In this document: in pieces, positions 1 through 64,000 of the stretch
How positions within the stretch are numbered: position 1 is the stretch's first letter
Layout: the number at the start of each line of letters is the position of its first letter
Assembly: GCA_016937855.1 (NCBI GenBank)
Contig: JAFGVU010000184.1
Coordinates: 62,001-126,000 of the forward strand
Length of the DNA: 64,000 bases
Direction of reading: 5' to 3'
DNA from: Bacteroidales bacterium
Lineage (GTDB): Bacteria; Bacteroidota; Bacteroidia; Bacteroidales; ML635J-15
Program-made: the position numbers and the translations under genes
Notes under the pieces: generated by a model
The model's input: the letters and a program-made list of their open reading frames with translations, nothing else
The model's database searches: none
What the model was told of the DNA's origin: nothing

Positions 1-1661
1 ACTAATCCGGGCAGGTAATAAACACAAGCAACTCTATCGCGGTAAAGCTCTGATGCAAAGTTAACAGCAAAGCCTCTTAAAGCTCTTTTTGCAGCAACGT
101 ACGAAGCCGATCCCGGAAATTGTGCATCTTCACCAATAGAACCTGTAATTAAAATAGATTCTGAAATATGTGGTTTAAGTGCTTGACATAAGTTTTTGAT
201 AGATAAGTAGTTCGCGTTTGCTACTTTTATAAATTCTTCATTTGAAACTAAACTTGCTTTTCCTAATCCGCCAGTAATTGCATGAGTATTTATTAAGTAG
301 TTTATAGAATTGTAGTTGTTTTTGATTTTTTTTGCGAATTCGTCTATTGAACTTTTGTTTGATAAATCAGCTTTCCATAGAGAAACACTAACTGAATAGG
401 TGCTTTCAATTTGTGATTTTAATTCTTGAGCCTTTATGTCGTTGGAATTATAATGTAAAATTAGGTTGGCGCCTTCACTTGCAGCAGCCATGGCAATTTT
501 ACTTCCAATTCCTCCTGATGCTCCAGTAATTAGAATAGATTTCTCTTTAAGCTCGGGGTCTTTTTTATATTTGTGCTTGTTCTCTGGCAATATATATGTA
601 AAGCCTCCAAATTCGCCGCCTAAGCCAGCCACAGTAGTAAGAATCTTTTGATCAGGCATGGATTTTTTTGAATCAATTAACAAGGAAAGAGAAGCAGGAA
701 CGGATGCGCCTGAAAGATTTCCGTAGTTATATTGAATATCTTGTAACATTTTGTTGAATTCAATTCCAAGTTTTTGTTGAACTTCCCCAACAATTGCATT
801 GCCAGTTTGATGTGGGATAAACCAATCAATATCCTCTGTTTTCCATCCTGATTTTTCAAGTAATGTATTTGCAGAATATATCATATTTGGAACAGCTCTG
901 GATTTAACTCTTCGAGCATCCATGTATAAGTTTCCTTTTTTATTTGCACCCAAAAAATCCAGCATTCGAGTATCCTCTGCATTAAAGATTGAAATTACTC
1001 CATATTTTTTTGAAGTTTCAATGCGACTGAGTATTACTGCTGCTGCGGAATCTCCAAATGTTGAGAAAGGAACAAAATCTCTTTCGTTTGTAAGTAATCT
1101 GGACATTACTTCTGCGTGCCCAATTACAACATGCTTAGCTAATGGATTGCTCTTTAAAAATGCTATTGCATTTTGTAAATTAATGTTAAATCCTACACAG
1201 GCTGAGGTTAATGAGTATGTTGGATTTGTATTTGATTGGTCGGTAAAATATGCTTTTGCAAATTCGGCAATACCTGGAGCGTACTGATGTGGGGTTGCGG
1301 TTCCTACAAACCAAGCATCTATTTGATTTCCGGATAATCCTGAATCATCAAGAGCTTTTTGAATTGCTTTTACAACGAGATCCAGAGAGTTTTCGGCATT
1401 TTTATATGATGGGACAGCAGGAGGGAAGGGAACTACATTATATCTTGTTTCAAAACCCATTTTCCCTTTTACCATATAATCAAACGGATTTAATTTAGGA
1501 TTCGTTTTTACAGCCTCCTGATAATTCTCTGATTTTAAAATTCGATCTTCATTAAAACCTTGCAATAAGCCTGATTTTATATGCTTCTTTATTTCTTTAT
1601 TTGTAAGCTTATGCTTGCCTGCGACAAATCCCAATCCTGTAAAAATAAAACTATCAATCAT
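1..1661 (-). CDS. beta-ketoacyl-ACP synthase III fused to short-chain dehydrogenase (3' end off window)
   Basis: At least 553 residues in one uninterrupted frame; the C-terminus runs past base 1. Residues 1 to about 365 are a KAS III/FabH-like thiolase fold with the catalytic triad visible: Cys155 in TSACVGF, His284 in PHQTGNA and Asn315 in NYGNLSGASVP. After a short Lys-rich linker comes a classical SDR domain: TGASGGIG near residue 382 for NAD(P) binding and YVAAK with Tyr521 as the catalytic Tyr-x3-Lys. The family knowledge is condensation of an acyl starter with malonyl-ACP, then reduction of a beta-keto group; doing both in one chain is inferred. Starts at ATG 1661, overlapping the stop of the enoyl-CoA hydratase gene by ATGA, so the two are probably translationally coupled. 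KAS III proteins are normally separate, about 330 residues. A specialised lipid or polyketide product is likely but unknown. Confidence 0.85.
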   Translation of the reverse strand, partial: MIDSFIFTGLGFVAGKHKLTNKEIKKHIKSGLLQGFNEDRILKSENYQEAVKTNPKLNPFDYMVKGKMGFETRYNVVPFPPAVPSYKNAENSLDLVVKAIQKALDDSGLSGNQIDAWFVGTATPHQYAPGIAEFAKAYFTDQSNTNPTYSLTSACVGFNINLQNAIAFLKSNPLAKHVVIGHAEVMSRLLTNERDFVPFSTFGDSAAAVILSRIETSKKYGVISIFNAEDTRMLDFLGANKKGNLYMDARRVKSRAVPNMIYSANTLLEKSGWKTEDIDWFIPHQTGNAIVGEVQQKLGIEFNKMLQDIQYNYGNLSGASVPASLSLLIDSKKSMPDQKILTTVAGLGGEFGGFTYILPENKHKYKKDPELKEKSILITGASGGIGSKIAMAAASEGANLILHYNSNDIKAQELKSQIESTYSVSVSLWKADLSNKSSIDEFAKKIKNNYNSINYLINTHAITGGLGKASLVSNEEFIKVANANYLSIKNLCQALKPHISESILITGSIGEDAQFPGSASYVAAKRALRGFAVNFASELYRDRVACVYYLPGL

Positions 1662-2425
1662 TTTTTATTGATTTTGTTTTTGAAAAATTCATCAATTTTT
1701 GTGCGTCCGGCTTTTTGTAATACCGATGTAAATTCTTGCGACTCAAGAGTAAGACCTTCGTTAAGATCATTATATAAGTTAGTGTAAAGTATTTTCTTAA
1801 TGGCAGAAAGAGATTCGGAGGATCTTTTACAAAGTTCAGTCGCAAATCTGAGTGTTTCCTTATAAATTTCTTCTTTAGAAATAACTTTTTGTACTATTCC
1901 TTTTGATAATGCATCATGAATAGGTATTTGATCGCCTGTAAACAAGTAGAATGCAGCATCAGAATGGCTTATAAATTTAGAAAATAAACTTATTCCGCCA
2001 GCACCTGGAATCAACCCTAAATCTGATTCAGGCAATCTTAGTATAGTCTCGGGTGTACAAAACCTTATGTCGCAATGAAGTGCTAATTCAAAACCACCTC
2101 CGTAAACAATTCCATCAAGTGCTGCAATAACTGGTATCGAAAGGTTGTGAAGTAATCCAAACGACCTCTGTACACGGGTACACATAAGAAAAGACTTCTC
2201 GTAATCTGCTGCTCCAATCTCTTTTAAATCTCCACCAGCCGAGAAAACTTTTTCATTTCCTTTGATAATTAAAACCCTGGCTTGATTATCATTTTGTATA
2301 GTGCTTATGGCATCATCAAATTCATCGAAAAATAATTGACTTAATGAATTGAGTTTCTTTTCGTTTATCAAACTTAGTGTGAAAATACTTTTATTCGACT
2401 CTAAGCTTATTGTAGTGTAATTCAT
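1658..2425 (-). CDS. enoyl-CoA hydratase/isomerase (crotonase family)
   Basis: 255 residues, the usual length for the crotonase fold. The oxyanion-hole segments are SAGGDLKE (residues 62-69) and GIVYGGGFELAL. Both glutamates used by enoyl-CoA hydratases are present, Glu113 in GGGFELALHCD and Glu133 in LPESDLGLIPGAGG, so water addition across a 2-enoyl thioester is plausible. It is the first gene of the unit: its stop overlaps the start of the KAS III-SDR fusion by four bases. That suggests it acts on the same acyl intermediate as the synthase and reductase. Substrate, and whether it uses CoA or ACP thioesters, cannot be told from sequence. An isomerase or decarboxylase activity within the family is possible. 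Confidence 0.88.
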   Translation of the reverse strand: MNYTTISLESNKSIFTLSLINEKKLNSLSQLFFDEFDDAISTIQNDNQARVLIIKGNEKVFSAGGDLKEIGAADYEKSFLMCTRVQRSFGLLHNLSIPVIAALDGIVYGGGFELALHCDIRFCTPETILRLPESDLGLIPGAGGISLFSKFISHSDAAFYLFTGDQIPIHDALSKGIVQKVISKEEIYKETLRFATELCKRSSESLSAIKKILYTNLYNDLNEGLTLESQEFTSVLQKAGRTKIDEFFKNKINKK

Positions 2426-2588
2426 TGTTTATTTTTTTTGTAAAAATAGTAATTTGTTTTTAAAGCAAAACGAAAAATGCGGGTTTAATGCAGATTGAAG
2501 CTAAATACTTGTCAATATCAGTAACTATATGCGTAAAATTTGTTTATTTTGTGAAACATTAAAATGCTAATTTAAAAACTTAATAATA

Positions 2589-3839
2589 ATGAAAACTCTT
2601 ATTAAAAACATTAAAGAACTGATTGCAATTGATGACGAAGCCAGATTACTTGTTAAAGGCAAGGATATGGCAGTTTTAAATACACTTAAAAATGCATGGC
2701 TATTAATTGATGGACAAATAATTGAGAATTTTGGTTCCATGTCTGATTTTAATGATGAAAAACTTGGTAATTGTGAAGAATATAAAGAAATTGATGCAGA
2801 AGGAAAAATAGTCATGCCATCCTTTTGTGATTCGCACACACATTTGGTATATGCCGGTAGTCGCGAAATTGAATACAGCGATAAAATAAAAGGTTTGAGT
2901 TATGAAGAAATTGCGAAAAGGGGTGGGGGAATCCTTAACTCAGCAAAATTGTTGGCAAAAACTACTGAAGATGAGCTTTACGAACAGTCTTTATCACGCG
3001 TACACGAAATTATTTCACAAGGCACAGGAGCTGTTGAAATTAAAAGCGGTTATGGGTTATCACTCGAAAGTGAAATGAAAATGCTGAGAGTAATCAAAAG
3101 GTTAAAAGAAACAACTCCATTAATAATCAAATCGACATTTTTAGGTGCTCATGCTGTGCCTGCTGAGTTTAAGTCAAATCAGGACGAATATGTGGATATA
3201 GTAATTAATGAAATGTTACCACAAGTTGCTGCCGAAGGCTTAGCCGATTATATTGATGTTTTTTGTGACCAAGGATTTTTTACGGTTGAGCAAACAGACA
3301 GAATACTAATGGCTGGAATAAAACATGGATTGCGACCAAAAATTCATGCAAATGAACTGGCAAATAGTGGTGGAATTCAAGTTGGGGTTAAATATAATGC
3401 CCTTTCTGTTGATCATATTGAATATACAGGTGAAGATGAAATTCAAGCTCTCCTAAACAGTGAGACAATGCCAACTATATTGCCGGGTGCTGCCTTTTTT
3501 CTGAATATGCCTTATGCACCTGCAAGAGATATGATAAATGCAGGATTGCCAGTAGCAATAGCCTCTGACTATAATCCAGGTTCGTCGCCAAGTGGAAATA
3601 TGAAACTTATGATGTCGTTTGCTTGCGTAAATTATAGAATGTTGCCCGAAGAAGCAATCTATGCTACTACAATAAATACAGCTTATGCAATGGGCATAAG
3701 TGATATAACAGGGAGTATTTCAATTGGTAAACTTGCGAACCTGATTATAACAAACGATATCTCAACATATCAGTTTTTACCTTATGCATACGGTTCTGAC
3801 CTAATTAATACAGTGATATTAAAAGGAGAAGTGCTATAA
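2589..3839 (+). CDS. hutI: imidazolonepropionase
   Basis: 416 residues, full length for HutI, which hydrolyses 4-imidazolone-5-propionate to N-formimino-glutamate in histidine degradation. Amidohydrolase metal ligands are visible: His83 and His85 in DSHTHLVYAG, a histidine in GAHAVPAEF, one in IHANEL and an aspartate in ASDYNPGSSPSGNM. The segments GGGILNSA and SVDHIEY are typical of the family. It starts at ATG 2589 and is divergent from the enoyl-CoA hydratase gene. No other hut gene (hutH, hutU, ftcD) is next to it, so it stands alone here. Confidence 0.95.
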   Translation: MKTLIKNIKELIAIDDEARLLVKGKDMAVLNTLKNAWLLIDGQIIENFGSMSDFNDEKLGNCEEYKEIDAEGKIVMPSFCDSHTHLVYAGSREIEYSDKIKGLSYEEIAKRGGGILNSAKLLAKTTEDELYEQSLSRVHEIISQGTGAVEIKSGYGLSLESEMKMLRVIKRLKETTPLIIKSTFLGAHAVPAEFKSNQDEYVDIVINEMLPQVAAEGLADYIDVFCDQGFFTVEQTDRILMAGIKHGLRPKIHANELANSGGIQVGVKYNALSVDHIEYTGEDEIQALLNSETMPTILPGAAFFLNMPYAPARDMINAGLPVAIASDYNPGSSPSGNMKLMMSFACVNYRMLPEEAIYATTINTAYAMGISDITGSISIGKLANLIITNDISTYQFLPYAYGSDLINTVILKGEVL

Positions 3840-4000
3840 TAACTCTTTTTTCTTAATATTTACCGATAAAAATTGGTAGTTCGCAGATTTTTGTGTGATT
3901 TTTTATTTATTTTTGAATAAATTTGTATTTCGGTGTAACATTTAGTACATCAGAATCGTTCTGTAACAGAAAAAAAGGAAGAAACTTTAAAATTTAAAGA

Positions 4001-4174
4001 ATGGAAAATAAGGAAATTATTCTTAAAGCATTAAAAGACAACAAGGAGTTGAAGGCATCAGAAATTGCACAAATTACCGGATTAGATAAAAAAATTGTAG
4101 ATAAAGAAATAGCAAATCTTAAGAAGGAGGAAGCTATTATATCCCCAAAAAGATGTTACTGGTCAGCTAAATAG
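4001..4174 (+). CDS. small winged-helix DNA-binding protein (57 aa)
   Basis: A 57-residue frame starting MENKEIILKALKD and ending RCYWSAK, with a purine-rich AAAGGAAGAAA about 15 bases before the ATG. The order helix, ELKASEIAQITGLDKKIVDKEIANLKKEEAI, then a short hairpin is a compact winged helix-turn-helix: wing residues IISPKRCYW follow the recognition helix. This resembles the N-terminal domain of ArsR/MarR-type regulators, but no effector domain is present. It lies between hutI and a lipoprotein gene, 32 bases before the latter. Function as a small transcription factor is inferred from the fold only. Confidence 0.72.
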   Translation: MENKEIILKALKDNKELKASEIAQITGLDKKIVDKEIANLKKEEAIISPKRCYWSAK

Positions 4175-4206
4175 CTGTTAATTAAAACATTAAGTTGTAT
4201 TATTTG

Positions 4207-5034
4207 ATGAGAAAGTTTATAATAATATTGTTTGTATTTGGAGTTTTATTTAGCTTTTTTTCTTGCTCGAATAAAATTGATTCGACTGAAAAACTCGTAG
4301 ATGCAATCTCTGAAAGATATAACGGAAAATGGTTTAAGCAAATTCGCTTCATGCAAACAACAAACTTCTACGATGCTGATACTATCTATAAATCTGAGAG
4401 ATGGGCAGAAGAGTATGTTTATCCTGGCCAATTGATTATTAAAGTGAATGGTGAAACTGACTCGAAAAGTGGATATTTATACAGAAACGATTCGGTGTAT
4501 TACCTAAGAAATAACGAAATTATGTATGCTCATCAGATTACACATGATTTAGTTATTTTGAGCATGGATATTTATAATATGGAGCCCGATGATGCTATGT
4601 TAAGGTTTTCGCAATTGGATTATGATCTTAGTAAATTTGATACCAGAACATATAACGGTCGAAAGGTTTATGTTGTTGGAGCTGAGAAGAGCGATACATT
4701 GTCAAATCAAGTGTGGTTTGATGCAGAGCATTTGTATTTTGTAAAAATGATTAAGAATTCCGAAGAAGGCTATCATGAAGTTGTTTTTAATGATTATATA
4801 AATGTTAACGGGTCGGCTTGGATAGAACAAGAGATAATTTTTAAACTTAACGGTAAAGTTTATATGATTGAGAAATATTTTGACATAAGTATTCCGGATG
4901 AGAAAAAAACTGAGATCAAGGTTTCTGATTTTAAGAATTTTAATATTCGGTTATTTAATCCTGTAGAACTATTGCCAGAAATTAATTATTTTAATAATTT
5001 ACGTTTTTTTATAATGTTTAATATAATCGGTTGA
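4207..5034 (+). CDS. lipoprotein of unknown function (DUF-type, LolA-like beta-rich)
   Basis: 275 residues. I place the start at ATG 4207 rather than the in-frame TTG 4195, because it gives an ideal lipoprotein signal: MRKF, a hydrophobic stretch, then the lipobox-like FSFFSC with Cys20. The mature part alternates short beta-strands (GYLYRNDSVYYLR, VWFDAEHLYFVKM, EVVFNDYINVNGSAWIEQEIIFKLNGK), the pattern of outer-membrane lipoprotein-sorting or acyl-carrier beta-sheet folds such as LolA/LolB. No catalytic motif is visible. It probably sits in the periplasm or outer membrane. The fold assignment is inference from strand pattern only. Confidence 0.7.
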   Translation: MRKFIIILFVFGVLFSFFSCSNKIDSTEKLVDAISERYNGKWFKQIRFMQTTNFYDADTIYKSERWAEEYVYPGQLIIKVNGETDSKSGYLYRNDSVYYLRNNEIMYAHQITHDLVILSMDIYNMEPDDAMLRFSQLDYDLSKFDTRTYNGRKVYVVGAEKSDTLSNQVWFDAEHLYFVKMIKNSEEGYHEVVFNDYINVNGSAWIEQEIIFKLNGKVYMIEKYFDISIPDEKKTEIKVSDFKNFNIRLFNPVELLPEINYFNNLRFFIMFNIIG

Positions 5035-5197
5035 CAATCAATATTATAGACGATTTTTTATTTGTATGCTTATGTCTTATAATTTATATTATGTTAAATA
5101 GAATGTTTGCAAAACTTTAATAGCTCGTTTTTTTTGCTTTTTATTTATTGAATTTAGATGACCCCTCTTTGAGGATATTACGGTACATTTGAATTTA

Positions 5198-6379
5198 TTA
5201 GGGTTTCTCCTTTTTTGCATTTTGCAGCATTTCGCTGTAGATATTTAGATGGTTAAGATTTGTAATGAGAATGTCTTTGTAAAAGAATTTTAGAATTACA
5301 TCATACTTAGAACCTTTTGTAGCCATGATTTTTGCACTTTCAATCGACATTCCAACACCAGATCCACTACCTTTACCTTCGACTGTTATTACACCTTTAT
5401 CAAGCGTCATGCTAAAATATGAGGATTTCCAACCCCAATCTGTTTTGATTGTATTAAGACTCAAAGATTCATTCCCAATTATGAATTCATTTAATCTTTC
5501 ATCTTTTTGAACAATTAAAAGTTGTTTATGTAGCTTTTGTGCAGCAGATTTAATTCCTTTTTTAATAAGGTAAGCCTGCCACTCTGCTGCAGGTATTAGA
5601 GTTTTCCATTTGTAATTTGAGCCCTGAACAGCAAACGAATCTTTTATGGCGACTAAATGAGATTCTGAGTTACCATAAACATATTCTGATGGAGCCGTAT
5701 ATCCCCCACTGTTGGTATGAAAAACAGGATTGACGAGGTTTTTGTACTTGTCAACCATAACCAGATTCGTTGTTTTTTTTGCAGCATTTATAATTACTCT
5801 GTTTGTTGATTTATTTTTATATAATTGACAATGTGAGCCATCACATAAGTCAAAACCTTCACTTGAGTGTTTTCCATAGTTTATTAAAGCAAATGTTCTA
5901 TACATTACAGCTTGAGCTTTAAAAAACTCCTCCGATGCCATTCCTGTACCTAATCCTTCAATAGTTGCTGCGACATACGAATCAATATCTACATAATTAA
6001 TTGGTAAAATGCTATAATCATGTTTTTTTATTTTAATCCAACCGTCGTATGACCTTGCTGGTTCGACAGACCCTGAATAATTAATAAAGAATGCAGCTTC
6101 ATTACCACTATTGATAATTCTGATATCTTTATCGCTTGCCCAAGCTTTGGTACGGTTTCTATAAACTAGATAATCAGATTCGCGTACAATACTTATATTA
6201 TTTCCGGCAAGTAAAGTGTCAACGAGTTGGTAATCGTTGTAAACAAGGTATGTTCCTTTTTGAACAGTTATAGTAACTCCCTGTGGTTTTCTTTCATAAA
6301 ATATGGCAACAGCAATTTCTTGAGAAATCATCGTAAATGATGTCCCAAACAAAACTAAAGTTGTTAATAATTTATTCAT
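5198..6379 (-). CDS. SpoIID/LytB domain protein
   Basis: 393 residues with an N-terminal signal peptide (MNKLLTTLVLFGTSFTMISQ). The SpoIID/LytB domain spans about residues 125-350: YVAATIEGLGTGMASEEFFKAQA followed by RTFALINYGKH, then DLCDGSHCQLY and NPVFHTNSGGYT, and a Gly-rich GKGSGSGVGMS near the end. SpoIID of Bacillus is a lytic transglycosylase acting on denuded peptidoglycan; relatives in non-sporulating Bacteroidota are presumed to act on the cell wall. The gene overlaps the end of lpxB by eight bases and belongs to the surE-lpxB unit. Sporulation is not implied. Confidence 0.88.
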   Translation of the reverse strand: MNKLLTTLVLFGTSFTMISQEIAVAIFYERKPQGVTITVQKGTYLVYNDYQLVDTLLAGNNISIVRESDYLVYRNRTKAWASDKDIRIINSGNEAAFFINYSGSVEPARSYDGWIKIKKHDYSILPINYVDIDSYVAATIEGLGTGMASEEFFKAQAVMYRTFALINYGKHSSEGFDLCDGSHCQLYKNKSTNRVIINAAKKTTNLVMVDKYKNLVNPVFHTNSGGYTAPSEYVYGNSESHLVAIKDSFAVQGSNYKWKTLIPAAEWQAYLIKKGIKSAAQKLHKQLLIVQKDERLNEFIIGNESLSLNTIKTDWGWKSSYFSMTLDKGVITVEGKGSGSGVGMSIESAKIMATKGSKYDVILKFFYKDILITNLNHLNIYSEMLQNAKKEKP

Positions 6380-7493
6380 TCATCTTTACTCTTTCTAGCA
6401 TACTCTCTGCTATTCTTTTATAAACGCCTGGTTGTTCTAATTGGTTATACAAAGATATATAATTTTCTTTTATTCTTTTATGTTTTTTCCCGTTTGGTAA
6501 GATAGTTATCAACTCTTCTTTTAAGACGGTTAAATTCAGATCTTTTTGTATTAATTCTGTAACTGCCGGTTTATCAAGAATTAGGTTAACTAGCGAGATA
6601 TATTTTACATTTGCCACAAGTCTTGCTATAGCTACAGAAACTGCGCCACCTTTATAGCAAACAACTTGGGGTAAATTAAAAAGTGCAGCCTCGAGAGTTG
6701 CGGTTCCTGATGTTATTAAACCCGCAGTGGAATGCGATAATATTTCGTATGTTTTTCCGGAAATTAGTTTTACCGGCTTATTTTTAATAAATTGTTGATA
6801 AAAATCTGCATCAATTGCAGGAGCACCTGTGATAATGAATTGATAATCTTGAAAACTCTCGGACAATTCAGTCATTATCGGTAGCATGTGTTTTATTTCT
6901 TGTTTTCTACTGCCGGCCATTAAAGCAATAATTGGCTTATCTGGGAGATTGTTCTTTTGGATAAATTCTGTAAAACTAGATTTCTCGAAGTTAGTAACAG
7001 CATCTACTAAAGGATGTCCAAAATAGTCAACCTCAATTCCGTGGGTTGCATAGAATTCTTTTTCAAAAGGCAAAATTGTGTACATCCTGTCGGTATAATC
7101 TCTGATTTTATAAACTCTTGAGGCTTTCCAAGCCCAAACATTTGGCGAAATGAAGTACAAAGATTTATAATTATTGTTTTTTACCCATTTCGCCATACGT
7201 AAGTTAAAACCCGGATAATCAACATAAATTACAACATCTGGATTAAAATCAGCAATCTGTTTTTTACAGATTTTGAAGTTCTTTTTAATTGTCCTTATGT
7301 TTTGTAGAACCTCTACAAATCCCATAAAGGCTAATTCTCTTATGTGTTTGAGTATTTTAACACCTTGATTCTTGAGCAAATCTCCACCCCATCCTGTAAA
7401 AACTGCATTTGGATCAAGTTTTTTGATTTCTTTTACAAGATTCGACCCATGCAGGTCGCCTGAAGCTTCGCCGGCAAGAATAAAGTATTTCAT
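6372..7493 (-). CDS. lpxB: lipid-A-disaccharide synthase
   Basis: 373 residues. LpxB (glycosyltransferase family 19) joins 2,3-diacylglucosamine-1-phosphate (lipid X) to UDP-2,3-diacylglucosamine in lipid A assembly at the inner membrane. Diagnostic segments are the N-terminal ILAGEASGDLHG, FISPNVWAWKASR, FEKEFYATHGIEVDYFGHPL, the donor-site MAGSRKQEI and TSGTATLEAAL. I choose ATG 7493 over GTG 7496: the ATG forms a TGATG junction with the stop of the upstream small membrane protein, implying coupled translation. Present as part of surE, membrane protein, lpxB, spoIID. Confidence 0.96.
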   Translation of the reverse strand: MKYFILAGEASGDLHGSNLVKEIKKLDPNAVFTGWGGDLLKNQGVKILKHIRELAFMGFVEVLQNIRTIKKNFKICKKQIADFNPDVVIYVDYPGFNLRMAKWVKNNNYKSLYFISPNVWAWKASRVYKIRDYTDRMYTILPFEKEFYATHGIEVDYFGHPLVDAVTNFEKSSFTEFIQKNNLPDKPIIALMAGSRKQEIKHMLPIMTELSESFQDYQFIITGAPAIDADFYQQFIKNKPVKLISGKTYEILSHSTAGLITSGTATLEAALFNLPQVVCYKGGAVSVAIARLVANVKYISLVNLILDKPAVTELIQKDLNLTVLKEELITILPNGKKHKRIKENYISLYNQLEQPGVYKRIAESMLERVKMNE

Positions 7494-7813
7494 CACATAA
7501 ATTTAATAACAAGAACTAAAATTGTATAGATTAAAATCGAAAGAACCACCCCTTTTATTGAGTACCAATAATCTAGTCTTTTAAATATAACATAAAGAAT
7601 TAGATTTGGTAATACACACAAACTAAAAACTGCAATAATTGCTCCTTGTTCATAAAGCATTTGAACAAAATCTGCTAGTGCAAGACTCTCTTCGGAGACA
7701 ATACTTGAATATCCGAAATAGATAAGAAAAGTAATAGCCGGTAATAATAAACCTGCAATAAAACCTACAGCCGGTTTATTATATTTTTTAATCATATTTG
7801 GTTTTGCTTCCAT
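7493..7813 (-). CDS. small inner-membrane protein
   Basis: 106 residues with three predicted membrane helices: about 15-36 (AVGFIAGLLLPAITFLIYF), 55-76 (IIAVFSLCVLPNLILYVIF) and 86-104 (GVVLSILIYTILVLVIKF). The N-terminus is short and basic. It lies one base downstream of surE and its stop overlaps the lpxB start, so it belongs to that unit. No functional motif is recognised. Because it is tucked into a lipid A gene cluster, a role at the inner membrane in envelope biogenesis is possible, but this is inference from context. Confidence 0.8.
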   Translation of the reverse strand: MEAKPNMIKKYNKPAVGFIAGLLLPAITFLIYFGYSSIVSEESLALADFVQMLYEQGAIIAVFSLCVLPNLILYVIFKRLDYWYSIKGVVLSILIYTILVLVIKFM

Positions 7814-7814
7814 A

Positions 7815-8588
7815 TTATAAATTCCAATTTTTAAGTGTTTCTATAGTTTTATACTCTGTAAAATCAATTTTTATGGGTACAATTGCTGCAAAATTATTTG
7901 CCAATGCCCATTCATCAGAATCTTCGTTTTCGGGTTCATCATTTAAAAAACTACCAGTTAGCCAATAATAATCTAAACCGTGAGGATCTATTCTTTTTTC
8001 AAAATCTTCGTTCCAAACTCCTTTGGTTTGTTTGCAAATTTTGAATCCTTTAAAATCTTTTAAATCTATTCGAGGGAAATTTACATTTAGCGAAACCTGA
8101 TGTGGTAAGCCCTCTCCCATTACTTTTAGAATAATTCTTTTGGCATGATTTAATGGGATACTAAAATCAGCTAATGGAGAATGGTCTAATACCGAAAAAC
8201 CGATAGATGGAATTCCGTATAAACTTGCTTCAATTGCAGCTCCCATTGTGCCTGAATAAATAACGCTTACTGCTGAGTTTGATCCATGATTAATTCCGGA
8301 CAGCATTATGTCAGGCTTTCTTGGCAGTAATTGATTTATTGCAAGTTTAACACAATCTACTGGTGTTCCTGGTACTGCGCAAATAGTTAAGCTCTCTGAT
8401 TGTTGTATAAACCTTACTCTAAGAGGCGTAGTTAGGCTTATTGAATGACTCATACCTGATTGTCCTTTTTCTGGGGCAACAACAAAAACATCGCCCAGTT
8501 TCTTTGCAATTTCAATTAGGCTGTGCAATCCTCGTGCATCAATCCCATCATCATTTGATACTAATATTAGTTTCTTTTTTTCGGCCAT
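7815..8588 (-). CDS. surE: 5'/3'-nucleotidase SurE
   Basis: 257 residues, standard SurE length. SurE is a metal-dependent phosphatase that removes phosphate from nucleoside monophosphates. The hallmark N-terminal motif VSNDDGIDARGL gives the Asp-Asp metal pair; PEKGQSGMSHSIS supplies the serine ligand region; the third site is LSGINHGSN, with asparagine as ligand. GTPVDC and YSGTMGAA complete the family signature. Cytoplasmic. First gene of the four-gene unit with lpxB and the SpoIID protein, an order that recurs in Bacteroidota. Confidence 0.96.
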   Translation of the reverse strand: MAEKKKLILVSNDDGIDARGLHSLIEIAKKLGDVFVVAPEKGQSGMSHSISLTTPLRVRFIQQSESLTICAVPGTPVDCVKLAINQLLPRKPDIMLSGINHGSNSAVSVIYSGTMGAAIEASLYGIPSIGFSVLDHSPLADFSIPLNHAKRIILKVMGEGLPHQVSLNVNFPRIDLKDFKGFKICKQTKGVWNEDFEKRIDPHGLDYYWLTGSFLNDEPENEDSDEWALANNFAAIVPIKIDFTEYKTIETLKNWNL

Positions 8589-8655
8589 TAGGTCTATAAT
8601 TTTCTACAAAAATACTACTAGAGTCAACAACTTGTTGTTTTATTTTTTTTATTTT

Positions 8656-9579
8656 TCAACAATCCACTTTTGATATATTCAATATCAGACCATCTCTTGC
8701 TTCAATAGTGTTTGGGAATATTTCTCTGGCTTCTTTTATCAGTCCATCTACATTTTTGTATCTCGAAGAGAAATGTCCAATAATAAGTTTTTTTGCATTA
8801 ACATCTTTAGCTATCTCGGCTGCCTGTTTGGCTGTTGAGTGCATAGTTTCTTTTGCTAAAGCCTTTAAGTCTTCGCCAAAAGTAGCTTCGTGATAAAGTA
8901 AGTCAATATCTTTAATGTAATTTTTAAGATTTTTTAATGGCAATGTGTCGGTGCAAAAAGCAAATGATAATGGTCGTGTAGCAGGTGTTGTAATATCAGA
9001 ATTTGATATGTTTATATTGTTGATAAATAAGTCTTTACCATTTTTTATATCTAGTATTTGTTTAATTGAAAGATTGTATTTCGATATAGCTTCTTTTCTA
9101 ATATTATTTAGCTTTTGTTTTTCTTCAAACAAAAAACCAAAGACTTGTTTACTGTGTTTTAGAGGAAAACTTGAAACTTGTAAAAATTTATTTGCGAATA
9201 TTTTGTTTTTACCATTAGGATCTAGAGCTATAAAGTTAATTTTATACTTTAACTCATCGTTATTTAGTTTTAGAACTGTTTCGTATATTTCTTTAAACTT
9301 AGCAGGGGCATAGATATTAAGCTTAGTTTTTCGTCCAAGTAAGTTGAAGCTGGAAAGAAGTCCAAAAATACCATATATATGGTCTCCATGTAGATGAGAA
9401 ATGAATATGTTTTTAAGTTTACCAAATGGCACTTTAAATTTTCTCATTTGGATTTGTGTTCCTTCTGCACAGTCTATTAGAAAAGGTTCGTTATTATACA
9501 GCACGACCTGAGCCGTAGGAAACCTCTGTGATGTAGGTAGTGCGCTACTACTACCCAATATTTTTACTTGAAAATTCAT
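8656..9579 (-). CDS. rnz: ribonuclease Z (tRNA 3'-endonuclease)
   Basis: 307 residues, the short bacterial RNase Z form. It cleaves tRNA precursors 3' of the discriminator base. The metallo-beta-lactamase core has SHLHGDHIYGIFGLL (HxHxDH zinc motif), FAFCTDTLPL, LLYHEATFGEDL, AMHSTAKQAAEIA and LIIGHFSSRYK, the last being the family HFSxRY ending. The exosite loop corresponds to the Lys-rich insert near residues 155-200. It sits downstream of rpsA but is separated by a strong terminator, so it is probably transcribed separately. Confidence 0.95.
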   Translation of the reverse strand: MNFQVKILGSSSALPTSQRFPTAQVVLYNNEPFLIDCAEGTQIQMRKFKVPFGKLKNIFISHLHGDHIYGIFGLLSSFNLLGRKTKLNIYAPAKFKEIYETVLKLNNDELKYKINFIALDPNGKNKIFANKFLQVSSFPLKHSKQVFGFLFEEKQKLNNIRKEAISKYNLSIKQILDIKNGKDLFINNINISNSDITTPATRPLSFAFCTDTLPLKNLKNYIKDIDLLYHEATFGEDLKALAKETMHSTAKQAAEIAKDVNAKKLIIGHFSSRYKNVDGLIKEAREIFPNTIEARDGLILNISKVDC

Positions 9580-9592
9580 ATTTTAAATTAAA

Positions 9593-9625
9593 AAAAGCTG
9601 TTCTCTATAACGGAGAACAGCTTTT
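9593..9625 (-). terminator. rho-independent terminator of rpsA
   Basis: A perfect 13-bp inverted repeat (AAAAGCTGTTCTC at 9593-9605, its complement at 9613-9625) with a 7-base loop. Read on the minus strand it lies 20 bases past the rpsA stop and is followed by a T-rich run, so it should end the rpsA transcript before rnz. Confidence 0.85.
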
Positions 9626-9645
9626 AATGTTATTTTAAAACCAAT

Positions 9646-11685
9646 TTATTTTTGGTTTTTATCCTTTTTTTCTTGTTGAAGAAGCTCTTCTTTTAAAGCA
9701 GCTAGGTCAGTAACATCACCGATAGTTGTTTTTTCGATTTTGTCGTTAGCTGGTTTTGCTTTTCTAGGTTTGCTTCCACCACCTTCGTTTTTGCCTTTGC
9801 GTTCTTCTTGAGCTTGAGCTTTATTGATGTCTTCGTGTATTCTAGAGTGCGAAACAAAGATTTTTTTAGCATCTTTATTAAACTCAATAACTTTGAAGTT
9901 CAATTTTTCATCAATTTTTGCAGGATTTCCGTCTTCTTTTACAAGATGTTTTGGAGTTGCAAATCCTTCTACACCATAAGGTAATGCTACAATAGAACCT
10001 TTGTCGTTCATTTCGATTATAGTACCTTCATGGATTGAGTCAATTGTGAAAATAGTTTCAAATACTTCCCAAGGATTTTCTTCGATTTGCTTGTGACCTA
10101 AGCTTAAACGACGGTTTTCTTTATCTATTTCTAAAACAACGACTTCTAATTCAGCGTTTATTGAAGTAAATTCTGCCGGATGTTTAATTTTCTTAGTCCA
10201 AGAAAGGTCAGAAATATGTACAAGTCCATCAACACCTTCTTCGAGTTCTACAAAAACTCCAAAGTTAGTAAAGTTCCGTACTTTAGATTTGTGTTTAGAA
10301 CCCATTGGGTATTTGCTTTCGATGTCTTCCCATGGATCTGGGTGAAGTTGTTTAATGCCAAGAGACATTTTGCGTTCTTCGCGATCTAAAGTAAGAATAA
10401 CAGCTTCTACTTCGTCACCAACTTTCATAAACTCTTGAGCAGAGCGTAAGTGTTGTGACCATGACATTTCACTAACGTGGATAAGACCTTCGACACCGGT
10501 AGTGATTTCAACAAATGCTCCGTAGTCAGCTAAAACAACAACTTTTCCTTTAACTTTATCACCAACTTGCATGCTTTCATCAAGAGCATCCCATGGATGT
10601 GGAGTTAATTGTTTAAGACCTAAAGCAATACGTTTTTTATCATCATCAAAGTCAAGAATTACCACCTGAATTTTAGAGTCAAGTGTGACAATTTCTTCTG
10701 GATGAGTTACTCTACCCCATGAAAGGTCTGTAATATGGATTAGTCCGTCAACACCACCAAGGTCGATAAATACGCCATAGCTGGTAATGTTTTTAACTGT
10801 ACCTTCGAGAACCTGACCTTTTTCAAGTTTTGAGATAATATGTTTTTTCTGTTCTTCAAGTTCTGCCTCGATAAGTGCCTTATGAGAAACTACAACGTTT
10901 TTAAATTCTTCGTTGATTTTCACAACTTTAAATTCCATCGTTTTTCCAACAAATACATCATAATCTCTAATTGGCTTAACATCGATTTGTGAGCCAGGAA
11001 GGAAAGCTTCGATTCCAAATACATCAACGATCATACCGCCTTTCGTGCGACATTTGATGTATCCATTAACGATTTCATCTTTTTCGTGAGCAACATTAAC
11101 ACGCTCCCAAGATTTAAGCGACTGAGCTTTTTTGTGAGAAAGAATCAATTGTCCATCGATACTTTCCATATTTTCAACAAAAACTTCTACTTTGTCGCCA
11201 ACTTTAAGCATCTCTTCGCTACGAAACTCGTTAGCATTGATAATACCTTCGGATTTGTATCCAATGTTTACAACAACTTCTCTTTTGTTAATTGCTACTA
11301 CGGTACCATCAACGACTTCACCTTCCATAACTAATTTGAAAGTGTTGTTGTAAATGTCTTCTAATTGTGCTCTTTCAGCTTTTGAATAAGCTTCGTCTTT
11401 TTTTCCGATTAATTCCCAGTTAAAATCGTCTAGTGGCTTTACTTCTGATGATTTTTCTTTTTTTACCGGTTTTTCTTCAACTTTTTTAGCTTTTGGCTCT
11501 TCAATTGTAACTTCTTCAGCTTTTGGCTCTTCAACCACAACTTCTTCAGCTTTTGGCTCTTCTGCGGTTACTTCTTCAGTGTTTTTTTCCTCTGCAGGAG
11601 TTTCTTGAGTTTCTTCTTTTGTTTCAGAAACCTGAATGTTTTCAACTTCTTCGTTTAAAACTTCGTTTTTTTCTTGTTCTGTCAT
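9646..11685 (-). CDS. rpsA: 30S ribosomal protein S1
   Basis: 679 residues with six S1 RNA-binding domains between about residues 120 and 620; clear starts include GEVVDGTVVAINKREVVVNI, NGYIKCRTKGGMIVDVFG, LEGTVKNITSYGVFIDLGG, VKGKVVVLADYGAFVEI and SKVRNFTNFGVFVELEEG. S1 brings mRNA to the 30S subunit, which matters in this phylum where Shine-Dalgarno sites are scarce. The first 90 residues are a disordered acidic leader with three imperfect copies of EEPKAEEV. The tail is Lys/Glu/Gln-rich. Preceded by a good TTTG/TACTTTTG promoter and followed by a terminator, so monocistronic. Confidence 0.96.
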   Translation of the reverse strand: MTEQEKNEVLNEEVENIQVSETKEETQETPAEEKNTEEVTAEEPKAEEVVVEEPKAEEVTIEEPKAKKVEEKPVKKEKSSEVKPLDDFNWELIGKKDEAYSKAERAQLEDIYNNTFKLVMEGEVVDGTVVAINKREVVVNIGYKSEGIINANEFRSEEMLKVGDKVEVFVENMESIDGQLILSHKKAQSLKSWERVNVAHEKDEIVNGYIKCRTKGGMIVDVFGIEAFLPGSQIDVKPIRDYDVFVGKTMEFKVVKINEEFKNVVVSHKALIEAELEEQKKHIISKLEKGQVLEGTVKNITSYGVFIDLGGVDGLIHITDLSWGRVTHPEEIVTLDSKIQVVILDFDDDKKRIALGLKQLTPHPWDALDESMQVGDKVKGKVVVLADYGAFVEITTGVEGLIHVSEMSWSQHLRSAQEFMKVGDEVEAVILTLDREERKMSLGIKQLHPDPWEDIESKYPMGSKHKSKVRNFTNFGVFVELEEGVDGLVHISDLSWTKKIKHPAEFTSINAELEVVVLEIDKENRRLSLGHKQIEENPWEVFETIFTIDSIHEGTIIEMNDKGSIVALPYGVEGFATPKHLVKEDGNPAKIDEKLNFKVIEFNKDAKKIFVSHSRIHEDINKAQAQEERKGKNEGGGSKPRKAKPANDKIEKTTIGDVTDLAALKEELLQQEKKDKNQK

Positions 11686-11746
11686 TTTGTTAATAATTTT
11701 TTTCTTTAATTAAGTTGGACATTATGTATAAATAAAATTTGAGGTG

Positions 11747-11776
11747 CAAAAGTAGTCTTTTTTTCTGAATATCAAA
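11747..11776 (-). promoter_or_regulatory. probable rpsA promoter (Bacteroidota -33/-7 type)
   Basis: On the minus strand TTTG (11776-11773) is followed after 18 bases by TACTTTTG (11754-11747), matching the TTTG / TAnnTTTG consensus of the Bacteroidota housekeeping sigma factor. It lies about 60 bases before the rpsA ATG. Confidence 0.6.
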
Positions 11777-11904
11777 TATTTTTGAAGAAAAATGTCTAGG
11801 AAATGGCTTAGATATTCATTATTCAAATCTCATTTATTCAATTTTTATGTTTATTACATCTAAAGTCAAATAAAATATCACTAATTTTGCATAAAATTAA
11901 ATAA

Positions 11905-12651
11905 TTGGAATTTATAAAGCGAAATATTAACGGAATACTTGGAACTATACTTTTTCATTTGATTATAGTTTTTATTGCAATGATTTTTGGAATAAATTCG
12001 GCTGTAGATTATCAGGAAACCTATATGCTTATCGAGCCTCAGTTTCTTGAAGAAATGGAGCAAGATAAGGATGACACTAACCCGGATTCAGAGCACGGAG
12101 AAATAGATATTGAACAATATATAAAGGAAATCAGAAACGTAGGAAGCAATTATCAAGGCGGCAAGTCGCCCCAAGAATTACAAGCTATGTCGCAAGAAGA
12201 GATTCGTAAAATGTATGAGGAAGAGATGTTGCGGGAGAAGTATGGTGAGGATTACGACAAGATGATGAACTCTAGTTATGAGGACTATATAAATAATCCA
12301 AATCAAAACTCGAACAGTTCTAACACAAATGAGTCTTCCAATAATAGCTCAAACGAGTCTTATGCAGGACCGGCCTTAGTCTTTGTTGAACTTGAAAACC
12401 CTAACAGAGGTAAATCTTATATCGAAGTGCCTGTTTTTACCTGCCGTCATGGAGGTACTGTTGTAATTAACATCTCGATTGACTCTGACGGACGTGTAAA
12501 ATCTGCCAATGTTGCATCTGTAAAATCTACAGGTGATGGTTCATGCATAAGTGATGCAGCAAGAAATGCCGCCTTAAATTCTAGATTTACTACCCTTGCT
12601 GGCGGGAAAACAGAAACAGGAAAGATTACATATCAGTTTATTCAACAGTAG
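11905..12651 (+). CDS. TonB-like energy-transducer/periplasmic protein
   Basis: 248 residues from a TTG start (no upstream ATG in frame). One membrane helix near residues 11-30 (GILGTILFHLIIVFIAMIFG) anchors it in the inner membrane. Residues 45-135 form a charged, partly coiled linker (EEIRKMYEEEMLREKYGEDYDKMM) and then an Asn/Ser-rich run. The C-terminal 90 residues, with YIEVPVFTC, GGTVVINISIDSDGRVKSANV and a terminal ITYQFIQ, resemble the TonB C-terminal beta-alpha-beta fold. Canonical TonB linkers are rich in Pro-Lys and Pro-Glu; this one is not, so the partner and role are uncertain. Confidence 0.72.
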   Translation: MEFIKRNINGILGTILFHLIIVFIAMIFGINSAVDYQETYMLIEPQFLEEMEQDKDDTNPDSEHGEIDIEQYIKEIRNVGSNYQGGKSPQELQAMSQEEIRKMYEEEMLREKYGEDYDKMMNSSYEDYINNPNQNSNSSNTNESSNNSSNESYAGPALVFVELENPNRGKSYIEVPVFTCRHGGTVVINISIDSDGRVKSANVASVKSTGDGSCISDAARNAALNSRFTTLAGGKTETGKITYQFIQQ

Positions 12652-12660
12652 TTGATTACT

Positions 12661-13716
12661 TTATCTGTGCTTAATGACAATTGTTTTTTCATTTTTGTTT
12701 TTATCATCATAGATGCGTGCTCTAGTCATAAAGCCTTCGTCGTTGTATATGTATAAATTGTGTTGGATAAGAGTGTTTTTTGAATCATATTCCGAATAAT
12801 TAGTTATCAACCCATCAGTGTACATAAAAACTCCTTTATTATCAACAGATCCTTTTACATATTTTTTGATTTGCGTTGGGTTTTCATAAGACTCATCGTA
12901 CTCTTCCTTTAAAACTAATTTATTTGATTCGTTATATATCAAATATGCAATAATACTTCTTTGTTCGGTTGTGTATCGCCAAATATGGTGAAAGTAGCCT
13001 CCTTTGTCATCAAAGATTTGTTCGTTGACTGTATAGTAGTCTCCCTCCTCTCCTTCCCAAGTGCATATCTGATGAGTATTTTTTATTGTTGAAACTGATT
13101 TTTTTCGCTCGTTGCAATTATAAATCCATTCGTGTTCAATTTTGCCTTTTGAGTCGAACAGCTCTATCTTTTCAGGTTCTTGTTTGTCGCTGTAGTAATA
13201 TTTCCATTCATTTACTAAATATTCTTTATCTCCCTCAAGAATTTTAGTGTTTACAATCATTCCAAAATCATTATATGTCCATTCAACCTTTTCGATTAGC
13301 TTTCCTTTATCATCTTTTGTAATTTGCCTGACAGGATTTCCCGACTCATTGGTTTCATGAATAATAATATAGTCTATTTTATCTTTACCGGAATAATATG
13401 TGTAAGTTCCAGTACTGGTTTTCCCCTCACCAAAGTTACATGTATAAGTTATATGCTCATCGTAATCCTGAGATTCGGTATGAAATTCATAAACTCTTCC
13501 TAATTCGTCAAGATTTTTGACATAATTCCGTTTTTTATCAAGATGGGTTTCTTCCAAAATAACAGTTTTAGTGTTTGGTGGAAACTTGCAATAGATAGGT
13601 GTTTTGTGAACAAATTGCATGTATGGATCTTGTTTTTCTGCAAATCTTGTTTGAGCTTTTGATGTTGTCACCAGCGAAATTGCCAGACTAATCAGAATAA
13701 TTTTTTGTAGATTCAT
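12661..13716 (-). CDS. secreted beta-repeat protein of unknown function
   Basis: 351 residues with a cleavable signal peptide (residues 1-21, ending SKAQ). The mature part is made of irregular short beta repeats, each with a D/N-x-G-K or N-E-x-G-N turn and an aromatic strand (DDKGKLIEKVEWTYNDFG, FDSKGKIEHEWIYN, YDESYENPTQIKKY, YNDEGFMTRARIYDD). This pattern recalls YD/RHS-type or MORN-like repeats found in Bacteroidota surface proteins, but no named domain is certain. No sorting domain or lipobox is seen, so it is probably periplasmic. Convergent with the TonB-like gene. Confidence 0.68.
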   Translation of the reverse strand: MNLQKIILISLAISLVTTSKAQTRFAEKQDPYMQFVHKTPIYCKFPPNTKTVILEETHLDKKRNYVKNLDELGRVYEFHTESQDYDEHITYTCNFGEGKTSTGTYTYYSGKDKIDYIIIHETNESGNPVRQITKDDKGKLIEKVEWTYNDFGMIVNTKILEGDKEYLVNEWKYYYSDKQEPEKIELFDSKGKIEHEWIYNCNERKKSVSTIKNTHQICTWEGEEGDYYTVNEQIFDDKGGYFHHIWRYTTEQRSIIAYLIYNESNKLVLKEEYDESYENPTQIKKYVKGSVDNKGVFMYTDGLITNYSEYDSKNTLIQHNLYIYNDEGFMTRARIYDDKNKNEKTIVIKHR

Positions 13717-13729
13717 AGAACTTTAAATT

Positions 13730-14194
13730 TTAATTAAAATGGTATAAAAATATTATTGTTGAATCGTATGCCGGTTTAGGATTTTCCTTTATTTCCAGTC
13801 TGGCATCAATTTCAGCTTTTGTAATACCTCTAAGATTTGAGATGCTCTTTAATTTGGTAACAACTCTTACTTCTTCGCCAACTAATACAGGTTGGTTGAA
13901 TTTCAGCTTCTCGATTCCGTAATTAACCAACATCTTAATGTTTTTTACTTCAAGAATTTGAAACCAAAGAAAAGGTAAAACCGACACTGTTAGATATCCG
14001 TGAGCGATTGTTGATTTAAAAGGTGATTCTTTTGCAGCGCGTTCGGGGTCTGTGTGTATCCATTGATGATCAAGTGTAGCATCTGCAAATTTATTAATCA
14101 TTTCCTGAGTTATTTTAAGATAGTCAGATTTGCCGATTTCTTTGCCTAGGAATTTTTCAAACTCCTCAAAACTGTGTATTGTTACTTGTGCCAT
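13730..14194 (-). CDS. MaoC-family (R)-specific enoyl-CoA hydratase-like protein
   Basis: 154 residues with a single hot-dog fold. The hydratase 2 motif is intact: FADATLDHQWIHTDPERA, with Asp42 and His47 as the catalytic dyad, then SPFKSTIAHGYLT. Family members add water to trans-2-enoyl-CoA to give the (R)-3-hydroxyacyl-CoA. It is divergent from an acyl-CoA ligase gene 168 bases away, so a shared fatty-acid role is plausible. Substrate chain length is not predictable. Confidence 0.9.
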   Translation of the reverse strand: MAQVTIHSFEEFEKFLGKEIGKSDYLKITQEMINKFADATLDHQWIHTDPERAAKESPFKSTIAHGYLTVSVLPFLWFQILEVKNIKMLVNYGIEKLKFNQPVLVGEEVRVVTKLKSISNLRGITKAEIDARLEIKENPKPAYDSTIIFLYHFN

Positions 14195-14361
14195 AATCTT
14201 TTTTTTTGGGTTTCAATTATCATGCAAAAATACTATAACTGTCAAAAAAGAAAAAACAAATTTATCAACAATGTGCAATAATGGTTGTGTGTATAAAATG
14301 TTTAGTAAATCTTGAATAATTAAAAATTATATTTTACTTTTACGTTTTAAAACAAAGTTTT

Positions 14362-15981
14362 ATGATAAAAGAAAACTTAATTGCATATTTTGAAGAGGCA
14401 ATAATAAACAATTGGGATAAGGTATCTTTACAGGATTATGATAACGGTGGGCTAACATTTGGCGAACTTGCATCTCAGATCGAGCGGATGCATAGTTTAT
14501 TTAAGGAGCACGGGATCAAAAAAGGCGATAAAATCTCACTAATTGGTAAAAATTCAGCAAATTGGGGAACAGTTTATATTTCGGTAGTTTCTTATGGAGC
14601 TGTAATTGTACCACTGCTTCAGGAGTTTAAACCAAAAGATGTTTATAATTTAGTTAACCATTCTGATTCCAAATTATTATTCATTTCGGAGTTTTTATGT
14701 GAAAAAATTGATTTTAATGAATTTGAGAATTTAAACACTATTTATTATCTTGACGATTATAATGTTGCTCACGATTTTACTACAGATTTTATCGCATTTA
14801 ACAAAAATTTAAAAACATCAACAAGAGAAGAATTTAAACTAGAACATATTCCAAATTCTGAACTTGCAGCAATTTTATACACATCAGGAACATCCGGATT
14901 GCCAAAAGGTGTTATGCTAAATCATAATTCTTTGGCTGCAAATGTTCGTTATGCCAGAGCAAATATGCCGTTGGAGTCTGGTGATAGAATTGTATCTTTT
15001 TTGCCTCTCGCTCATTGCTATGGGGCTGCTTTTGAATTTCTATTCCCTTTCTCAAAAGGTTGTACAATAATTTTTCTAGGTAAAGTGCCGTCTCCTCAAA
15101 TTATTATGCGTGCTTTTGGAGAGATTAAACCCCGATTGATACTTTCGGTTCCTCTGGTTATCGAAAAGATTTATAAAAACAAAATTAAGCCTTCAATTGA
15201 TAAGCCTTTTGCAAAAGTTTTATTGAAAACTCCTGTACTTAAAGGAATAGTTTATTCAAAAGTGTTGAAATCACTAAAAGAAGCTTTTGATGGAGAGTTT
15301 AAAGAAGTTGTTATTGGTGGTGCAAAAATGAATCGTGAGGTTGAAACCTTTCTCAGAACAATAGGATTTAATTTCTCTGTTGGATATGGAATGACTGAAT
15401 GCGGACCTCTTATTTCTTATGATGGTTATAAAACTACAAAAATCTACTCGGCAGGAAAAGTAGTTGATGTGTTAGAAATGAAAATTGATGCAAAACAAGA
15501 GGGCAAAGTTGGCGAGATATTGCTTAAAGGCGAAAATGTAATGCTTGGTTACTATAAAAATGACGAAGAAACCAAAAAGGCAATTGATAAAGATGGTTGG
15601 TTACATACCGGAGACCTTGGTATTGTCGATAAGGATGGTTATGTGTTTATTAAAGGACGCAGTAAAAGTATGATACTTACAGGGTCCGGTCAAAATGTTT
15701 ATCCAGAAGAAATTGAATCAAAATTTAACAACTTTCCACTAGTTGGCGAAATCGTAGTTGTAAGTCGTAATAACCTTATAACAGCTCTTATATACCCGGA
15801 TCAGGAGAGAATTAGAAAACACGATCTGCAAGTGGAACAAATTGAGAAAGTTTTTGCTCACTATCAAAAAAGGGTAAACGAAGAACTCCCTGCTTATATG
15901 CAGGTTAATAAGATATTGATTCGTGACGAAGAATTTGAAAAAACACCAAAGAAGAGTATCAAGAGATTCTTGTACGAATAG
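14362..15981 (+). CDS. long-chain acyl-CoA synthetase (AMP-forming)
   Basis: 539 residues of the ANL superfamily. It activates a carboxylic acid with ATP to the acyl-adenylate and then the CoA thioester. The P-loop is YTSGTSGLPKGVM, the A5 motif GYGMTECGP, the A7 hinge region GWLHTGDLGIVDKDGYVFIKGR, and the A10 catalytic lysine lies in the terminal TPKKSIKRF. The order fits long-chain fatty acid ligases of Bacteroidota, which are shorter than E. coli FadD. No signal peptide; cytoplasmic or peripheral to the membrane. Divergent from the MaoC hydratase gene. Confidence 0.93.
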   Translation: MIKENLIAYFEEAIINNWDKVSLQDYDNGGLTFGELASQIERMHSLFKEHGIKKGDKISLIGKNSANWGTVYISVVSYGAVIVPLLQEFKPKDVYNLVNHSDSKLLFISEFLCEKIDFNEFENLNTIYYLDDYNVAHDFTTDFIAFNKNLKTSTREEFKLEHIPNSELAAILYTSGTSGLPKGVMLNHNSLAANVRYARANMPLESGDRIVSFLPLAHCYGAAFEFLFPFSKGCTIIFLGKVPSPQIIMRAFGEIKPRLILSVPLVIEKIYKNKIKPSIDKPFAKVLLKTPVLKGIVYSKVLKSLKEAFDGEFKEVVIGGAKMNREVETFLRTIGFNFSVGYGMTECGPLISYDGYKTTKIYSAGKVVDVLEMKIDAKQEGKVGEILLKGENVMLGYYKNDEETKKAIDKDGWLHTGDLGIVDKDGYVFIKGRSKSMILTGSGQNVYPEEIESKFNNFPLVGEIVVVSRNNLITALIYPDQERIRKHDLQVEQIEKVFAHYQKRVNEELPAYMQVNKILIRDEEFEKTPKKSIKRFLYE

Positions 15982-16532
15982 AAATTTATTTTTTATGTTT
16001 TAGTCGCTAGCTTAATTTCTTGGAAAGTAATCAAAAGACATTATTTTTTTAGAGTTGATGGATTTAAGGATTTTTTTACTTTAGTTCCACACCCCTCACT
16101 GCATAGCTCGGTTGTCATTGTTTTTGACTCTTTGCCCCTTCGAGAAATTCAGGGCACACAGCTCAGTGACCATCAAAAGCATCGTCAAAAACGGGTTTAT
16201 GGTTTTCTTTCACCTCGGGAGGCGCAAGTGTTCTCGCCTGCAATAGGATTTAGTTCGGTAAAGATTTAGGCAACCCAAAGAACTGTAATCACTTGCTTGT
16301 CCGTGGTTACTAATATTGCAAACCTACGGCGTGCTTTTTAAACTATAAAATTATTGTTGGAGGCGAAATGTCGCTTTTTAAGTTTACCTAATTTCTTATG
16401 TTTTATCAAGGATTATGGTTTAGTTTAAGGATTTAAAGAATTTTTAGTAAAATTAACTATTTGTTAACTCTTTTTGCCTAAACTTAAACGTATTGCTTCT
16501 GTTCTTAAAGTATAAATTTAAAAATTATAATT
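15982..16532 (+). other. 551-bp non-coding stretch with palindromic, more GC-rich core
   Basis: No convincing gene. The ends are AT-rich, but about 16081-16330 is noticeably richer in G and C. It contains facing half-sites such as GTTTTTGAC (around 16120) and GTCAAAAAC (around 16190), and CCCTTCGAG next to CAGGGCACACAGCTCAGTGAC. This looks like a dispersed REP-like intergenic element or the decayed remains of a mobile element; no transposase fragment was recognised. Confidence 0.5.
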
Positions 16533-16889
16533 ATGAAAAGTTTAGTAATATTATCACTTAGTTTATTTTTATCCTCAAGTGTTGCATTTGCCACTAATAG
16601 TAACAATCCTGAAGCTGGCGATGCAAAAGCAACAAGTACTATTTTAACACAGGGAAGTAAAACTCAATTGGTTTTGCCTTGGGCAGATTTTAATTCCGTT
16701 GATATGGAGCTTGTTAGCTTTAAAAATGAATATACATTATGGAAGTGTCCGGCATCTGAAGTAAAGTACTATCCCGGCGAAAAAATTAAAGGTGAAAATT
16801 TTAATTATTTTGTTTATAAAAATGGAAAATTTCATTTGACTGTAACAGAAATGAATAAAGCCGGTGTTTATAGTTTCTTTGCAAAATAG
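16533..16889 (+). CDS. small secreted protein of unknown function
   Basis: 118 residues with a clear signal peptide (MKSLVILSLSLFLSSSVAFA, cleavage after AFA). The mature 98 residues have beta-strand character: TQLVLPWADF, DMELVSFKNEYTLWKC, FNYFVYKNGKFHLTV. One cysteine only. No domain recognised. It is monocistronic, between two repeat-bearing intergenic regions. Expected location is the periplasm or outside. Confidence 0.72.
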   Translation: MKSLVILSLSLFLSSSVAFATNSNNPEAGDAKATSTILTQGSKTQLVLPWADFNSVDMELVSFKNEYTLWKCPASEVKYYPGEKIKGENFNYFVYKNGKFHLTVTEMNKAGVYSFFAK

Positions 16890-16959
16890 TTAATCCGATT
16901 TTAAAACACTAATGTCCGATAAAACTATTTTAGGTTCAATAAATACATTGGGATATAAC

Positions 16960-17026
16960 GTCCCTACGGGACTTGGCTCTGGAGGGGGTTGGACTCTTTT
17001 ACCAAAATTTTGTCCCTAGCGGGACA
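16960..17026. repeat. paired REP-like palindromes
   Basis: GTCCC-TAC-GGGAC (16960-16972) and TGTCCC-TAGC-GGGACA (17011-17026) share the same stem with different loops. They bracket a G-rich segment. Paired short palindromes in intergenic DNA are typical of REP/BIME elements. Confidence 0.55.
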
Positions 17027-17131
17027 GAGGCCATTATACCGAAATGAATAAATAAATAGTCTAATCTTCGCATTGCTCGATTATACTATGAATTATTTCA
17101 ATCGGCATTTTCCACTATAGAAATAATAATA

Positions 17132-17150
17132 CGTCCTTCTGTCGTCGGAC
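17132..17150. repeat. dispersed 19-bp repeat, copy 1
   Basis: CGTCCTTCTGTCGTCGGAC matches 17 of 19 bases with a second copy at 22480-22498. It carries GTCC and GGAC ends that can pair. Confidence 0.5.
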
Positions 17151-17340
17151 TATTTATTATTTCACATTGGTATTAGGTGTCAAATGGTGGTAAAAGTTAA
17201 ACTAAACCAAGTTTTAGAAGTCCTTTAGGGAAGATATTGCATTGCTTTTCATTCATTACACTAATTTGATGTTTTTTACCGGACAACATTGATTTTAGAA
17301 TATAGAATAGGCGAAACATGATTTTTATAAGTTCCCTTGC

Positions 17341-18270
17341 CTATTTTTTCTTTTTTCTTAGATTTAATTTTGTTCCTGGTAAAGGTTCTTCTCCTTGTTC
17401 AAGATTATTTTTCTTATAAAGTTTTTTGAGCTTTATGGCATACATTTGAGAAATATCTCTCATAGTTTCACCATCTTTAACAACATGAGTTTCGTTTTGT
17501 TTCTCGGCTTTGTTACGTTTAGGCTTTAAATAAATTGTATCATTTGCTTCAATAGGTTCGTCTTTGTTTAAATCGTTGTATTTTGTCAACTGCCATGGCA
17601 TCAGATCTACTTCTTGAGATAAGGTCTTTATTGATGTGTTATTTTTTGTAATAATATATGGCACTCTATTGTTTTCCAAAATTTCATCTGCGTAAAGATT
17701 TATCTCAAAATTGTCGTTGTAGTTATTGTTGCGATTATTGTTACGATTGTTCTTATTATCCTTTATTGGCTTTGCCTTGCCGCTATCATAGTTGTATAGT
17801 TCGTGTTTTTCGATTATTCCGATTAATTTTTCTGCATAAGTAGGACTTGTTGCATAACCAGCTTTCTTTAATCCTTTTGCCCATCCTTTATAGTCAGTAA
17901 TTTCAAGCTCAAATAGGAAATGATACCGGCTATTGTTTCTCAAAAAATCGGAATGGTCGCGATAAGATTCTTCAGCATCCGGATATTTCCTGAAACATTC
18001 ATTTTTCGCATCATCATCAGCATATATTTCATCGCCCTTCCATCCATGACACTTTATACCGAAATGATTATTTCCTTCTTTAGCTAGCCTGGAGTTTCCG
18101 CTTGCAGACTCTAAAATTCCTTGAGAAAGAGTTATACTAGCAGGTACTCCTGAACGTTTCATTTCTCTTACAGCCATTGGAGCAAAATTTTCGATATATT
18201 GTTCCTGTGTCATTTGAGAAAATCCAAAAACACTTGTAAGTAAAAATGAGATTAAAAACAAACTTCGCAT
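17341..18270 (-). CDS. secreted N-acetylglucosaminidase with LysM domain
   Basis: 309 residues with a signal peptide ending near FGFSQ. Residues about 20-165 are a glucosaminidase (GH73/FlgJ-like) domain: APMAVREMKRSGVPASITLSQ, GILESASGNSRLAKEGNNHFGIKC with the likely catalytic Glu in ILES, and KGWAKGLKKAGYATSPTYAEKLI. A polar Asn/Arg-rich linker follows, then a LysM peptidoglycan-binding module at the C-terminus (HVVKDGETMRDISQMYAI and LYKKNNL). It should cleave the glycan backbone of peptidoglycan in the periplasm or at the surface. Monocistronic. Confidence 0.9.
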   Translation of the reverse strand: MRSLFLISFLLTSVFGFSQMTQEQYIENFAPMAVREMKRSGVPASITLSQGILESASGNSRLAKEGNNHFGIKCHGWKGDEIYADDDAKNECFRKYPDAEESYRDHSDFLRNNSRYHFLFELEITDYKGWAKGLKKAGYATSPTYAEKLIGIIEKHELYNYDSGKAKPIKDNKNNRNNNRNNNYNDNFEINLYADEILENNRVPYIITKNNTSIKTLSQEVDLMPWQLTKYNDLNKDEPIEANDTIYLKPKRNKAEKQNETHVVKDGETMRDISQMYAIKLKKLYKKNNLEQGEEPLPGTKLNLRKKKK

Positions 18271-18404
18271 ATTATTATAACTTATATTGTCAAAAATATT
18301 GTATTTGCTCAGAGTTTGTTACTAATGCACCTACTAAATATCAACAAAAGGTAGTTGAAATTTTTTGCTATGGAAAAAATCACTATTTTTACTAAAAAAT
18401 ATTG

Positions 18405-20099
18405 ATGAATAAACAGGTTATATACTTGCTTGGTGCATTGTTTTTATTTGCTTTTACCATTGACTCAACAAGATTATATGGTCAGGACGAAGATTTGATG
18501 TCAAAATATGCGAGTTATCGTGATCGTCTATTAAATGAGTGGATTGTTGTAAGCCCTGAAGTTGAACAATTTGGAGTTAATATTCCTGCAGTAGATAGAA
18601 AGCTCGACTCAACCGGCAATCCCCGATGGGTAAGCTGGAGTGATGGGAATAGCAATTTTAATCATTGGTTAGGAATTTTGGCCACAGAATATCGTTTGCT
18701 TAAGAATAACGGTAAAGATTATCACGAGACCTTTGAAATGTTAGTTTATGCACTATTGGCTATTGAGAGATTAGATCTTTACAGTGAGTATGTATTACGA
18801 AAGCATCATCAAACTCAAGCTGTTGTTAAGGATGAGTCGGAGCTAATACATTATCCGGATGATATTAATGGTTTTTTGTTGCGTGATGATGTCAGTCTTG
18901 GTTTTTGGAGACAATATCACAATCATTTTAGAACCTTATATGGATGGCATGTCGAAACTAAAGATGGCACAAACACATATTTGTCTGTTTTTCGCAGAGG
19001 TGTTATCCCCAAGCAAGGTATGAGTCAGGATAATATTATTTACATGTTACAGTCACTGGCTTTGATTAAGCAATTGGTTGATAGTGAGCCAATTAGTGGT
19101 GTTTATGTAAACTTTATTAATAGCTATATTCCTCGTTATCTCAGCGATAAAAGAATTATAGAAAATGACAGTATTCACTTTGACAGGTGGGTAATTGATA
19201 TTACTGACAGATTAGTCAGACAGATGCAACATGAGTATCCTCAACAAAAAATTGTTCTTAAGCCTTTAAAAGGTAGAGCCAGACCAAGTAAAACTCAATT
19301 AGGCGGAATAATGGCTTCTTCATGGTATATAATTAATCCGATTACCAATGATTTGGTTGCCGAAGGAAATGGGGAAGATATGGGAGTGTGGATGAATTCG
19401 TACGGAGTTGCTGAGGTAGGAAATTTTATTTCAGGCGAAAAAAAATATCATTATGATGGATCCCAAAATGGTCTTAGTGCTTATCTATTTAAGGCTTTTT
19501 TGTTTAAAAGTTTTAATTTTCTTGGGAATGGTGGTTTTCCCGTACCCGATCCAATAGACGATTATATGTTTAGAGCTTTAGCAACGGTTTCTGATATTAA
19601 TTGGAATGAAAATTCATGCGATTTGCTTTATTTACTTGGCGATAAACGACCCGGTTGGACTTATGAGCATAATCCATTGATTCTAGTTTTATTACATCCT
19701 GAAAAATATAGAAGTGTTTATTTTCCCGGTAAAGAGTTTTATGATAATGATAAAAAATATTATCAGGAATTATTGTCAGTCGCGCCTAAAAGCTTTCCTT
19801 CAACCGATTATTCGCGAGACGATTATCACCCATATTGGTCTGCTTCGTCTAGACTAAATTGGCCAAGTAATACAGGTAATAGAAATGCCAGGGATGTTTT
19901 AGATTATGTCGGTATGGATTACATGTTTTTGTACAATTTATACCGATTAGTTTTTAATCCTGATGGTTATGAATTGCCAGTTTCGAGAAAAAGTCATCTT
20001 ACTGATAAATCATACGAAAAATACAAGGAGCCAAATATGAAAGGAATAGATGCCGAGTTTTTTTACAAACCTCCGGTTGTTAATCCTAATATGCATTAG
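18405..20099 (+). CDS. large secreted protein of unknown function
   Basis: 564 residues from ATG 18405; a TTG directly before it is in frame but less likely. The signal peptide is MNKQVIYLLGALFLFAFTIDSTRLYGQ. The mature part is rich in Trp and Tyr (GNPRWVSWSDGNSNFNHWLGILATEYRLL, LGFWRQYHNHFRTLYGWHVE, WSASSRLNWPSNTG), suggesting an alpha-helical toroid or a carbohydrate-interacting surface, but I recognise no catalytic motif. An early all-helical glycoside hydrolase-like fold is a guess. No lipobox or sorting domain. Confidence 0.7.
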   Translation: MNKQVIYLLGALFLFAFTIDSTRLYGQDEDLMSKYASYRDRLLNEWIVVSPEVEQFGVNIPAVDRKLDSTGNPRWVSWSDGNSNFNHWLGILATEYRLLKNNGKDYHETFEMLVYALLAIERLDLYSEYVLRKHHQTQAVVKDESELIHYPDDINGFLLRDDVSLGFWRQYHNHFRTLYGWHVETKDGTNTYLSVFRRGVIPKQGMSQDNIIYMLQSLALIKQLVDSEPISGVYVNFINSYIPRYLSDKRIIENDSIHFDRWVIDITDRLVRQMQHEYPQQKIVLKPLKGRARPSKTQLGGIMASSWYIINPITNDLVAEGNGEDMGVWMNSYGVAEVGNFISGEKKYHYDGSQNGLSAYLFKAFLFKSFNFLGNGGFPVPDPIDDYMFRALATVSDINWNENSCDLLYLLGDKRPGWTYEHNPLILVLLHPEKYRSVYFPGKEFYDNDKKYYQELLSVAPKSFPSTDYSRDDYHPYWSASSRLNWPSNTGNRNARDVLDYVGMDYMFLYNLYRLVFNPDGYELPVSRKSHLTDKSYEKYKEPNMKGIDAEFFYKPPVVNPNMH

Positions 20100-20107
20100 A
20101 CTTGTCA

Positions 20108-20977
20108 TTACTCAGGTTGCGTAAAATCATTGCCTTTGTATTTATTCGATTTTAGGTCAATCGCATTAACATCATTTGTAAATTCAACAACCTTATTATT
20201 ATTAAATTGACATTTATGAATTTTGATTTTTATCGTCTGACTAGCTTGTGCATTTGAATTTGTATTCGAATAAAAGTCAAAATCTATCGCGAATAAATAT
20301 GGCATAAACTTACCGTTGAAGTTTTCCTCGAAATTACATTTAATAAATTCTATATTGCTGCTTTCTGAAATTTCGATCAGATTATATTCACCTGTTTTAC
20401 GTAATTTAGTCTTTTCAAAAACAATATTGTTGGAATTGTAAATATAGGCTAATCCGTAAGTACACTCATAAATGTCAGATTTTTCTATCAGCACATTATT
20501 GCAATTAAATGTATAAATACCAACAGTTCCACTTCCAAATAAACTGCAATTTTTGATATTGATATTATTGCATTCTTCGAAAGAAAGGACTCCCCCGGTA
20601 CAATAACCTGAATCTGTATGCCCAAAGATAATATTTTCAAAATCAATGTTTGAGCTGTTAGAAAAGCTCATTACCCAGCTGTATCGAGGTTCAATAACAA
20701 TTTCGACTTTTCCTTTGCCCGATAGTTTTAAATTATTTATACCATAAATAAAAGGACCTGGTCCATCAAACTCGTCAACCCAACTAATTGATTGATTATC
20801 AACATTTTCCCAAACTTTACTGATGTTGTAATAGCCTTCTTCTATAACAATTTCACAATCAGATTTTATCGCGTTAAGAAGATCGAGGGTGTTATTAACA
20901 ACTATTTTTTCGGCGAATATATTTTGAGAAATAAACGTGAAAATAAAAATAGAAAATAGTGAAATTTTAATTTTCAT
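20108..20977 (-). CDS. secreted right-handed parallel beta-helix protein
   Basis: 289 residues with a signal peptide (ending NIFA). Repeats of about 22 residues carry a regular N-I-x-F/I-x-N/K ladder: SSNIDFENIIFGHTD, CNNINIKNCSLFGSG, CNNVLIEKSDIYECT, SNNIVFEKTKLRKT, SSNIEFIKCNFEEN. This is the pattern of pectate-lyase-like beta-helix (PbH1) proteins, which often bind or cut polysaccharides; no catalytic residue set is visible, so enzymatic activity is unproven. Convergent with the 564-residue secreted protein, eight bases apart. Confidence 0.8.
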   Translation of the reverse strand: MKIKISLFSIFIFTFISQNIFAEKIVVNNTLDLLNAIKSDCEIVIEEGYYNISKVWENVDNQSISWVDEFDGPGPFIYGINNLKLSGKGKVEIVIEPRYSWVMSFSNSSNIDFENIIFGHTDSGYCTGGVLSFEECNNINIKNCSLFGSGTVGIYTFNCNNVLIEKSDIYECTYGLAYIYNSNNIVFEKTKLRKTGEYNLIEISESSNIEFIKCNFEENFNGKFMPYLFAIDFDFYSNTNSNAQASQTIKIKIHKCQFNNNKVVEFTNDVNAIDLKSNKYKGNDFTQPE

Positions 20978-21109
20978 AGTATTTTAATAATTGGTTTTAA
21001 AATCAAAAATACAAAATATAATGATTCGCATTAAAATCTTTTTTTATTCTTAACAATAAAATCTAATTACATTTTTGTATCTTCGTTGATTCAATTTAAA
21101 ATGATATTT

Positions 21110-22474
21110 ATGAAAGCTTTTAAAGCCTATGATATAAGAGGCGTTTATAACCGGGATTTTAATAAAGATGATGTTTATAAAGTTGGATATTTCTTACCTC
21201 AGGTTTTAGGTGCGGAAAAGGTACTGGTCGGTCGTGATGTAAGAGACTCCTCTCCTGAGATTTTCGAATACCTTGTAAAAGGAATTAATGATGCAGGAGT
21301 TGATGTTTATGATGCTGGCTTAGCCACTACCCCAATGATTTATTATTCGACAGCAAAGTTTGGGTTTAATGCATCTGTAATGATAACCGCTTCTCATAAT
21401 CCGGCTGAGTACAATGGATTAAAAGTTTCTGGGGCAAATGCCCGACCTGTAGGTTATGATACCGGTTTAAACAAAGTTCAGGAACTTATGGAAAGCGCTG
21501 AGATTGTTAAAGCTAAAAAAGTAGGTGTGCTTAAGGAGATTAATGTTAGAGATACATATTTTGAATTTTTAAAATCTTATGTTCCGGATATTTCGGGATT
21601 AAAAATAAGCATTGATTGTAGCAACGGAATGGCCGGCTTATTCATAAAAGATTTGTTAGGCTCCTCTCCTATGTACTTTTTTGATGATCTTGATGGTCGT
21701 TTCCCGAATCACGAAGCAAATCCATTAGTTGCAAAAAATATTGTCGATTTACAAAAGCATGTGATTGATAACAAATCAGATATTGGTGTAATTTTTGACG
21801 GCGATGCTGACAGAGTAATGTTTGTTGACGAAAATGCGGAGTTTATTTCACCTGATCTTATGATTGCTGTTCTTGCACACTACTTCCTCGAAGAAAAAGG
21901 GTTAAAGGGAAAAGTAATTCAGGACATTAGAACCTCAAAAGCAGTTGGGGAATACATTGCACAATTTGGTAGCACAATGGAAATGTGGAGAGTTGGACGC
22001 GCTTACGCAGCAACAAAGCTCAAAGAAATAGACGGTATTTTTGGCGGAGAACTTGCCGGACATTACTATTTTAAAGATTTTTATTACTCAGATTCAGGAA
22101 TTTTAGCAAGTCTCTTAATCTTGGATGTTATTTCAAAAATGAAAAAGAAAGGTATTTCTGTTTCACAGCTGATTGCTAAAATTAAGAAATATGAAAACTC
22201 CGGAGAAATAAACTTTAAAATAGATGATAAACAAGGCGCAATGGATGCTGTGATTGATTATTTTAAGACTTTGGAAAAACCTGATGCTTTCTACGATTTT
22301 GATGGTTATAGAATTGAATATAAGAACTGGTGGCTAAATATAAGACCTTCGAATACAGAACCATATCTTAGATTTTTATGCGAAGCTAACTCCCCAAAAC
22401 TTCTCGAAGACATAAAAGAGCAGGTTTTTGGGATTATTGAAGGTTATGGTGGCGAAATAACAGAGGGGCATTGA
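21110..22474 (+). CDS. manB: phosphomannomutase/phosphoglucomutase
   Basis: 454 residues from ATG 21110 (ATG 21101 and TTG 21086 also lie in frame). The alpha-D-phosphohexomutase family interconverts hexose 1- and 6-phosphates for sugar-nucleotide synthesis. The four family loops are present: the phosphoserine loop TASHNPAEYNG, the metal loop DGDADRVMF, the sugar loop GGELAGHYYF and the phosphate loop RPSNTEPYLR. I choose the third start because MKAFKAYDIRG is the usual family N-terminus and TATCTTCG at 21078-21085 resembles a -7 box just before it. Specificity between mannose and glucose is not resolved. Confidence 0.93.
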   Translation: MKAFKAYDIRGVYNRDFNKDDVYKVGYFLPQVLGAEKVLVGRDVRDSSPEIFEYLVKGINDAGVDVYDAGLATTPMIYYSTAKFGFNASVMITASHNPAEYNGLKVSGANARPVGYDTGLNKVQELMESAEIVKAKKVGVLKEINVRDTYFEFLKSYVPDISGLKISIDCSNGMAGLFIKDLLGSSPMYFFDDLDGRFPNHEANPLVAKNIVDLQKHVIDNKSDIGVIFDGDADRVMFVDENAEFISPDLMIAVLAHYFLEEKGLKGKVIQDIRTSKAVGEYIAQFGSTMEMWRVGRAYAATKLKEIDGIFGGELAGHYYFKDFYYSDSGILASLLILDVISKMKKKGISVSQLIAKIKKYENSGEINFKIDDKQGAMDAVIDYFKTLEKPDAFYDFDGYRIEYKNWWLNIRPSNTEPYLRFLCEANSPKLLEDIKEQVFGIIEGYGGEITEGH

Positions 22475-22479
22475 TCGGT

Positions 22480-22498
22480 CGTCCTCCTATCGTCGGAC
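22480..22498. repeat. dispersed 19-bp repeat, copy 2
   Basis: CGTCCTCCTATCGTCGGAC, 17 of 19 identical to the element at 17132-17150. It sits just after the manB stop, between two convergent genes. Confidence 0.5.
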
Positions 22499-22517
22499 TC
22501 CTCAGTCACCTTATCAC

Positions 22518-23009
22518 TTACTCTTCATCCTCAAATTCTTCGTCAAATATTTTTTCGAAGTCATCTTTTTTATCATCAATTGAATCGAAGTTTTCGCACT
22601 GACGGATATATGTTGAATAGTCTTTTTCCAGTTCAAGATATTTATAGATATCTTTTGCTTTAAAAATTCCAGAGTTTTTTATTGCATCCAAATCATCGAG
22701 AAAGTTATTTAAAGCCTTACATCCGGCTGGTAAATTGTTAGTTTTATTGAAATAAATATCCACCAGCATTACATTTGCTTCAAATCTCATAATTAAATAT
22801 TTACGAGGCACTGCACTGATTTCAATATTTTCAACAACAATTTCTAAACTCTCTGCAGCTTCGTTATAACGTTTCTTGTTGTAATCCTTTTCGCCATCTT
22901 CGTAGCTTTTGTCTGCTGCTTTTAACAGACGTGAGTCTTGAGCTGAAACATAAGTGGTTAGGAATAATCCCGCTAGTAACATCAAAATTAAATTCTTTTT
23001 CATAATCAT
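22518..23009 (-). CDS. small periplasmic TPR-like protein of unknown function
   Basis: 163 residues; ATG 23009 or ATG 23003 may be the start. A signal peptide (KKNLILMLLAGLFLTTYVSAQ) is followed by helical pairs such as KSYEDGEKDYNKKRYNEAAESLEIVVENIE, which resembles one tetratricopeptide-type unit. Two cysteines sit in the mature part. The last 25 residues are strongly acidic (DSIDDKKDDFEKIFDEEF and onward). Periplasmic protein-protein contact is a reasonable inference; partner unknown. Confidence 0.68.
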   Translation of the reverse strand: MIMKKNLILMLLAGLFLTTYVSAQDSRLLKAADKSYEDGEKDYNKKRYNEAAESLEIVVENIEISAVPRKYLIMRFEANVMLVDIYFNKTNNLPAGCKALNNFLDDLDAIKNSGIFKAKDIYKYLELEKDYSTYIRQCENFDSIDDKKDDFEKIFDEEFEDEE

Positions 23010-23097
23010 GTTTTTTAGTTTTGTAGGTTCGTATCAAAATGCTTACCAAAGATAAGTTATTTTTTGTTTTATTAGAAAAAATATAGATTTTTCATTA

Positions 23098-24960
23098 TTA
23101 CTTAATCAGGCTATGAATATAGTTGCGTTTAATTTTTGTTTTAGGGATTTTAAAATCGAACCATGTCTGAAGCGGCATTTCAAAGCCTGCTCCATGCATG
23201 AAATTATAAATGGATTTTTTTAACCCAAAACTGAATTTATTATGGTCCACTCCTGTCTTGTCTTCAAACTCGATGTCATTATTTGCAAATTTTATTTCCT
23301 TACTTCTCGTTTTTAATCCATATTTTTCGGGATTTAAGCCTATTTCGCTGTGTGCTGTTAATGCAAACTGATGCCAAAACCCTGATTGAATCAAATCAAG
23401 TTCAAACATTTGTCGTACCATTTCTAAACTATCGATTGTTTCTTGTATTGTTTGGGTTGGAAAACCATACATCAGATACGCATGAACCATTATTCCCGCA
23501 TCGGTTAAATTTGCTGTAACTTTGGCGACTTGTTCAACCGTGACTCCCTTATTAATTAGTTTTAACAATCTGTCAGAAGCTACTTCTAGTCCTCCTGCAA
23601 CAGCAATGCAGCCTGATTCTGCTAAAATTTGGCAAACTTCAATTGTAAAACTTTTCTCGAAACGAATATTTGTCCACCATTGCACATCAAGTTTCCTATT
23701 TATAATTTCAATTGCCAATTCTTTCATTAACATTGGTGGAGCAGCTTCATCAACGAAATGGAAGCCTGTTTCACCCGTTTCAGCAATAATTAACTCCATT
23801 CTATCGGCAATTTGCTTAGCTTTTAATGGCTGATAATCTTTAATATAGCTTAGGCTTGTGTCGCAAAAGCTGCATTTACTCCAATAGCAACCATGGGCCA
23901 TTGTAAGTTTATTCCATCGGCCATCGCTCCACAAGCTGTGCATAGGATTAGCAATTTCAATAACTGAAATATACTTATCGTTTAACAAATCGGAATAGTC
24001 AGGACAATACGTATCTCTAAAATGGCAATCTTTTTTAGGTGATAAATCATTAAAATATACCGAATTATCTTTTTTTATAAATGTTCTTTTTAAGAGAAAA
24101 TCATTTTTAGAACATCCTTTTTGAACTGCTTTGATAATCAATTCCAATGGAACCTCGCCATCATCAAGGCAAATAAAATCGAAATAATCAAAAACTCTGA
24201 CATCGCTTAAAGAACGTAATTCTGTGCTTGCAAATCCTCCTCCCATAACAGTTTTAATGTCGGGGAATTTCTGTCTAATCATTTTTGCGCATCGAAAAGC
24301 AGAGTAAAGATTTCCGGGAAAAGGAACAGTAAATCCAACTATTTTTGGATTATATTTTACGATTTTATTGATTAGAATATCTAAATAAATTTTATCAATA
24401 TATGTTTCGATATTATAAAGCTTGTTGTCAAGCTCATCGAAAGTATTTGCACTGCGACCGATTCTTTCGGCATACCGACTAAATCCAAAGTCAGGATCGA
24501 CACTTTCTGTAATAAAATCGGATAAATCTTCGAGAAATAAAGTGCTTAAAAATTTTGCAAGCTCCTCTTTTTCCATTTCCTGTAAAACCCACTGCATATT
24601 TTTAAGTTCATCGAATCGCGAAGCTTCAGGAAGAAATTTTCGACTACAAATTTTGTTTGTAAGATATATGTTAGAGCCTTGTAGATAGCCAATTATATCA
24701 TCAATAACGACGAAGTATTTTTCTCGATTTTCGTAAATTGTTTTAGCATTTTCACTCTTAATTTGATTTTGTGAATTTGCAAAATCTAATAAGTTTGACA
24801 AACCTTTATTTGAAAATAATTCAAGAATAGTTTCTATGCTTAAATCGACCTGACTTGCCTTTATATTACATGAGTTTAGATGTGCCTTAAGATAAGCCGT
24901 AGCCGGATACGGAGTATTTAGCTGTGTAAATGGAGGCGTTATAAGCAGAATGTCTGTCAA
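23098..24960 (-). CDS. B12-binding-type radical SAM protein with CX4CX2C motif
   Basis: About 620 residues. The N-terminus (ILLITPPFTQLNTPYPATAYLKAHL) begins a cobalamin-binding-like Rossmann domain, with VGFTVPFPGNLYSAF, VMGGGFAS and LDDGEVPLE further on. The radical SAM domain follows with HGCYWSKCSFCD. Its cysteines fall at 367, 372 and 375 counted from an upstream TTG at 24987, giving spacing CX4CX2C instead of the usual CX3CX2C. GFHFVDEAAPP and VAGGLEVASDRLLKLINKGVT are typical of the class. I place the start at TTG 24960, because the TTG at 24987 lies inside a TAACTTTG promoter-like box. The substrate is unknown; methylation or carbon-skeleton chemistry is typical of the superfamily. 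Confidence 0.85.
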   Translation of the reverse strand: MTDILLITPPFTQLNTPYPATAYLKAHLNSCNIKASQVDLSIETILELFSNKGLSNLLDFANSQNQIKSENAKTIYENREKYFVVIDDIIGYLQGSNIYLTNKICSRKFLPEASRFDELKNMQWVLQEMEKEELAKFLSTLFLEDLSDFITESVDPDFGFSRYAERIGRSANTFDELDNKLYNIETYIDKIYLDILINKIVKYNPKIVGFTVPFPGNLYSAFRCAKMIRQKFPDIKTVMGGGFASTELRSLSDVRVFDYFDFICLDDGEVPLELIIKAVQKGCSKNDFLLKRTFIKKDNSVYFNDLSPKKDCHFRDTYCPDYSDLLNDKYISVIEIANPMHSLWSDGRWNKLTMAHGCYWSKCSFCDTSLSYIKDYQPLKAKQIADRMELIIAETGETGFHFVDEAAPPMLMKELAIEIINRKLDVQWWTNIRFEKSFTIEVCQILAESGCIAVAGGLEVASDRLLKLINKGVTVEQVAKVTANLTDAGIMVHAYLMYGFPTQTIQETIDSLEMVRQMFELDLIQSGFWHQFALTAHSEIGLNPEKYGLKTRSKEIKFANNDIEFEDKTGVDHNKFSFGLKKSIYNFMHGAGFEMPLQTWFDFKIPKTKIKRNYIHSLIK

Positions 24961-24984
24961 TGTTTTTTTATATAATATTAATGG

Positions 24985-24992
24985 CAAAGTTA
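24985..24992 (-). promoter_or_regulatory. -7 box of radical SAM gene
   Basis: TAACTTTG on the minus strand matches TAnnTTTG exactly, 25 bases before TTG 24960. No clear TTTG -33 element is seen. It helps to decide the start codon of the radical SAM gene. Confidence 0.4.
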
Positions 24993-25065
24993 AGAAAATG
25001 CAATTATAATTAAAACAGACTTTCCGCTATTATAAACATACTCTATACTCTCAAAAATCTTACTT

Positions 25066-25650
25066 TTATTCCTTTATATCTTTCATAAAAACCCAATACG
25101 GAATAAATTTACTACGTTGATTATTTTCATGTTCTGAATAAAAAATTGGAGCAACAGCAATTACTTTTTTGCAGAATTCGTTACCATCAAAATACCATTC
25201 TTCCAAGAAACGTAATTGAGTGATTCTTTCAGCAGAAATTGGTTGAGTGAAAGTAATACTTACAGGTGCTCCATCGATAGTATCATAAACAACTGTATAA
25301 ACCGACCATTCTGTATCAAACAGGCTGTTAAGTTGATCTTTTGGTATTAGTTCAAAGCTACCAAACTTATCTTCATAATTATAAAAATATGCAGGTATCT
25401 CATTGCTTTTAACTTTGTCAAATATCTTAACTGCCAGAGATTCAAAATCATTTTCGGGCATATTTGAAAACATGGCACTACTATCCACTGCAATTCTTTC
25501 ACTAATATTGTCGCCCGTAATTGTTACATCATAGGCAATTCTTTCGGTAATTACTTCTTTTTTTATTTCTTCGGTAACCTGTGAGTTAGTGCAAGACGAT
25601 AATAAAGAGAAAACCATTAGGACTGGTAGATAAATGAATAATTTTTTCAT
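25066..25650 (-). CDS. lipoprotein of unknown function
   Basis: 194 residues with a lipoprotein signal: MKKLFIYLPVLMVFSLLSSC, lipobox LLSSC with Cys20. The mature part has FESLAVKIFDKVKSNEIPAY, then FGSFELIPKDQLNSLFDTEWSVYTVVYDTIDGAPVSITF, and RITQLRFLEEWYFDGNEFCKKVIAVAPIFY near the end. This resembles GldN-type gliding/type IX secretion accessory proteins in its EEWYFD and KKVIAIAP segments, but it is shorter and I am not certain of the assignment. Location: inner leaflet of the outer membrane or periplasmic side. Confidence 0.65.
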   Translation of the reverse strand: MKKLFIYLPVLMVFSLLSSCTNSQVTEEIKKEVITERIAYDVTITGDNISERIAVDSSAMFSNMPENDFESLAVKIFDKVKSNEIPAYFYNYEDKFGSFELIPKDQLNSLFDTEWSVYTVVYDTIDGAPVSITFTQPISAERITQLRFLEEWYFDGNEFCKKVIAVAPIFYSEHENNQRSKFIPYWVFMKDIKE

Positions 25651-25982
25651 GACGATAATTTTTTAGTTAAATGAATAAATATATGAAATAACATAATGAA
25701 TAAATCCAGTTTGTTTTAGCTTTATGAAAAGCTAAAAATAAAGATAGTGTTTTTTTCTATATGCTGTACAAAATTAAATTCTTTTTATGATTCTTGCAAA
25801 AAAATTATTTTTTGTTTAACAGAAAACATCTAGGATATTTATGATAATGGTCGTTATGCTATATAAAATAAAAATCATCTATACAAGATAATTCCCAAAT
25901 TCCACCTTTGGTTGTTTTTGATGATTTTGTAATAATAATCTTTGATGATTTTTATTGTCGATTTTGAATATTTTGTGGAGTG

Positions 25983-26007
25983 TACTTCATTTAACCCGGT
26001 TGGGGGG
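25983..26007. repeat. G-run repeat, copy 1
   Basis: TACTTC, four bases, then AACCCGGTTGGGGGG (25993-26007). The same 15-mer recurs at 26184-26198 with TACTTC three bases before it. Confidence 0.6.
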
Positions 26008-26174
26008 TTACAGCCCAAAAACAAAACATCTAATGTCTTCGACGTAACTTTATATTAATACCCTGAATGCTTGAACAATTGCTATTCGTATCTGATAACT
26101 CAAACATTATTTTATTCTTATTTGGGATTTGTTCGTCTAGGCGAATTGTAATTTGAATAATTCTCTGGCGGGTT

Positions 26175-26198
26175 TACTTCGTGAACCCGGTTGGGGGG
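26175..26198. repeat. G-run repeat, copy 2
   Basis: TACTTC-GTG-AACCCGGTTGGGGGG. In this copy GGGTTTAC-TTC-GTGAACCC (26170-26188) forms a near-perfect hairpin that copy 1 lacks. It lies seven bases before the large cruciform. Confidence 0.6.
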
Positions 26199-26204
26199 AG
26201 GCAT

Positions 26205-26342
26205 TACAAACAAACACAATCACTCCTGCTATGCAGGATTTTATTAAATAAGCCCCCAAATTCTGAAACCTGCGGTTTCGATTTGGGGGCTTATTTAATA
26301 AAAAAAACCGCTTTCGCGGTTTTGTGATTGTGTTTGTTTGTA
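26205..26342 (-). repeat. 138-bp perfect four-way-junction palindrome
   Basis: Five paired segments follow each other with no unpaired base between them. The outer arms are TACAAACAAACACAATCAC (26205-26223) and its exact complement (26324-26342), 19 bp. Inside are three hairpins: A 26224-26238 (TCCTGC-TAT-GCAGGA), B 26239-26303 (a perfect 23-bp stem, 26239-26261 with 26281-26303, whose loop holds a further GAAACC-TGC-GGTTTC), and C 26304-26323 (AAAACCGC-TTTC-GCGGTTTT). The right outer arm overlaps the last two bases of the tRNA gene. It could be a structured RNA made after the tRNA, a DNA cruciform, or a non-autonomous mobile element. Hairpin C alone could act as a tRNA terminator. Confidence 0.8.
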
Positions 26343-26414
26343 GCGAGAGGCGGGTTTGAACCGCCGACCTCATGATTATGAATCATGCGCTCTAACCAAC
26401 TGAGCTACCTCGCC
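26341..26414 (-). tRNA. tRNA with CAT anticodon (probably elongator tRNA-Met)
   Basis: 74 bases on the minus strand. The acceptor stem begins GGCGAGG. The D arm holds AGCTCAGTTGGTTAGAGC. The anticodon arm is CATGA-TTCATAA-TCATG, with anticodon CAT. The T arm is GGCGG-TTCAAAC-CCGCC, and the discriminator is A. CCA is not encoded (TACA follows). The first acceptor pair is G-U. It lacks the three G-C pairs of initiator tRNA, so elongator Met is favoured; a lysidine-modified tRNA-Ile2 cannot be fully excluded. Confidence 0.92.
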
Positions 26415-26415
26415 A

Positions 26416-26771
26416 TATCTTTCTAACCAATCCCGAAAAATAGAAAATTTTGTTGTTAAATTTTCTTAATTTTTCGAGGACTCTCGATTTTTTACGAAAA
26501 AATCATTCGTCCTTGTATTGGTTTTATTATTTCAAAAAACTTCTTCCTGCTTGTTAGCTTTGCTCTGATGATTTTTTCTAAAAATCGGAGCTGAGCTACC
26601 TCGCCAAAATTTCATTTTTTGTTTTTGAACGTCCAATTGTTAAAATCGGACTGCAAAAATAATTAATTTTATTTATAATCAAATAAAGTTTGCAAACTAA
26701 TTTTAATTTTTATAAATTGCGAAAGAATATTTTTATGATCAACCATTTTAGTGGTAACTAATTAAGATTAT
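26416..26771. other. non-coding stretch between tRNA and START-like gene
   Basis: About 355 bases without a gene. It holds the duplicated tRNA 5' fragment at 26591-26606, and AT-rich sequence with self-complementary TTTTTCGAGGACTCTCGATTTTTT (two halves around 26475-26495). No integrase or att core is recognised. Confidence 0.5.
26591..26606 (-). pseudogene. duplicated 5' fragment of the tRNA gene
   Basis: CTGAGCTACCTCGCCA at 26591-26606 is identical to 26400-26415, the first 15 bases of the tRNA plus the base before it. The rest of a tRNA is absent. It is a decayed second tRNA copy or the scar of a recombination event. Confidence 0.6.
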
Positions 26772-27143
26772 ATGACAAAAATAGAATTAGAATTTATTCT
26801 TAACTCTTCGGAGAGAATATTATTCAACCGACTTAGCACTGCAAGCGGGTTAAGTGAGTGGTTTGCGGATGATGTTCGCGTAAAAGACAAAATTTTTACA
26901 TTTATTTGGGATGGCTCAGAAGAAGAAGCAGAGTTACTTGCAATAAAAGATTTTAGTTTTGTGCGTTTTAAATGGTTGGAAAGTGATGCGGACAGCTTCT
27001 TTGAATTTAAAATTCAAACTCACGATATTACAAATGAAATAGCTCTAATTATCACCGATTTTGCTGATGATGACGAAAAAGATGCAACTATTGAACTTTG
27101 GGAAACACAAATAAATAATCTGAAACATATTCTTGGAGCATAA
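26772..27143 (+). CDS. START-like domain protein
   Basis: 123 residues, close to the length of the Bacteroidota START_2/AHSA1-like family. The sequence runs IELEFILNSSERILFNRLSTASGLSEWFADDV, then FTFIWDGSEEEAELLAI and FVRFKWLESDADSFFEFKI, with the closing helix ATIELWETQINNLKHIL. This is the helix-grip fold with the GLSEWFADDV segment common in AHSA1-type proteins. It may bind a hydrophobic ligand; the true ligand is unknown. It lies just upstream of lptF and is probably co-transcribed or nearly so. Confidence 0.85.
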   Translation: MTKIELEFILNSSERILFNRLSTASGLSEWFADDVRVKDKIFTFIWDGSEEEAELLAIKDFSFVRFKWLESDADSFFEFKIQTHDITNEIALIITDFADDDEKDATIELWETQINNLKHILGA

Positions 27144-27160
27144 AAATCCGATGTTTTTAT

Positions 27161-27168
27161 TATTTTTG
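27161..27168 (+). promoter_or_regulatory. possible lptF promoter -7 box
   Basis: TATTTTTG fits TAnnTTTG and sits 21 bases before the lptF ATG. No convincing -33 TTTG is seen at the expected distance. Confidence 0.35.
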
Positions 27169-27188
27169 CATGTCAGAAATTAATTGGC

Positions 27189-28685
27189 ATGCTAAAACAA
27201 GTACATAAATACATTATAAAGTCTTTTATCGGTCCATGGGCGGTAACATTCCTCATTTGCGTTTTTTTGTTACTTATGCAGTTCTTGTGGAAATATATCG
27301 ACGATTTGGTTGGTAAAGGTCTTGAATGGAACATAATTGCAGAGTTGCTGTTTTATGCTTCTTTAACTTTAGTGCCTTTGGCGTTGCCCTTATCGATCCT
27401 ATTGGCAACTATTATGACATTTGGTGGATTGGGCGAGAAAAACGAATTGTTCGGAATGAAATCAGGTGGGATCTCTCTATATAAAATAATGTATCCGCTT
27501 TTGGTTTTTAATATTATTATTAGTTTCGGAGCCTTCTATTTTTCAAATAACCTTCTCCCCTACACAAATTTAAAGATGCGATCTTTGTTATTTAGCATTC
27601 AGCAGCAAAGACCCGAAGTCAATATAAGAAATGGGATTTTTACAGAACCAGTCGATAATTTTAACATAAAAGTTGATAGAAAATACCGTAACAATAATAC
27701 TCTCGAGGGCGTTTTGATTTATGATCATCGAAATATGTCGGGCAATAGCAATGTTACAACTGCAAATGCCGGAAATATAAAAATTACCGAAGATAAGTCA
27801 GTTCTGATAATGGAATTATTTGATGGGTATCGTTATGAAGAACTTAAACTTGATAAAGATGCAAAGAAAGGAAACAAAACACGACCACATCAAAAATCCA
27901 AATTTAAGAAACAAATTGTGTACATCGAACTCGATGGATTAGGACTGGACAGAAGTAACGAAGACCTTTTTAAAAATGGTTTCGAAATGCTTAATAACTC
28001 CCAACTAAGACAAGCAATAGATTCTTTACGCAAAAATCTTCATAAAAGGGAGCACGATATTTATTACAATATAAAAAGCTACTCGTTATTTAAAGGACAA
28101 GCTAGCTGGATAAATTTAACCGATGAGCAAAAACAAATAGCTCAAATCGGTGCAGATGAGATTCTTATCTCTGAGCCACAGTTGCTTTTTAATATTGATA
28201 GTCTATTTAGCAATCTTAATCAAAATCAAAAAAACAAGGTTATCAATTTTGCACTTAATTACAGCCGAGCAGCTAAACAATATGTTGATGTTTCATATAT
28301 AGAGGTAGATGGATACGAAAGATGGATAGTCAGACATCAGGTTGAGTGGCATCGAAAATATGTGTTGTCATTGGCTTGTCTTTTGTTTTACCTTATTGGA
28401 GCACCATTAGGTTCGATAATCAGAAAAGGTGGATTCGGGTTGCCGGTTATTATTTCGGTGTTTATATTTTTAATTTATTATATTATATCGATTACTTTTG
28501 AAAAAACAGTTAGGGAATTGGTTTTACCTCCTGAAATTGGAATGTGGATAAGTAGCGCAATTCTTGTTCCCATTGGTGTTTTCTTGATCATCAGAACGGC
28601 AAATGATTCGATGCGTATTAGCCCACATTTTTATCAGAAGTTTAAAAACTTGTTTAGAAAGAAAAATAATGATAAAGTAGAATAG
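27189..28685 (+). CDS. lptF: LptF/LptG-family LPS export permease
   Basis: 498 residues, longer than E. coli LptF (about 366) as is usual in Bacteroidota. LptF/LptG form the membrane part of the LptB2FG ABC transporter, which extracts lipopolysaccharide from the inner membrane. The N-terminus HKYIIKSFIGPWAVTFLICVFLLLMQFLWKY gives helix 1; two more helices lie near residues 50-70 and 95-120. A large periplasmic jellyroll region spans about 130-390, and three helices follow, with LIGAPLGSIIRKGGFGLPV and FEKTVRE. Whether it should be named LptF or LptG is not settled by sequence alone. Confidence 0.9.
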   Translation: MLKQVHKYIIKSFIGPWAVTFLICVFLLLMQFLWKYIDDLVGKGLEWNIIAELLFYASLTLVPLALPLSILLATIMTFGGLGEKNELFGMKSGGISLYKIMYPLLVFNIIISFGAFYFSNNLLPYTNLKMRSLLFSIQQQRPEVNIRNGIFTEPVDNFNIKVDRKYRNNNTLEGVLIYDHRNMSGNSNVTTANAGNIKITEDKSVLIMELFDGYRYEELKLDKDAKKGNKTRPHQKSKFKKQIVYIELDGLGLDRSNEDLFKNGFEMLNNSQLRQAIDSLRKNLHKREHDIYYNIKSYSLFKGQASWINLTDEQKQIAQIGADEILISEPQLLFNIDSLFSNLNQNQKNKVINFALNYSRAAKQYVDVSYIEVDGYERWIVRHQVEWHRKYVLSLACLLFYLIGAPLGSIIRKGGFGLPVIISVFIFLIYYIISITFEKTVRELVLPPEIGMWISSAILVPIGVFLIIRTANDSMRISPHFYQKFKNLFRKKNNDKVE

Positions 28686-28770
28686 AAAAGTTTTTGAAAA
28701 TCTCGAAAATTGTAAAGAGTTTATTTACAAATCATTATGAGATTTTTACGACGAGTTGACGGGAAGAATT

Positions 28771-29973
28771 ATGAGGATACTTAGTTTGACAAATAAAATG
28801 CCTTATCCACCAAAAGACGGGGGCACAATTGGAATTTATAACATAATCAATGCCTTGTCGGAAATTGGAAATGATGTTCATCTATTAGCGATGAACACAC
28901 CAAAACACTTTATTGCAGACGATGAGATTGATCCAAATATTAAGGATAAACTAAATATAGATTACGTTTTTGTCGATACTAATATTTCATTATTTGGATT
29001 GTTGAAAAATTTATTTTTTTCTCGATTACCATACATTGCAGAGAGATTCTATGATCAAGATTTTCGAGAAAAACTTATAAAAAAACTGAATTCGGATAGT
29101 TTTGATATTATACAACTCGAAGGATTATACTTGTGCTTGTATATCCCTGATATTCGTAAGCACTCTAATGCAAAAATATCTTTAAGGTCGCATAATATCG
29201 AACATGAGATTTGGTTCAGGACTGCTCAAAATTCTTCTAATCCGATAAAAAGGATTTACCTTAGGCATTTGTCAAGGAGAATCAAGCAATTTAAAATCAG
29301 CATTATCAATAAGTATGATGTTTTAGTTCCAATTACTGAAAGAGATGCCGAGATTTACAATAAGTTAGGAAATAGTAAGCCTTCGATAATTTTTCCAGCA
29401 ATTGTAAATCTAAATGATTTTAACTATTCTGTAAATAGTGCAAAAGAAATCAGTTTGTTTCATCTTGGAGCTTTAGATTGGTTTCCAAACCAGGAAGGCT
29501 TATTGTGGTTTATAGATAATTGTTGGAGCACAATTTATAAAAATCATCCTAATTTAAAGTTTAATATTGCAGGACGTAATTGCAGTTCTGAATTTCTTAA
29601 GAAAATCGACAGAGCTGGAATAGTTTTTCACGGAGAAGTCGAGAATGCACAAAAATTCATGAACGATTATGCTGTGATGATTGTTCCGCTTCTTTCGGGT
29701 AGTGGAATGAGAATTAAAATTATAGAGGGAATGGCAATGGGGAAAGCTATTATCACAACAACTATTGGAACCGAAGGCATAAGTACCGAAGACTCCAAAA
29801 ATATTATGATTGCCGATACCCCGGAAGAGTTGATAAATAAGATAGAAATGCTTTTAAGTAATCCTGAACAAATTGATAAATTAGGATTAAATGCACGAAG
29901 TTTTATTGAAATGAATTATAGTGATAAAGTATTATCAAATAAATTAACAGATTTTTATAAATCCGAACAGTGA
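28771..29973 (+). CDS. glycosyltransferase family 4-like protein
   Basis: 400 residues from ATG 28771 (an in-frame TTG lies at 28756). The GT-B fold begins ILSLTNKMPYPPKDGGTIGIYNIINAL. The acceptor domain has LRSHNIEHEIWFRTAQ; the C-terminal donor domain has LFHLGALDWFPNQEGLLWFI, FNIAGRN, FHGEVENAQKFMNDYAVMIVPLLSGSGMRIKIIEGMAMGKAIITTTIGTEGI. This is a retaining sugar transfer enzyme. The final GTG of the next gene overlaps its stop, so it is coupled to a GT2 glycosyltransferase. Surface polysaccharide or LPS assembly is likely, with acceptor unknown. Confidence 0.9.
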   Translation: MRILSLTNKMPYPPKDGGTIGIYNIINALSEIGNDVHLLAMNTPKHFIADDEIDPNIKDKLNIDYVFVDTNISLFGLLKNLFFSRLPYIAERFYDQDFREKLIKKLNSDSFDIIQLEGLYLCLYIPDIRKHSNAKISLRSHNIEHEIWFRTAQNSSNPIKRIYLRHLSRRIKQFKISIINKYDVLVPITERDAEIYNKLGNSKPSIIFPAIVNLNDFNYSVNSAKEISLFHLGALDWFPNQEGLLWFIDNCWSTIYKNHPNLKFNIAGRNCSSEFLKKIDRAGIVFHGEVENAQKFMNDYAVMIVPLLSGSGMRIKIIEGMAMGKAIITTTIGTEGISTEDSKNIMIADTPEELINKIEMLLSNPEQIDKLGLNARSFIEMNYSDKVLSNKLTDFYKSEQ

Positions 29974-31136
29974 TTATAGCGTTACAAATATTATTGTGGA
30001 TTTGCGTTGCATTGGTATTTCATACTTATGTAGCATATCCTATTTTATTAAAGCTATTTAACCGCGATAAAAAGTTTTACGACGAATCTATTGATTACAC
30101 GCCAAAAGTTTCAATAGTAATGTCGCTATTTAATGAAGAGGATGTTATTGCCGAAAAACTGGAGACAATTATTAGTTCAGACTATCCCAGAGATAAGATT
30201 CAGATTATTGTTGGCTCTGATAATAGTACAGATAAGACAAACGAAATTGTTGGAGAATTTGTAAAAAATCATAATTTAATTATTTTTATTCCTTTTTCAC
30301 AAAGGCAAGGTAAGTCAAACGTTATTAATGCAATGATAGACAGAGCCGATGGGGATGTGCTGATTTTATCGGATGCAAATGTAATGTTCGACAGAAACAC
30401 TATCCGAGAATTGGTAAAACCATTCGAGAATCAGCAAGTAGGTTTGGTTGATACCAGAATGACAAATACAGGTCTCAAAAAAGAAGGAATATCCATACAG
30501 GAAAAATCATACATTTCTCGCGAAGTAATGATAAAATACTATGAAGGCAGTATCTGGGGAACTATGATGGGACCTTTTGGCGGATGTTTTGCAATTCGAA
30601 AAAAGCTTTATAGCCCAGTGCCCGTCAACTTTTTAGTTGATGATTTTTATATTTGCTTAAAAGTCTTAGAAAAAGGCTACAAAGCAATAAATCGTCTCGA
30701 GGCTGTTGTGTATGAAGATGTGTCGAACAATTTATCAGATGAGTTTCGTCGTAAAATAAGAATTGCAACAGGCGATTTTCAAAACTTGTGGGAATTTAAG
30801 AACCTTTTGTGGCCCCCATTTACCGGACTTTGGTTTAGTTTCCTATCACATAAAATTTTCAGGTGGCTTACTCCGGTATTTATGATTATTGCATACATTA
30901 GCAATTTAATACTGGCGTTTTATTACGATTTCTATGCATATATGTTTATTGCATATAATTTTGCATTTATTTTACTAATAACTGACTTTTTACTTAAAAA
31001 AATACAAATACATAATATAATTTTGCGCTTTATAACACATTTTATGTCGATGAATTTAGCTTTGTTGATTGGAATGTTTAAAGCAATGAAAGGAGTTAAA
31101 ACAAATGTCTGGAAACCAACAAAAAGAAATCAGTAG
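29970..31136 (+). CDS. membrane glycosyltransferase family 2 protein
   Basis: 388 residues from a GTG start that overlaps the previous stop (GTGA). It has an N-terminal membrane helix ([20 protein letters not shown]), then a GT2 domain: [42 protein letters not shown] (DxD-like), [14 protein letters not shown] and [16 protein letters not shown]. Two or three C-terminal helices follow (about 305-375). The layout resembles hyaluronan/NodC-type processive synthases, though shorter. It shares a unit with the GT4 gene; its last 32 bases overlap ribBA. Confidence 0.88.
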
Positions 31137-32346
31137 AGCTTTAAATACAATAGAAGAAGCTATTGAAGATATCAAAAATGGAAAAGTTATCATCGTTGTT
31201 GACGATTTTGACAGGGAAAATGAGGGTGATTTTGTCGTTGCTGCTGAAATGATCACAGCAGACATAGTTAATTTTATGGCGCGTTATGGTCGTGGACTAA
31301 TTTGCACTCCTCTTACCGAGAGCCGCTGTAGAGAACTCGATTTAGATTTAATGGTAGGTAAAAACACTGCCCTTCACGAAACACCTTTTACAGTATCGGT
31401 AGATTTAAATGGTAACGGCTGCACAACCGGTATTTCGTCCAGTGATAGAGCAAAAACTATTAAAGCTCTTGTTGATGATAATACTAAAGCCGAAGATTTA
31501 GGACGTCCCGGGCATATTTTCCCACTCATGGCTAAAGAAAATGGCGTTTTGCGACGAAGCGGACATACCGAGGCGGTTGTTGATCTTACGCGGCTAGCAG
31601 GACTAAAACCCGGTGGAGCTTTGGTCGAAATAATGAACGATGACGGAACTATGGCACGTTTACCTCAATTATTCGAAATTGCTGATAAATTTAATCTCAA
31701 AATTATTAGCATCGAGGACTTGATAAAATATCGCCTAAAAACTGACAGCCTAATCGAAAAAGGTGTGCGTGTACATCTTCCAACTGAATATGGTTATTTT
31801 GATATGATACCATTTAAGCAAAAAAGTAATGGTATGGAACATGCCGCACTTATTAAAGGAACTTGGGATAAAAACGAAACTGTTTTGGTAAGAGTGCACT
31901 CTAGTTGTGTTACCGGCGATATCTTTGGCTCACTTAAATGCGATTGCGGACATCAACTACACGAATCTATGAAGATAATCGAAAAAGAAGGCAAAGGTGT
32001 TGTGCTTTATCTTAATCAGGAAGGTCGTGGAATTGGTTTGATGAATAAAATTGCTGCGTACAAACTCCAAGAAGAAGGTTTGGATACTGTAGAAGCTAAT
32101 GTGCATTTAGGGTTTAGACCAGATGAACGTGATTATGGAGTTGGCGCTCAAATCTTAAGAAGTGTGGGAGTTAGAAAAATGAAGCTTCTAACCAATAATC
32201 CTAAAAAACTTGCAGGCTTAAAAGGCTATGGACTCGAAGTTGTTGATACACAGCATATTGAGATTAAACCTAATAAGTATAATAAGTTTTATCTCGAAAC
32301 TAAAAAGAATAAAATGGGACACGAACTGGATATTGAAAATGAGTAA
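31105..32346 (+). CDS. ribBA: bifunctional 3,4-dihydroxy-2-butanone-4-phosphate synthase/GTP cyclohydrolase II
   Basis: 413 residues with both riboflavin-pathway activities. Residues about 8-205 are Rib[19 protein letters not shown] for metal and substrate binding, [12 protein letters not shown]. Residues about 208-400 are Rib[22 protein letters not shown] with the three zinc cysteines, [14 protein letters not shown] and [15 protein letters not shown] gives the pyrimidine precursor and ribulose 5-phosphate gives the four-carbon unit. The gene begins inside the preceding GT2 gene (32-base overlap), and the fmt start overlaps its stop by eight bases. Confidence 0.96.
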
Positions 32347-33286
32347 AAAACCTGATATTGTTTTCATGGGTACACCCGAATTTGCAGTGTCATCTCTCAA
32401 GATTTTATTGCAAAACGATTTTCCTGTTAAAGCAGTTGTTACAGCTACTGATAAACCTGCCGGTAGAGGTAACAAAATCCAGTTTTCGGACGTGAAAAAG
32501 TTTGCCATTGAAAATAATCTTCATGTTCTGCAACCCGACAATTTAAAATCACCCGAGTTTATCGAGCAATTAAGAGAAATAAATGCTGATTTATTTATTG
32601 TTGTTGCTTTTAGAATGTTGCCTAAACAGGTTTGGGAAATGCCAAAACTTGGCACTTTTAATTTACATGCCTCACTCCTGCCCGATTATAGAGGTGCAGC
32701 GCCAATAAATCATGCTTTAATTAATGGTGATAATAATACTGGAGTTACTACTTTTTTCATAAATGAGGAGATTGATAAAGGCAACATCATTTTTAGAGAA
32801 GAAACTCAAATCTTACCCACTGATAATGCAGGATCTTTGCACGATAGATTAATGGAAGTCGGATCAAAATTAGTTTTGAAAACTGTTGATGCGATTCAAA
32901 ATCAGTCCGTTGTTTTACATAGTCAGGATGAGTTTGGCGGTGATATGCGCCCTGCTCCAAAAATATTTAAAGATTTTTGTCGTATTGATTGGTCTAAACC
33001 GGGTATAGTTGTGCAAAACCATGTTAGAGGATTGTCGCCATATCCGGCAGCTTGGACAATTTTACTTAATGATTTGCAAGTAAAGATCTTTAAAACAAAT
33101 TTTGTTTCTGATAATCACAATATGCCTATAGGCAGTATTATAACAGATAATAAAAAGTTTATGAAAGTTGCAGTATGTGATGGATATATCGAGGTATTAG
33201 AGATTCAACTTCAAGGGCGCAAACGAATGCTAATAGTAGAATTGCTTAATGGCTTTGATTTTGAGGATAGTAGCTGTTTTATTTAA
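32339..33286 (+). CDS. fmt: methionyl-tRNA formyltransferase
   Basis: 315 residues from ATG 32339, which overlaps the ribBA stop (ATGAGTAA); this start gives the family N-terminus [17 protein letters not shown]. Fmt formylates initiator Met-tRNA using 10-formyl-tetrahydrofolate. The formyl-transfer centre is [22 protein letters not shown] with Asn and His, plus the Asp in EEIDKGNI. The C-terminal OB-like domain begins near residue 210. Last gene of the plus-strand unit, convergent with ppx. Confidence 0.95.
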
Positions 33287-33290
33287 AGTT

Positions 33291-34184
33291 TTAGTTTAGC
33301 TCATTTCTCATCCTTTTCTTATATAAATCAATTGCTAGCCCATCAACTAGTCCAATTTTTGGAGCAACGATTGTATCGATTTTTCCCCATTTCATGATGT
33401 TATTAAATATCCGCGCAGCCGGAACAATAACATCCGCTCTATCAGGGCGTAAGGTGTAATTTTCAATTCTTTCCTCATAAGACCTTTTCTCGAGTTCGCC
33501 AACTGCAGTTTTTATTTGCTGTCGCGTAATTGTATTATCCAAATTTCCAAACAATGTAGTTAATTTGCTGATATTTCCTCCTGAGCAAATACAATTGACT
33601 TTATCATCTGTGTTTCTGACATCTTGCAGCCATTGCTGTAACTTATCCCATTCAGAGGATGCTACTTGATCGAATAAATATTTGATAGTTCCGATTTTAA
33701 AGGACTGCGAAGCTACAAACTTCTCTTTTTTAAAGAAAGAGCATTCAGTACTGCCGCCGCCAACATCTATATAAAGGGTGTCATCAAATTTTTTGTTTAC
33801 ATAAATATTATTTGCCTGACTAACAATCTCGGCCTCTTCTATCCCATCAATAATTCTTAATTTTATTCCAGTTTCACTTTTAATTGCTTTAATGACATTT
33901 TCTCCGTTGGATGCCTCTCTAAAAGCTGCTGTTGCACATGCATCAAAAGCCACAGGTTGATATATTTCTTTAATTAATTCATAGGCTTTAAATGTTTTGA
34001 TTAACATTTCCTGCTTTTCATCCGAAATAAATCCTGTTTCAAAAACATCCATTCCTAGTCTTAGTGGAACCCGAACAAGTGCAATTTTACTTGCATAAAT
34101 AAGGCTGTTTTTCTCAAAAACATGGGATATCAACAATCTACCCGCATTAGAACCAATATCAACTGTTGCAAAAATCAAACTCAT
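33291..34184 (-). CDS. ppx: exopolyphosphatase / Ppx-GppA family phosphatase
   Basis: 297 residues, about the length of the short Ppx/GppA forms without the C-terminal HD domain. The ASKHA nucleotide-binding fold is shown by ATVDIGSNAGRLLISHV, ATAAFREASNGENVI and DTLYIDVGGGSTECSFF. The family removes terminal phosphate from polyphosphate or pppGpp. The start overlaps the ppk stop by ATGA, which supports polyphosphate as substrate. IDGLAI at the end is also typical. Confidence 0.93.
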   Translation of the reverse strand: MSLIFATVDIGSNAGRLLISHVFEKNSLIYASKIALVRVPLRLGMDVFETGFISDEKQEMLIKTFKAYELIKEIYQPVAFDACATAAFREASNGENVIKAIKSETGIKLRIIDGIEEAEIVSQANNIYVNKKFDDTLYIDVGGGSTECSFFKKEKFVASQSFKIGTIKYLFDQVASSEWDKLQQWLQDVRNTDDKVNCICSGGNISKLTTLFGNLDNTITRQQIKTAVGELEKRSYEERIENYTLRPDRADVIVPAARIFNNIMKWGKIDTIVAPKIGLVDGLAIDLYKKRMRNELN

Positions 34185-36220
34185 GAATTTAGCTGTTTTA
34201 AATATTTATATGTTTCTTCTTGTGCCCGAAATTTATTTGTTTCGTCTGTTTTAAAAATAATGTTTTTTTCTTTTGTACTCCAGTCTCTAGCTTTTGTGTT
34301 GTCTTTAAACTGAATGTCAAAAATGTCTTGCAACTCTTTTTGAATCTTCTTGGAATATATTGGTACGCAAACTTCTATTCGGGTATCAAGGTTTCTAATC
34401 ATCAAGTCGCTTGATCCAATAAAATATAATGGTTTTTGATTATTGCAGAACATAAAAACTCTGGAATGTTCTAAAAACTTGTCAACTAGCCCGATGGTTT
34501 TTAAGTTTGGATTAGTGTGAGAAACTAAACTGCATGATGCTCTAGCGCTAATCCTTATCTTTACCCCAGTTTTTGCAGCTTCTTTTATTTTTTCGACAAA
34601 TGTAGAGTCGGTAAAACTATTTAGTTTTAAATCTATCCAGGCAGGCAAACCATTTTTTGCATTGTTAATCTCATTTTCGATAAGCTCCATAAATCTTGAG
34701 CGAGTATAAAGAGGGCTAACAATTAAATGATCGAAATTTATTATTTGATAGGCAGATTCGATTAAATAAAACACTTTACTTATCTCTATTCCTATTTCTT
34801 GATTTGCCGTTAATAACGAAAGATCGCTGTATAATTGTGCTGTTTTTTCATTAAAGTTTCCGGTAGAGATATTTGAGTAATAAAAATTTAATCCATTTTC
34901 TTTTGCTCTTATTAAGATTAGCTTTGAATGTACTTTAATACCCGGAATAGTTTTAATAATTTTTACACCTGCCTCTTCCAGTTTGTTTGTCCAATATATG
35001 TTTTGTTCTTCGTCGAAACGTGCTTTTAGTTCTAAAAATGCTGTTACATTTTTACCATTTCGTGCAGCATTAATAAGTGCCGAAATTATTTTGGAGTCTT
35101 TAGATAATCGGTAAAGTGTGATTTTGATTGATCTGACTTTTGGGTCAATCGATGCCTCTCTCAACATATTTACAATTGTCCCAAAAGAGTTGTATGGATA
35201 ATGCAAAAGAATATCTTTCTTCTTTATTGACGATAATATTTTGATTTTTGGTTTAAGGTGTTTGTGTGGAATCGGCTCGATGTTTTTGTAAACATGTTCC
35301 TGTCCGAGTAAATTTGGAAAACTCATGAAATCTTTTGAGTTATGATATCTTTCGCCTGAAATGACATTTTCATCATTCTTTATTTTTAAGCAATGAGTAA
35401 GCAAACTTACTAAGTCGGCAGGCATTTTACTGTCATGAATAAACCGAACAGGAGCACCGGTCTTTCTCTTTTTTATGCTTTCTGCAACTATATCAATAAA
35501 GCTTTTAGAGACGTTCCCGTATAAATCTATTTCGGCATCTCTAGTGATTTTGATCGTGAAGGCCTTGTATTCACAATATCCAAATACATCAAAAATATCG
35601 CCTAAACAAAACCTTATAATATCATCAAGTCTGATTACACATTTTTCATTTTTTTCGGAATCGGGCAAAATAAGAAATCGAGGCATTTTGTCGGCAGGAA
35701 TCTGGATCAAAGCAAAATCGTTATTGTCGTGTGTAGAAGTTTTTTTTAGACTAATTGCTAAATAGATTGTTCCATCAGGCAAACTGCTCAAATCAGAACT
35801 TCTTCTTAGCATTACGGTAAATAATCCAGGCAATATGTTTTCGTGAAAATAATCTTTAACAAATTTTTGCTGATTGGTATTTAATTCGGTTTCATTTAGG
35901 ATCAGTAACCCGTTATTTTTGAGCTCAGTAAATATTTTCGTTTTTATATTACTAAATTCTTTTTGGCGTTTTTCAATATAACTAGTTATTGCTTTTAGTA
36001 ATTCTTCAGACTCTGTTACTTTTTCAGGATAGTTTCTTCTATTAAACTCAATTAGCCTATTTATTGATGCAACCCTTACTCTGTAGAACTCATCAAGATT
36101 ATTTGAGTATATGCCAAGAAATTTTAATCGTTCAAGCAATGGAACCGTCTTGTCGGCAGCTTCTTGCAATAATCGACTATTAAAATGTAACCAACTTATT
36201 TCTCTGTTAATAATTTCCAT
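34181..36220 (-). CDS. ppk1: polyphosphate kinase 1
   Basis: 679 residues from ATG 36220; an in-frame TTG at 36229 is less likely. PPK1 reversibly transfers the ATP gamma-phosphate to polyphosphate. It starts with INREISWLHFNSRLLQEA, and has SNNLDEFYRVRVASI. The autophosphorylated histidine lies in GIKVHSKLILI, next to FYYSNISTGNFNEKTAQLYSDLSLLTAN; the second active-site histidine is in EHSRVFMF. The two PLD-like domains are in order. Coupled to ppx, so synthesis and breakdown genes share a transcript. Confidence 0.95.
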   Translation of the reverse strand: MEIINREISWLHFNSRLLQEAADKTVPLLERLKFLGIYSNNLDEFYRVRVASINRLIEFNRRNYPEKVTESEELLKAITSYIEKRQKEFSNIKTKIFTELKNNGLLILNETELNTNQQKFVKDYFHENILPGLFTVMLRRSSDLSSLPDGTIYLAISLKKTSTHDNNDFALIQIPADKMPRFLILPDSEKNEKCVIRLDDIIRFCLGDIFDVFGYCEYKAFTIKITRDAEIDLYGNVSKSFIDIVAESIKKRKTGAPVRFIHDSKMPADLVSLLTHCLKIKNDENVISGERYHNSKDFMSFPNLLGQEHVYKNIEPIPHKHLKPKIKILSSIKKKDILLHYPYNSFGTIVNMLREASIDPKVRSIKITLYRLSKDSKIISALINAARNGKNVTAFLELKARFDEEQNIYWTNKLEEAGVKIIKTIPGIKVHSKLILIRAKENGLNFYYSNISTGNFNEKTAQLYSDLSLLTANQEIGIEISKVFYLIESAYQIINFDHLIVSPLYTRSRFMELIENEINNAKNGLPAWIDLKLNSFTDSTFVEKIKEAAKTGVKIRISARASCSLVSHTNPNLKTIGLVDKFLEHSRVFMFCNNQKPLYFIGSSDLMIRNLDTRIEVCVPIYSKKIQKELQDIFDIQFKDNTKARDWSTKEKNIIFKTDETNKFRAQEETYKYLKQLNS

Positions 36221-36382
36221 AATCAACAAAATTTAAAAGCAAAGATAAGTTAAGATTTATTAACATTGTAAACTTTATGTTAAATTTGTTGTCTTTCTAT
36301 TTTATTATTGGCTGCCACAATGACAGTATTTATTTATTTGCATAGTTATTGACAATTTATCAAAGAATTTAAAATCTATATT

Positions 36383-36736
36383 ATGGAGAAATCTTATGAT
36401 CTGACAACTTATAAGGGGGTTAACAAAGCTTTAGATATTTTTAAGAAGTACGGATGGGTTATAAATCCAATTCCATGGCTAGTATTTAAAGCATTAAGCC
36501 CCGAATTGTCAACCGAAAAGCAGGTGGAAGCTGCTAAAACACTAATCGAAGCAGGAAAGACTAACGGGGTAAAACGAATGAGAATAAAAATTGGACATAA
36601 AGCTGGTCTTGAATTGAGTACTCTTTTGCAGGGATTTCCAATTAAAGTAATGATGGGAAATAATGGGATAGCCGAGGTAGAAGTGGATTACGAATCAAAT
36701 AGTTCTGGCATAGGAACAGATGTAAACAAAGTATAA
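36383..36736 (+). CDS. small protein of unknown function
   Basis: 117 residues. The first half is helical with an amphipathic segment (GVNKALDIFKKYGWVINPIPWLVFKALS); then comes STEKQVEAAKTLIEAGKTNGVKRMRIKI and a beta-rich end (IKVMMGNNGIAEVEVDYES). No signal peptide, no cysteine, no known motif. The Gly-rich, charged end recalls some Bacteroidota stress or shell-like proteins, but this is not a real assignment. Monocistronic, divergent from ppk. Confidence 0.62.
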   Translation: MEKSYDLTTYKGVNKALDIFKKYGWVINPIPWLVFKALSPELSTEKQVEAAKTLIEAGKTNGVKRMRIKIGHKAGLELSTLLQGFPIKVMMGNNGIAEVEVDYESNSSGIGTDVNKV

Positions 36737-37046
36737 ACTTTTAGGAGATGCGCGGTTTAACTTCTACAGATTAAGATTTATTGTCATTATTTAGGTTTTT
36801 TCTTAAATAAGTTTATTGAGAGATAAACATTATGATTTTATTGTTATGCCACCCTGCAATATTTTATTGCCATAAAACCCAGCTAAATAATTACTTTTTC
36901 TTTTTATTGACGTTTACATTGCCTGATTTATTTTGTATCACGATTAGTAATTTTGTCGGCAATGTAAAGTCTGAATTCAGCTCGTTTTTTTACTCCGATA
37001 TTCTTATAGCACAAGTTCTCAAATTTCAATTAATCAAAAATGCATG
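36737..37046. other. non-coding stretch, no supported feature
   Basis: 310 bases between two convergent genes. An open frame of 72 codons runs through it on the plus strand, but it is rich in Phe, Leu and Cys without a pattern of conserved protein, so I leave it out. No hairpin of note. Confidence 0.4.
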
Positions 37047-37823
37047 TTAATCATCAAATAACAAGTGTTTTACCGTTTTTCCGCTACGAGCAATTAGTTT
37101 GAGGGCTTCTATTCCGATTTTTATATGATCTTCCACAAATTTTTCGGTTACTTTCTGGTCACTTGCATCGGTTTTTATTCCTGTCGAAATCATCGGCTGG
37201 TCACTTACTAATAGCAACGCACCCGAAGGGATACTATTTGCAAAACCTACACTAAAAATTGTTGCAGTTTCCATATCTATTGCCATTGCTCTGGTTTTAC
37301 GAAGATACTTTTTAAACCTTTCGTCGTATTCCCACACACGCTTGTTTGTTGTTAAAACAGTACCTGTCCAATAGTCACGCCCGTAATCTCTTATTGATGT
37401 TGAAACAGCGCGTTGAAGCATAAACGCCGGTAGTGCTGGCACTTCAGGAGGCAAGTAGTCATCACTCGTCCCTTCACTTCGTATGGCGGCTATTGGTAGA
37501 ATTAAGTCGCCAAGTTTATTCTTAGCTTTTAATCCGCCACATTTACCTAAAAATAATACAGCTTTAGGACTTATTGCGCTCAACAAATCAATTATTGTTG
37601 CAGCATTTGGACTTCCCATTCCAAAATTGATAATTGTTATATTGTCGGCTGTTGCACTCGTCATATTTTTATCCAATCCATCAACATTAACAGAATTAAA
37701 TTCTGCAAAAAGCTCGACATACAATTGAAAATTTGTAAGTAGAATATACTCTCCAAAGCTCTCAATACTTTTACCTGTATATCTAGGTAACCAATTGGTT
37801 ACGATCTCTTGTTTTGTTTTCAT
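37047..37823 (-). CDS. amn: AMP nucleosidase (short form)
   Basis: 258 residues. It resembles the catalytic domain of AMP nucleosidase, which splits AMP into adenine and ribose 5-phosphate: INFGMGSPNAATIIDLLSAI, VLFLGKCGGLK, RSEGTSDDYLPPEVPALP, TNKRVWEY and MAIDMETATIFSVGFAN with the purine-site MET. The E. coli enzyme is about 480 residues with an extra N-terminal domain that is absent here, as is normal for Bacteroidota. Regulation by ATP or phosphate seen in the long form need not apply. Role: adenine nucleotide balance. Confidence 0.92.
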   Translation of the reverse strand: MKTKQEIVTNWLPRYTGKSIESFGEYILLTNFQLYVELFAEFNSVNVDGLDKNMTSATADNITIINFGMGSPNAATIIDLLSAISPKAVLFLGKCGGLKAKNKLGDLILPIAAIRSEGTSDDYLPPEVPALPAFMLQRAVSTSIRDYGRDYWTGTVLTTNKRVWEYDERFKKYLRKTRAMAIDMETATIFSVGFANSIPSGALLLVSDQPMISTGIKTDASDQKVTEKFVEDHIKIGIEALKLIARSGKTVKHLLFDD

Positions 37824-37879
37824 AATTTAGAATGTTTTTGCAAAAATACAAAAAATGCCGACCAATTTTAATAGTAAGC

Positions 37880-37905
37880 AAAAAAAAAGGGCAGATCAAC
37901 TGCCC
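37880..37905 (-). terminator. terminator of the Hsp20 gene
   Basis: GGGCAG-ATCAA-CTGCCC (37889-37905) with an A-run at 37880-37888 that becomes a T-run on the minus strand. It lies 19 bases past the Hsp20 stop. Confidence 0.75.
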
Positions 37906-37924
37906 TAGTTCATGTTTTTATCAA

Positions 37925-38344
37925 TTATGAAATTTTAATTTGACGCGATAGTTTCGCTTCCTTATCCTTTGGGATAACAACTTTTAAAATTCCATTCTCG
38001 TAGTTTGCAGCAATTTTGTCTTTGTCAACATTATCAGGCAAACTGTAAGATTTTTTGAAGCTGCCGTAGCAGAATCCGCGATAATAAAATTTTTGTTCTT
38101 TTTTCTCTTCTTTTGCTTCTTTTTCACTCGAAATTTGAAGAACATTATCGTTTACCTCGATATTAAAATCCTTTTTCTCTAAGCCCGGAACAGCTGCTTC
38201 CACAACAAATTCCTTTTCAGTTTCATACACATTAAAGTCAGGTCTGGTAAACAATACTGAATTCTCGCTAATTTCTGCTGAATCGTTAAAGAATGCGTCG
38301 AAAATTGATGGCAAGTAGCCATTTGTGTTTCTTTTTACTAACAT
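37925..38344 (-). CDS. Hsp20/alpha-crystallin small heat-shock protein
   Basis: 139 residues, single alpha-crystallin domain (about 32-135): RPDFNVYETEKEFVVEAAVPGLEKKDFNIEV, NVLQISSEKE, FYYRGFCYGSFKKSYSLPDNV and the family motif ANYENGILKVVIPK. ATP-independent holdase that binds unfolding proteins. A C-terminal I-x-I-type anchor (RQIKIS) is present. It has an unusually perfect Shine-Dalgarno site (AGGAGG), nine bases before the ATG, in a phylum that mostly lacks them. Confidence 0.95.
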   Translation of the reverse strand: MLVKRNTNGYLPSIFDAFFNDSAEISENSVLFTRPDFNVYETEKEFVVEAAVPGLEKKDFNIEVNDNVLQISSEKEAKEEKKEQKFYYRGFCYGSFKKSYSLPDNVDKDKIAANYENGILKVVIPKDKEAKLSRQIKIS

Positions 38345-38352
38345 AGTTTTTT

Positions 38353-38360
38353 CCTCCTAT
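38353..38360 (-). promoter_or_regulatory. strong Shine-Dalgarno site of the Hsp20 gene
   Basis: On the minus strand TAGGAGGAAAAAACTATG places AGGAGG nine bases before the start. Most genes in this window have no such motif. Confidence 0.6.
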
Positions 38361-38600
38361 AATTTATTTGTTAATATTTATTGTTTTCGATTACACTTTT
38401 TCAAACTATGTACCATATCAAAAAAGTGATCATTTTGACTGAACTAGTAAACAAAATATGTCATATTGACACTTTAGCTGTAAATTTACATGTCATTTTG
38501 TCTATATTGATGAGTTTTTTTCCATTTTTCAAATTTTTAGTACCAAAAAGATGCTGAGTAAACATCAAATACTGTATTTTTACAATGAAAATTTGCAGAA

Positions 38601-40487
38601 ATGAGAGAATTAATTACCACCATACTAATTTTGGTTAGTATATCTGTATGTTCTATTGCTCAAACCTATCAACTACCAAACGGAGGTTTTGATGCTTGGG
38701 ACGGAAACGGATCAGATGACGAGCCAACTCACTGGAATGCATTTCCCAGTGCTGCTTGCGACTTATCAGGTCTTGCTGCCTTAGGTTGCGGAACAGCCAC
38801 ATCCACACGACACGAAAAGTCAACAGACATTCGTCCTGGATCTTTGGGAAGTTACAGTTGTCGATTATTTGCCACATCAGCCTTAGGTATAATTGCCAAT
38901 GGCACCATCACTACGGGGCAGATCAGAATTGGAAGCACTACAGCAGCCAGTCCGGAAAACTACAATATTACAAGAACTGCTAATTCGTCATTAAATCAAA
39001 GCCTAAACGCAAAACCTGACTCTATTGTTTTTTGGGCAAAATTTGTATGTCCCAGTTCAACACAAAAGGCAAGAATCAGTGCGATAATTCATGATAATTA
39101 TGACTATCGTGACCCTGAAGAAGGCGATGCAAATGCAACAAATCATGTTGTAGGTAAAGCAATTGAAAATTTCACTCGCGGAGACCAAACATGGCAAAGA
39201 CATTCAGTAGCATTTGATTATGATTACCCTTCTGCTAATCCACACTATATTTTACTAACTTTCACTTCAAATATGGTGCAAGGCGAAGGATCAACAAGCG
39301 ACCAATTATTTATCGATGATGTTGAGTTAGTTTATAATACAAATTTACTAAGCATTAAAGTTGACAACACATTAATTAATGGATTTAATTCAAATGTTTA
39401 TAGTTACAATATTCAATATCAATGTGGCGAAACTCCGGCAATTAGTGCTGTAGCAGAAAGTCTCAACGCAAGTGTATCAATAAATCAGCCCAACGAATTT
39501 GGAGTCTCTACAATTGAAGTAACTAACGGCGACCAATCGTCAGTATATACAATAAATATTAACTATTTTCATACAACAATTATCGAAGATGAAATCTGTC
39601 AGGGAGAATTATACAATTCATTTGGATTTAATCTTGGTCAGCAAAATACTGTAGGATTATTTAATCACTATTCGACTATTTATGAATCGGCAACATGCGA
39701 CAGCATCTACAATTTAATTCTTACTGTCCATCCAACTTATCAAAACGACACAAATTATATAATGATTTGTGAAACCGGCGAATACAATTTTTTTGGTCAA
39801 ATAATCACTGAGCCTGGAATATACGACACAACATTAATAACAACAAATGGTTGTGACAGCACTATGGTTCTAGATTTAAGTGTTGGTGAGTTTTACAGAT
39901 CATTCATCAATGAGTCGATATGCCATGGAGAGTATTATATCGAAAATGGCTTTAACATGGGTATATCAGGAAGTGACACCTTATATTATACTGCAATAAA
40001 TGGATGCGACAGTCTGGTTATTCTTAATTTAACAGTTAATCCAATACACTCGACAGAAATCTTTGATACTATTTCACAAGGCTCAGCATATACTAAAAAT
40101 GGGTTTGAGATTTTTACAACAAACATCCCCGGCGATTACATTTTTACAAATACATATTTTAATGTTTATGGATGTGATAGTACTGTAAATCTAAATCTCA
40201 CTATTACAGAAGTACCCGAAGACAGTACCAATAACAGCGGTACTGAATTTGGTTTTATGCTTTTCCCTAATCCTGCTTCAGATGAAATAATAGTAAAGGC
40301 AGAAAATTACATCGACTTTAGTCTTGGGTTTATTATTTATGATATTTTTGGCAAGATTTTAGAAAAAGGCAACATTAATACTACGGAAACCGCCCTAAAC
40401 ATTGCACATTTTGCCCCCGGAATATATTTTATCAAAATTTTTGACAGTAATGACAAATACAATTCTTTAAAGTTTATCAAATATTAG
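38601..40487 (+). CDS. type IX-secreted surface protein with PCMD-like and repeat domains
   Basis: 628 residues. Signal peptide to about SIAQ (residue 20). Residues 22-250 resemble the putative carbohydrate-binding PCMD domain (LPNGGFDAWDGNGSDDEPTHW, ENFTRGDQTWQRHSVAFDY, DQLFIDDVELVY). Three to four repeats of about 60 residues follow, each starting like ICHGEYYIENGFN and ending NGCDSLVILNLTVNP. The last 75 residues are a type IX sorting domain, type A: FMLFPNPASDEIIVKAENY, FIIYDIFGKILEKG, APGIYFIKI. It should cross the outer membrane by T9SS and stay surface-linked or be released. Adhesin or glycan-binding role inferred. Confidence 0.85.
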   Translation: MRELITTILILVSISVCSIAQTYQLPNGGFDAWDGNGSDDEPTHWNAFPSAACDLSGLAALGCGTATSTRHEKSTDIRPGSLGSYSCRLFATSALGIIANGTITTGQIRIGSTTAASPENYNITRTANSSLNQSLNAKPDSIVFWAKFVCPSSTQKARISAIIHDNYDYRDPEEGDANATNHVVGKAIENFTRGDQTWQRHSVAFDYDYPSANPHYILLTFTSNMVQGEGSTSDQLFIDDVELVYNTNLLSIKVDNTLINGFNSNVYSYNIQYQCGETPAISAVAESLNASVSINQPNEFGVSTIEVTNGDQSSVYTININYFHTTIIEDEICQGELYNSFGFNLGQQNTVGLFNHYSTIYESATCDSIYNLILTVHPTYQNDTNYIMICETGEYNFFGQIITEPGIYDTTLITTNGCDSTMVLDLSVGEFYRSFINESICHGEYYIENGFNMGISGSDTLYYTAINGCDSLVILNLTVNPIHSTEIFDTISQGSAYTKNGFEIFTTNIPGDYIFTNTYFNVYGCDSTVNLNLTITEVPEDSTNNSGTEFGFMLFPNPASDEIIVKAENYIDFSLGFIIYDIFGKILEKGNINTTETALNIAHFAPGIYFIKIFDSNDKYNSLKFIKY

Positions 40488-40675
40488 CATAAGAAACTAT
40501 AAAAACACAAACAACATAACCATAAAAACTAAGTTATTAACAATAGTTTGAAAAAAAAACAAAAACTTTTCTTGCAAGATATTTTTTTTTATTATTTTTA
40601 CAATCGTTATTCAGGAGGGAAGCCGAAAACTCAAAAAACAATTAGAGTAGGCAAAAATATTAAACTATTACAACT

Positions 40676-40894
40676 ATGACAGAAGGACAAAAACCCGTTC
40701 AAAAGAAAATGATGATGGCTTTAATTTGCTGGTTTGCAGGTTCATTAGGAATTCACAGAATGATGATGGGATATAGCAACTGGTGGTTACAGCTTATTAC
40801 TTTAGGCGGATGTGGTATCTGGACTCTTTATGATCTAATTATGATACTCACAGACAAAATGCCTATGGCTGATGGAAGACCATTAGAAAAGTAA
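40676..40894 (+). CDS. TM2 domain protein
   Basis: 72 residues, a single TM2 domain: two membrane helices joined by a short turn, with QKKMMMALICWFAGSLGIHRMMMGY, WWLQLITLGGCGIWTLYDLIMI. The conserved Gly-x-x-Gly-x-HR region and GGCGIWTL block are typical. TM2 domains are found in small membrane proteins of many bacteria and in eukaryotic Notch-related proteins; the bacterial function is unknown. Followed by a terminator and another TM2 gene, so it may be its own transcript. Confidence 0.9.
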   Translation: MTEGQKPVQKKMMMALICWFAGSLGIHRMMMGYSNWWLQLITLGGCGIWTLYDLIMILTDKMPMADGRPLEK

Positions 40895-40912
40895 TTTTAC
40901 ATTTTTCGAAAA

Positions 40913-40942
40913 GAAAGGGCTATTGTTTAGCCCTCTTTTTTT
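40913..40942 (+). terminator. terminator after TM2 gene
   Basis: AGGGCTA-TTGTT-TAGCCCT (40916-40934) followed by a T-run to 40942, starting 21 bases past the stop of the 72-residue TM2 gene. Confidence 0.75.
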
Positions 40943-40969
40943 CTTTAAAAACCACAAAAACAAAAACTT

Positions 40970-41365
40970 ATGGAAAACACAAAAAATTGTATTAAATGCG
41001 GTGCTCAAATCCCTGTTGATGCAATGATATGCCCTGTTTGCGGAGCTAATCAAGCAGAACAGCCACAAGTAGAGCAACAACAATTCACACAACAGGCTCA
41101 ACAACCGGTTTACAATCAACAACCAAACCCAATGCAAGATAATGGTGCAGTAAGCGATAAAGAAAAAACAACTGCGTTGATTCTTTGCATTTTACCTTAT
41201 GTTGTGCAAATCCACGGAATTCACAGATTTTATACAGGACACATAGGAATTGGAATAATTCAGCTTCTAACCTGGGGTGGTTGTGGTATCTGGACATTGA
41301 TTGACCTGATTCAAATAATTTCAGGTAATTTTAAAGATGCAGAAGGACGACCACTTAAAGGATAA
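40970..41365 (+). CDS. zinc-ribbon plus TM2 domain membrane protein
   Basis: 131 residues. An N-terminal zinc ribbon (CIKCGAQIPVDAMICPVCG, two CxxC pairs) is followed by a Gln/Pro-rich linker (about 27-60) and a C-terminal TM2 domain (ALILCILPYVVQIHGIHRFYTGH, IIQLLTWGGCGIWTLIDLI). The cytosolic zinc ribbon and the membrane pair suggest a small membrane-bound adaptor. It begins a unit with the DUF2752 gene, whose start lies inside its last 29 bases. Confidence 0.88.
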   Translation: MENTKNCIKCGAQIPVDAMICPVCGANQAEQPQVEQQQFTQQAQQPVYNQQPNPMQDNGAVSDKEKTTALILCILPYVVQIHGIHRFYTGHIGIGIIQLLTWGGCGIWTLIDLIQIISGNFKDAEGRPLKG

Positions 41366-41687
41366 TAACGGAAAAAGTACTTTTAAAAGAATAATATTTC
41401 CGTATTTAAAAAGAAACATTGTAATAACCGGCATTGTCGGTTATTATTTTATTGGATTAATTCTGTACATATTTGCAGAAATCGATATTTTGTTACCATG
41501 TATTTGGTACACATTGTTTAATGTCCGATGTCCAGGATGTGGACTTACTCGGGCTTTTATTCACTTACTTTCATTTGACTTTTCCGCAGCTTGGGATTCA
41601 AACCCACTCATTTTTATTGTTCTACCCGGGATGAGTTTTTATATCATAAAGGATTTTGTTAGATTTGTTAAGAGAAATAAGGAATGA
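41337..41687 (+). CDS. DUF2752 membrane protein
   Basis: 116 residues. The DUF2752 signature CPGCGLTRAFIHLLSFDFSAAWDSNPL is complete, with two membrane helices before (NIVITGIVGYYFIGLILYIF) and after (IFIVLPGMSFYIIKDFV). Function of the family is unknown; it often occurs next to TM2 genes. It overlaps the upstream TM2 gene by 29 bases and the next gene by four (ATGA), so it is one tightly packed unit. Confidence 0.86.
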   Translation: MQKDDHLKDNNGKSTFKRIIFPYLKRNIVITGIVGYYFIGLILYIFAEIDILLPCIWYTLFNVRCPGCGLTRAFIHLLSFDFSAAWDSNPLIFIVLPGMSFYIIKDFVRFVKRNKE

Positions 41688-42307
41688 CCAGTTTTCGAAA
41701 AATATTAGTTCTATTTTCTTTTCTTTTGGGTGTTTTATCTCTTTATTCTCAAATCAACTATTATCAAACACCCGAAGACGAAACGTACATTGCACGTCAA
41801 CACATTAAACGTCTTCATGATAGTTCTATTCTTCTTGTTAGACTTCATTCCAGAGAAAAGAGCATACAAGCATATAGAAATTCTGGAAAGGACAAATTTG
41901 CAGACAAAAAAGAGCTTGAGCAAAACGCATACAACCTAGCTATCGTCAAAGCATTTAGGGAGAATTTTAATTTTTGTGAAGTATACTTTTATTATTCCGA
42001 TAAAACTTCTGATAATATTGATGATAGATTTATGAGACTTGTTTTCTTAAATGATAGTCTTCAGGAAGATCAATCAATATTACCAAATTTTGGAATGTAC
42101 TATCATTATGTTGCAGAATTTAGAATTGTTAATTCAGAAACTATGATTCAGGGACTTGCAATAATGGACACCCAATTAAATCAGCTAAAAAAACCTTTTC
42201 CGTATTATGCAAAAAGCCCATTCTTTGCTACACACAAAAAGACGCCTTTTATTACAGTAAAAAGATTTAACAGAAAGCTTCATAGATATTATAAAAGAGT
42301 GAAATAG
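41684..42307 (+). CDS. secreted protein of unknown function
   Basis: 207 residues with a signal peptide (about 1-23, ending LYSQ). The mature part is charged and Tyr-rich (NYYQTPEDETYIARQHIKRLHDSSILLVRLHSREKSIQAYR, FREN FNFCEVYFYYSD split by one residue class only) and ends basic (RFNRKLHRYYKRVK). No domain is recognised. Last gene of the TM2-DUF2752 unit, coupled by ATGA overlap. Periplasmic location expected. Confidence 0.65.
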   Translation: MTSFRKILVLFSFLLGVLSLYSQINYYQTPEDETYIARQHIKRLHDSSILLVRLHSREKSIQAYRNSGKDKFADKKELEQNAYNLAIVKAFRENFNFCEVYFYYSDKTSDNIDDRFMRLVFLNDSLQEDQSILPNFGMYYHYVAEFRIVNSETMIQGLAIMDTQLNQLKKPFPYYAKSPFFATHKKTPFITVKRFNRKLHRYYKRVK

Positions 42308-42367
42308 GTCACTATTATTTCTTAAAAAACACTAAACTTTCACCACACATTTTTGTTATAAATTTAT

Positions 42368-42375
42368 TAAGTTTG
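42368..42375 (+). promoter_or_regulatory. possible mobA promoter -7 box
   Basis: TAAGTTTG fits TAnnTTTG, 16 bases before the TTG start. The 18-base block AATTTATTAAGTTTGTAA around it is identical to one upstream of the alpha-2-macroglobulin gene (54681-54698). Confidence 0.4.
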
Positions 42376-42390
42376 TAACAAATCATTTAT

Positions 42391-42984
42391 TTGAAACTTA
42401 CCGCAGCAATATTAACAGGTGGTGAATCTTCCCGTATGGGAGGAATTAACAAAGCATTTGCGAAAGTTGGAGACAATACTGTTTTCGATAGGCAATATGC
42501 GATTCTTTCAGCAATTTTCGAACAGATAATTATATGTGGAAAGAATACTGACTATGGAGTAAATTTACCGATTTTTCCTGATCAGGAGATTGGAAATGGT
42601 CCTGTGGCAGGTATTTACTCGGCGTTAACTAACAGCAACTCTGATTATGTGTTTATAACGTCTTGCGATTTGCCTTTTATAAATTCAATGCTAATTGTGG
42701 AAATGATAGAAATCGTCAGAGAAAACAATTACGATATTGTCATCCCAAAACATTTGGGAGGCATTGAGCCACTTTATGCTTTTTATTCAACCAGACTTTC
42801 AAATTTGTTCAAGAAGCAACTCGACGAAAAAGAATTTAGAATAAGAAAGAACTTCGAAAATTTGAATATTCATTATTTTGATGTAAATTTACGCTACAAT
42901 CCTGATGTGGTTTTTATGAATATTAACACATTGGAAGATTTGAATAAGGCAAACGACTATGAAAGAAAAAATTATGGAAGATAA
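42391..42984 (+). CDS. mobA: molybdenum cofactor guanylyltransferase-like protein
   Basis: 197 residues from a TTG start. MobA attaches GMP to molybdopterin, giving the bis-MGD cofactor. The nucleotidyltransferase motif is TAAILTGGESSRMGGINKAF; IFPDQEIGNGPVAGIYSAL and FITSCDLPFI follow. It lies directly upstream of a formate dehydrogenase gene set that needs this cofactor; the next gene starts inside its last 26 bases. This context supports MobA over other sugar nucleotidyltransferases. Confidence 0.92.
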   Translation: MKLTAAILTGGESSRMGGINKAFAKVGDNTVFDRQYAILSAIFEQIIICGKNTDYGVNLPIFPDQEIGNGPVAGIYSALTNSNSDYVFITSCDLPFINSMLIVEMIEIVRENNYDIVIPKHLGGIEPLYAFYSTRLSNLFKKQLDEKEFRIRKNFENLNIHYFDVNLRYNPDVVFMNINTLEDLNKANDYERKNYGR

Positions 42985-43441
42985 AATCAAGACAATTCTT
43001 AGCAGCTATAGGCCCAGTAAAGAAAATTTAATTAAGGTTTTACACGATATCCAGTCGGCAGAGCCAAAACAGTACATTTCGGAAGAGGCAATGAAGCTTT
43101 GCGCTGAATATTTTAAACTAACAATGGCTCAGGTTTATGGTGTTGTTACGTATTATTCAATGTTCACTACTAAGCCGCGTGGCGAAAATCATATTTGCCT
43201 TTGCAAATCGCCGGTGTGTACAAATCAGGGTGCACAGAAGAATATTGATTATTTATCAGACAATTACCAACTTCAAAATGGAAAAATTACTGATGACGGA
43301 CTTCTCAGCCTAGAAACAGTAGAATGTCTTGGCCGTTGTGGTAAAGCACCATCGGGAATGATAAACAATAATGTTTATACAGAAATTACACCTGAGAAAC
43401 TTGAAAAACTGATTTCGGAAATTAAAAATACTAAGAAATGA
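42959..43441 (+). CDS. formate dehydrogenase gamma subunit (NuoE-like 2Fe-2S)
   Basis: 160 residues; an internal ATG at 42974 may be the true start. It is a thioredoxin-like [2Fe-2S] protein of the NuoE/HydC type. The four cluster cysteines fall in CLCKSPVC (first pair region) and VECLGRCGKAPS. The N-terminal helical part (PSKENLIKVLHDIQ) matches NuoE. In NAD-linked formate dehydrogenases this subunit passes electrons between the catalytic subunit and the flavin subunit. Co-transcribed with mobA and fdhA. Confidence 0.9.
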   Translation: MKEKIMEDKIKTILSSYRPSKENLIKVLHDIQSAEPKQYISEEAMKLCAEYFKLTMAQVYGVVTYYSMFTTKPRGENHICLCKSPVCTNQGAQKNIDYLSDNYQLQNGKITDDGLLSLETVECLGRCGKAPSGMINNNVYTEITPEKLEKLISEIKNTKK

Positions 43442-44664
43442 TAGCAGAATTCCCCAAAATATCATTGGCACGATTTGGAAAGATTAATCCTGAAAGTATC
43501 GAAGATTTTTTTTCCTCCGGCGGATTTGAATCTGTAAAAAAAGCAGTTTCGATGAGTCAATCGGAATTACTTGAGTTAGTCGAAAAATCTGGCTTAAAAG
43601 GCCGTGGCGGAGCAGGTTTTCCAACAGGAATGAAGCAGAGATTTACAAGCTCATCATGCCAAACCTGCGAAAACAGATATGTTGTTTGCAATGCCGACGA
43701 GGGCGAACCAGGCACTTATAAGGACAGATTTATTATGGAATCTGATCCGTTTCTCCTTATCGAAGGAATGATTCTGGCTGCACTGGCAATAAATGCAAAT
43801 TATGCTTATGTGTATTTACGTGGTGAGTATTTCCGTTCTATCGAGCTAATCAAAAATGCAATAAAACAATCGTACGAAAAAGGATTTCTTGGACAAAACA
43901 TTTTGAATTCTGGCAAAAATCTGGAAATGGATATTTATCTGGGTGCCGGATCTTACTTATGTGGCGAAGAGCTTACTCTACTCGAATCTCTTGAAGGGAA
44001 ACGCGGTTATCCGCGCATTAAACCACCATTTCCGGCAGAAAAAGGACTTTGGGGATTTCCAACTTTGGTAAATAACGTAGAAACATTTTCGCATCTGCCA
44101 TGGATTATCAATAATGGATTCGAAGAATATGCTAAAATAGGAACTGCCGAATCAAAAGGCACAAAGGTTTTTTGTGTTAGTGGAAATGTAAACAAAACCG
44201 GAGTTTACGAAGTGCCGATGGGAATTACTTTACGTGAACTTGTTTTTGATCTCGCTGGTGGTATGAAAGATGGATTCGTTTTCAAAGGAGCTTTGTTAGG
44301 AGGTGCTGCCGGGACATTTGCAGATGAAACTATTCTTGACTTACCATTAGCATACGAAACTTTGAAAAAAGAAGGATTAACGCTTGGTTCGGGGGCTGTT
44401 ATTATTATTGATGATAAAACTGACTTAAAATCAATGATGACCTCTATCCTATCATTCTTTAAACACGAATCTTGCGGTAAATGTGTTCCGTGCAGGGTTG
44501 GTACAGCATTGCTCTATGATGAAATTAAAAAGCCGAACTTTTCTTCTAAAAATCTCGATTTTATGCTGACCGAAGCCGAGTATATGGCAAAAAACTCGTT
44601 ATGTCCACTAGGGCAAAGTCCAGTTTTGCCGATTAAGTCGTATGTGAAATATTTTAAGAAATAA
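43438..44664 (+). CDS. formate dehydrogenase beta subunit (NuoF-like, NADH/FMN)
   Basis: 408 residues, the NuoF/FdsB type without an extra N-terminal thioredoxin domain. GRGGAGFPTGMK binds FMN, CNADEGEPGTYKDR and AGSYLCGEE are family blocks, and the NADH site region follows. The [4Fe-4S] cluster is bound by SCGKCVPC and the cysteine in NSLCPLG near the end. It should reduce NAD with electrons from formate. The start overlaps the previous stop by ATGA. Confidence 0.93.
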   Translation: MIAEFPKISLARFGKINPESIEDFFSSGGFESVKKAVSMSQSELLELVEKSGLKGRGGAGFPTGMKQRFTSSSCQTCENRYVVCNADEGEPGTYKDRFIMESDPFLLIEGMILAALAINANYAYVYLRGEYFRSIELIKNAIKQSYEKGFLGQNILNSGKNLEMDIYLGAGSYLCGEELTLLESLEGKRGYPRIKPPFPAEKGLWGFPTLVNNVETFSHLPWIINNGFEEYAKIGTAESKGTKVFCVSGNVNKTGVYEVPMGITLRELVFDLAGGMKDGFVFKGALLGGAAGTFADETILDLPLAYETLKKEGLTLGSGAVIIIDDKTDLKSMMTSILSFFKHESCGKCVPCRVGTALLYDEIKKPNFSSKNLDFMLTEAEYMAKNSLCPLGQSPVLPIKSYVKYFKK

Positions 44665-44866
44665 CAAATGACAAAGAAAAAAAAGAAGATAATGAAATGA
44701 GAAAGTAGTAAGTAGAAAATAGTAAGTAGCAAAATTCGCAGAAGCAAACTGCTACCAACTACCTACTAATTACTACCTACTTTGTAAAATAAAACAGCTG
44801 ACACTAAAGCCCACGCTAATCCACCTTAGCCTCCGCCTTAGCCTTAGCCTTAAAAATTAAAATAAC
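44665..44866 (+). other. gap with simple repeats before fdhA
   Basis: Two odd sequences: an imperfect inverted repeat of GTAGTAAGTAG-like units (about 44702-44786), and four near-tandem CCTTAG hexamers at 44824-44853. No gene. It separates the beta and alpha subunit genes but should not stop transcription; no terminator is seen. Confidence 0.5.
44824..44853 (+). repeat. CCTTAG hexamer repeat
   Basis: CCTTAG at 44824, 44836 and 44842 and a CCTTAA at 44848. Ends 14 bases before the fdhA start. Confidence 0.55.
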
Positions 44867-47587
44867 ATGAAAACAATCACAATCGAAATAGATGGAAAAA
44901 AGATAAAAACTGAAGAAGGAAGAAATCTTTTACAAGTTGCTCGCGACAATGGAATTGATATTCCGGGATTATGTTATCACAAAAAACTGACTCCGACAGG
45001 TGCTTGTCGTTTGTGTGTGGTAAAAGTCGAAAACACACCAGGATTAGTGATGTCGTGCACATTGCAGGTAAAAGACGGGATGAAAGTTTCAGCATTTGAC
45101 GAGGAAACAGAAACAAATCGTAAACATACTCTTTCGTACCTACTTGCCGAACATAACGAAGCGTACGATGGATCTTATGAAGATGAGCTTCGTCCATTGC
45201 TTAAAAGATATGGATTAGATAAGACGGAAAACCTTAATTTGCAACCAATATGGCAAAACATTCCTTGTGTTATTGATGACTCCTCTCCTGTCCTAACTTA
45301 TGATTCTTCCAAGTGCATCAAGTGTTTTAGATGTATTAAAGCTTGCGAAGAAGTTCAGGGGAAAGGCGTTTTAAGCTTTGCCGACAGAGGAATTTCAAAA
45401 TATATTGTTGCAGGTTTTGGCGAGTGGAAAGAATCGGAATGTGATGGCTGTGGTGAGTGTATTCAGCTTTGTCCGACTGGTGCAATAGTTGAAAAACCAT
45501 TCAGAGGAGAATTTAAAGTAGAATCAGTCGAGAAAAAAGTAATAACAACTTGTCCCTATTGCGGCGTTGGTTGCCAGACAGAGGTTTTTGTAAAAGACAA
45601 TCAGATTGTTCGCGTTGATGGCGTTGAAGAAGTTTTACCAAACGATGGTAGATTGTGTGTTAAAGGAAGATTCGGATATCAATACGCAAATCACAAAAAA
45701 CGATTAATACATCCGCTTATAAAGAAAGATGGAAAATTTGTAAAAGCAAGCTGGGACGAAGCCTTGAATCTTATTGCGACCAAATTCAATGAAGTAAAAA
45801 CAAATTACGGTTCAGAAGCATTGGCAGGATATTCATCGGCAAAATGCAGTAACGAGGAAAATTACATATTTCAGAAATTTATACGACTAGCTTTCGGCAA
45901 CAATAATGTTGATTATTGCACACGACTTTGCCATGCTTCAACTGTAACTGCAATGCTGAAGCAGTTTGGAGATGGCGCCGGCAGTAATTCCATACAGGAT
46001 TTTGAGACAACAGATTGTCTTTTTGTAATTGGCAATAACATCATCGAAACCCATCCTATCACTGCAACTTATGTAAAGCGTGGAAAAGCCAAAGGACAAA
46101 AGATTATTGTTGTTGATCCACGCTGGACACCACTTGTAAAATATGCAGATATATGGCTTCAACCACGTTTAGCAACCGATGTAGCTTTACTTAACGGAAT
46201 GGTTCATTTCATAATCAAAAACGGCTGGGTTGATAAAGAATTTATTAAAAATCGTGTTGAAGACGGACTTAAAGCCTTTGATGAATTAAAGTCATTGACA
46301 GACAAATACACACCTGAATATACCGAGAAAATTACCGGAATTTCAAAAGAAAAAATAGAGGCAGCAGCAAAAATGTATGCCACTGCTCCTACTGCTATGA
46401 TTGCAACAGGCATGGGCATGAGTCAACAAACTGTTGGAACGAACAACGTATTTTCGTTGATAAACATGTGTTTGATTACTGGACAAATTGGCAAAGAACG
46501 TTGTGGAGTAAATCCTCCACGAGGTCAGAACAATGTTCAGGGAGCAACAGATGTTGGTGCAAGTCCGATTAATTATCCTGGTTATATTCCAATTGCAAAT
46601 GACGAAAATCGTCGTAGAGTTGCAGGAATATGGAATGTCCCTTACGAAAGTTTGAATCCAAACAAAGGATTAACTACTATCGAAATAATGGATGCTGCTT
46701 ATGATGGAAAGGTAAAAGCTCTTTATGTGATGGGTGAAAATCCTGTTATTACCGATCCAAACCAGAATCATACTATTGCAGCACTTGAAAAACTTGAATT
46801 TTTGGTAGTTCAAGATATTTTTGAGACAGAGACATCTTATTATGCCGATGTTATTCTGCCGGCAGCAAGTCTTTTTGAGAAAGATGGAACGGTTGTAAAC
46901 AGCGATCGCAGGGTTTTACGATTACGTAAAGTTATTGATGCACCAGGTGAAGCCCGTCTTGATTGGCAAATAACTACCGAAATTGCAGAGCGAATGGGAA
47001 TTTCGATTGGAAAATACGACAATGCAGAACAAATCTGGGAAGAAATTAGGAAAGCAGCTCCTATTTTAGCCGGCGTTTCATATAAACGAATCGAGCGTCA
47101 GGGAATACAGTGGCCTTGTTATACTGAAGACGATCCAGGGCAGGCAACATTGTTTTTGGATAAATTCAATACCCCATCGGGTAAAGCAAAGATCATTCCG
47201 GTTGATTACGAGCCTCAAAGCGAGGTTGCATCTGAAGAATTTCCAATTGTAATGAATTCGGGACGTATGCTTTATCATTACCATTCATCAACCCTATCGC
47301 GCAAGAGCGACATACTAAATGCCTATGCCGACAAGTCTTATGTGATAATGAATCCCAACGATGCCGAGCGACTTGGGATAAGCGATGGAGACGAAGTTTT
47401 TGTAATTTCGCCACGTGGAAGTCTGATTACAACTGCACATGTAAGAGATGAAGTTCTTACAGGTGAAGCTTTTATGCCATGGCATTTTCACGAATCGCCG
47501 GTAAATGCACTTACCCGGAGTGAAATGGATCCACATTCTAAAATTGCTCCATTTAAGTACTCGGTGGTAAGGATTGAGAAGGTTTAG
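44867..47587 (+). CDS. fdhA: NAD-dependent formate dehydrogenase alpha subunit (Mo/W-bis-MGD)
   Basis: 906 residues. Domain order: [2Fe-2S] ferredoxin (CYHKKLTPTGACRLCVVKV), a His-Cys cluster region, two [4Fe-4S] sites (CIKCFRCIKACEEVQG and CDGCGECIQLCPTG), then the molybdopterin oxidoreductase part with its own [4Fe-4S] motif (CPYCGVGC). The metal ligand is Cys355 in YCTRLCHAST, where E. coli FdhF has selenocysteine, so no selenium is needed. The C-terminal MoCo domain ends GEAFMPWHFHESPVNALTRSEMDPHSK. It oxidises formate to carbon dioxide (or the reverse), probably cytoplasmic since no Tat signal is present. Confidence 0.95.
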   Translation: MKTITIEIDGKKIKTEEGRNLLQVARDNGIDIPGLCYHKKLTPTGACRLCVVKVENTPGLVMSCTLQVKDGMKVSAFDEETETNRKHTLSYLLAEHNEAYDGSYEDELRPLLKRYGLDKTENLNLQPIWQNIPCVIDDSSPVLTYDSSKCIKCFRCIKACEEVQGKGVLSFADRGISKYIVAGFGEWKESECDGCGECIQLCPTGAIVEKPFRGEFKVESVEKKVITTCPYCGVGCQTEVFVKDNQIVRVDGVEEVLPNDGRLCVKGRFGYQYANHKKRLIHPLIKKDGKFVKASWDEALNLIATKFNEVKTNYGSEALAGYSSAKCSNEENYIFQKFIRLAFGNNNVDYCTRLCHASTVTAMLKQFGDGAGSNSIQDFETTDCLFVIGNNIIETHPITATYVKRGKAKGQKIIVVDPRWTPLVKYADIWLQPRLATDVALLNGMVHFIIKNGWVDKEFIKNRVEDGLKAFDELKSLTDKYTPEYTEKITGISKEKIEAAAKMYATAPTAMIATGMGMSQQTVGTNNVFSLINMCLITGQIGKERCGVNPPRGQNNVQGATDVGASPINYPGYIPIANDENRRRVAGIWNVPYESLNPNKGLTTIEIMDAAYDGKVKALYVMGENPVITDPNQNHTIAALEKLEFLVVQDIFETETSYYADVILPAASLFEKDGTVVNSDRRVLRLRKVIDAPGEARLDWQITTEIAERMGISIGKYDNAEQIWEEIRKAAPILAGVSYKRIERQGIQWPCYTEDDPGQATLFLDKFNTPSGKAKIIPVDYEPQSEVASEEFPIVMNSGRMLYHYHSSTLSRKSDILNAYADKSYVIMNPNDAERLGISDGDEVFVISPRGSLITTAHVRDEVLTGEAFMPWHFHESPVNALTRSEMDPHSKIAPFKYSVVRIEKV

Positions 47588-47761
47588 TAGCCCCTATTTA
47601 AACCCGCATTATGCATTAGCAAATCTCTTTGAAATCAATCTTTTAGTAAGAGGTCAACCTAAATTAATTTATTCCGATATAATATCATTTTTGAAATTAA
47701 ATTGCTATAAAATACATGGATTTCATGGCTTTGATATAGTATTTTTTTCATTAAAACAAAA

Positions 47762-47783
47762 AAAGCCCCTCGAAAGGAGCTTT
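47762..47783 (-). terminator. terminator of the TPR gene
   Basis: AAAGCCCCT-CGAA-AGGAGCTTT, one mismatch in a 9-bp stem. On the minus strand a T-run follows. It lies 22 bases past the TPR gene stop and faces fdhA. Confidence 0.7.
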
Positions 47784-47804
47784 GAAATTATTTAGAAAGT
47801 GTAT

Positions 47805-49073
47805 TTACTCGGTTAAGGCATCTAATTCACCTTTAATCTTTTCGTATTCTTCCATTTTTTGTAAACGATAGTAGATTACTCTCAAAGTACCAAGTACGTT
47901 TACGTTTTTAGGCTGTTGAGCATAAGCTTTTTCAAGGTAAGGTAATGATAATTCAAAATACTCATTAGCTATTTTTTTGTATTGGTCAAGCTTTGCAAAC
48001 TCAGTAATTGGAATGTTTTTATCAGCCCAATCAAGAGTGTCAACAGCGGTGTTGTAGTAGAAAGCACCTAAACTGTAGTTTGCGTCAAAGTTGTCTGGTT
48101 GCAATTCAATTGCTTTGGCGTATTCTTTTTGAGCTTCTTGTTTACGACCTAACTCCTCTAGCAGTGTTCCTTTGATAACAAAAAACTGAGGATCGTTTGG
48201 ATTTTTCTCAATAGCTAAAGTAATGTATTCAAAAGCTTTTTCATTTTCACCTATGTTTACGTAATAGTTAAAGGTTTCGATTACAAGCGGGTAATTGTTT
48301 TCAGGATATTTTTCAATACCTTCTTGCAAAGTTTCAAGCATCTTAACAGTATCTCCTGTAATTTTATAAGCAGTAGCTTGATTCAAATAAAGTCCTGCTT
48401 TGTCTTCAGTTGTGGCACCATAATTAAGCTCAAGTAAAACTTTGTTTAACTCTATAGCTTCCTCAAATTTTTCTGCTTTTAAGGCTGCTAATGATGCGAA
48501 ATAGTATAATTGAGTATCAACTTTAAAAGCCATAGTTGAGATTTGTATAGCTTTTTCGAAGTTAGCATAAGCTGTTTCATAATCATTTGCTTGATATGAG
48601 GTAACACCTTGATTTATAAAAGCATTTGATAGAGCCGGAAATCTATTTGAGATAATATCTATTAAAGCTTGAGTATCTTCATAGTTTCTTTCATCATTTT
48701 CCTGCAAAATCTTTACAAACTTCATTAATCCCAATTCAGTATTAAAGTCAATATCTCTGTTTTCAGGATTTGTCAAATTTAGTTTTAAAGCTTTAATGTA
48801 TGATTCGTAAGCCACATCAAAACAATTATCACAAAGAGCTTGATATTTTGGTTTTTCGGATATACCAATATCTTGATAGATTTGACCTTTGTAATAATGA
48901 GTTTTATACAAATCTTTAGTTTTAGGATGGACTTCTGCTTCGTCAATTGCTTCTTTAGCATCTTTAAGAAATCCGTCTTTATGATAACTCCAGGCACTGG
49001 TCAATTTGTTGTTTTGTCCAAATGCAGTTATGCTCAAAACAGCAAGAACCATAAATACACTTAATTTTTTCAT
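47805..49073 (-). CDS. secreted tetratricopeptide-repeat protein
   Basis: 422 residues with a signal peptide (MKKLSVFMVLAVLSITAFGQ). At least six TPR-type helix pairs are visible: KDAKEAIDEAEVHPKTKDLYKTHYYKG, ALSNAFINQGVTSYQANDYETAYANFEKAI, YFASLAALKAEKFEEAIELNKVLLEL, MLETLQEGIEKYPENNYP, EKAFEYITLAIEKNPNDPQFFVIKG and DANYSLGAFYYNTAV. TPR arrays bind partner proteins. Periplasmic location follows from the signal peptide; the partner is unknown. Own promoter and terminator, so monocistronic, downstream of gyrA. Confidence 0.86.
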   Translation of the reverse strand: MKKLSVFMVLAVLSITAFGQNNKLTSAWSYHKDGFLKDAKEAIDEAEVHPKTKDLYKTHYYKGQIYQDIGISEKPKYQALCDNCFDVAYESYIKALKLNLTNPENRDIDFNTELGLMKFVKILQENDERNYEDTQALIDIISNRFPALSNAFINQGVTSYQANDYETAYANFEKAIQISTMAFKVDTQLYYFASLAALKAEKFEEAIELNKVLLELNYGATTEDKAGLYLNQATAYKITGDTVKMLETLQEGIEKYPENNYPLVIETFNYYVNIGENEKAFEYITLAIEKNPNDPQFFVIKGTLLEELGRKQEAQKEYAKAIELQPDNFDANYSLGAFYYNTAVDTLDWADKNIPITEFAKLDQYKKIANEYFELSLPYLEKAYAQQPKNVNVLGTLRVIYYRLQKMEEYEKIKGELDALTE

Positions 49074-49102
49074 AATAATAAAGTTTTAATTTAATTATGT
49101 TT

Positions 49103-49131
49103 CAAATATACAAATACTTTGCCAATTCAAA
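49103..49131 (-). promoter_or_regulatory. probable promoter of the TPR gene
   Basis: On the minus strand TTTG (49131-49128), 17 bases, TATATTTG (49110-49103), fitting the -33/-7 consensus; 30 bases before the start codon. Confidence 0.5.
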
Positions 49132-49139
49132 AAATATTT

Positions 49140-51701
49140 CTATTCTTGGCTATTGTCAGTTGTTTCAACGTCGTTTGCTGTGTCGTTATTATCAGCAATC
49201 TCTATATTTTCTGATTCAACTATTCCATTTTTTTCTTCAAGTGCACCATCTTCAATTTTTGCGACGGAAGCAATTGAGTCATCATCACGAAGGTTAATCA
49301 GTCTGACACCTTGTGTAGCACGTCCCATAACTCGCAGATTTTCTACGGCTAATCTTAGAGTAATACCTGATTTATTGATAATCATTAAGTGGTCGTTGTC
49401 AGTAACAGCAGATATGTCAATAAGTTTGCCTGTTTTTTCGGTAACATTTATTGTTTTAACGCCTTTACCGCCACGGTTTGTAATTCGATAGTCTTCTATG
49501 CTTGATCTTTTTCCATATCCATTTTCGGAAACAACAAGAACCTCCTGATCTGTCCTTACCGTAATCATACCAATTACTTCGTCGCCTTTATCGAGTGTTA
49601 TTCCTTTAACTCCAGTAGCAGTTCTTCCGATAGGTCTGACAGCATTGTGAACAAAACGAATAACTTTTCCGTTTCTTGCACCAATCATTACGTTTGCAGG
49701 TTGTTCTCCTTCTTTGTCTTCGATTAAATTTGCAGTAAGCAAGTCGTCACCTTCTCGTACATTTATTGCATTAACCCCATTTTGACGTGGACGAGAGTAC
49801 TCTTTTAATTTTGTCTTTTTAAATACACCATTACGTGTACACATAATAATATATGAGTTGTTGATGTAATCCTCGTCTTTTAGTGAAACTACATTCATAT
49901 ATGCTCTAACTTCATCATCGGGTTCAATGTTTATTAAGTTTTGCATTGCACGCCCTTTAGAAGTTCTGCTTCCTTCGGGTATTTCATAAACTTTGAGCCA
50001 GAAACATTTCCCATTTTTCGTAAAGAGCAATAATGTATTGTGCATTGTAGCAACAAACATGTGTTCGATAAAGTCTTCTTCTCGAGTATTTGATCCTTTA
50101 GATCCAACTCCACCGCGATTTTGAGCTCTAAATTCGGTTAAAGCTGTTCTCTTAATGTATCCTAGGTGAGAAATTGTGATAACCACATCTTCATCGGCAT
50201 AAAAATCTTCGGGATTAAGGTCTTCGGAAGCAAAAACAATACTTGTTCTTCTTTCGTCGCTGTATTTTTCTCTGATTTCCAGCATTTCGTCCCTGATAAT
50301 TTGCATTCTCAATTCGATGTTTGCTAAGATTTCTTTGAGATGATTTATTTTATCCAAAAGGTCTTGATATTCCGCTCTTAATTTATCTTGTTCGAGTCCT
50401 GTAAGTTGACGAAGTCTCATGTCAACAATAGCTCTTGATTGAATATCTGTAAGCTCAAATCTAGCCATAAGTTTTTCGCGTGCTTCGTCGGGGCTAGAAG
50501 ATTTTTTGATTATTTCAATTACTTCATCAATGTTATCACTCGCAATAATCAGACCTTCGAGAATATGAGCTCTTTCTTCGGCTTTTCTTAAATCGTATTG
50601 TGTTCTGCGCACAATTACGTCGTGACGGTGCTCAACAAAATATTTAATAAGAGACTTTAGATTAAGCATTTCGGGTCTTCCTTTAACAAGAGCGATATTG
50701 TTTATGCTAAATGAAGATTGGAGAGCAGTAAATTTATATAATTTATTAAGTACTACATTTGCAACAGCATCTCTTTTAATATCAATAACGATTCGCATTC
50801 CATTTCTGTCTGATTCATCGTTTATATTAGAGATCCCATCTATTCTTTTTTCATTAATTAGTTCAGCAATTTTAATAATAAGCTCGGCTTTATTAACCAT
50901 GTATGGAATTTCTGTTACGATAATTTTCTCGCGACCGTGATTATCAACTTCTATTTCTGTTTTTGATCTTATGACAACTCGACCTCTACCTGTTTCGTAT
51001 GCTTCTCTAACTCCATCCATACCATATATAATACCCCCTGTTGGAAAATCGGGAGCTTGAACAACTTCGGCTAATCTACTAGCTTCTACTTCGGGGTTGT
51101 CGATATACTCAATAATTGCATCAACAACTTGCCCCAAATTGTGCGGAGCCATATTTGTTGCCATACCAACAGCAATACCGCTTGCGCCATTTAATAGCAA
51201 ATTAGGCAGTTTTGTTGGCATAACAGAAGGTTCTTCAAGAGTATCGTCAAAGTTTAGATTAAAGTCAATAGTTTCTTTATCGATATCTACCAAAATTTCA
51301 TCAGCAATTTTAGCCATTCTTGCTTCGGTGTAACGCATTGCAGCAGGACTATCGCCATCAACCGATCCAAAGTTCCCTTGTCCGTCAACAAGCGGATATC
51401 GTAGCGACCATTCTTGCGCCATTCTTACCATTGCCATATATACACTTGAGTCTCCATGAGGGTGATATTTCCCAAGCACCTCTCCTACTATTCTTGCAGA
51501 TTTTTTATATGCTTTGTTTGAAGTAACTCCAAGTTCCGACATACCAAAAAGAATCCTTCGCTGCACAGGTTTTAAACCATCTCTAACATCGGGCAAAGCC
51601 CTTGACACGATAACAGACATTGAATAATCAATGTATGCCGATTTCATTTCATCCTCAATATTAATTGATATAATTCTTGAATCTCTTAATTCTTCCGACA
51701 T
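49140..51701 (-). CDS. gyrA: DNA gyrase subunit A
   Basis: 853 residues. The N-terminal breakage-reunion domain has [24 protein letters not shown], the quinolone-determining segment [17 protein letters not shown], and the catalytic tyrosine in RYTEARM. Position 83 (E. coli numbering) is Ser, the usual susceptible residue; position 87 is Met in place of the E. coli Asp. The C-terminal beta-pinwheel has repeated blades starting like [23 protein letters not shown]. The tail is acidic and Asn-rich. Introduces negative supercoils with GyrB, which is not in the window. Confidence 0.96.
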
Positions 51702-51885
51702 TTTTTTACTATTTTAATTTGTATTATTCTATATTTCAACTAGTTACGTATTTTTGTAAAAGTTTACTAAGATATGTTTTTTGTTTTGCTAAAAAAACAC
51801 TTAAATAATTAACTTTTCAACAAAAATTGTTTATAAAAATCCATTATATTAATAGTATATCTCAAACGAACATCCAAAGAAAATA

Positions 51886-51919
51886 TTTGTTTATTGAATG
51901 AGAAAAATTAGTATTTTTG
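51886..51919 (+). promoter_or_regulatory. probable clpC promoter
   Basis: TTTG (51886-51889), 22 bases, TATTTTTG (51912-51919), matching the TTTG / TAnnTTTG consensus; 54 bases before the clpC ATG. Confidence 0.55.
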
Positions 51920-51973
51920 TAATTATTAAAGATATTTACAATTAATAGTGAACACGAACGTAAGTTATACAAT

Positions 51974-54505
51974 ATGAAAAGACAGTTTTCACAATCTCTT
52001 TTAGACGTTATAATGTACAGCAAAGAAGAGGCAATAAGACTAGGCAACGATTATTTAGGACCTGAGCATTTGTTTTTAGGTATTTTAAGAAGTACCAATT
52101 GCGAAGCTGCTGATATTCTCAAAGAACTAGATGTAAGTACAGTTGAATTACGCAAAAAGATAGAATCTCATATCAGGAATATGGATAATGAATTGACCAT
52201 TGATGATATGGACAAGGTTGTACCAACAAAAACGACTGAGAGAATCCAAAAATTTATGTATTCTGAGGCAATATCATTAAATAGCGAAGAAATTAACACA
52301 GGGCACTTATTATTAGCCATTTTAAAGGTTCCATCAAGGTTTTCGCAATTACTCGATGAGTTTAATATTGAATATGATATGGTAAAAATGTCGATGGAAA
52401 TGGATTCTTTCTCAGGGTCGATGGATTCTGACGACGATGACGATGATGATAATGAATTTAAAGGAAGTGCATCTTATGGATCATCATCAGATCCTGCGGC
52501 ATCAAGACGTACAGCTTCTAAAACAAAATCCGAAACTCCTGTATTGGATAGTTTTGGAGTGGATTTAACAAAAGCAGTCGAAGAAGGAAAACTAGATCCT
52601 ATTGTTGGTCGTGATACTGAAATCGAGAGAATATCCCAGATATTATCGCGAAGGAAAAAAAACAATCCTGTTTTAATTGGAGAACCAGGTGTTGGTAAAT
52701 CTGCAATAGTTGAAGGATTAGCTGCAAGAATAATAGCAAAAAAAGTTTCACACCTATTATTCGATAAGAGAGTTATAACTCTTGACATGGCTTCTATTGT
52801 CGCAGGAACAAAATATCGCGGACAATTTGAAGAAAGAATGAAAGCTATTATTGATGAGTTGGTAAAATCGACAGATATTATTTTATTTATTGACGAAATT
52901 CATACCATTGTTGGTGCCGGTGGAACTACAGGTTCACTTGATGCAGCAAATATGCTTAAACCCGCACTTGCACGTGGCGAGATTCAATGTATTGGTGCTA
53001 CAACTCTTGACGAATATCGACAAAATATAGAGAAAGACGGAGCTTTAGAGCGTCGTTTTCAGAAAGTAATGGTTGAGGCAACAAGTCCTGAAGAAACATA
53101 CCAAATACTACAAAAAATAAAGGAAAAATACGAAGATCACCATAAAGTTACTTTTACCGACAAAGCAATAGAAGCTTGCGTAAAACTCACAATGCGATAT
53201 GTTAGCGATAGAGCTTTACCCGACAAGGCAATAGATGCTCTTGATGAAGCAGGTTCTCGTGTTCATATTTCAACGGCATCGGTTCCAAATCAAATTATTA
53301 AGCTAGAAGAAGAACTTCAGCAAGCTCGAGAGCTTAAGCTTAAGTCTGTTAAGGATCAACAATTTGAGCGTGCTGCCTCTATGCGCGATAAAGAACGTGA
53401 AATCGAAAATGCAATAGAACTCGCTAAGGATCAGTGGATTAAGGAAATAAGTGAAAAACGCGAAATTGTTGACGAAGAAAATATTGCTGAAGTTGTTGCT
53501 ATGATGACTGGTGTGCCGGTTCGTAGAATTGCTCAAAGCGAAGGAAATCGCTTGTTGCAGATGGATAAAGAGATGGCTGATAGTGTCATAGGTCAGGACG
53601 AAGCTATAAAAAAAGTTGTGCAGGCAATTCAACGTAATCGTGCAGGGCTTAAAGATCCAAACAAACCTATTGGAACATTTATTTTCCTTGGACCAACTGG
53701 TGTCGGGAAAACACAATTAGCAAAAGTATTGGCTAAATACTTGTTCGACACAGAAGATGCGTTAATTCGAATCGATATGAGCGAATACATGGAGAAATTC
53801 TCAGTTTCTCGACTTGTAGGAGCTCCTCCCGGTTATGTTGGATACGAGGAAGGTGGACAGTTGAGCGAAAAAGTGCGCCGAAAACCATACTCAGTTGTTC
53901 TTCTCGATGAAATCGAAAAAGCTCACCCCGATGTATTTCACATATTATTGCAGGTGCTTGACGAAGGTCGCCTTACCGATAGTTTTGGACGTAGAATCGA
54001 CTTTAGAAACACAATTCTAATATTAACTTCAAATATCGGAACTCGCCAACTTGCTGAATACGGAAAAGGTGTTGGATTTGATACTTCTGCCAAAAAAGCT
54101 AGCCTCGAAGCAAATAATAAAAGCATAATCGAAAATGCCCTTAAAAAAGCCTTTGCTCCTGAGTTTCTTAATCGTATCGACGATGTTGTGCTTTTCAATT
54201 CTCTTAGCAAAGAGGATATCTTCAAAATAATTGATATCGAGCTGAAAGGTCTGTATAGCCGCGTAAATGAGCTTGGTTATAACATCAAAATTAGCACGCC
54301 TGCCAAGAATTATATTGCTGAAAAAGGTTTTGATCCAAAATTTGGAGCCCGACCTCTTAAACGAGCACTGCAAAAATATGTTGAAGATGCTATGGCAGAA
54401 GCTATTATCCGTGCAGAAATACAGGAAGGCGATACAATTAATGTCGGATTTACTGAAAAAACTGGAATTACTATTAAAATTACAAAAAATAAAAAAACCA
54501 AATAA
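51974..54505 (+). CDS. clpC: ATP-dependent Clp protease ATP-binding subunit ClpC
   Basis: 843 residues with the full ClpC order: two Clp-N repeats (about 5-145), an acidic linker with a run of seven Asp near residue 155, AAA+ domain 1 (Walker A GEPGVGKSA, DEIHTIVGAGG), the UVR middle domain (LKSVKDQQFERAASMRDKE), and AAA+ domain 2 (Walker A GPTGVGKTQ, sensor region GPDV-less HPDVFHILLQVLDEGRLTDS). It unfolds substrates and feeds them to ClpP. A ClpP-binding loop lies in domain 2 of this class. Monocistronic with its own promoter. Confidence 0.96.
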   Translation: MKRQFSQSLLDVIMYSKEEAIRLGNDYLGPEHLFLGILRSTNCEAADILKELDVSTVELRKKIESHIRNMDNELTIDDMDKVVPTKTTERIQKFMYSEAISLNSEEINTGHLLLAILKVPSRFSQLLDEFNIEYDMVKMSMEMDSFSGSMDSDDDDDDDNEFKGSASYGSSSDPAASRRTASKTKSETPVLDSFGVDLTKAVEEGKLDPIVGRDTEIERISQILSRRKKNNPVLIGEPGVGKSAIVEGLAARIIAKKVSHLLFDKRVITLDMASIVAGTKYRGQFEERMKAIIDELVKSTDIILFIDEIHTIVGAGGTTGSLDAANMLKPALARGEIQCIGATTLDEYRQNIEKDGALERRFQKVMVEATSPEETYQILQKIKEKYEDHHKVTFTDKAIEACVKLTMRYVSDRALPDKAIDALDEAGSRVHISTASVPNQIIKLEEELQQARELKLKSVKDQQFERAASMRDKEREIENAIELAKDQWIKEISEKREIVDEENIAEVVAMMTGVPVRRIAQSEGNRLLQMDKEMADSVIGQDEAIKKVVQAIQRNRAGLKDPNKPIGTFIFLGPTGVGKTQLAKVLAKYLFDTEDALIRIDMSEYMEKFSVSRLVGAPPGYVGYEEGGQLSEKVRRKPYSVVLLDEIEKAHPDVFHILLQVLDEGRLTDSFGRRIDFRNTILILTSNIGTRQLAEYGKGVGFDTSAKKASLEANNKSIIENALKKAFAPEFLNRIDDVVLFNSLSKEDIFKIIDIELKGLYSRVNELGYNIKISTPAKNYIAEKGFDPKFGARPLKRALQKYVEDAMAEAIIRAEIQEGDTINVGFTEKTGITIKITKNKKTK

Positions 54506-54687
54506 CATGGTGTTTTTTCGTTAAACTCTAAAACTGTTTTTCTAATTAATGTTTCTGGGGTTGAAATGATACCTTAAAGTGATAAACCAATTCAGGTTAA
54601 ATGAAAGGATATTAACATTGTTAATATCTTTTTCTATTTTAACGTATTTTAAAATACTATAAATACAAAATAAAGGTTATAATTTAT

Positions 54688-54695
54688 TAAGTTTG
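54688..54695 (+). promoter_or_regulatory. possible -7 box of the macroglobulin gene
   Basis: TAAGTTTG, 34 bases before the ATG, within the 18-base block shared with the mobA upstream region. -33 element unclear. Confidence 0.4.
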
Positions 54696-54729
54696 TAAAA
54701 GTCAAAATATATAACCTAAATCAAATATT

Positions 54730-57700
54730 ATGAAAAGTGTTAAAGCTATTTACGGGATTGTCGGTCTTGCTTTTGCTGCAACCATTACTATTGTTATTGT
54801 TAGTATGTTTAGTCAAGGTAAGGATTTTAAGGTCTCAAACCCCGAATTATTTAAAGATCACATCAAAGCATATACAGGCGATGTGATTTCAAAAAACGAT
54901 GTAATTGCAATTCAGTTTACTGATGCTTTTATGAAATCAGTAAAGAATAAAAAGACTTCTGTTATCAAGATTTATCCAAAAACTGATGGTGCTATCGAAT
55001 GGAAAGAAAATAATATCCTTGAATTTAAACCTAGCGAGCCCCTTTTGTCAGGGACACAATACCATGTTGTGGTAGAATTAGATAAACTTTCGGATGATAT
55101 TTCCAAAGAAACCGAGGAATTCGTTTTCAGGGTGCACACAAAGCATCAGCTTGTTAATTTGAATATCGAACAGTTGGTAACTACCGATCGCAAAGAGTTT
55201 AAAACTCAAGATCTGGTCGTTAGAGTAAATCTTCATGATAGTGAAAATGATGAAAAATTAAAAACTTGTTTTAATGTCATGATTGATGGTGAAAATAAAG
55301 CATTTGAGCTTGAAAAATCTAATGAAACTGAATACTACTTAAATATTAAAGACATTAAACGTACTAATCATAAACAAAAATTGCTAATTAAATATGACGG
55401 AGGGGGCATTGAATCAAAAAGCTCAGGAGAACTTGAGTTTGAAATACCTCCTACAGATGAGTTTAAAATCCTTGATATTCAGGTTCATCAATATCCTGAA
55501 CAGTATGTGCAAATTATTTTCTCTGATCCAATTAAAGAAGATATGTTACTTAGTGGTTTAATTGATATTGGAGATGTTGAAAACCTTAAATACATTGTTG
55601 TCGATAATAATATTAAAGTGATACCAAGCGAGAGACTTGAAAAATCTTATGAATTGCGAGTAGGTCCCGGAGTTAAAAACATAAACGGAAAATCAATTGG
55701 AGTAACTGAGACTGAGCAAATTAATTTTAAGATGAGAAAACCGGAAATTTTGGCAGATGAAAATGGTGTGATTTTGCCTGGAAATGCCGAAGGGCAAGTG
55801 GTTTCGTTTCAAGCTGTTAACATTAGAGCTGTTGATGTTAGAGTACTCAAAATATTCGAAAACAATGTTTTGCAATTTTTACAAGAAAATGATTTGAATG
55901 GTTCTTATGAATTAAATCGGGTTGCTAAAGTAGTTAAAACTAAAACAATTAGTTTGGAGCAAACTGATGTCGAGGATTTTAGCGATTGGAATAAGTTTTA
56001 TTTAAATCTTTCGGATATAATTGAGCCTGATCCCGGAGCAATTTATAGAATTGAAATTGGTTTTAGAAAAGAGAATGCGATTTATCCGTGTTCTAAAGAA
56101 GAAGAAATTGGCACAATTACCGATAATAATTTGTCAGAAATCAATAATTCAGACAATTGGGAATGGTTTACAAACTATACCTATTCGGCCGGAGGTAGCG
56201 GTTATGAAGAATACTATTATGATGAATACGATTATTATTATGATGATGACTATAGTTATGACTACTCTTATAACTCTTATGAAGATCCATGTAATAATAA
56301 TTATTATGGATATAGTAAGGCTATTAAATTCAACATTCTCGCTACTGATATAGGAATTATCGGAAAGATGGGTAAAGACAATAAGATATTTACCTTTGTT
56401 ACAGATTTAAAAACAACCAAATGTCTTCAGGGTGCGGTAGTTAACGTTTACGATTATCAACAGCAAGTTATAGGAACTGGAACAACCGATAATGACGGTA
56501 AAGCAATTATTGAGTATGACAAAAAGGATAAGCCATATTTTATTGTAGCTACTTATAACAATCAAAAATCATACTTAAAGGTTCAGGAATATGGTTCTCT
56601 TACAACCAGCGAGTTTGATGTTAGTGGAAGTTACACAAATGATGGTGCTAGAGGATTTATTTATACTGAAAGAGGTGTTTGGCGTCCGGGAGATTCAATT
56701 TATGTTGGATTTATTTTAAATGAAATGATTAATCCTGTGCCAGTTGGACATCCAATTGTGTTCGAGGTAAAAAATCCACAGAATCAGGAAGTGTATAGAG
56801 AAGTACAAACAAAAAATGAGAAGGGATTTCATGTATTTAAGTTTAAAACTGAACAAAACGATCCTACCGGATATTATTATGCAACATTTACTGTTGGAGG
56901 CAAAGTTTTTAGCAAATCGTTAATGATAGAGACAATTCGCCCTAACAGATTAAGTGTTGAACTTGAACTAGATAAAGAATATCTCGCCGGCGATGGAAGT
57001 GTAAACGCTTTGATATCTGCACGTTGGCTTCATGGAGCAGTAGCTGCTGACCTCGAAGCTGATGTTACGATGACTTTGGAGCAGGCCTATGTGCCATTTG
57101 AGAAATTTAAAAAATATAGCTTCTATAATCAAATGACATCGTTTGATTTTAATACAGTTACATTGTTTACCGGAAGAACAAACGAAAATGGAGAAATTAA
57201 AACTAACATCAAATTCGACAAATTAAATAAGGCTCCCGGCGTTCTTAAAGCATATTTAACAACAAAAGTTTACGAAAAAGGAGGCAATTTTAGTACGGGC
57301 GAAAAAACAGTAGATTATTATCCATATAGTACTTTTATTGGAGTAGCCATGTCGGAAAGTGATGTTTATAGTTACTCCTATCCTATTGATGAAGACCTAG
57401 AAATTGATATTGTTGCTATCGATAGAGACCAAAAATTATCGACCGAAACACGTGAACTTGAAGTGTCTGTATATTTATTAGAATATTCATGGTGGTACGA
57501 TTATCAGTACGATGGAGCCGATTATATTTCGTCTAACTATAATAATGCTGTCGATCGCACATTTGTAGATTGTAAAAATGGGAAAGCTAAATCAAAGGTT
57601 AAGTTTGAAGAAAATGGTGACTACCTTATAGTTGTCAAAGACCTTAAAGATGGTCATACTACATCGATGCGAGTTTATGCCAGCTACTATGGATCTTCGA

Positions 57701-60312
57701 GGAGTGCTGACGAAAAAGCTGTTGATATTCTTGAGTTTAAATCAGAAAAAGACTCTTATAATGTTGGCGAGATGGTTGAGATTAATGTGCCTACAGGCAA
57801 TGGAAAAGCCTTAGTTAGCATAGAGAATTCTACATCGGTGTTAAAAACTTTTTGGCAAGAGTCAGATGGTAAATATCTTAAAATTAGTTTTGAAACAACC
57901 GAAGAAATGGCTCCAAATGTTTATGTGAATATTAGTTTTATTCAGGAACACGGCAAAACATATAATGATCGCCCAATGAGAATGTATGGAATTGTCCCTG
58001 TGTTAGTTGAAAATCCCGGATCTCATATTAATCCTGTTATTAATATGCCCGATGAATTATTAGCAGAGAGCAAAGTAAGAATTCAGGTTAGAGAAGAATC
58101 GGGAAAAGCAATGACTTATACTCTTGCAATGGTTGACGAAGGTTTGTTAAACTTAACATCTTTTAAAACACCCGATCCATGGTCATTCTTTTATAGTAAA
58201 CAAGCTCTTGGGGTTAGAACCTGGGATATTTACAAATGGGTTATTGGAGCTTTTGAGGTAGATGCAGGACGAATGATTAGTATAGGTGGTGGTGGCGAAG
58301 GCTTATCTCCTGAAGATTTAGCCCAAGCGATACGCTTTAAGCCTATGGTTCGCTTTATTGGGCCGTTCTCATTACCGGCCGGTGGAATTAATTCACACGA
58401 AATTCAATTACCACAATACATTGGTTCTGTGCGCACAATGGTAATAGCAGCCGAAGGTGATGCGTTTGGCTCTGCAGAAAAAACTACTCCGGTAAAAAAA
58501 CCATTAATGGTTTTGGGATCTGGTCCTCGTAAACTAGGAACAGACGAAACATTTAAATTGCCTGTTACGGTATTTGCGATGAAAGATGATGTTAAAAATG
58601 TTGAAATAACTGTCAAAACTAATGGTTTATTAAGTATTGATGGTGCAAATGCCAAAGTAGTTAATTTCTCTAAACAAGGCGAAAATTATCTCGATTTCGA
58701 TCTTAAATCAGGCAATAAAACTGGTGTCGCTACTATCGAAATTATTGCAAAATCTGGTAGTCGTGTGGCTAAGTACAATATTGAACTAGATGTAAAACAT
58801 GCTAACGCGATGGCAACCGATGTAATCGATGGTGTAAGTAGTGGTGATGAATATGCATTAGAGTTTGATGTAAATGGTATTGAAGGCACTAATTCAGTAT
58901 TTTTGGAATTGTATAATATCCCACCTATGAATCTTGAAGAGAAACTCGATTTTCTGGTTTCTTATCCTCATGGTTGTCTTGAACAAACCGTTTCGGCAGC
59001 TTTTCCACAACTTTATATCGAAAACTTACTTGAGTTAGATAACTCGCAAAAGGCTGATATTCAGCAAAATATAAATGCTTGTTTAAATAAATTGTCGAGG
59101 TATCAAATGACAAATGGTGGTTTTGCTTATTGGCCTGGAGCAAACAATGTCTCGGAATGGGCAACTAATTATGTCGGACATTTTATTATTGAAGCCGAAA
59201 AAGTTGGCTACACTATCCCAGGAAATATTAAAACTAACTGGCTAAAATACCAAAAGGAAAAAGCCTCAAAATGGACTGATGATGGAACTAATTCGCAACT
59301 AACCCAAGCGTATCGACTTTATACACTTGCAATTGCAGGTCAGGCAGACAGAAGTGCTATGAACCGATTAAAAGAATCGAAATTATCTCGGACTGCAATA
59401 TGGCGATTAGCTTTGGCTTATGCTGTTAGTGGAAAAGAGAGTATAGCAAAACAAATGATTATAAATTTAAGTACAGATATTCCCTCTTATTTTGAGCTCT
59501 CTGGAACTTTTGGTTCTGCAACTAGGGATAAAGCTATGATTTTAGAAACACTAATCGAATTGGGCGAAAAAGAAAAAGCCTTTATGGTACTCAAAGAGAT
59601 ATCCGAAGTAATGGGCTCAAGCAGATATACAAGTACTCAAACAACCGCTTATGCATTGTTGGCAGCATCTAAATTTGTGAAAAAGTACCCAACTTCTGAT
59701 AACATATCTTGCACATACACTATAAATGGAAAGTCAGTATCAGCAAAAACCGCAAAACCTGTTTATAAAACTGCACTTCAAATTACAGAGGGTGAATTAA
59801 ATCAGTTTACCTTAAAATCCGAAAACGAAGCTATGGTTTTTGTTAGGATAATTCGTAAAGGAATTCCGGAAACAGGAAGTGAAACGGCAGCATCTTCAAA
59901 TATTAATATGGATGTGAGGTATTCCTACCTCAATGGAAATCCAATTGATGTTAGTAATATCCCTCAAGGAACCGATTTCGTCGCGACAGTTACACTTCAA
60001 AACATATCTGGCATTGCAAATTTGGAAAATGTTGCACTATCTCAGATTTTCCCTAGTGGTTGGGAAATAATTAATTCCAGAATGCTAAAAATGGACTTAG
60101 GTCAAGATTCATATTTCACCTATCAGGATATTCGTGATGATCGAGTTTTGACATACTTTAATATGAATAAAAACTATACTTACACATACAGAGTTCTTTT
60201 AAATGCAAGTTTTGAAGGAAAGTATTATTTACCTTCTGTTATGTGCGAAACAATGTATGATGATTCAAATTATGCAAGAAATAAAGGTATGTGGGTGAAT
60301 GTGACAAAATAA
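54730..60312 (+). CDS. bacterial alpha-2-macroglobulin
   Basis: 1860 residues. An N-terminal membrane helix or uncleaved signal (IVGLAFAATITIVIVSMF) precedes MG-type beta domains. EARGFIYTERGVWRPGDSIYVGF-like MG region (GVWRPGDSIYVG) and a Tyr/Asp-rich insert (about 491-527) follow. The bait-to-ANA part has MVDEGLLNLTSFKTPDPWSFFY. The thioester is intact: Cys1416 in PHGCLEQT, inside the helical thioester domain. The receptor-like end has SYLNGNPIDVSNIPQGTDFVATVTL. Such proteins trap attacking proteases in the periplasm. It lacks the lipobox Cys of E. coli YfhM; no PBP1C gene lies beside it. Confidence 0.93.
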   Translation: MKSVKAIYGIVGLAFAATITIVIVSMFSQGKDFKVSNPELFKDHIKAYTGDVISKNDVIAIQFTDAFMKSVKNKKTSVIKIYPKTDGAIEWKENNILEFKPSEPLLSGTQYHVVVELDKLSDDISKETEEFVFRVHTKHQLVNLNIEQLVTTDRKEFKTQDLVVRVNLHDSENDEKLKTCFNVMIDGENKAFELEKSNETEYYLNIKDIKRTNHKQKLLIKYDGGGIESKSSGELEFEIPPTDEFKILDIQVHQYPEQYVQIIFSDPIKEDMLLSGLIDIGDVENLKYIVVDNNIKVIPSERLEKSYELRVGPGVKNINGKSIGVTETEQINFKMRKPEILADENGVILPGNAEGQVVSFQAVNIRAVDVRVLKIFENNVLQFLQENDLNGSYELNRVAKVVKTKTISLEQTDVEDFSDWNKFYLNLSDIIEPDPGAIYRIEIGFRKENAIYPCSKEEEIGTITDNNLSEINNSDNWEWFTNYTYSAGGSGYEEYYYDEYDYYYDDDYSYDYSYNSYEDPCNNNYYGYSKAIKFNILATDIGIIGKMGKDNKIFTFVTDLKTTKCLQGAVVNVYDYQQQVIGTGTTDNDGKAIIEYDKKDKPYFIVATYNNQKSYLKVQEYGSLTTSEFDVSGSYTNDGARGFIYTERGVWRPGDSIYVGFILNEMINPVPVGHPIVFEVKNPQNQEVYREVQTKNEKGFHVFKFKTEQNDPTGYYYATFTVGGKVFSKSLMIETIRPNRLSVELELDKEYLAGDGSVNALISARWLHGAVAADLEADVTMTLEQAYVPFEKFKKYSFYNQMTSFDFNTVTLFTGRTNENGEIKTNIKFDKLNKAPGVLKAYLTTKVYEKGGNFSTGEKTVDYYPYSTFIGVAMSESDVYSYSYPIDEDLEIDIVAIDRDQKLSTETRELEVSVYLLEYSWWYDYQYDGADYISSNYNNAVDRTFVDCKNGKAKSKVKFEENGDYLIVVKDLKDGHTTSMRVYASYYGSSRSADEKAVDILEFKSEKDSYNVGEMVEINVPTGNGKALVSIENSTSVLKTFWQESDGKYLKISFETTEEMAPNVYVNISFIQEHGKTYNDRPMRMYGIVPVLVENPGSHINPVINMPDELLAESKVRIQVREESGKAMTYTLAMVDEGLLNLTSFKTPDPWSFFYSKQALGVRTWDIYKWVIGAFEVDAGRMISIGGGGEGLSPEDLAQAIRFKPMVRFIGPFSLPAGGINSHEIQLPQYIGSVRTMVIAAEGDAFGSAEKTTPVKKPLMVLGSGPRKLGTDETFKLPVTVFAMKDDVKNVEITVKTNGLLSIDGANAKVVNFSKQGENYLDFDLKSGNKTGVATIEIIAKSGSRVAKYNIELDVKHANAMATDVIDGVSSGDEYALEFDVNGIEGTNSVFLELYNIPPMNLEEKLDFLVSYPHGCLEQTVSAAFPQLYIENLLELDNSQKADIQQNINACLNKLSRYQMTNGGFAYWPGANNVSEWATNYVGHFIIEAEKVGYTIPGNIKTNWLKYQKEKASKWTDDGTNSQLTQAYRLYTLAIAGQADRSAMNRLKESKLSRTAIWRLALAYAVSGKESIAKQMIINLSTDIPSYFELSGTFGSATRDKAMILETLIELGEKEKAFMVLKEISEVMGSSRYTSTQTTAYALLAASKFVKKYPTSDNISCTYTINGKSVSAKTAKPVYKTALQITEGELNQFTLKSENEAMVFVRIIRKGIPETGSETAASSNINMDVRYSYLNGNPIDVSNIPQGTDFVATVTLQNISGIANLENVALSQIFPSGWEIINSRMLKMDLGQDSYFTYQDIRDDRVLTYFNMNKNYTYTYRVLLNASFEGKYYLPSVMCETMYDDSNYARNKGMWVNVTK

Positions 60313-60342
60313 AACTACAATGCCTTAGCTCGTAGAAAAACT

Positions 60343-60380
60343 AAACTGTTCTTCGGATTATTCCTGGAACAGTTTTTTTT
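60343..60380 (+). terminator. terminator after the macroglobulin gene
   Basis: AAACTGTTC (60343-60351) and GAACAGTTT (60367-60375) with a T-run to 60380, starting 30 bases past the stop. An A-rich stretch on the other side may let it serve the convergent gene too. Confidence 0.75.
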
Positions 60381-60389
60381 GTAGGCTTT

Positions 60390-62399
60390 TTACTGTAATC
60401 CACTTAAAATATATGAATACACTTGATTATTTAGCTCTGGTTTAGGTTTGATAAAACTTTTGGTTATAAAGTGAGGTGGATTAATCATTTCTCTTTCTAT
60501 CATCTCCTCAATTAAGCCCATGTATTTTAACGAAGTTTTACCAACAAGTAAGGCCGAAATATCGTTGTGATCTTCCCACAAGCGCAAAACACGAACAAAT
60601 CCTTTTAGGTATAGATAGTCTTTTGTAAAACCACCAGCTCTAAAAATTCGTGTAACAATATTAAATGCAAGATTGGTTTCTGTTTGATATTTTTTTCGCA
60701 ACATATTAAAGCACTCGATAAAATCTGCTCCATTACACATTGCATCAACTACAAGAACTCTTAATGCTATTTTTTTTAATCTTTCAAGAGTAAAATTTCC
60801 ACTGAGATATTCACTTAAAATGGCAAGCCCTTCTTGTGTTAGAGTATTAACCGGTAATCCGAGATTAAAAATCTTAAGATTTTGTTTGTTTGAGTTTACT
60901 GTTGTAAGCATGTGAACACCTACTTCATGTTCAGCGAGAGCATTTAGTTCACGCCTTTTAAAAACTGCATCATCTTTAATAATTATAGTTTTTTTAGAGT
61001 TTAAAACTATTATTTTAGAAATACTTTTATTGCTGATTTCAAGTTTTGCATTAAACCCGTATTCTTCAAGTTTTTCGGTAAAAAACTTTTTTGCAGACTT
61101 ACTATCAAATAAAGGTTCGCGCTTTGCTTCTCCTGGAATATCGGGCAAAGACATAATATAGCGTGCGTTTTTTAGATCGTTTTCGTCGGGTCTTCCAAAA
61201 TAACGCAGAGATGAATATAGAAACCTGTCGGTGTTTATCGAGCTAATCATATCTATCCTATCAAACGAAGAGTTTACAACATCGACGTACATATTGCGAA
61301 TCGAAATATCTTCAATTTCCTGAACAGGTATTCGCATTAGTTGTTGTTTAATAGTATATGAGCTGATTTTTACAGGATTATATTTAAAATCCGGTGTTCT
61401 TGTAAAATGCGACTTAATAAAACGATTTTTTTCGATATTTGCATTTATTGGATTTACAACTGCCAGTAATTCGTATTTTCTCATTAAGCGATACAACGAA
61501 TTATCAATTTTTTGGATGTTTGTACTAATGTTTTTATCTAGGAGTTTTAGAGCAGAAACATGATGCCAATCGGGAAGAGTGGCGCAAAAATCATTTGTTG
61601 TGTTAATTATTGCCTGTTTTAATTTTTGCTGCAATAGTCTGATAACTTTCGGATACGAATCGCCTGTAAGTTCGTCGCAATAAACTTTTTTAATCTCAGT
61701 TGCTAATACTAACGAATTTGGAAAATTTTTAGTAATAAACTCTAGTGCATAACCTCGACCATAAAACACATCATTTTCTGACACAACATTTTGGCAATCA
61801 GGAATCTCAATTTGCGAGAGCTCCGACATCCATTTGTCAATATTTTTTCGAAATCTTGAGGTGTCAATTTTTTCGGTACCTACATTAAATAATGGAACAT
61901 TCCTATCCCATCTTTTGTAGTTGTAAGAATGTATATCGTAAACAATAGAACCACCAAACATTTTTTCAATCTTTCTAATAATAGCCTCTAAAACAAGATA
62001 AAACTCTTGATGCTTTTGTTTAGATTGTTTTTTTTCTGCAGTACTTAATGCTGTTGTCCATACATTTTTATCCCAGGCTTTTGTGTAAATGCAATCGTTT
62101 ATCGGACGATTTAGGTCATATTCATATCTAGAATCATTTGCAATTAGAGTTATTGGCATAGATTTTACAAAATCATCAGTATGCGGATCTTCTTCGTACC
62201 ATCTCTGATAATCGTTAAGTGCAACTTTTTTATTAAGCTCGGCTCTTAGATTGCTGCCACCGTGTATCGCCAAGCAGCAAAAAGGAACATATTTGCTTAT
62301 CTTTATTCTAAATCCACCAGATTTTGAACAAGCTTCAAACAATTTTCCTTGTTCTATATTACTTATTATTTGAGATATCTCCAGCTTTTTAGTTTTCAT
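60390..62399 (-). CDS. fusion of N-formylglutamate-amidohydrolase-like domain and DUF1704 (QEGLA) metallopeptidase-like domain
   Basis: 669 residues with two domains. Residues about 20-270 resemble N-formylglutamate amidohydrolase: AIHGGSNLRAEL (His46), EDPHTDDF, NDSRYEYDLNR and VYDIHSYNYKR (His157). Residues about 290-669 are the DUF1704/flavohemoglobin expression-modulating QEGLA family: a zinc motif HEVGVH (His491, Glu492, His496, spacing HExxxH) and TQEGLA with Glu523 as likely third ligand. The animal relatives (MATCAP) are tyrosine carboxypeptidases; that makes removal of a C-terminal residue a fair inference. It begins six bases after the ATP-grasp gene stop, so the two are co-transcribed. 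Confidence 0.86.
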   Translation of the reverse strand: MKTKKLEISQIISNIEQGKLFEACSKSGGFRIKISKYVPFCCLAIHGGSNLRAELNKKVALNDYQRWYEEDPHTDDFVKSMPITLIANDSRYEYDLNRPINDCIYTKAWDKNVWTTALSTAEKKQSKQKHQEFYLVLEAIIRKIEKMFGGSIVYDIHSYNYKRWDRNVPLFNVGTEKIDTSRFRKNIDKWMSELSQIEIPDCQNVVSENDVFYGRGYALEFITKNFPNSLVLATEIKKVYCDELTGDSYPKVIRLLQQKLKQAIINTTNDFCATLPDWHHVSALKLLDKNISTNIQKIDNSLYRLMRKYELLAVVNPINANIEKNRFIKSHFTRTPDFKYNPVKISSYTIKQQLMRIPVQEIEDISIRNMYVDVVNSSFDRIDMISSINTDRFLYSSLRYFGRPDENDLKNARYIMSLPDIPGEAKREPLFDSKSAKKFFTEKLEEYGFNAKLEISNKSISKIIVLNSKKTIIIKDDAVFKRRELNALAEHEVGVHMLTTVNSNKQNLKIFNLGLPVNTLTQEGLAILSEYLSGNFTLERLKKIALRVLVVDAMCNGADFIECFNMLRKKYQTETNLAFNIVTRIFRAGGFTKDYLYLKGFVRVLRLWEDHNDISALLVGKTSLKYMGLIEEMIEREMINPPHFITKSFIKPKPELNNQVYSYILSGLQ

Positions 62400-62405
62400 T
62401 TTGGC

Positions 62406-63410
62406 TTAGTAGTTATTTGACTCTAAGGTTTTTTGTTCGCGAATAGCTTTTTCTAGAAAATTTATAATTTTAATCTGAAGTTTAGTATTATTTAAGCGGT
62501 TTATATCTGTAATAGTGCCAGGACTTAAAACATTAACTTCGATAAGTTTACCACTAATAATATCTAATCCGGCGAAATATATTCCATCATTAACTAGTTT
62601 TTTTCCAATCTTTTTACAAAATTGCTTTTCGTCTTTAGTTAACTTGTATTGTTCAACGCTTCCTCCTGCCGAAATGTTTGACCGGACATCTCCCTGTGCA
62701 GGTCTTCGCCTTAACGCTCCAATTGGTTTTCCGTTTAACATTAAAACCCGAACATCACCATTTTCCGCGCCTTCTACATAATCCTGCAAAATAACGTAAT
62801 TAGACTCTCCGTTGCTTTTCTTTATGTAAAACTCAAGTAGTGAACGAATGTTTTGCATCGCTGAACGTTCGATAATTATTACACCGCTACCACCATATCC
62901 GTCAAGTGGTTTCATGATCATTTTATCGTTTTCCGATTCGTGAATTACTTTTAATAAATAATCGATATTTTTAGAAACATGAGTAGCGGGAATTAACTCA
63001 TGTTCGGGGTCGTGATAAGCGGCAGTATAGATTTTATTATTTGCCTCGCGCAACCCTCTTATTGCATTAACAATAAATGTTTCATCCTTGATTGAATCAA
63101 GAAAGTTTAAAACTAAAGGATCCAATGGTGGATTATCTCTCATAAAGATAACATCGAAACATTTTAACTCGCGCATACCTCTACGAAAACTTGTGTTTTT
63201 ATAAAAACTTGTCATTGCAGCCGAAACTTTATCCGGATTTATTATGGTATTGCAATAACTATAGGTTTTGCTATCACGAATTGTGAGGTTAGATGGAGTT
63301 GTAACTGCAACATCAAATCCTCTTCTAACACATTCATGGATTAGTCTGATTGTTGAATCTCTGCGTGGGTTAATTGTATCCCATGGGTACATTATAAAGC
63401 ATATTCTCAT
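62406..63410 (-). CDS. GshB-like ATP-grasp ligase
   Basis: 334 residues, the length and order of glutathione synthetase (GshB). N-terminal pre-ATP domain: CFIMYPWDTINPRRDSTIRLIHEC, DVIFMRDNPPLDPLVLNFLD. ATP-grasp: MIMKPLDGYGGSGVIII, ILQDYVEGAENGDVRVLMLNGKP, RRPAQGDVRSNISAGGS, and FAGLDIISGKLIEVNVLSPGTI with the metal-binding Glu and Asn. GshB joins gamma-glutamylcysteine to glycine. No gshA is in the window, and the partner here is a peptidase fusion, so the ligated substrate may be something other than glutathione. First gene of a two-gene unit. Confidence 0.88.
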   Translation of the reverse strand: MRICFIMYPWDTINPRRDSTIRLIHECVRRGFDVAVTTPSNLTIRDSKTYSYCNTIINPDKVSAAMTSFYKNTSFRRGMRELKCFDVIFMRDNPPLDPLVLNFLDSIKDETFIVNAIRGLREANNKIYTAAYHDPEHELIPATHVSKNIDYLLKVIHESENDKMIMKPLDGYGGSGVIIIERSAMQNIRSLLEFYIKKSNGESNYVILQDYVEGAENGDVRVLMLNGKPIGALRRRPAQGDVRSNISAGGSVEQYKLTKDEKQFCKKIGKKLVNDGIYFAGLDIISGKLIEVNVLSPGTITDINRLNNTKLQIKIINFLEKAIREQKTLESNNY

Positions 63411-63667
63411 TATGTATATTCTTGATTATCAAATTATTAAACTACGCATTGTTTGTTTATGCGGTTACTCCAAAATTAAATTATTATTTCTTTGCTGCAA
63501 ACTTTTTTTAATTTATTAATAATTTATTATTATTTAATTAATTTATTATAAAAAACATTATTATCATTTTTTTGTAGTTTCGTATAAATTATTATTAAAC
63601 GGAGTTGTATGTATTTTAGTTTTTGTCAAAATTTGTTAATTTTACAATTCTTTTTTGACAATAAAAA

Positions 63668-64000
63668 ATGCAGGATATGACATCGAGGAAATACAAATCA
63701 TACACTTTACGTAATTATAAGAAAATCAAACAGTTAACAGTAATATCTGAAGAAGATTATAAAGCTATTGAGGTTGTTGGTAATGTTTTACCATTTAAAA
63801 CAAATAATTATGTAATTGAGGAGTTAATAGACTGGGATAATTATCGTAACGATCCCATTTTTCATCTAACATTTCCGCAGAGAGAGATGTTAAAGGAGGA
63901 GCATTACAAAACTGTTGAAAATGCTTTACAAGATGGTCTTTCGGGAGATGATTTGTTTAAAATTTGTAATAATATTAGGGTTGAATTGAATCCACATCCA
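63668..64000 (+). CDS. KamA-family radical SAM protein (5' part, off window)
   Basis: 111 residues before the right edge. It reads KYKSYTLRNYKKIKQLTVIS, then FKTNNYVIEELIDWDNYRNDPIFHLTFPQREMLKEEHYKTV and ICNNIRVELNPHP. The block NDPIFHLTFPQREML is characteristic of the lysine 2,3-aminomutase (KamA/EpmB) family just ahead of the radical SAM core; the CxxxCxxC site would lie past the edge. Members move an alpha-amino group to the beta carbon. It is divergent from the ATP-grasp gene across 257 bases, suggesting joint control. Confidence 0.82.
   Translation, partial: MQDMTSRKYKSYTLRNYKKIKQLTVISEEDYKAIEVVGNVLPFKTNNYVIEELIDWDNYRNDPIFHLTFPQREMLKEEHYKTVENALQDGLSGDDLFKICNNIRVELNPHP

Follow-up and report, generated by a model that had tools for sequence, protein, structure and literature searches.

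A gene-free repeat behind tRNA genes of Bacteroidota with conserved folding: a candidate insertion element targeting tRNA 3' ends

Introduction

Directly behind a tRNA-Met(CAT) gene of the window, by which the whole analysed stretch of 64,000 nucleotides is meant, lies a short structured unit, repeating at about 175-182 bp, that is probably an insertion element of the non-autonomous kind. It would target tRNA 3' ends, act as folded sense-strand DNA and depend on a recombinase supplied in trans. A mobile element of this kind had been one of the proposals of an earlier, sequence-only reading, and it is now supported by copies behind other tRNAs, by an element-free orthologous site and by a duplicated tRNA 3' end; movement itself would follow from the comparison of filled and empty sites.

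To our knowledge, nothing comparable has been documented apart from the tyrT/tyrV repeats of Escherichia coli. A literature search, made mostly without subscription journals, returned by title no description of such an element, nor of the E. coli tyrT repeats. Topics nearby, by title, include a MITE in Cardinium (PMC9769881) and integrative mobilizable elements (PMC5704250).

Results

The unit is read on the minus strand, in the order tRNA-Met, arm a, hairpin T, arm b, apical hairpin, arm b', hairpin H3, arm a', C-rich spacer and distal hairpin. The tRNA gene was placed at 26340-26414 by ARAGORN and at 26341-26414 by Rfam. Its trailer, arm a (26324-26342), which covaries as an outer arm in six aligned genomes, pairs perfectly over 19 bp with arm a' (26205-26223), and because of the two tRNA ends called, the outer arm overlaps the last 2-3 bases of tRNA-Met. 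The stem encloses three hairpins. The first, T (26304-26323), is terminator-like, with 8 bp and a GAAA loop closed by C-G, and is followed by TTTTATT; judged from its sequence, it would serve as the intrinsic terminator of tRNA-Met. The second (26239-26303) has 23 bp and consists of arm b (26281-26303), which begins with the T-run of T, and arm b' (26239-26261), with a 6-bp apical hairpin (26262-26280, loop C(GCA)G) at its tip. The third, H3 (26224-26238), also has 6 bp and faces T across the four-way junction. There are no unpaired bases at the four junctions, so that the exact 138-bp structure touching the tRNA 3' end stands as it had been described. Its extent, however, had been drawn too short, since the C-rich spacer ATGCCTCCCCCCAACC (26189-26204), of a type conserved in many copies, and the distal hairpin (26170-26188) belong to the unit too. 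The latter reads GGGTT-C-AC-GAA-GT-A-AACCC, contains a C.A mismatch and ends in a right arm identical to the 3' strand of the tRNA T-arm. That strand, AAACCCGCC, is found first within tRNA-Met (26349-26357) and again, 182 bp away, as a second short and presumably decayed copy of the tRNA 3' end (26167-26175).

The folding of the window junction is far stronger than that of 200 dinucleotide shuffles, both as RNA (minimum free energy -83.1 kcal/mol, z -17.4) and as DNA (minus strand -60.2, z -17.0; plus strand -60.5, z -19.3). No open reading frame of at least 80 aa occurs between 25650 and 26772, and Rfam at the gathering threshold matched the tRNA alone in the junction region; matches below that threshold, such as mir-5583, were taken as chance palindromes. 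Farther along the minus strand, 25975-26045 is probably a decayed remnant of an older distal half. An H3-like hairpin, an a'-like arm resembling that of G012, a C-rich spacer and the remains of a distal hairpin can be read there by eye, and the reading is based on CGGTTGGGGGG, which occurs twice in the window against 0.18 expected (1 of 100 shuffles contained two).

A search of 60 relatives with the window DNA recovered the plan of tRNA, a, T, long b/b' hairpin, H3, a', C-rich spacer and T-arm-like distal hairpin behind the same tRNA-Met in six of them (G003, G012, G019, G021, G029 and G010), the G010 copy being degenerate and that of G021 having no distal hairpin. The tRNA-Met loci of 13 other relatives (L014-L026) did not have the plan and mostly showed one plain hairpin. 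In an alignment of six copies, 92.2% of the cells were paired, a value biased upward because the six rows had been chosen and shortened for folding; it fell to about 50% when the partners were slid by one column. Changes on both sides of a pair are a stronger point than this percentage: they were observed in 28 of 41 pairs, as compared with 15.8 in shuffles, and none of the 500 shuffles reached this number.

When 41 copies were parsed by minimum free energy, 32 gave an outer stem with exactly three hairpins. Among the other nine, a different fold won in L174, L191, L193, L347 and L368, L343 contained the junction within a longer structure, and L185, L195 and L200 were different or truncated. 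Repeat loci of the same site (L197-L199, L202-L205) and loci with no called tRNA (L176, L341, L342, L345) were kept outside the 41. The gap-free tiling emphasised in the sequence-only reading is true of the window copy but is not conserved; the individual junctions were gap-free in 25, 24, 9 and 20 of the 32 copies, and only 4 copies (G000, G012, G019 and L187) had no gap at any of them. The distal hairpin was seen in 30 of the 32, at a distance of 127-162 bp from the tRNA (median 141). G021 and the His copy L133 were parsed without it, and their lengths are therefore not distances.

A first covariance model (R1), built on a plain MAFFT alignment, held only 14 pairs and was set aside. The second (R2), made of the junction alone without the tRNA, gave at least 11 matches in at least 10 of 61 genomes. 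All 11 lie directly behind a tRNA, and five are outside the model's own rows: three behind tRNA-Ser, one behind tRNA-Val and the degenerate Met copy of G010. These counts are lower bounds, because only 68 candidates were scored per genome and the genome of the window yielded just its Met copy, though it holds four more. In that genome (4.44 Mb in 264 contigs, 38 predicted tRNAs) copies stand behind the genes for tRNA-Met, Pro(TGG), Pro(CGG), His and Ser(CGA), the contig of the His copy ending at arm a'. Behind the other tRNAs read, the junction was absent as far as the sequence reaches (in L134 and L140 the contigs end about 67 bases after the tRNA); a Tyr gene in an operon and the prediction C109 were outside this set. 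A whole-sequence search of the same genome with the junction found only itself and tRNAs. The copies, therefore, share shape and not letters. Copies behind other tRNA genes, which the earlier reading had suggested looking for, are thus present both in this genome and in others, and since the structure recurs in many separate assemblies, neither absence from close relatives nor an assembly fault applies.

The distal hairpin varies with its host, because its right arm is identical to the T-arm 3' strand of whichever tRNA comes before it: AAACCCGCC behind tRNA-Met in the window, AATCCC behind tRNA-Ser, AATCTCT and AATCTTCTCA behind the two tRNA-Pro, and CAACCCCGCC behind the tRNA-Met of G003 and G019. 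The inner part AT-C-AC...GT-A-AT with its C.A mismatch, which is required by the pattern used for Ser copies, was also found in the Pro and G029 copies. The window has the form TT-C-AC...GT-A-AA, and the copies of G003, G012, G019, L174 and L175 depart from the common one. Between AC and GT there are 3-22 bases in 26 Ser copies behind tRNAs.

The Ser-type distal pattern, GGGATCAC N3-32 GTAATCCC, was present in 22 of 247 genomes of the order, the reversed control giving 0. In 18 of the 22 a copy lies behind a tRNA called by ARAGORN; in G230 the contig ends within the tRNA, which was read by eye, and three have no tRNA. The plan is incomplete in the copies of G125 and G132. The same pattern applied to the phylum matched 14 of 395 genomes (reversed control 0), but only four of these matches stand behind a tRNA, namely in the genome of the window, in G474 of the same class and in G440 and the G+C-rich G471 of other classes. 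Therefore, about 10 in 395 has to be taken as background, despite the empty control. Altogether the element was found behind a tRNA in 19 of the 247 genomes of the order and in three genomes beyond it, and two arrays, L342 (G252) and L363 (G395), were seen in loci with no called tRNA. A scan of a viral collection returned at least 80 loci, and among the matches listed only L230 looked like a true copy.

A shorter core, TCACGN{1,2}AGTAA, was rejected as a means of finding copies. It gave 18 matches against 10 in the reversed control, hence many single matches are chance or belong to a different multi-copy repeat. A multi-copy repeat with GNA mini-hairpins, ending in TCACGAAGTAATAATGCGGG or similar, was noticed in the genome of the window at L149, L150, L154 and L158 (contigs C47, C48, C85 and C125). 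Two of the four lie at contig ends, and the core TCACGAAGTAA is common to them and the distal hairpin of the window.

The composition of the stems and loops bears on which nucleic acid is folded. Only 43 of 1669 pairs (2.6%) were G-T in the 32 copies that fold as a junction, whereas shuffling these sequences gave 704 of 6174 (11.4%), and 79 folded tRNA genes contained 220 in 2093 (10.5%). On the tRNA-sense strand of the 41 copies, the C(GNA)G loop was counted 22 times and its mirror form twice, and the tetraloops comprised 9 GNRA, 10 GNYA and 1 mirror form, beside 52 tri- and tetraloops of other kinds. Loops of the CTNG type are stable in DNA. The stable types taken together (GNA, GNNA, CTNG) made up 43 of 96 loops in the 32 copies and 6 of 52 in ordinary tRNA terminators (Fisher p 4e-5), or 33 of 96 against 6 of 52 with CTNG left out (p 0.003). 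The GNA loops are cited as forming extraordinarily stable DNA mini-hairpins (Yoshizawa et al., 1997, as cited in PMC6479982). The rarity of G-T pairs and the loop types suggest, as far as composition can indicate, that the sense strand is folded as single-stranded DNA. A counter-point is that the two strands of the window copy are nearly equal in DNA folding energy.

The earlier reading had also considered a novel structured RNA. In the form of a terminator cassette, the transcript would read through T, the four-way RNA would protect, process or regulate the tRNA, and selection on the RNA would keep the pairing. Such an explanation is in line with the location of the element, which is nearly always behind a tRNA and in tRNA-sense orientation, with the terminator-like T, with the strong covariation and with the occurrence of stable loops on the sense strand only. 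However, compensatory change on this scale is accompanied by a depletion of G-U pairs, the GNYA loops are as common as the GNRA ones, and C(GNA)G triloops of DNA type are numerous. Moreover, T should stop the transcript before arm b, and most tRNAs of the window's genome do without the element. The pairs and loops weaken the RNA proposal, which is considered unlikely.

A sign of insertion comes from G148. Here tRNA-Ser(TGA) carries the element, and after it come AATCCCTGTTTCTCCGC, 17 bp identical to the tRNA end, and then a second terminator. In G277, of the same genus, a homologous terminator stands directly after the tRNA and there is no element; the gene upstream is the orthologue of that in G148 (58.7% over 431 aa). 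The 17-bp repeat and the relocated terminator, together with the empty site, therefore indicate insertion. G245 has the same upstream neighbour (58.4% over 449 aa) and likewise no element, but its terminator is a different one. These two loci are the ones orthologous by synteny among 11 tRNA-Ser loci of relatives, none of which had an element in the 130 bases read; the other nine are further tRNA-Ser genes. In G148 the period amounts to 175 bp, in the window to 182 bp. The flanking repeat of the tRNA 3' end, which starts at the T-loop, is intact against plain flank in one case only, that of G148; it is full in the tandem copies L181/L199 and also at L345, a locus without a tRNA called by ARAGORN, and short elsewhere.

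The ends of the unit can be seen where one genome carries similar copies at different tRNA genes. The Ser(CGA) and Ser(GCT) copies of G240 share 81% over 213 bp; the similarity begins within the tRNA and, in both, reaches one base past the distal hairpin. In G115 (78% over 399) it breaks off precisely where the second distal hairpin ends. The pair in G243 does not define the ends, because its likeness continues past the element. These limits point to an element that spreads as a unit. In a history lacking mobility, replication slippage would duplicate tRNA ends and trailers, and template switching in hairpins would homogenise the arms. Tandem repeats are indeed common, and template switching would make near-perfect arms, but the empty site contains no element sequence, similar copies occupy different tRNA genes within a genome and the plan recurs in other classes of the phylum. 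Slippage and switching are accordingly thought an improbable source of the pattern.

The right-hand parts of the element are tandemly repeated at many loci. G250 has five distal hairpins at a spacing of 115 bp, G252 has six, and G251 has three at 47 bp. In most of the extra units the distal hairpin is kept while T and much of the stems are lost; L345, by contrast, retains T in a second unit, which lies where the contig ends. This pattern fits the deletion of unprotected palindromes or truncated insertion. A second palindromic repeat, apparently unrelated (GATGTGGGCTAAAGCCC...), lies inside the tandem units of L339 and L341 (G240).

Truncated copies would also be produced by a SINE-like retro-element, whose tRNA-started RNA is copied into a nicked T-loop by target-primed reverse transcription and leaves a target-site duplication, 5'-truncated copies and a fixed right end. 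The right end of the copies is indeed fixed at the hairpin and their left ends vary; moreover, G027 has a second, truncated copy, and its flanking repeat runs 32 bp beyond AATCCC with one mismatch. However, palindrome deletion can yield truncated copies as well, as in L199, where the tRNA end and part of arm a are kept and T is missing, and the loops are of DNA type. Reverse transcription of this sort is held to be a rather improbable route.

As judged by its sequence, the element encodes nothing able to move itself, and recombinases of the host genomes were examined. A true integron integrase was above the cut-off in 3 of 22 element genomes. Within the order sample, an IntI-like tyrosine recombinase was detected in 15 of the 19 genomes with the element and in 74 of 228 others (Fisher p 9e-5, ignoring kinship), the query being taken from an element-bearing genome and the 228 others having been screened for the Ser-type element only. 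The genome of the window gave no match to the IntI-like recombinase at 1e-50. Those read are 283-543 aa long; two of three tested belong to the NCBIfam family 'site-specific tyrosine recombinase/integron integrase', and the third is just under the cut-off. The association is a lead only.

Integron-like loci with an IntI-like recombinase, often near a contig end, were noticed at L377, L379-L386 and L388 (G474, G115, G250, G148, G243, G073, G132, G226 and G125). In several of them small genes, cassette-like by eye, come after the recombinase. In its motifs, the reading frame beside that of G243 (L382:5116-5928) resembles a class D beta-lactamase by eye.

The contig L230 of the viral collection (IMGVR_UViG_3300045146_000635) carries a phage-type integrase gene at 5810-7039, with SAM and arm domains above the cut-off and a catalytic domain just below it. 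About 140 bases from it, the stretch 7179-7767 holds a tRNA-Ser 3' end, read by eye as no whole tRNA was called, and then an element array with four distal hairpins. Therefore, such tRNA ends are targets of recombination. The same arrangement could be expected if the copies were scars of larger tRNA-site elements such as ICEs or prophages, with the four-way region representing their two joined ends. In L230, however, integrase and array are on opposite sides of the tRNA end. The pairing of a with a' in 32 of 41 copies and the spacing of the distal hairpin from the tRNA (127-162) also speak against scars, which are regarded as a very improbable origin.

Discussion

For a non-autonomous insertion element, the following course of events can be proposed. 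The form that counts would be the folded single tRNA-sense DNA strand. Its distal hairpin, of the form GGG-AT-C-AC-(variable tip)-GT-A-AT-CCC, would find its partner site in the T-arm of a tRNA, with GT|AATCCC recombining against TTCG|AATCCC, and a host or phage recombinase would act on both sites in trans, in the manner of folded integron attC sites. The element may persist because an intact tRNA with a terminator is returned after insertion, while unprotected right-hand copies would lose their palindromes.

The nearest precedent is the E. coli tyrT/tyrV repeat, known as RtT RNA (RF00391). Its unit of 178 bp is comparable to those of G148 and the window, and it ends in GT|AATCC followed by the last 19 bases of tRNA-Tyr, from the T-loop on, where the window junction is GT|AAACCC. 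The E. coli repeats likewise form tandem arrays; a 10-base arm in them can pair with the T-stem copy, and C(GNA)G hairpins are readable in their sequence. However, RF00391 matched E. coli four times but, at E up to 1, gave no match in nine Bacteroidota loci, and the E. coli unit folds weakly (z -3.2), without the a-T-b-b'-H3-a' junction and without a T-like hairpin.

Integrative elements at tRNA sites (ICEs, prophages, islands) similarly create a second tRNA 3' end without disrupting the tRNA. Unlike them, the present element measures about 180 bp, has no gene and no integrase, and its overlap is not fixed (3-22 bases from AC to GT), provided that the hairpin arms are the core sites. The attC sites of integrons have the core RYYYAAC / GTTRRRY. 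In sequence, the distal hairpin resembles them by its C.A mismatch, close to where exchange would take place, and by its variable tip; if the proposal made here is correct, it would also act, as they do, in the form of a folded single strand. They differ from it in that the junction GT|AATCCC has no GTTRRRY core, the target is the T-arm of a tRNA and true IntI is mostly absent. As in MITEs, the copies are short, gene-free, numerous and palindromic. In contrast to MITEs, there are no terminal inverted repeats common to the copies, whose arms differ between copies and pair within them; the long repeat is a tRNA end, and one type of gene is targeted.

A broader view can be put forward tentatively, as a possibility that falls short of being probable: a class of gene-less mobile DNA would live on tRNA genes across Bacteroidota as a folded single strand, either DNA or RNA copied back, and might include the E. 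coli tyrT repeats. It would turn to new tRNA species by matching the T-arm and be kept by structure almost alone. If this were true, shape could suffice for DNA to spread and be maintained while few letters are conserved, the tyrT repeats of E. coli would gain relatives and a testable origin, and the changing trailers and terminators on tRNA genes of these bacteria would be explained. If the mechanism holds, a second type of folded single-strand recombination site would stand beside attC.

One further repeat was observed upstream of the window's tRNA gene. The first 15 bases of tRNA-Met (26400-26414) recur at 26591-26605, 191 bp upstream of the gene, and in G019 a similar 5' fragment of tRNA-Met, with similar sequence after it, lies upstream of tRNA-Met. 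This repeat may represent another insertion, at the 5' part of tRNA-Met.
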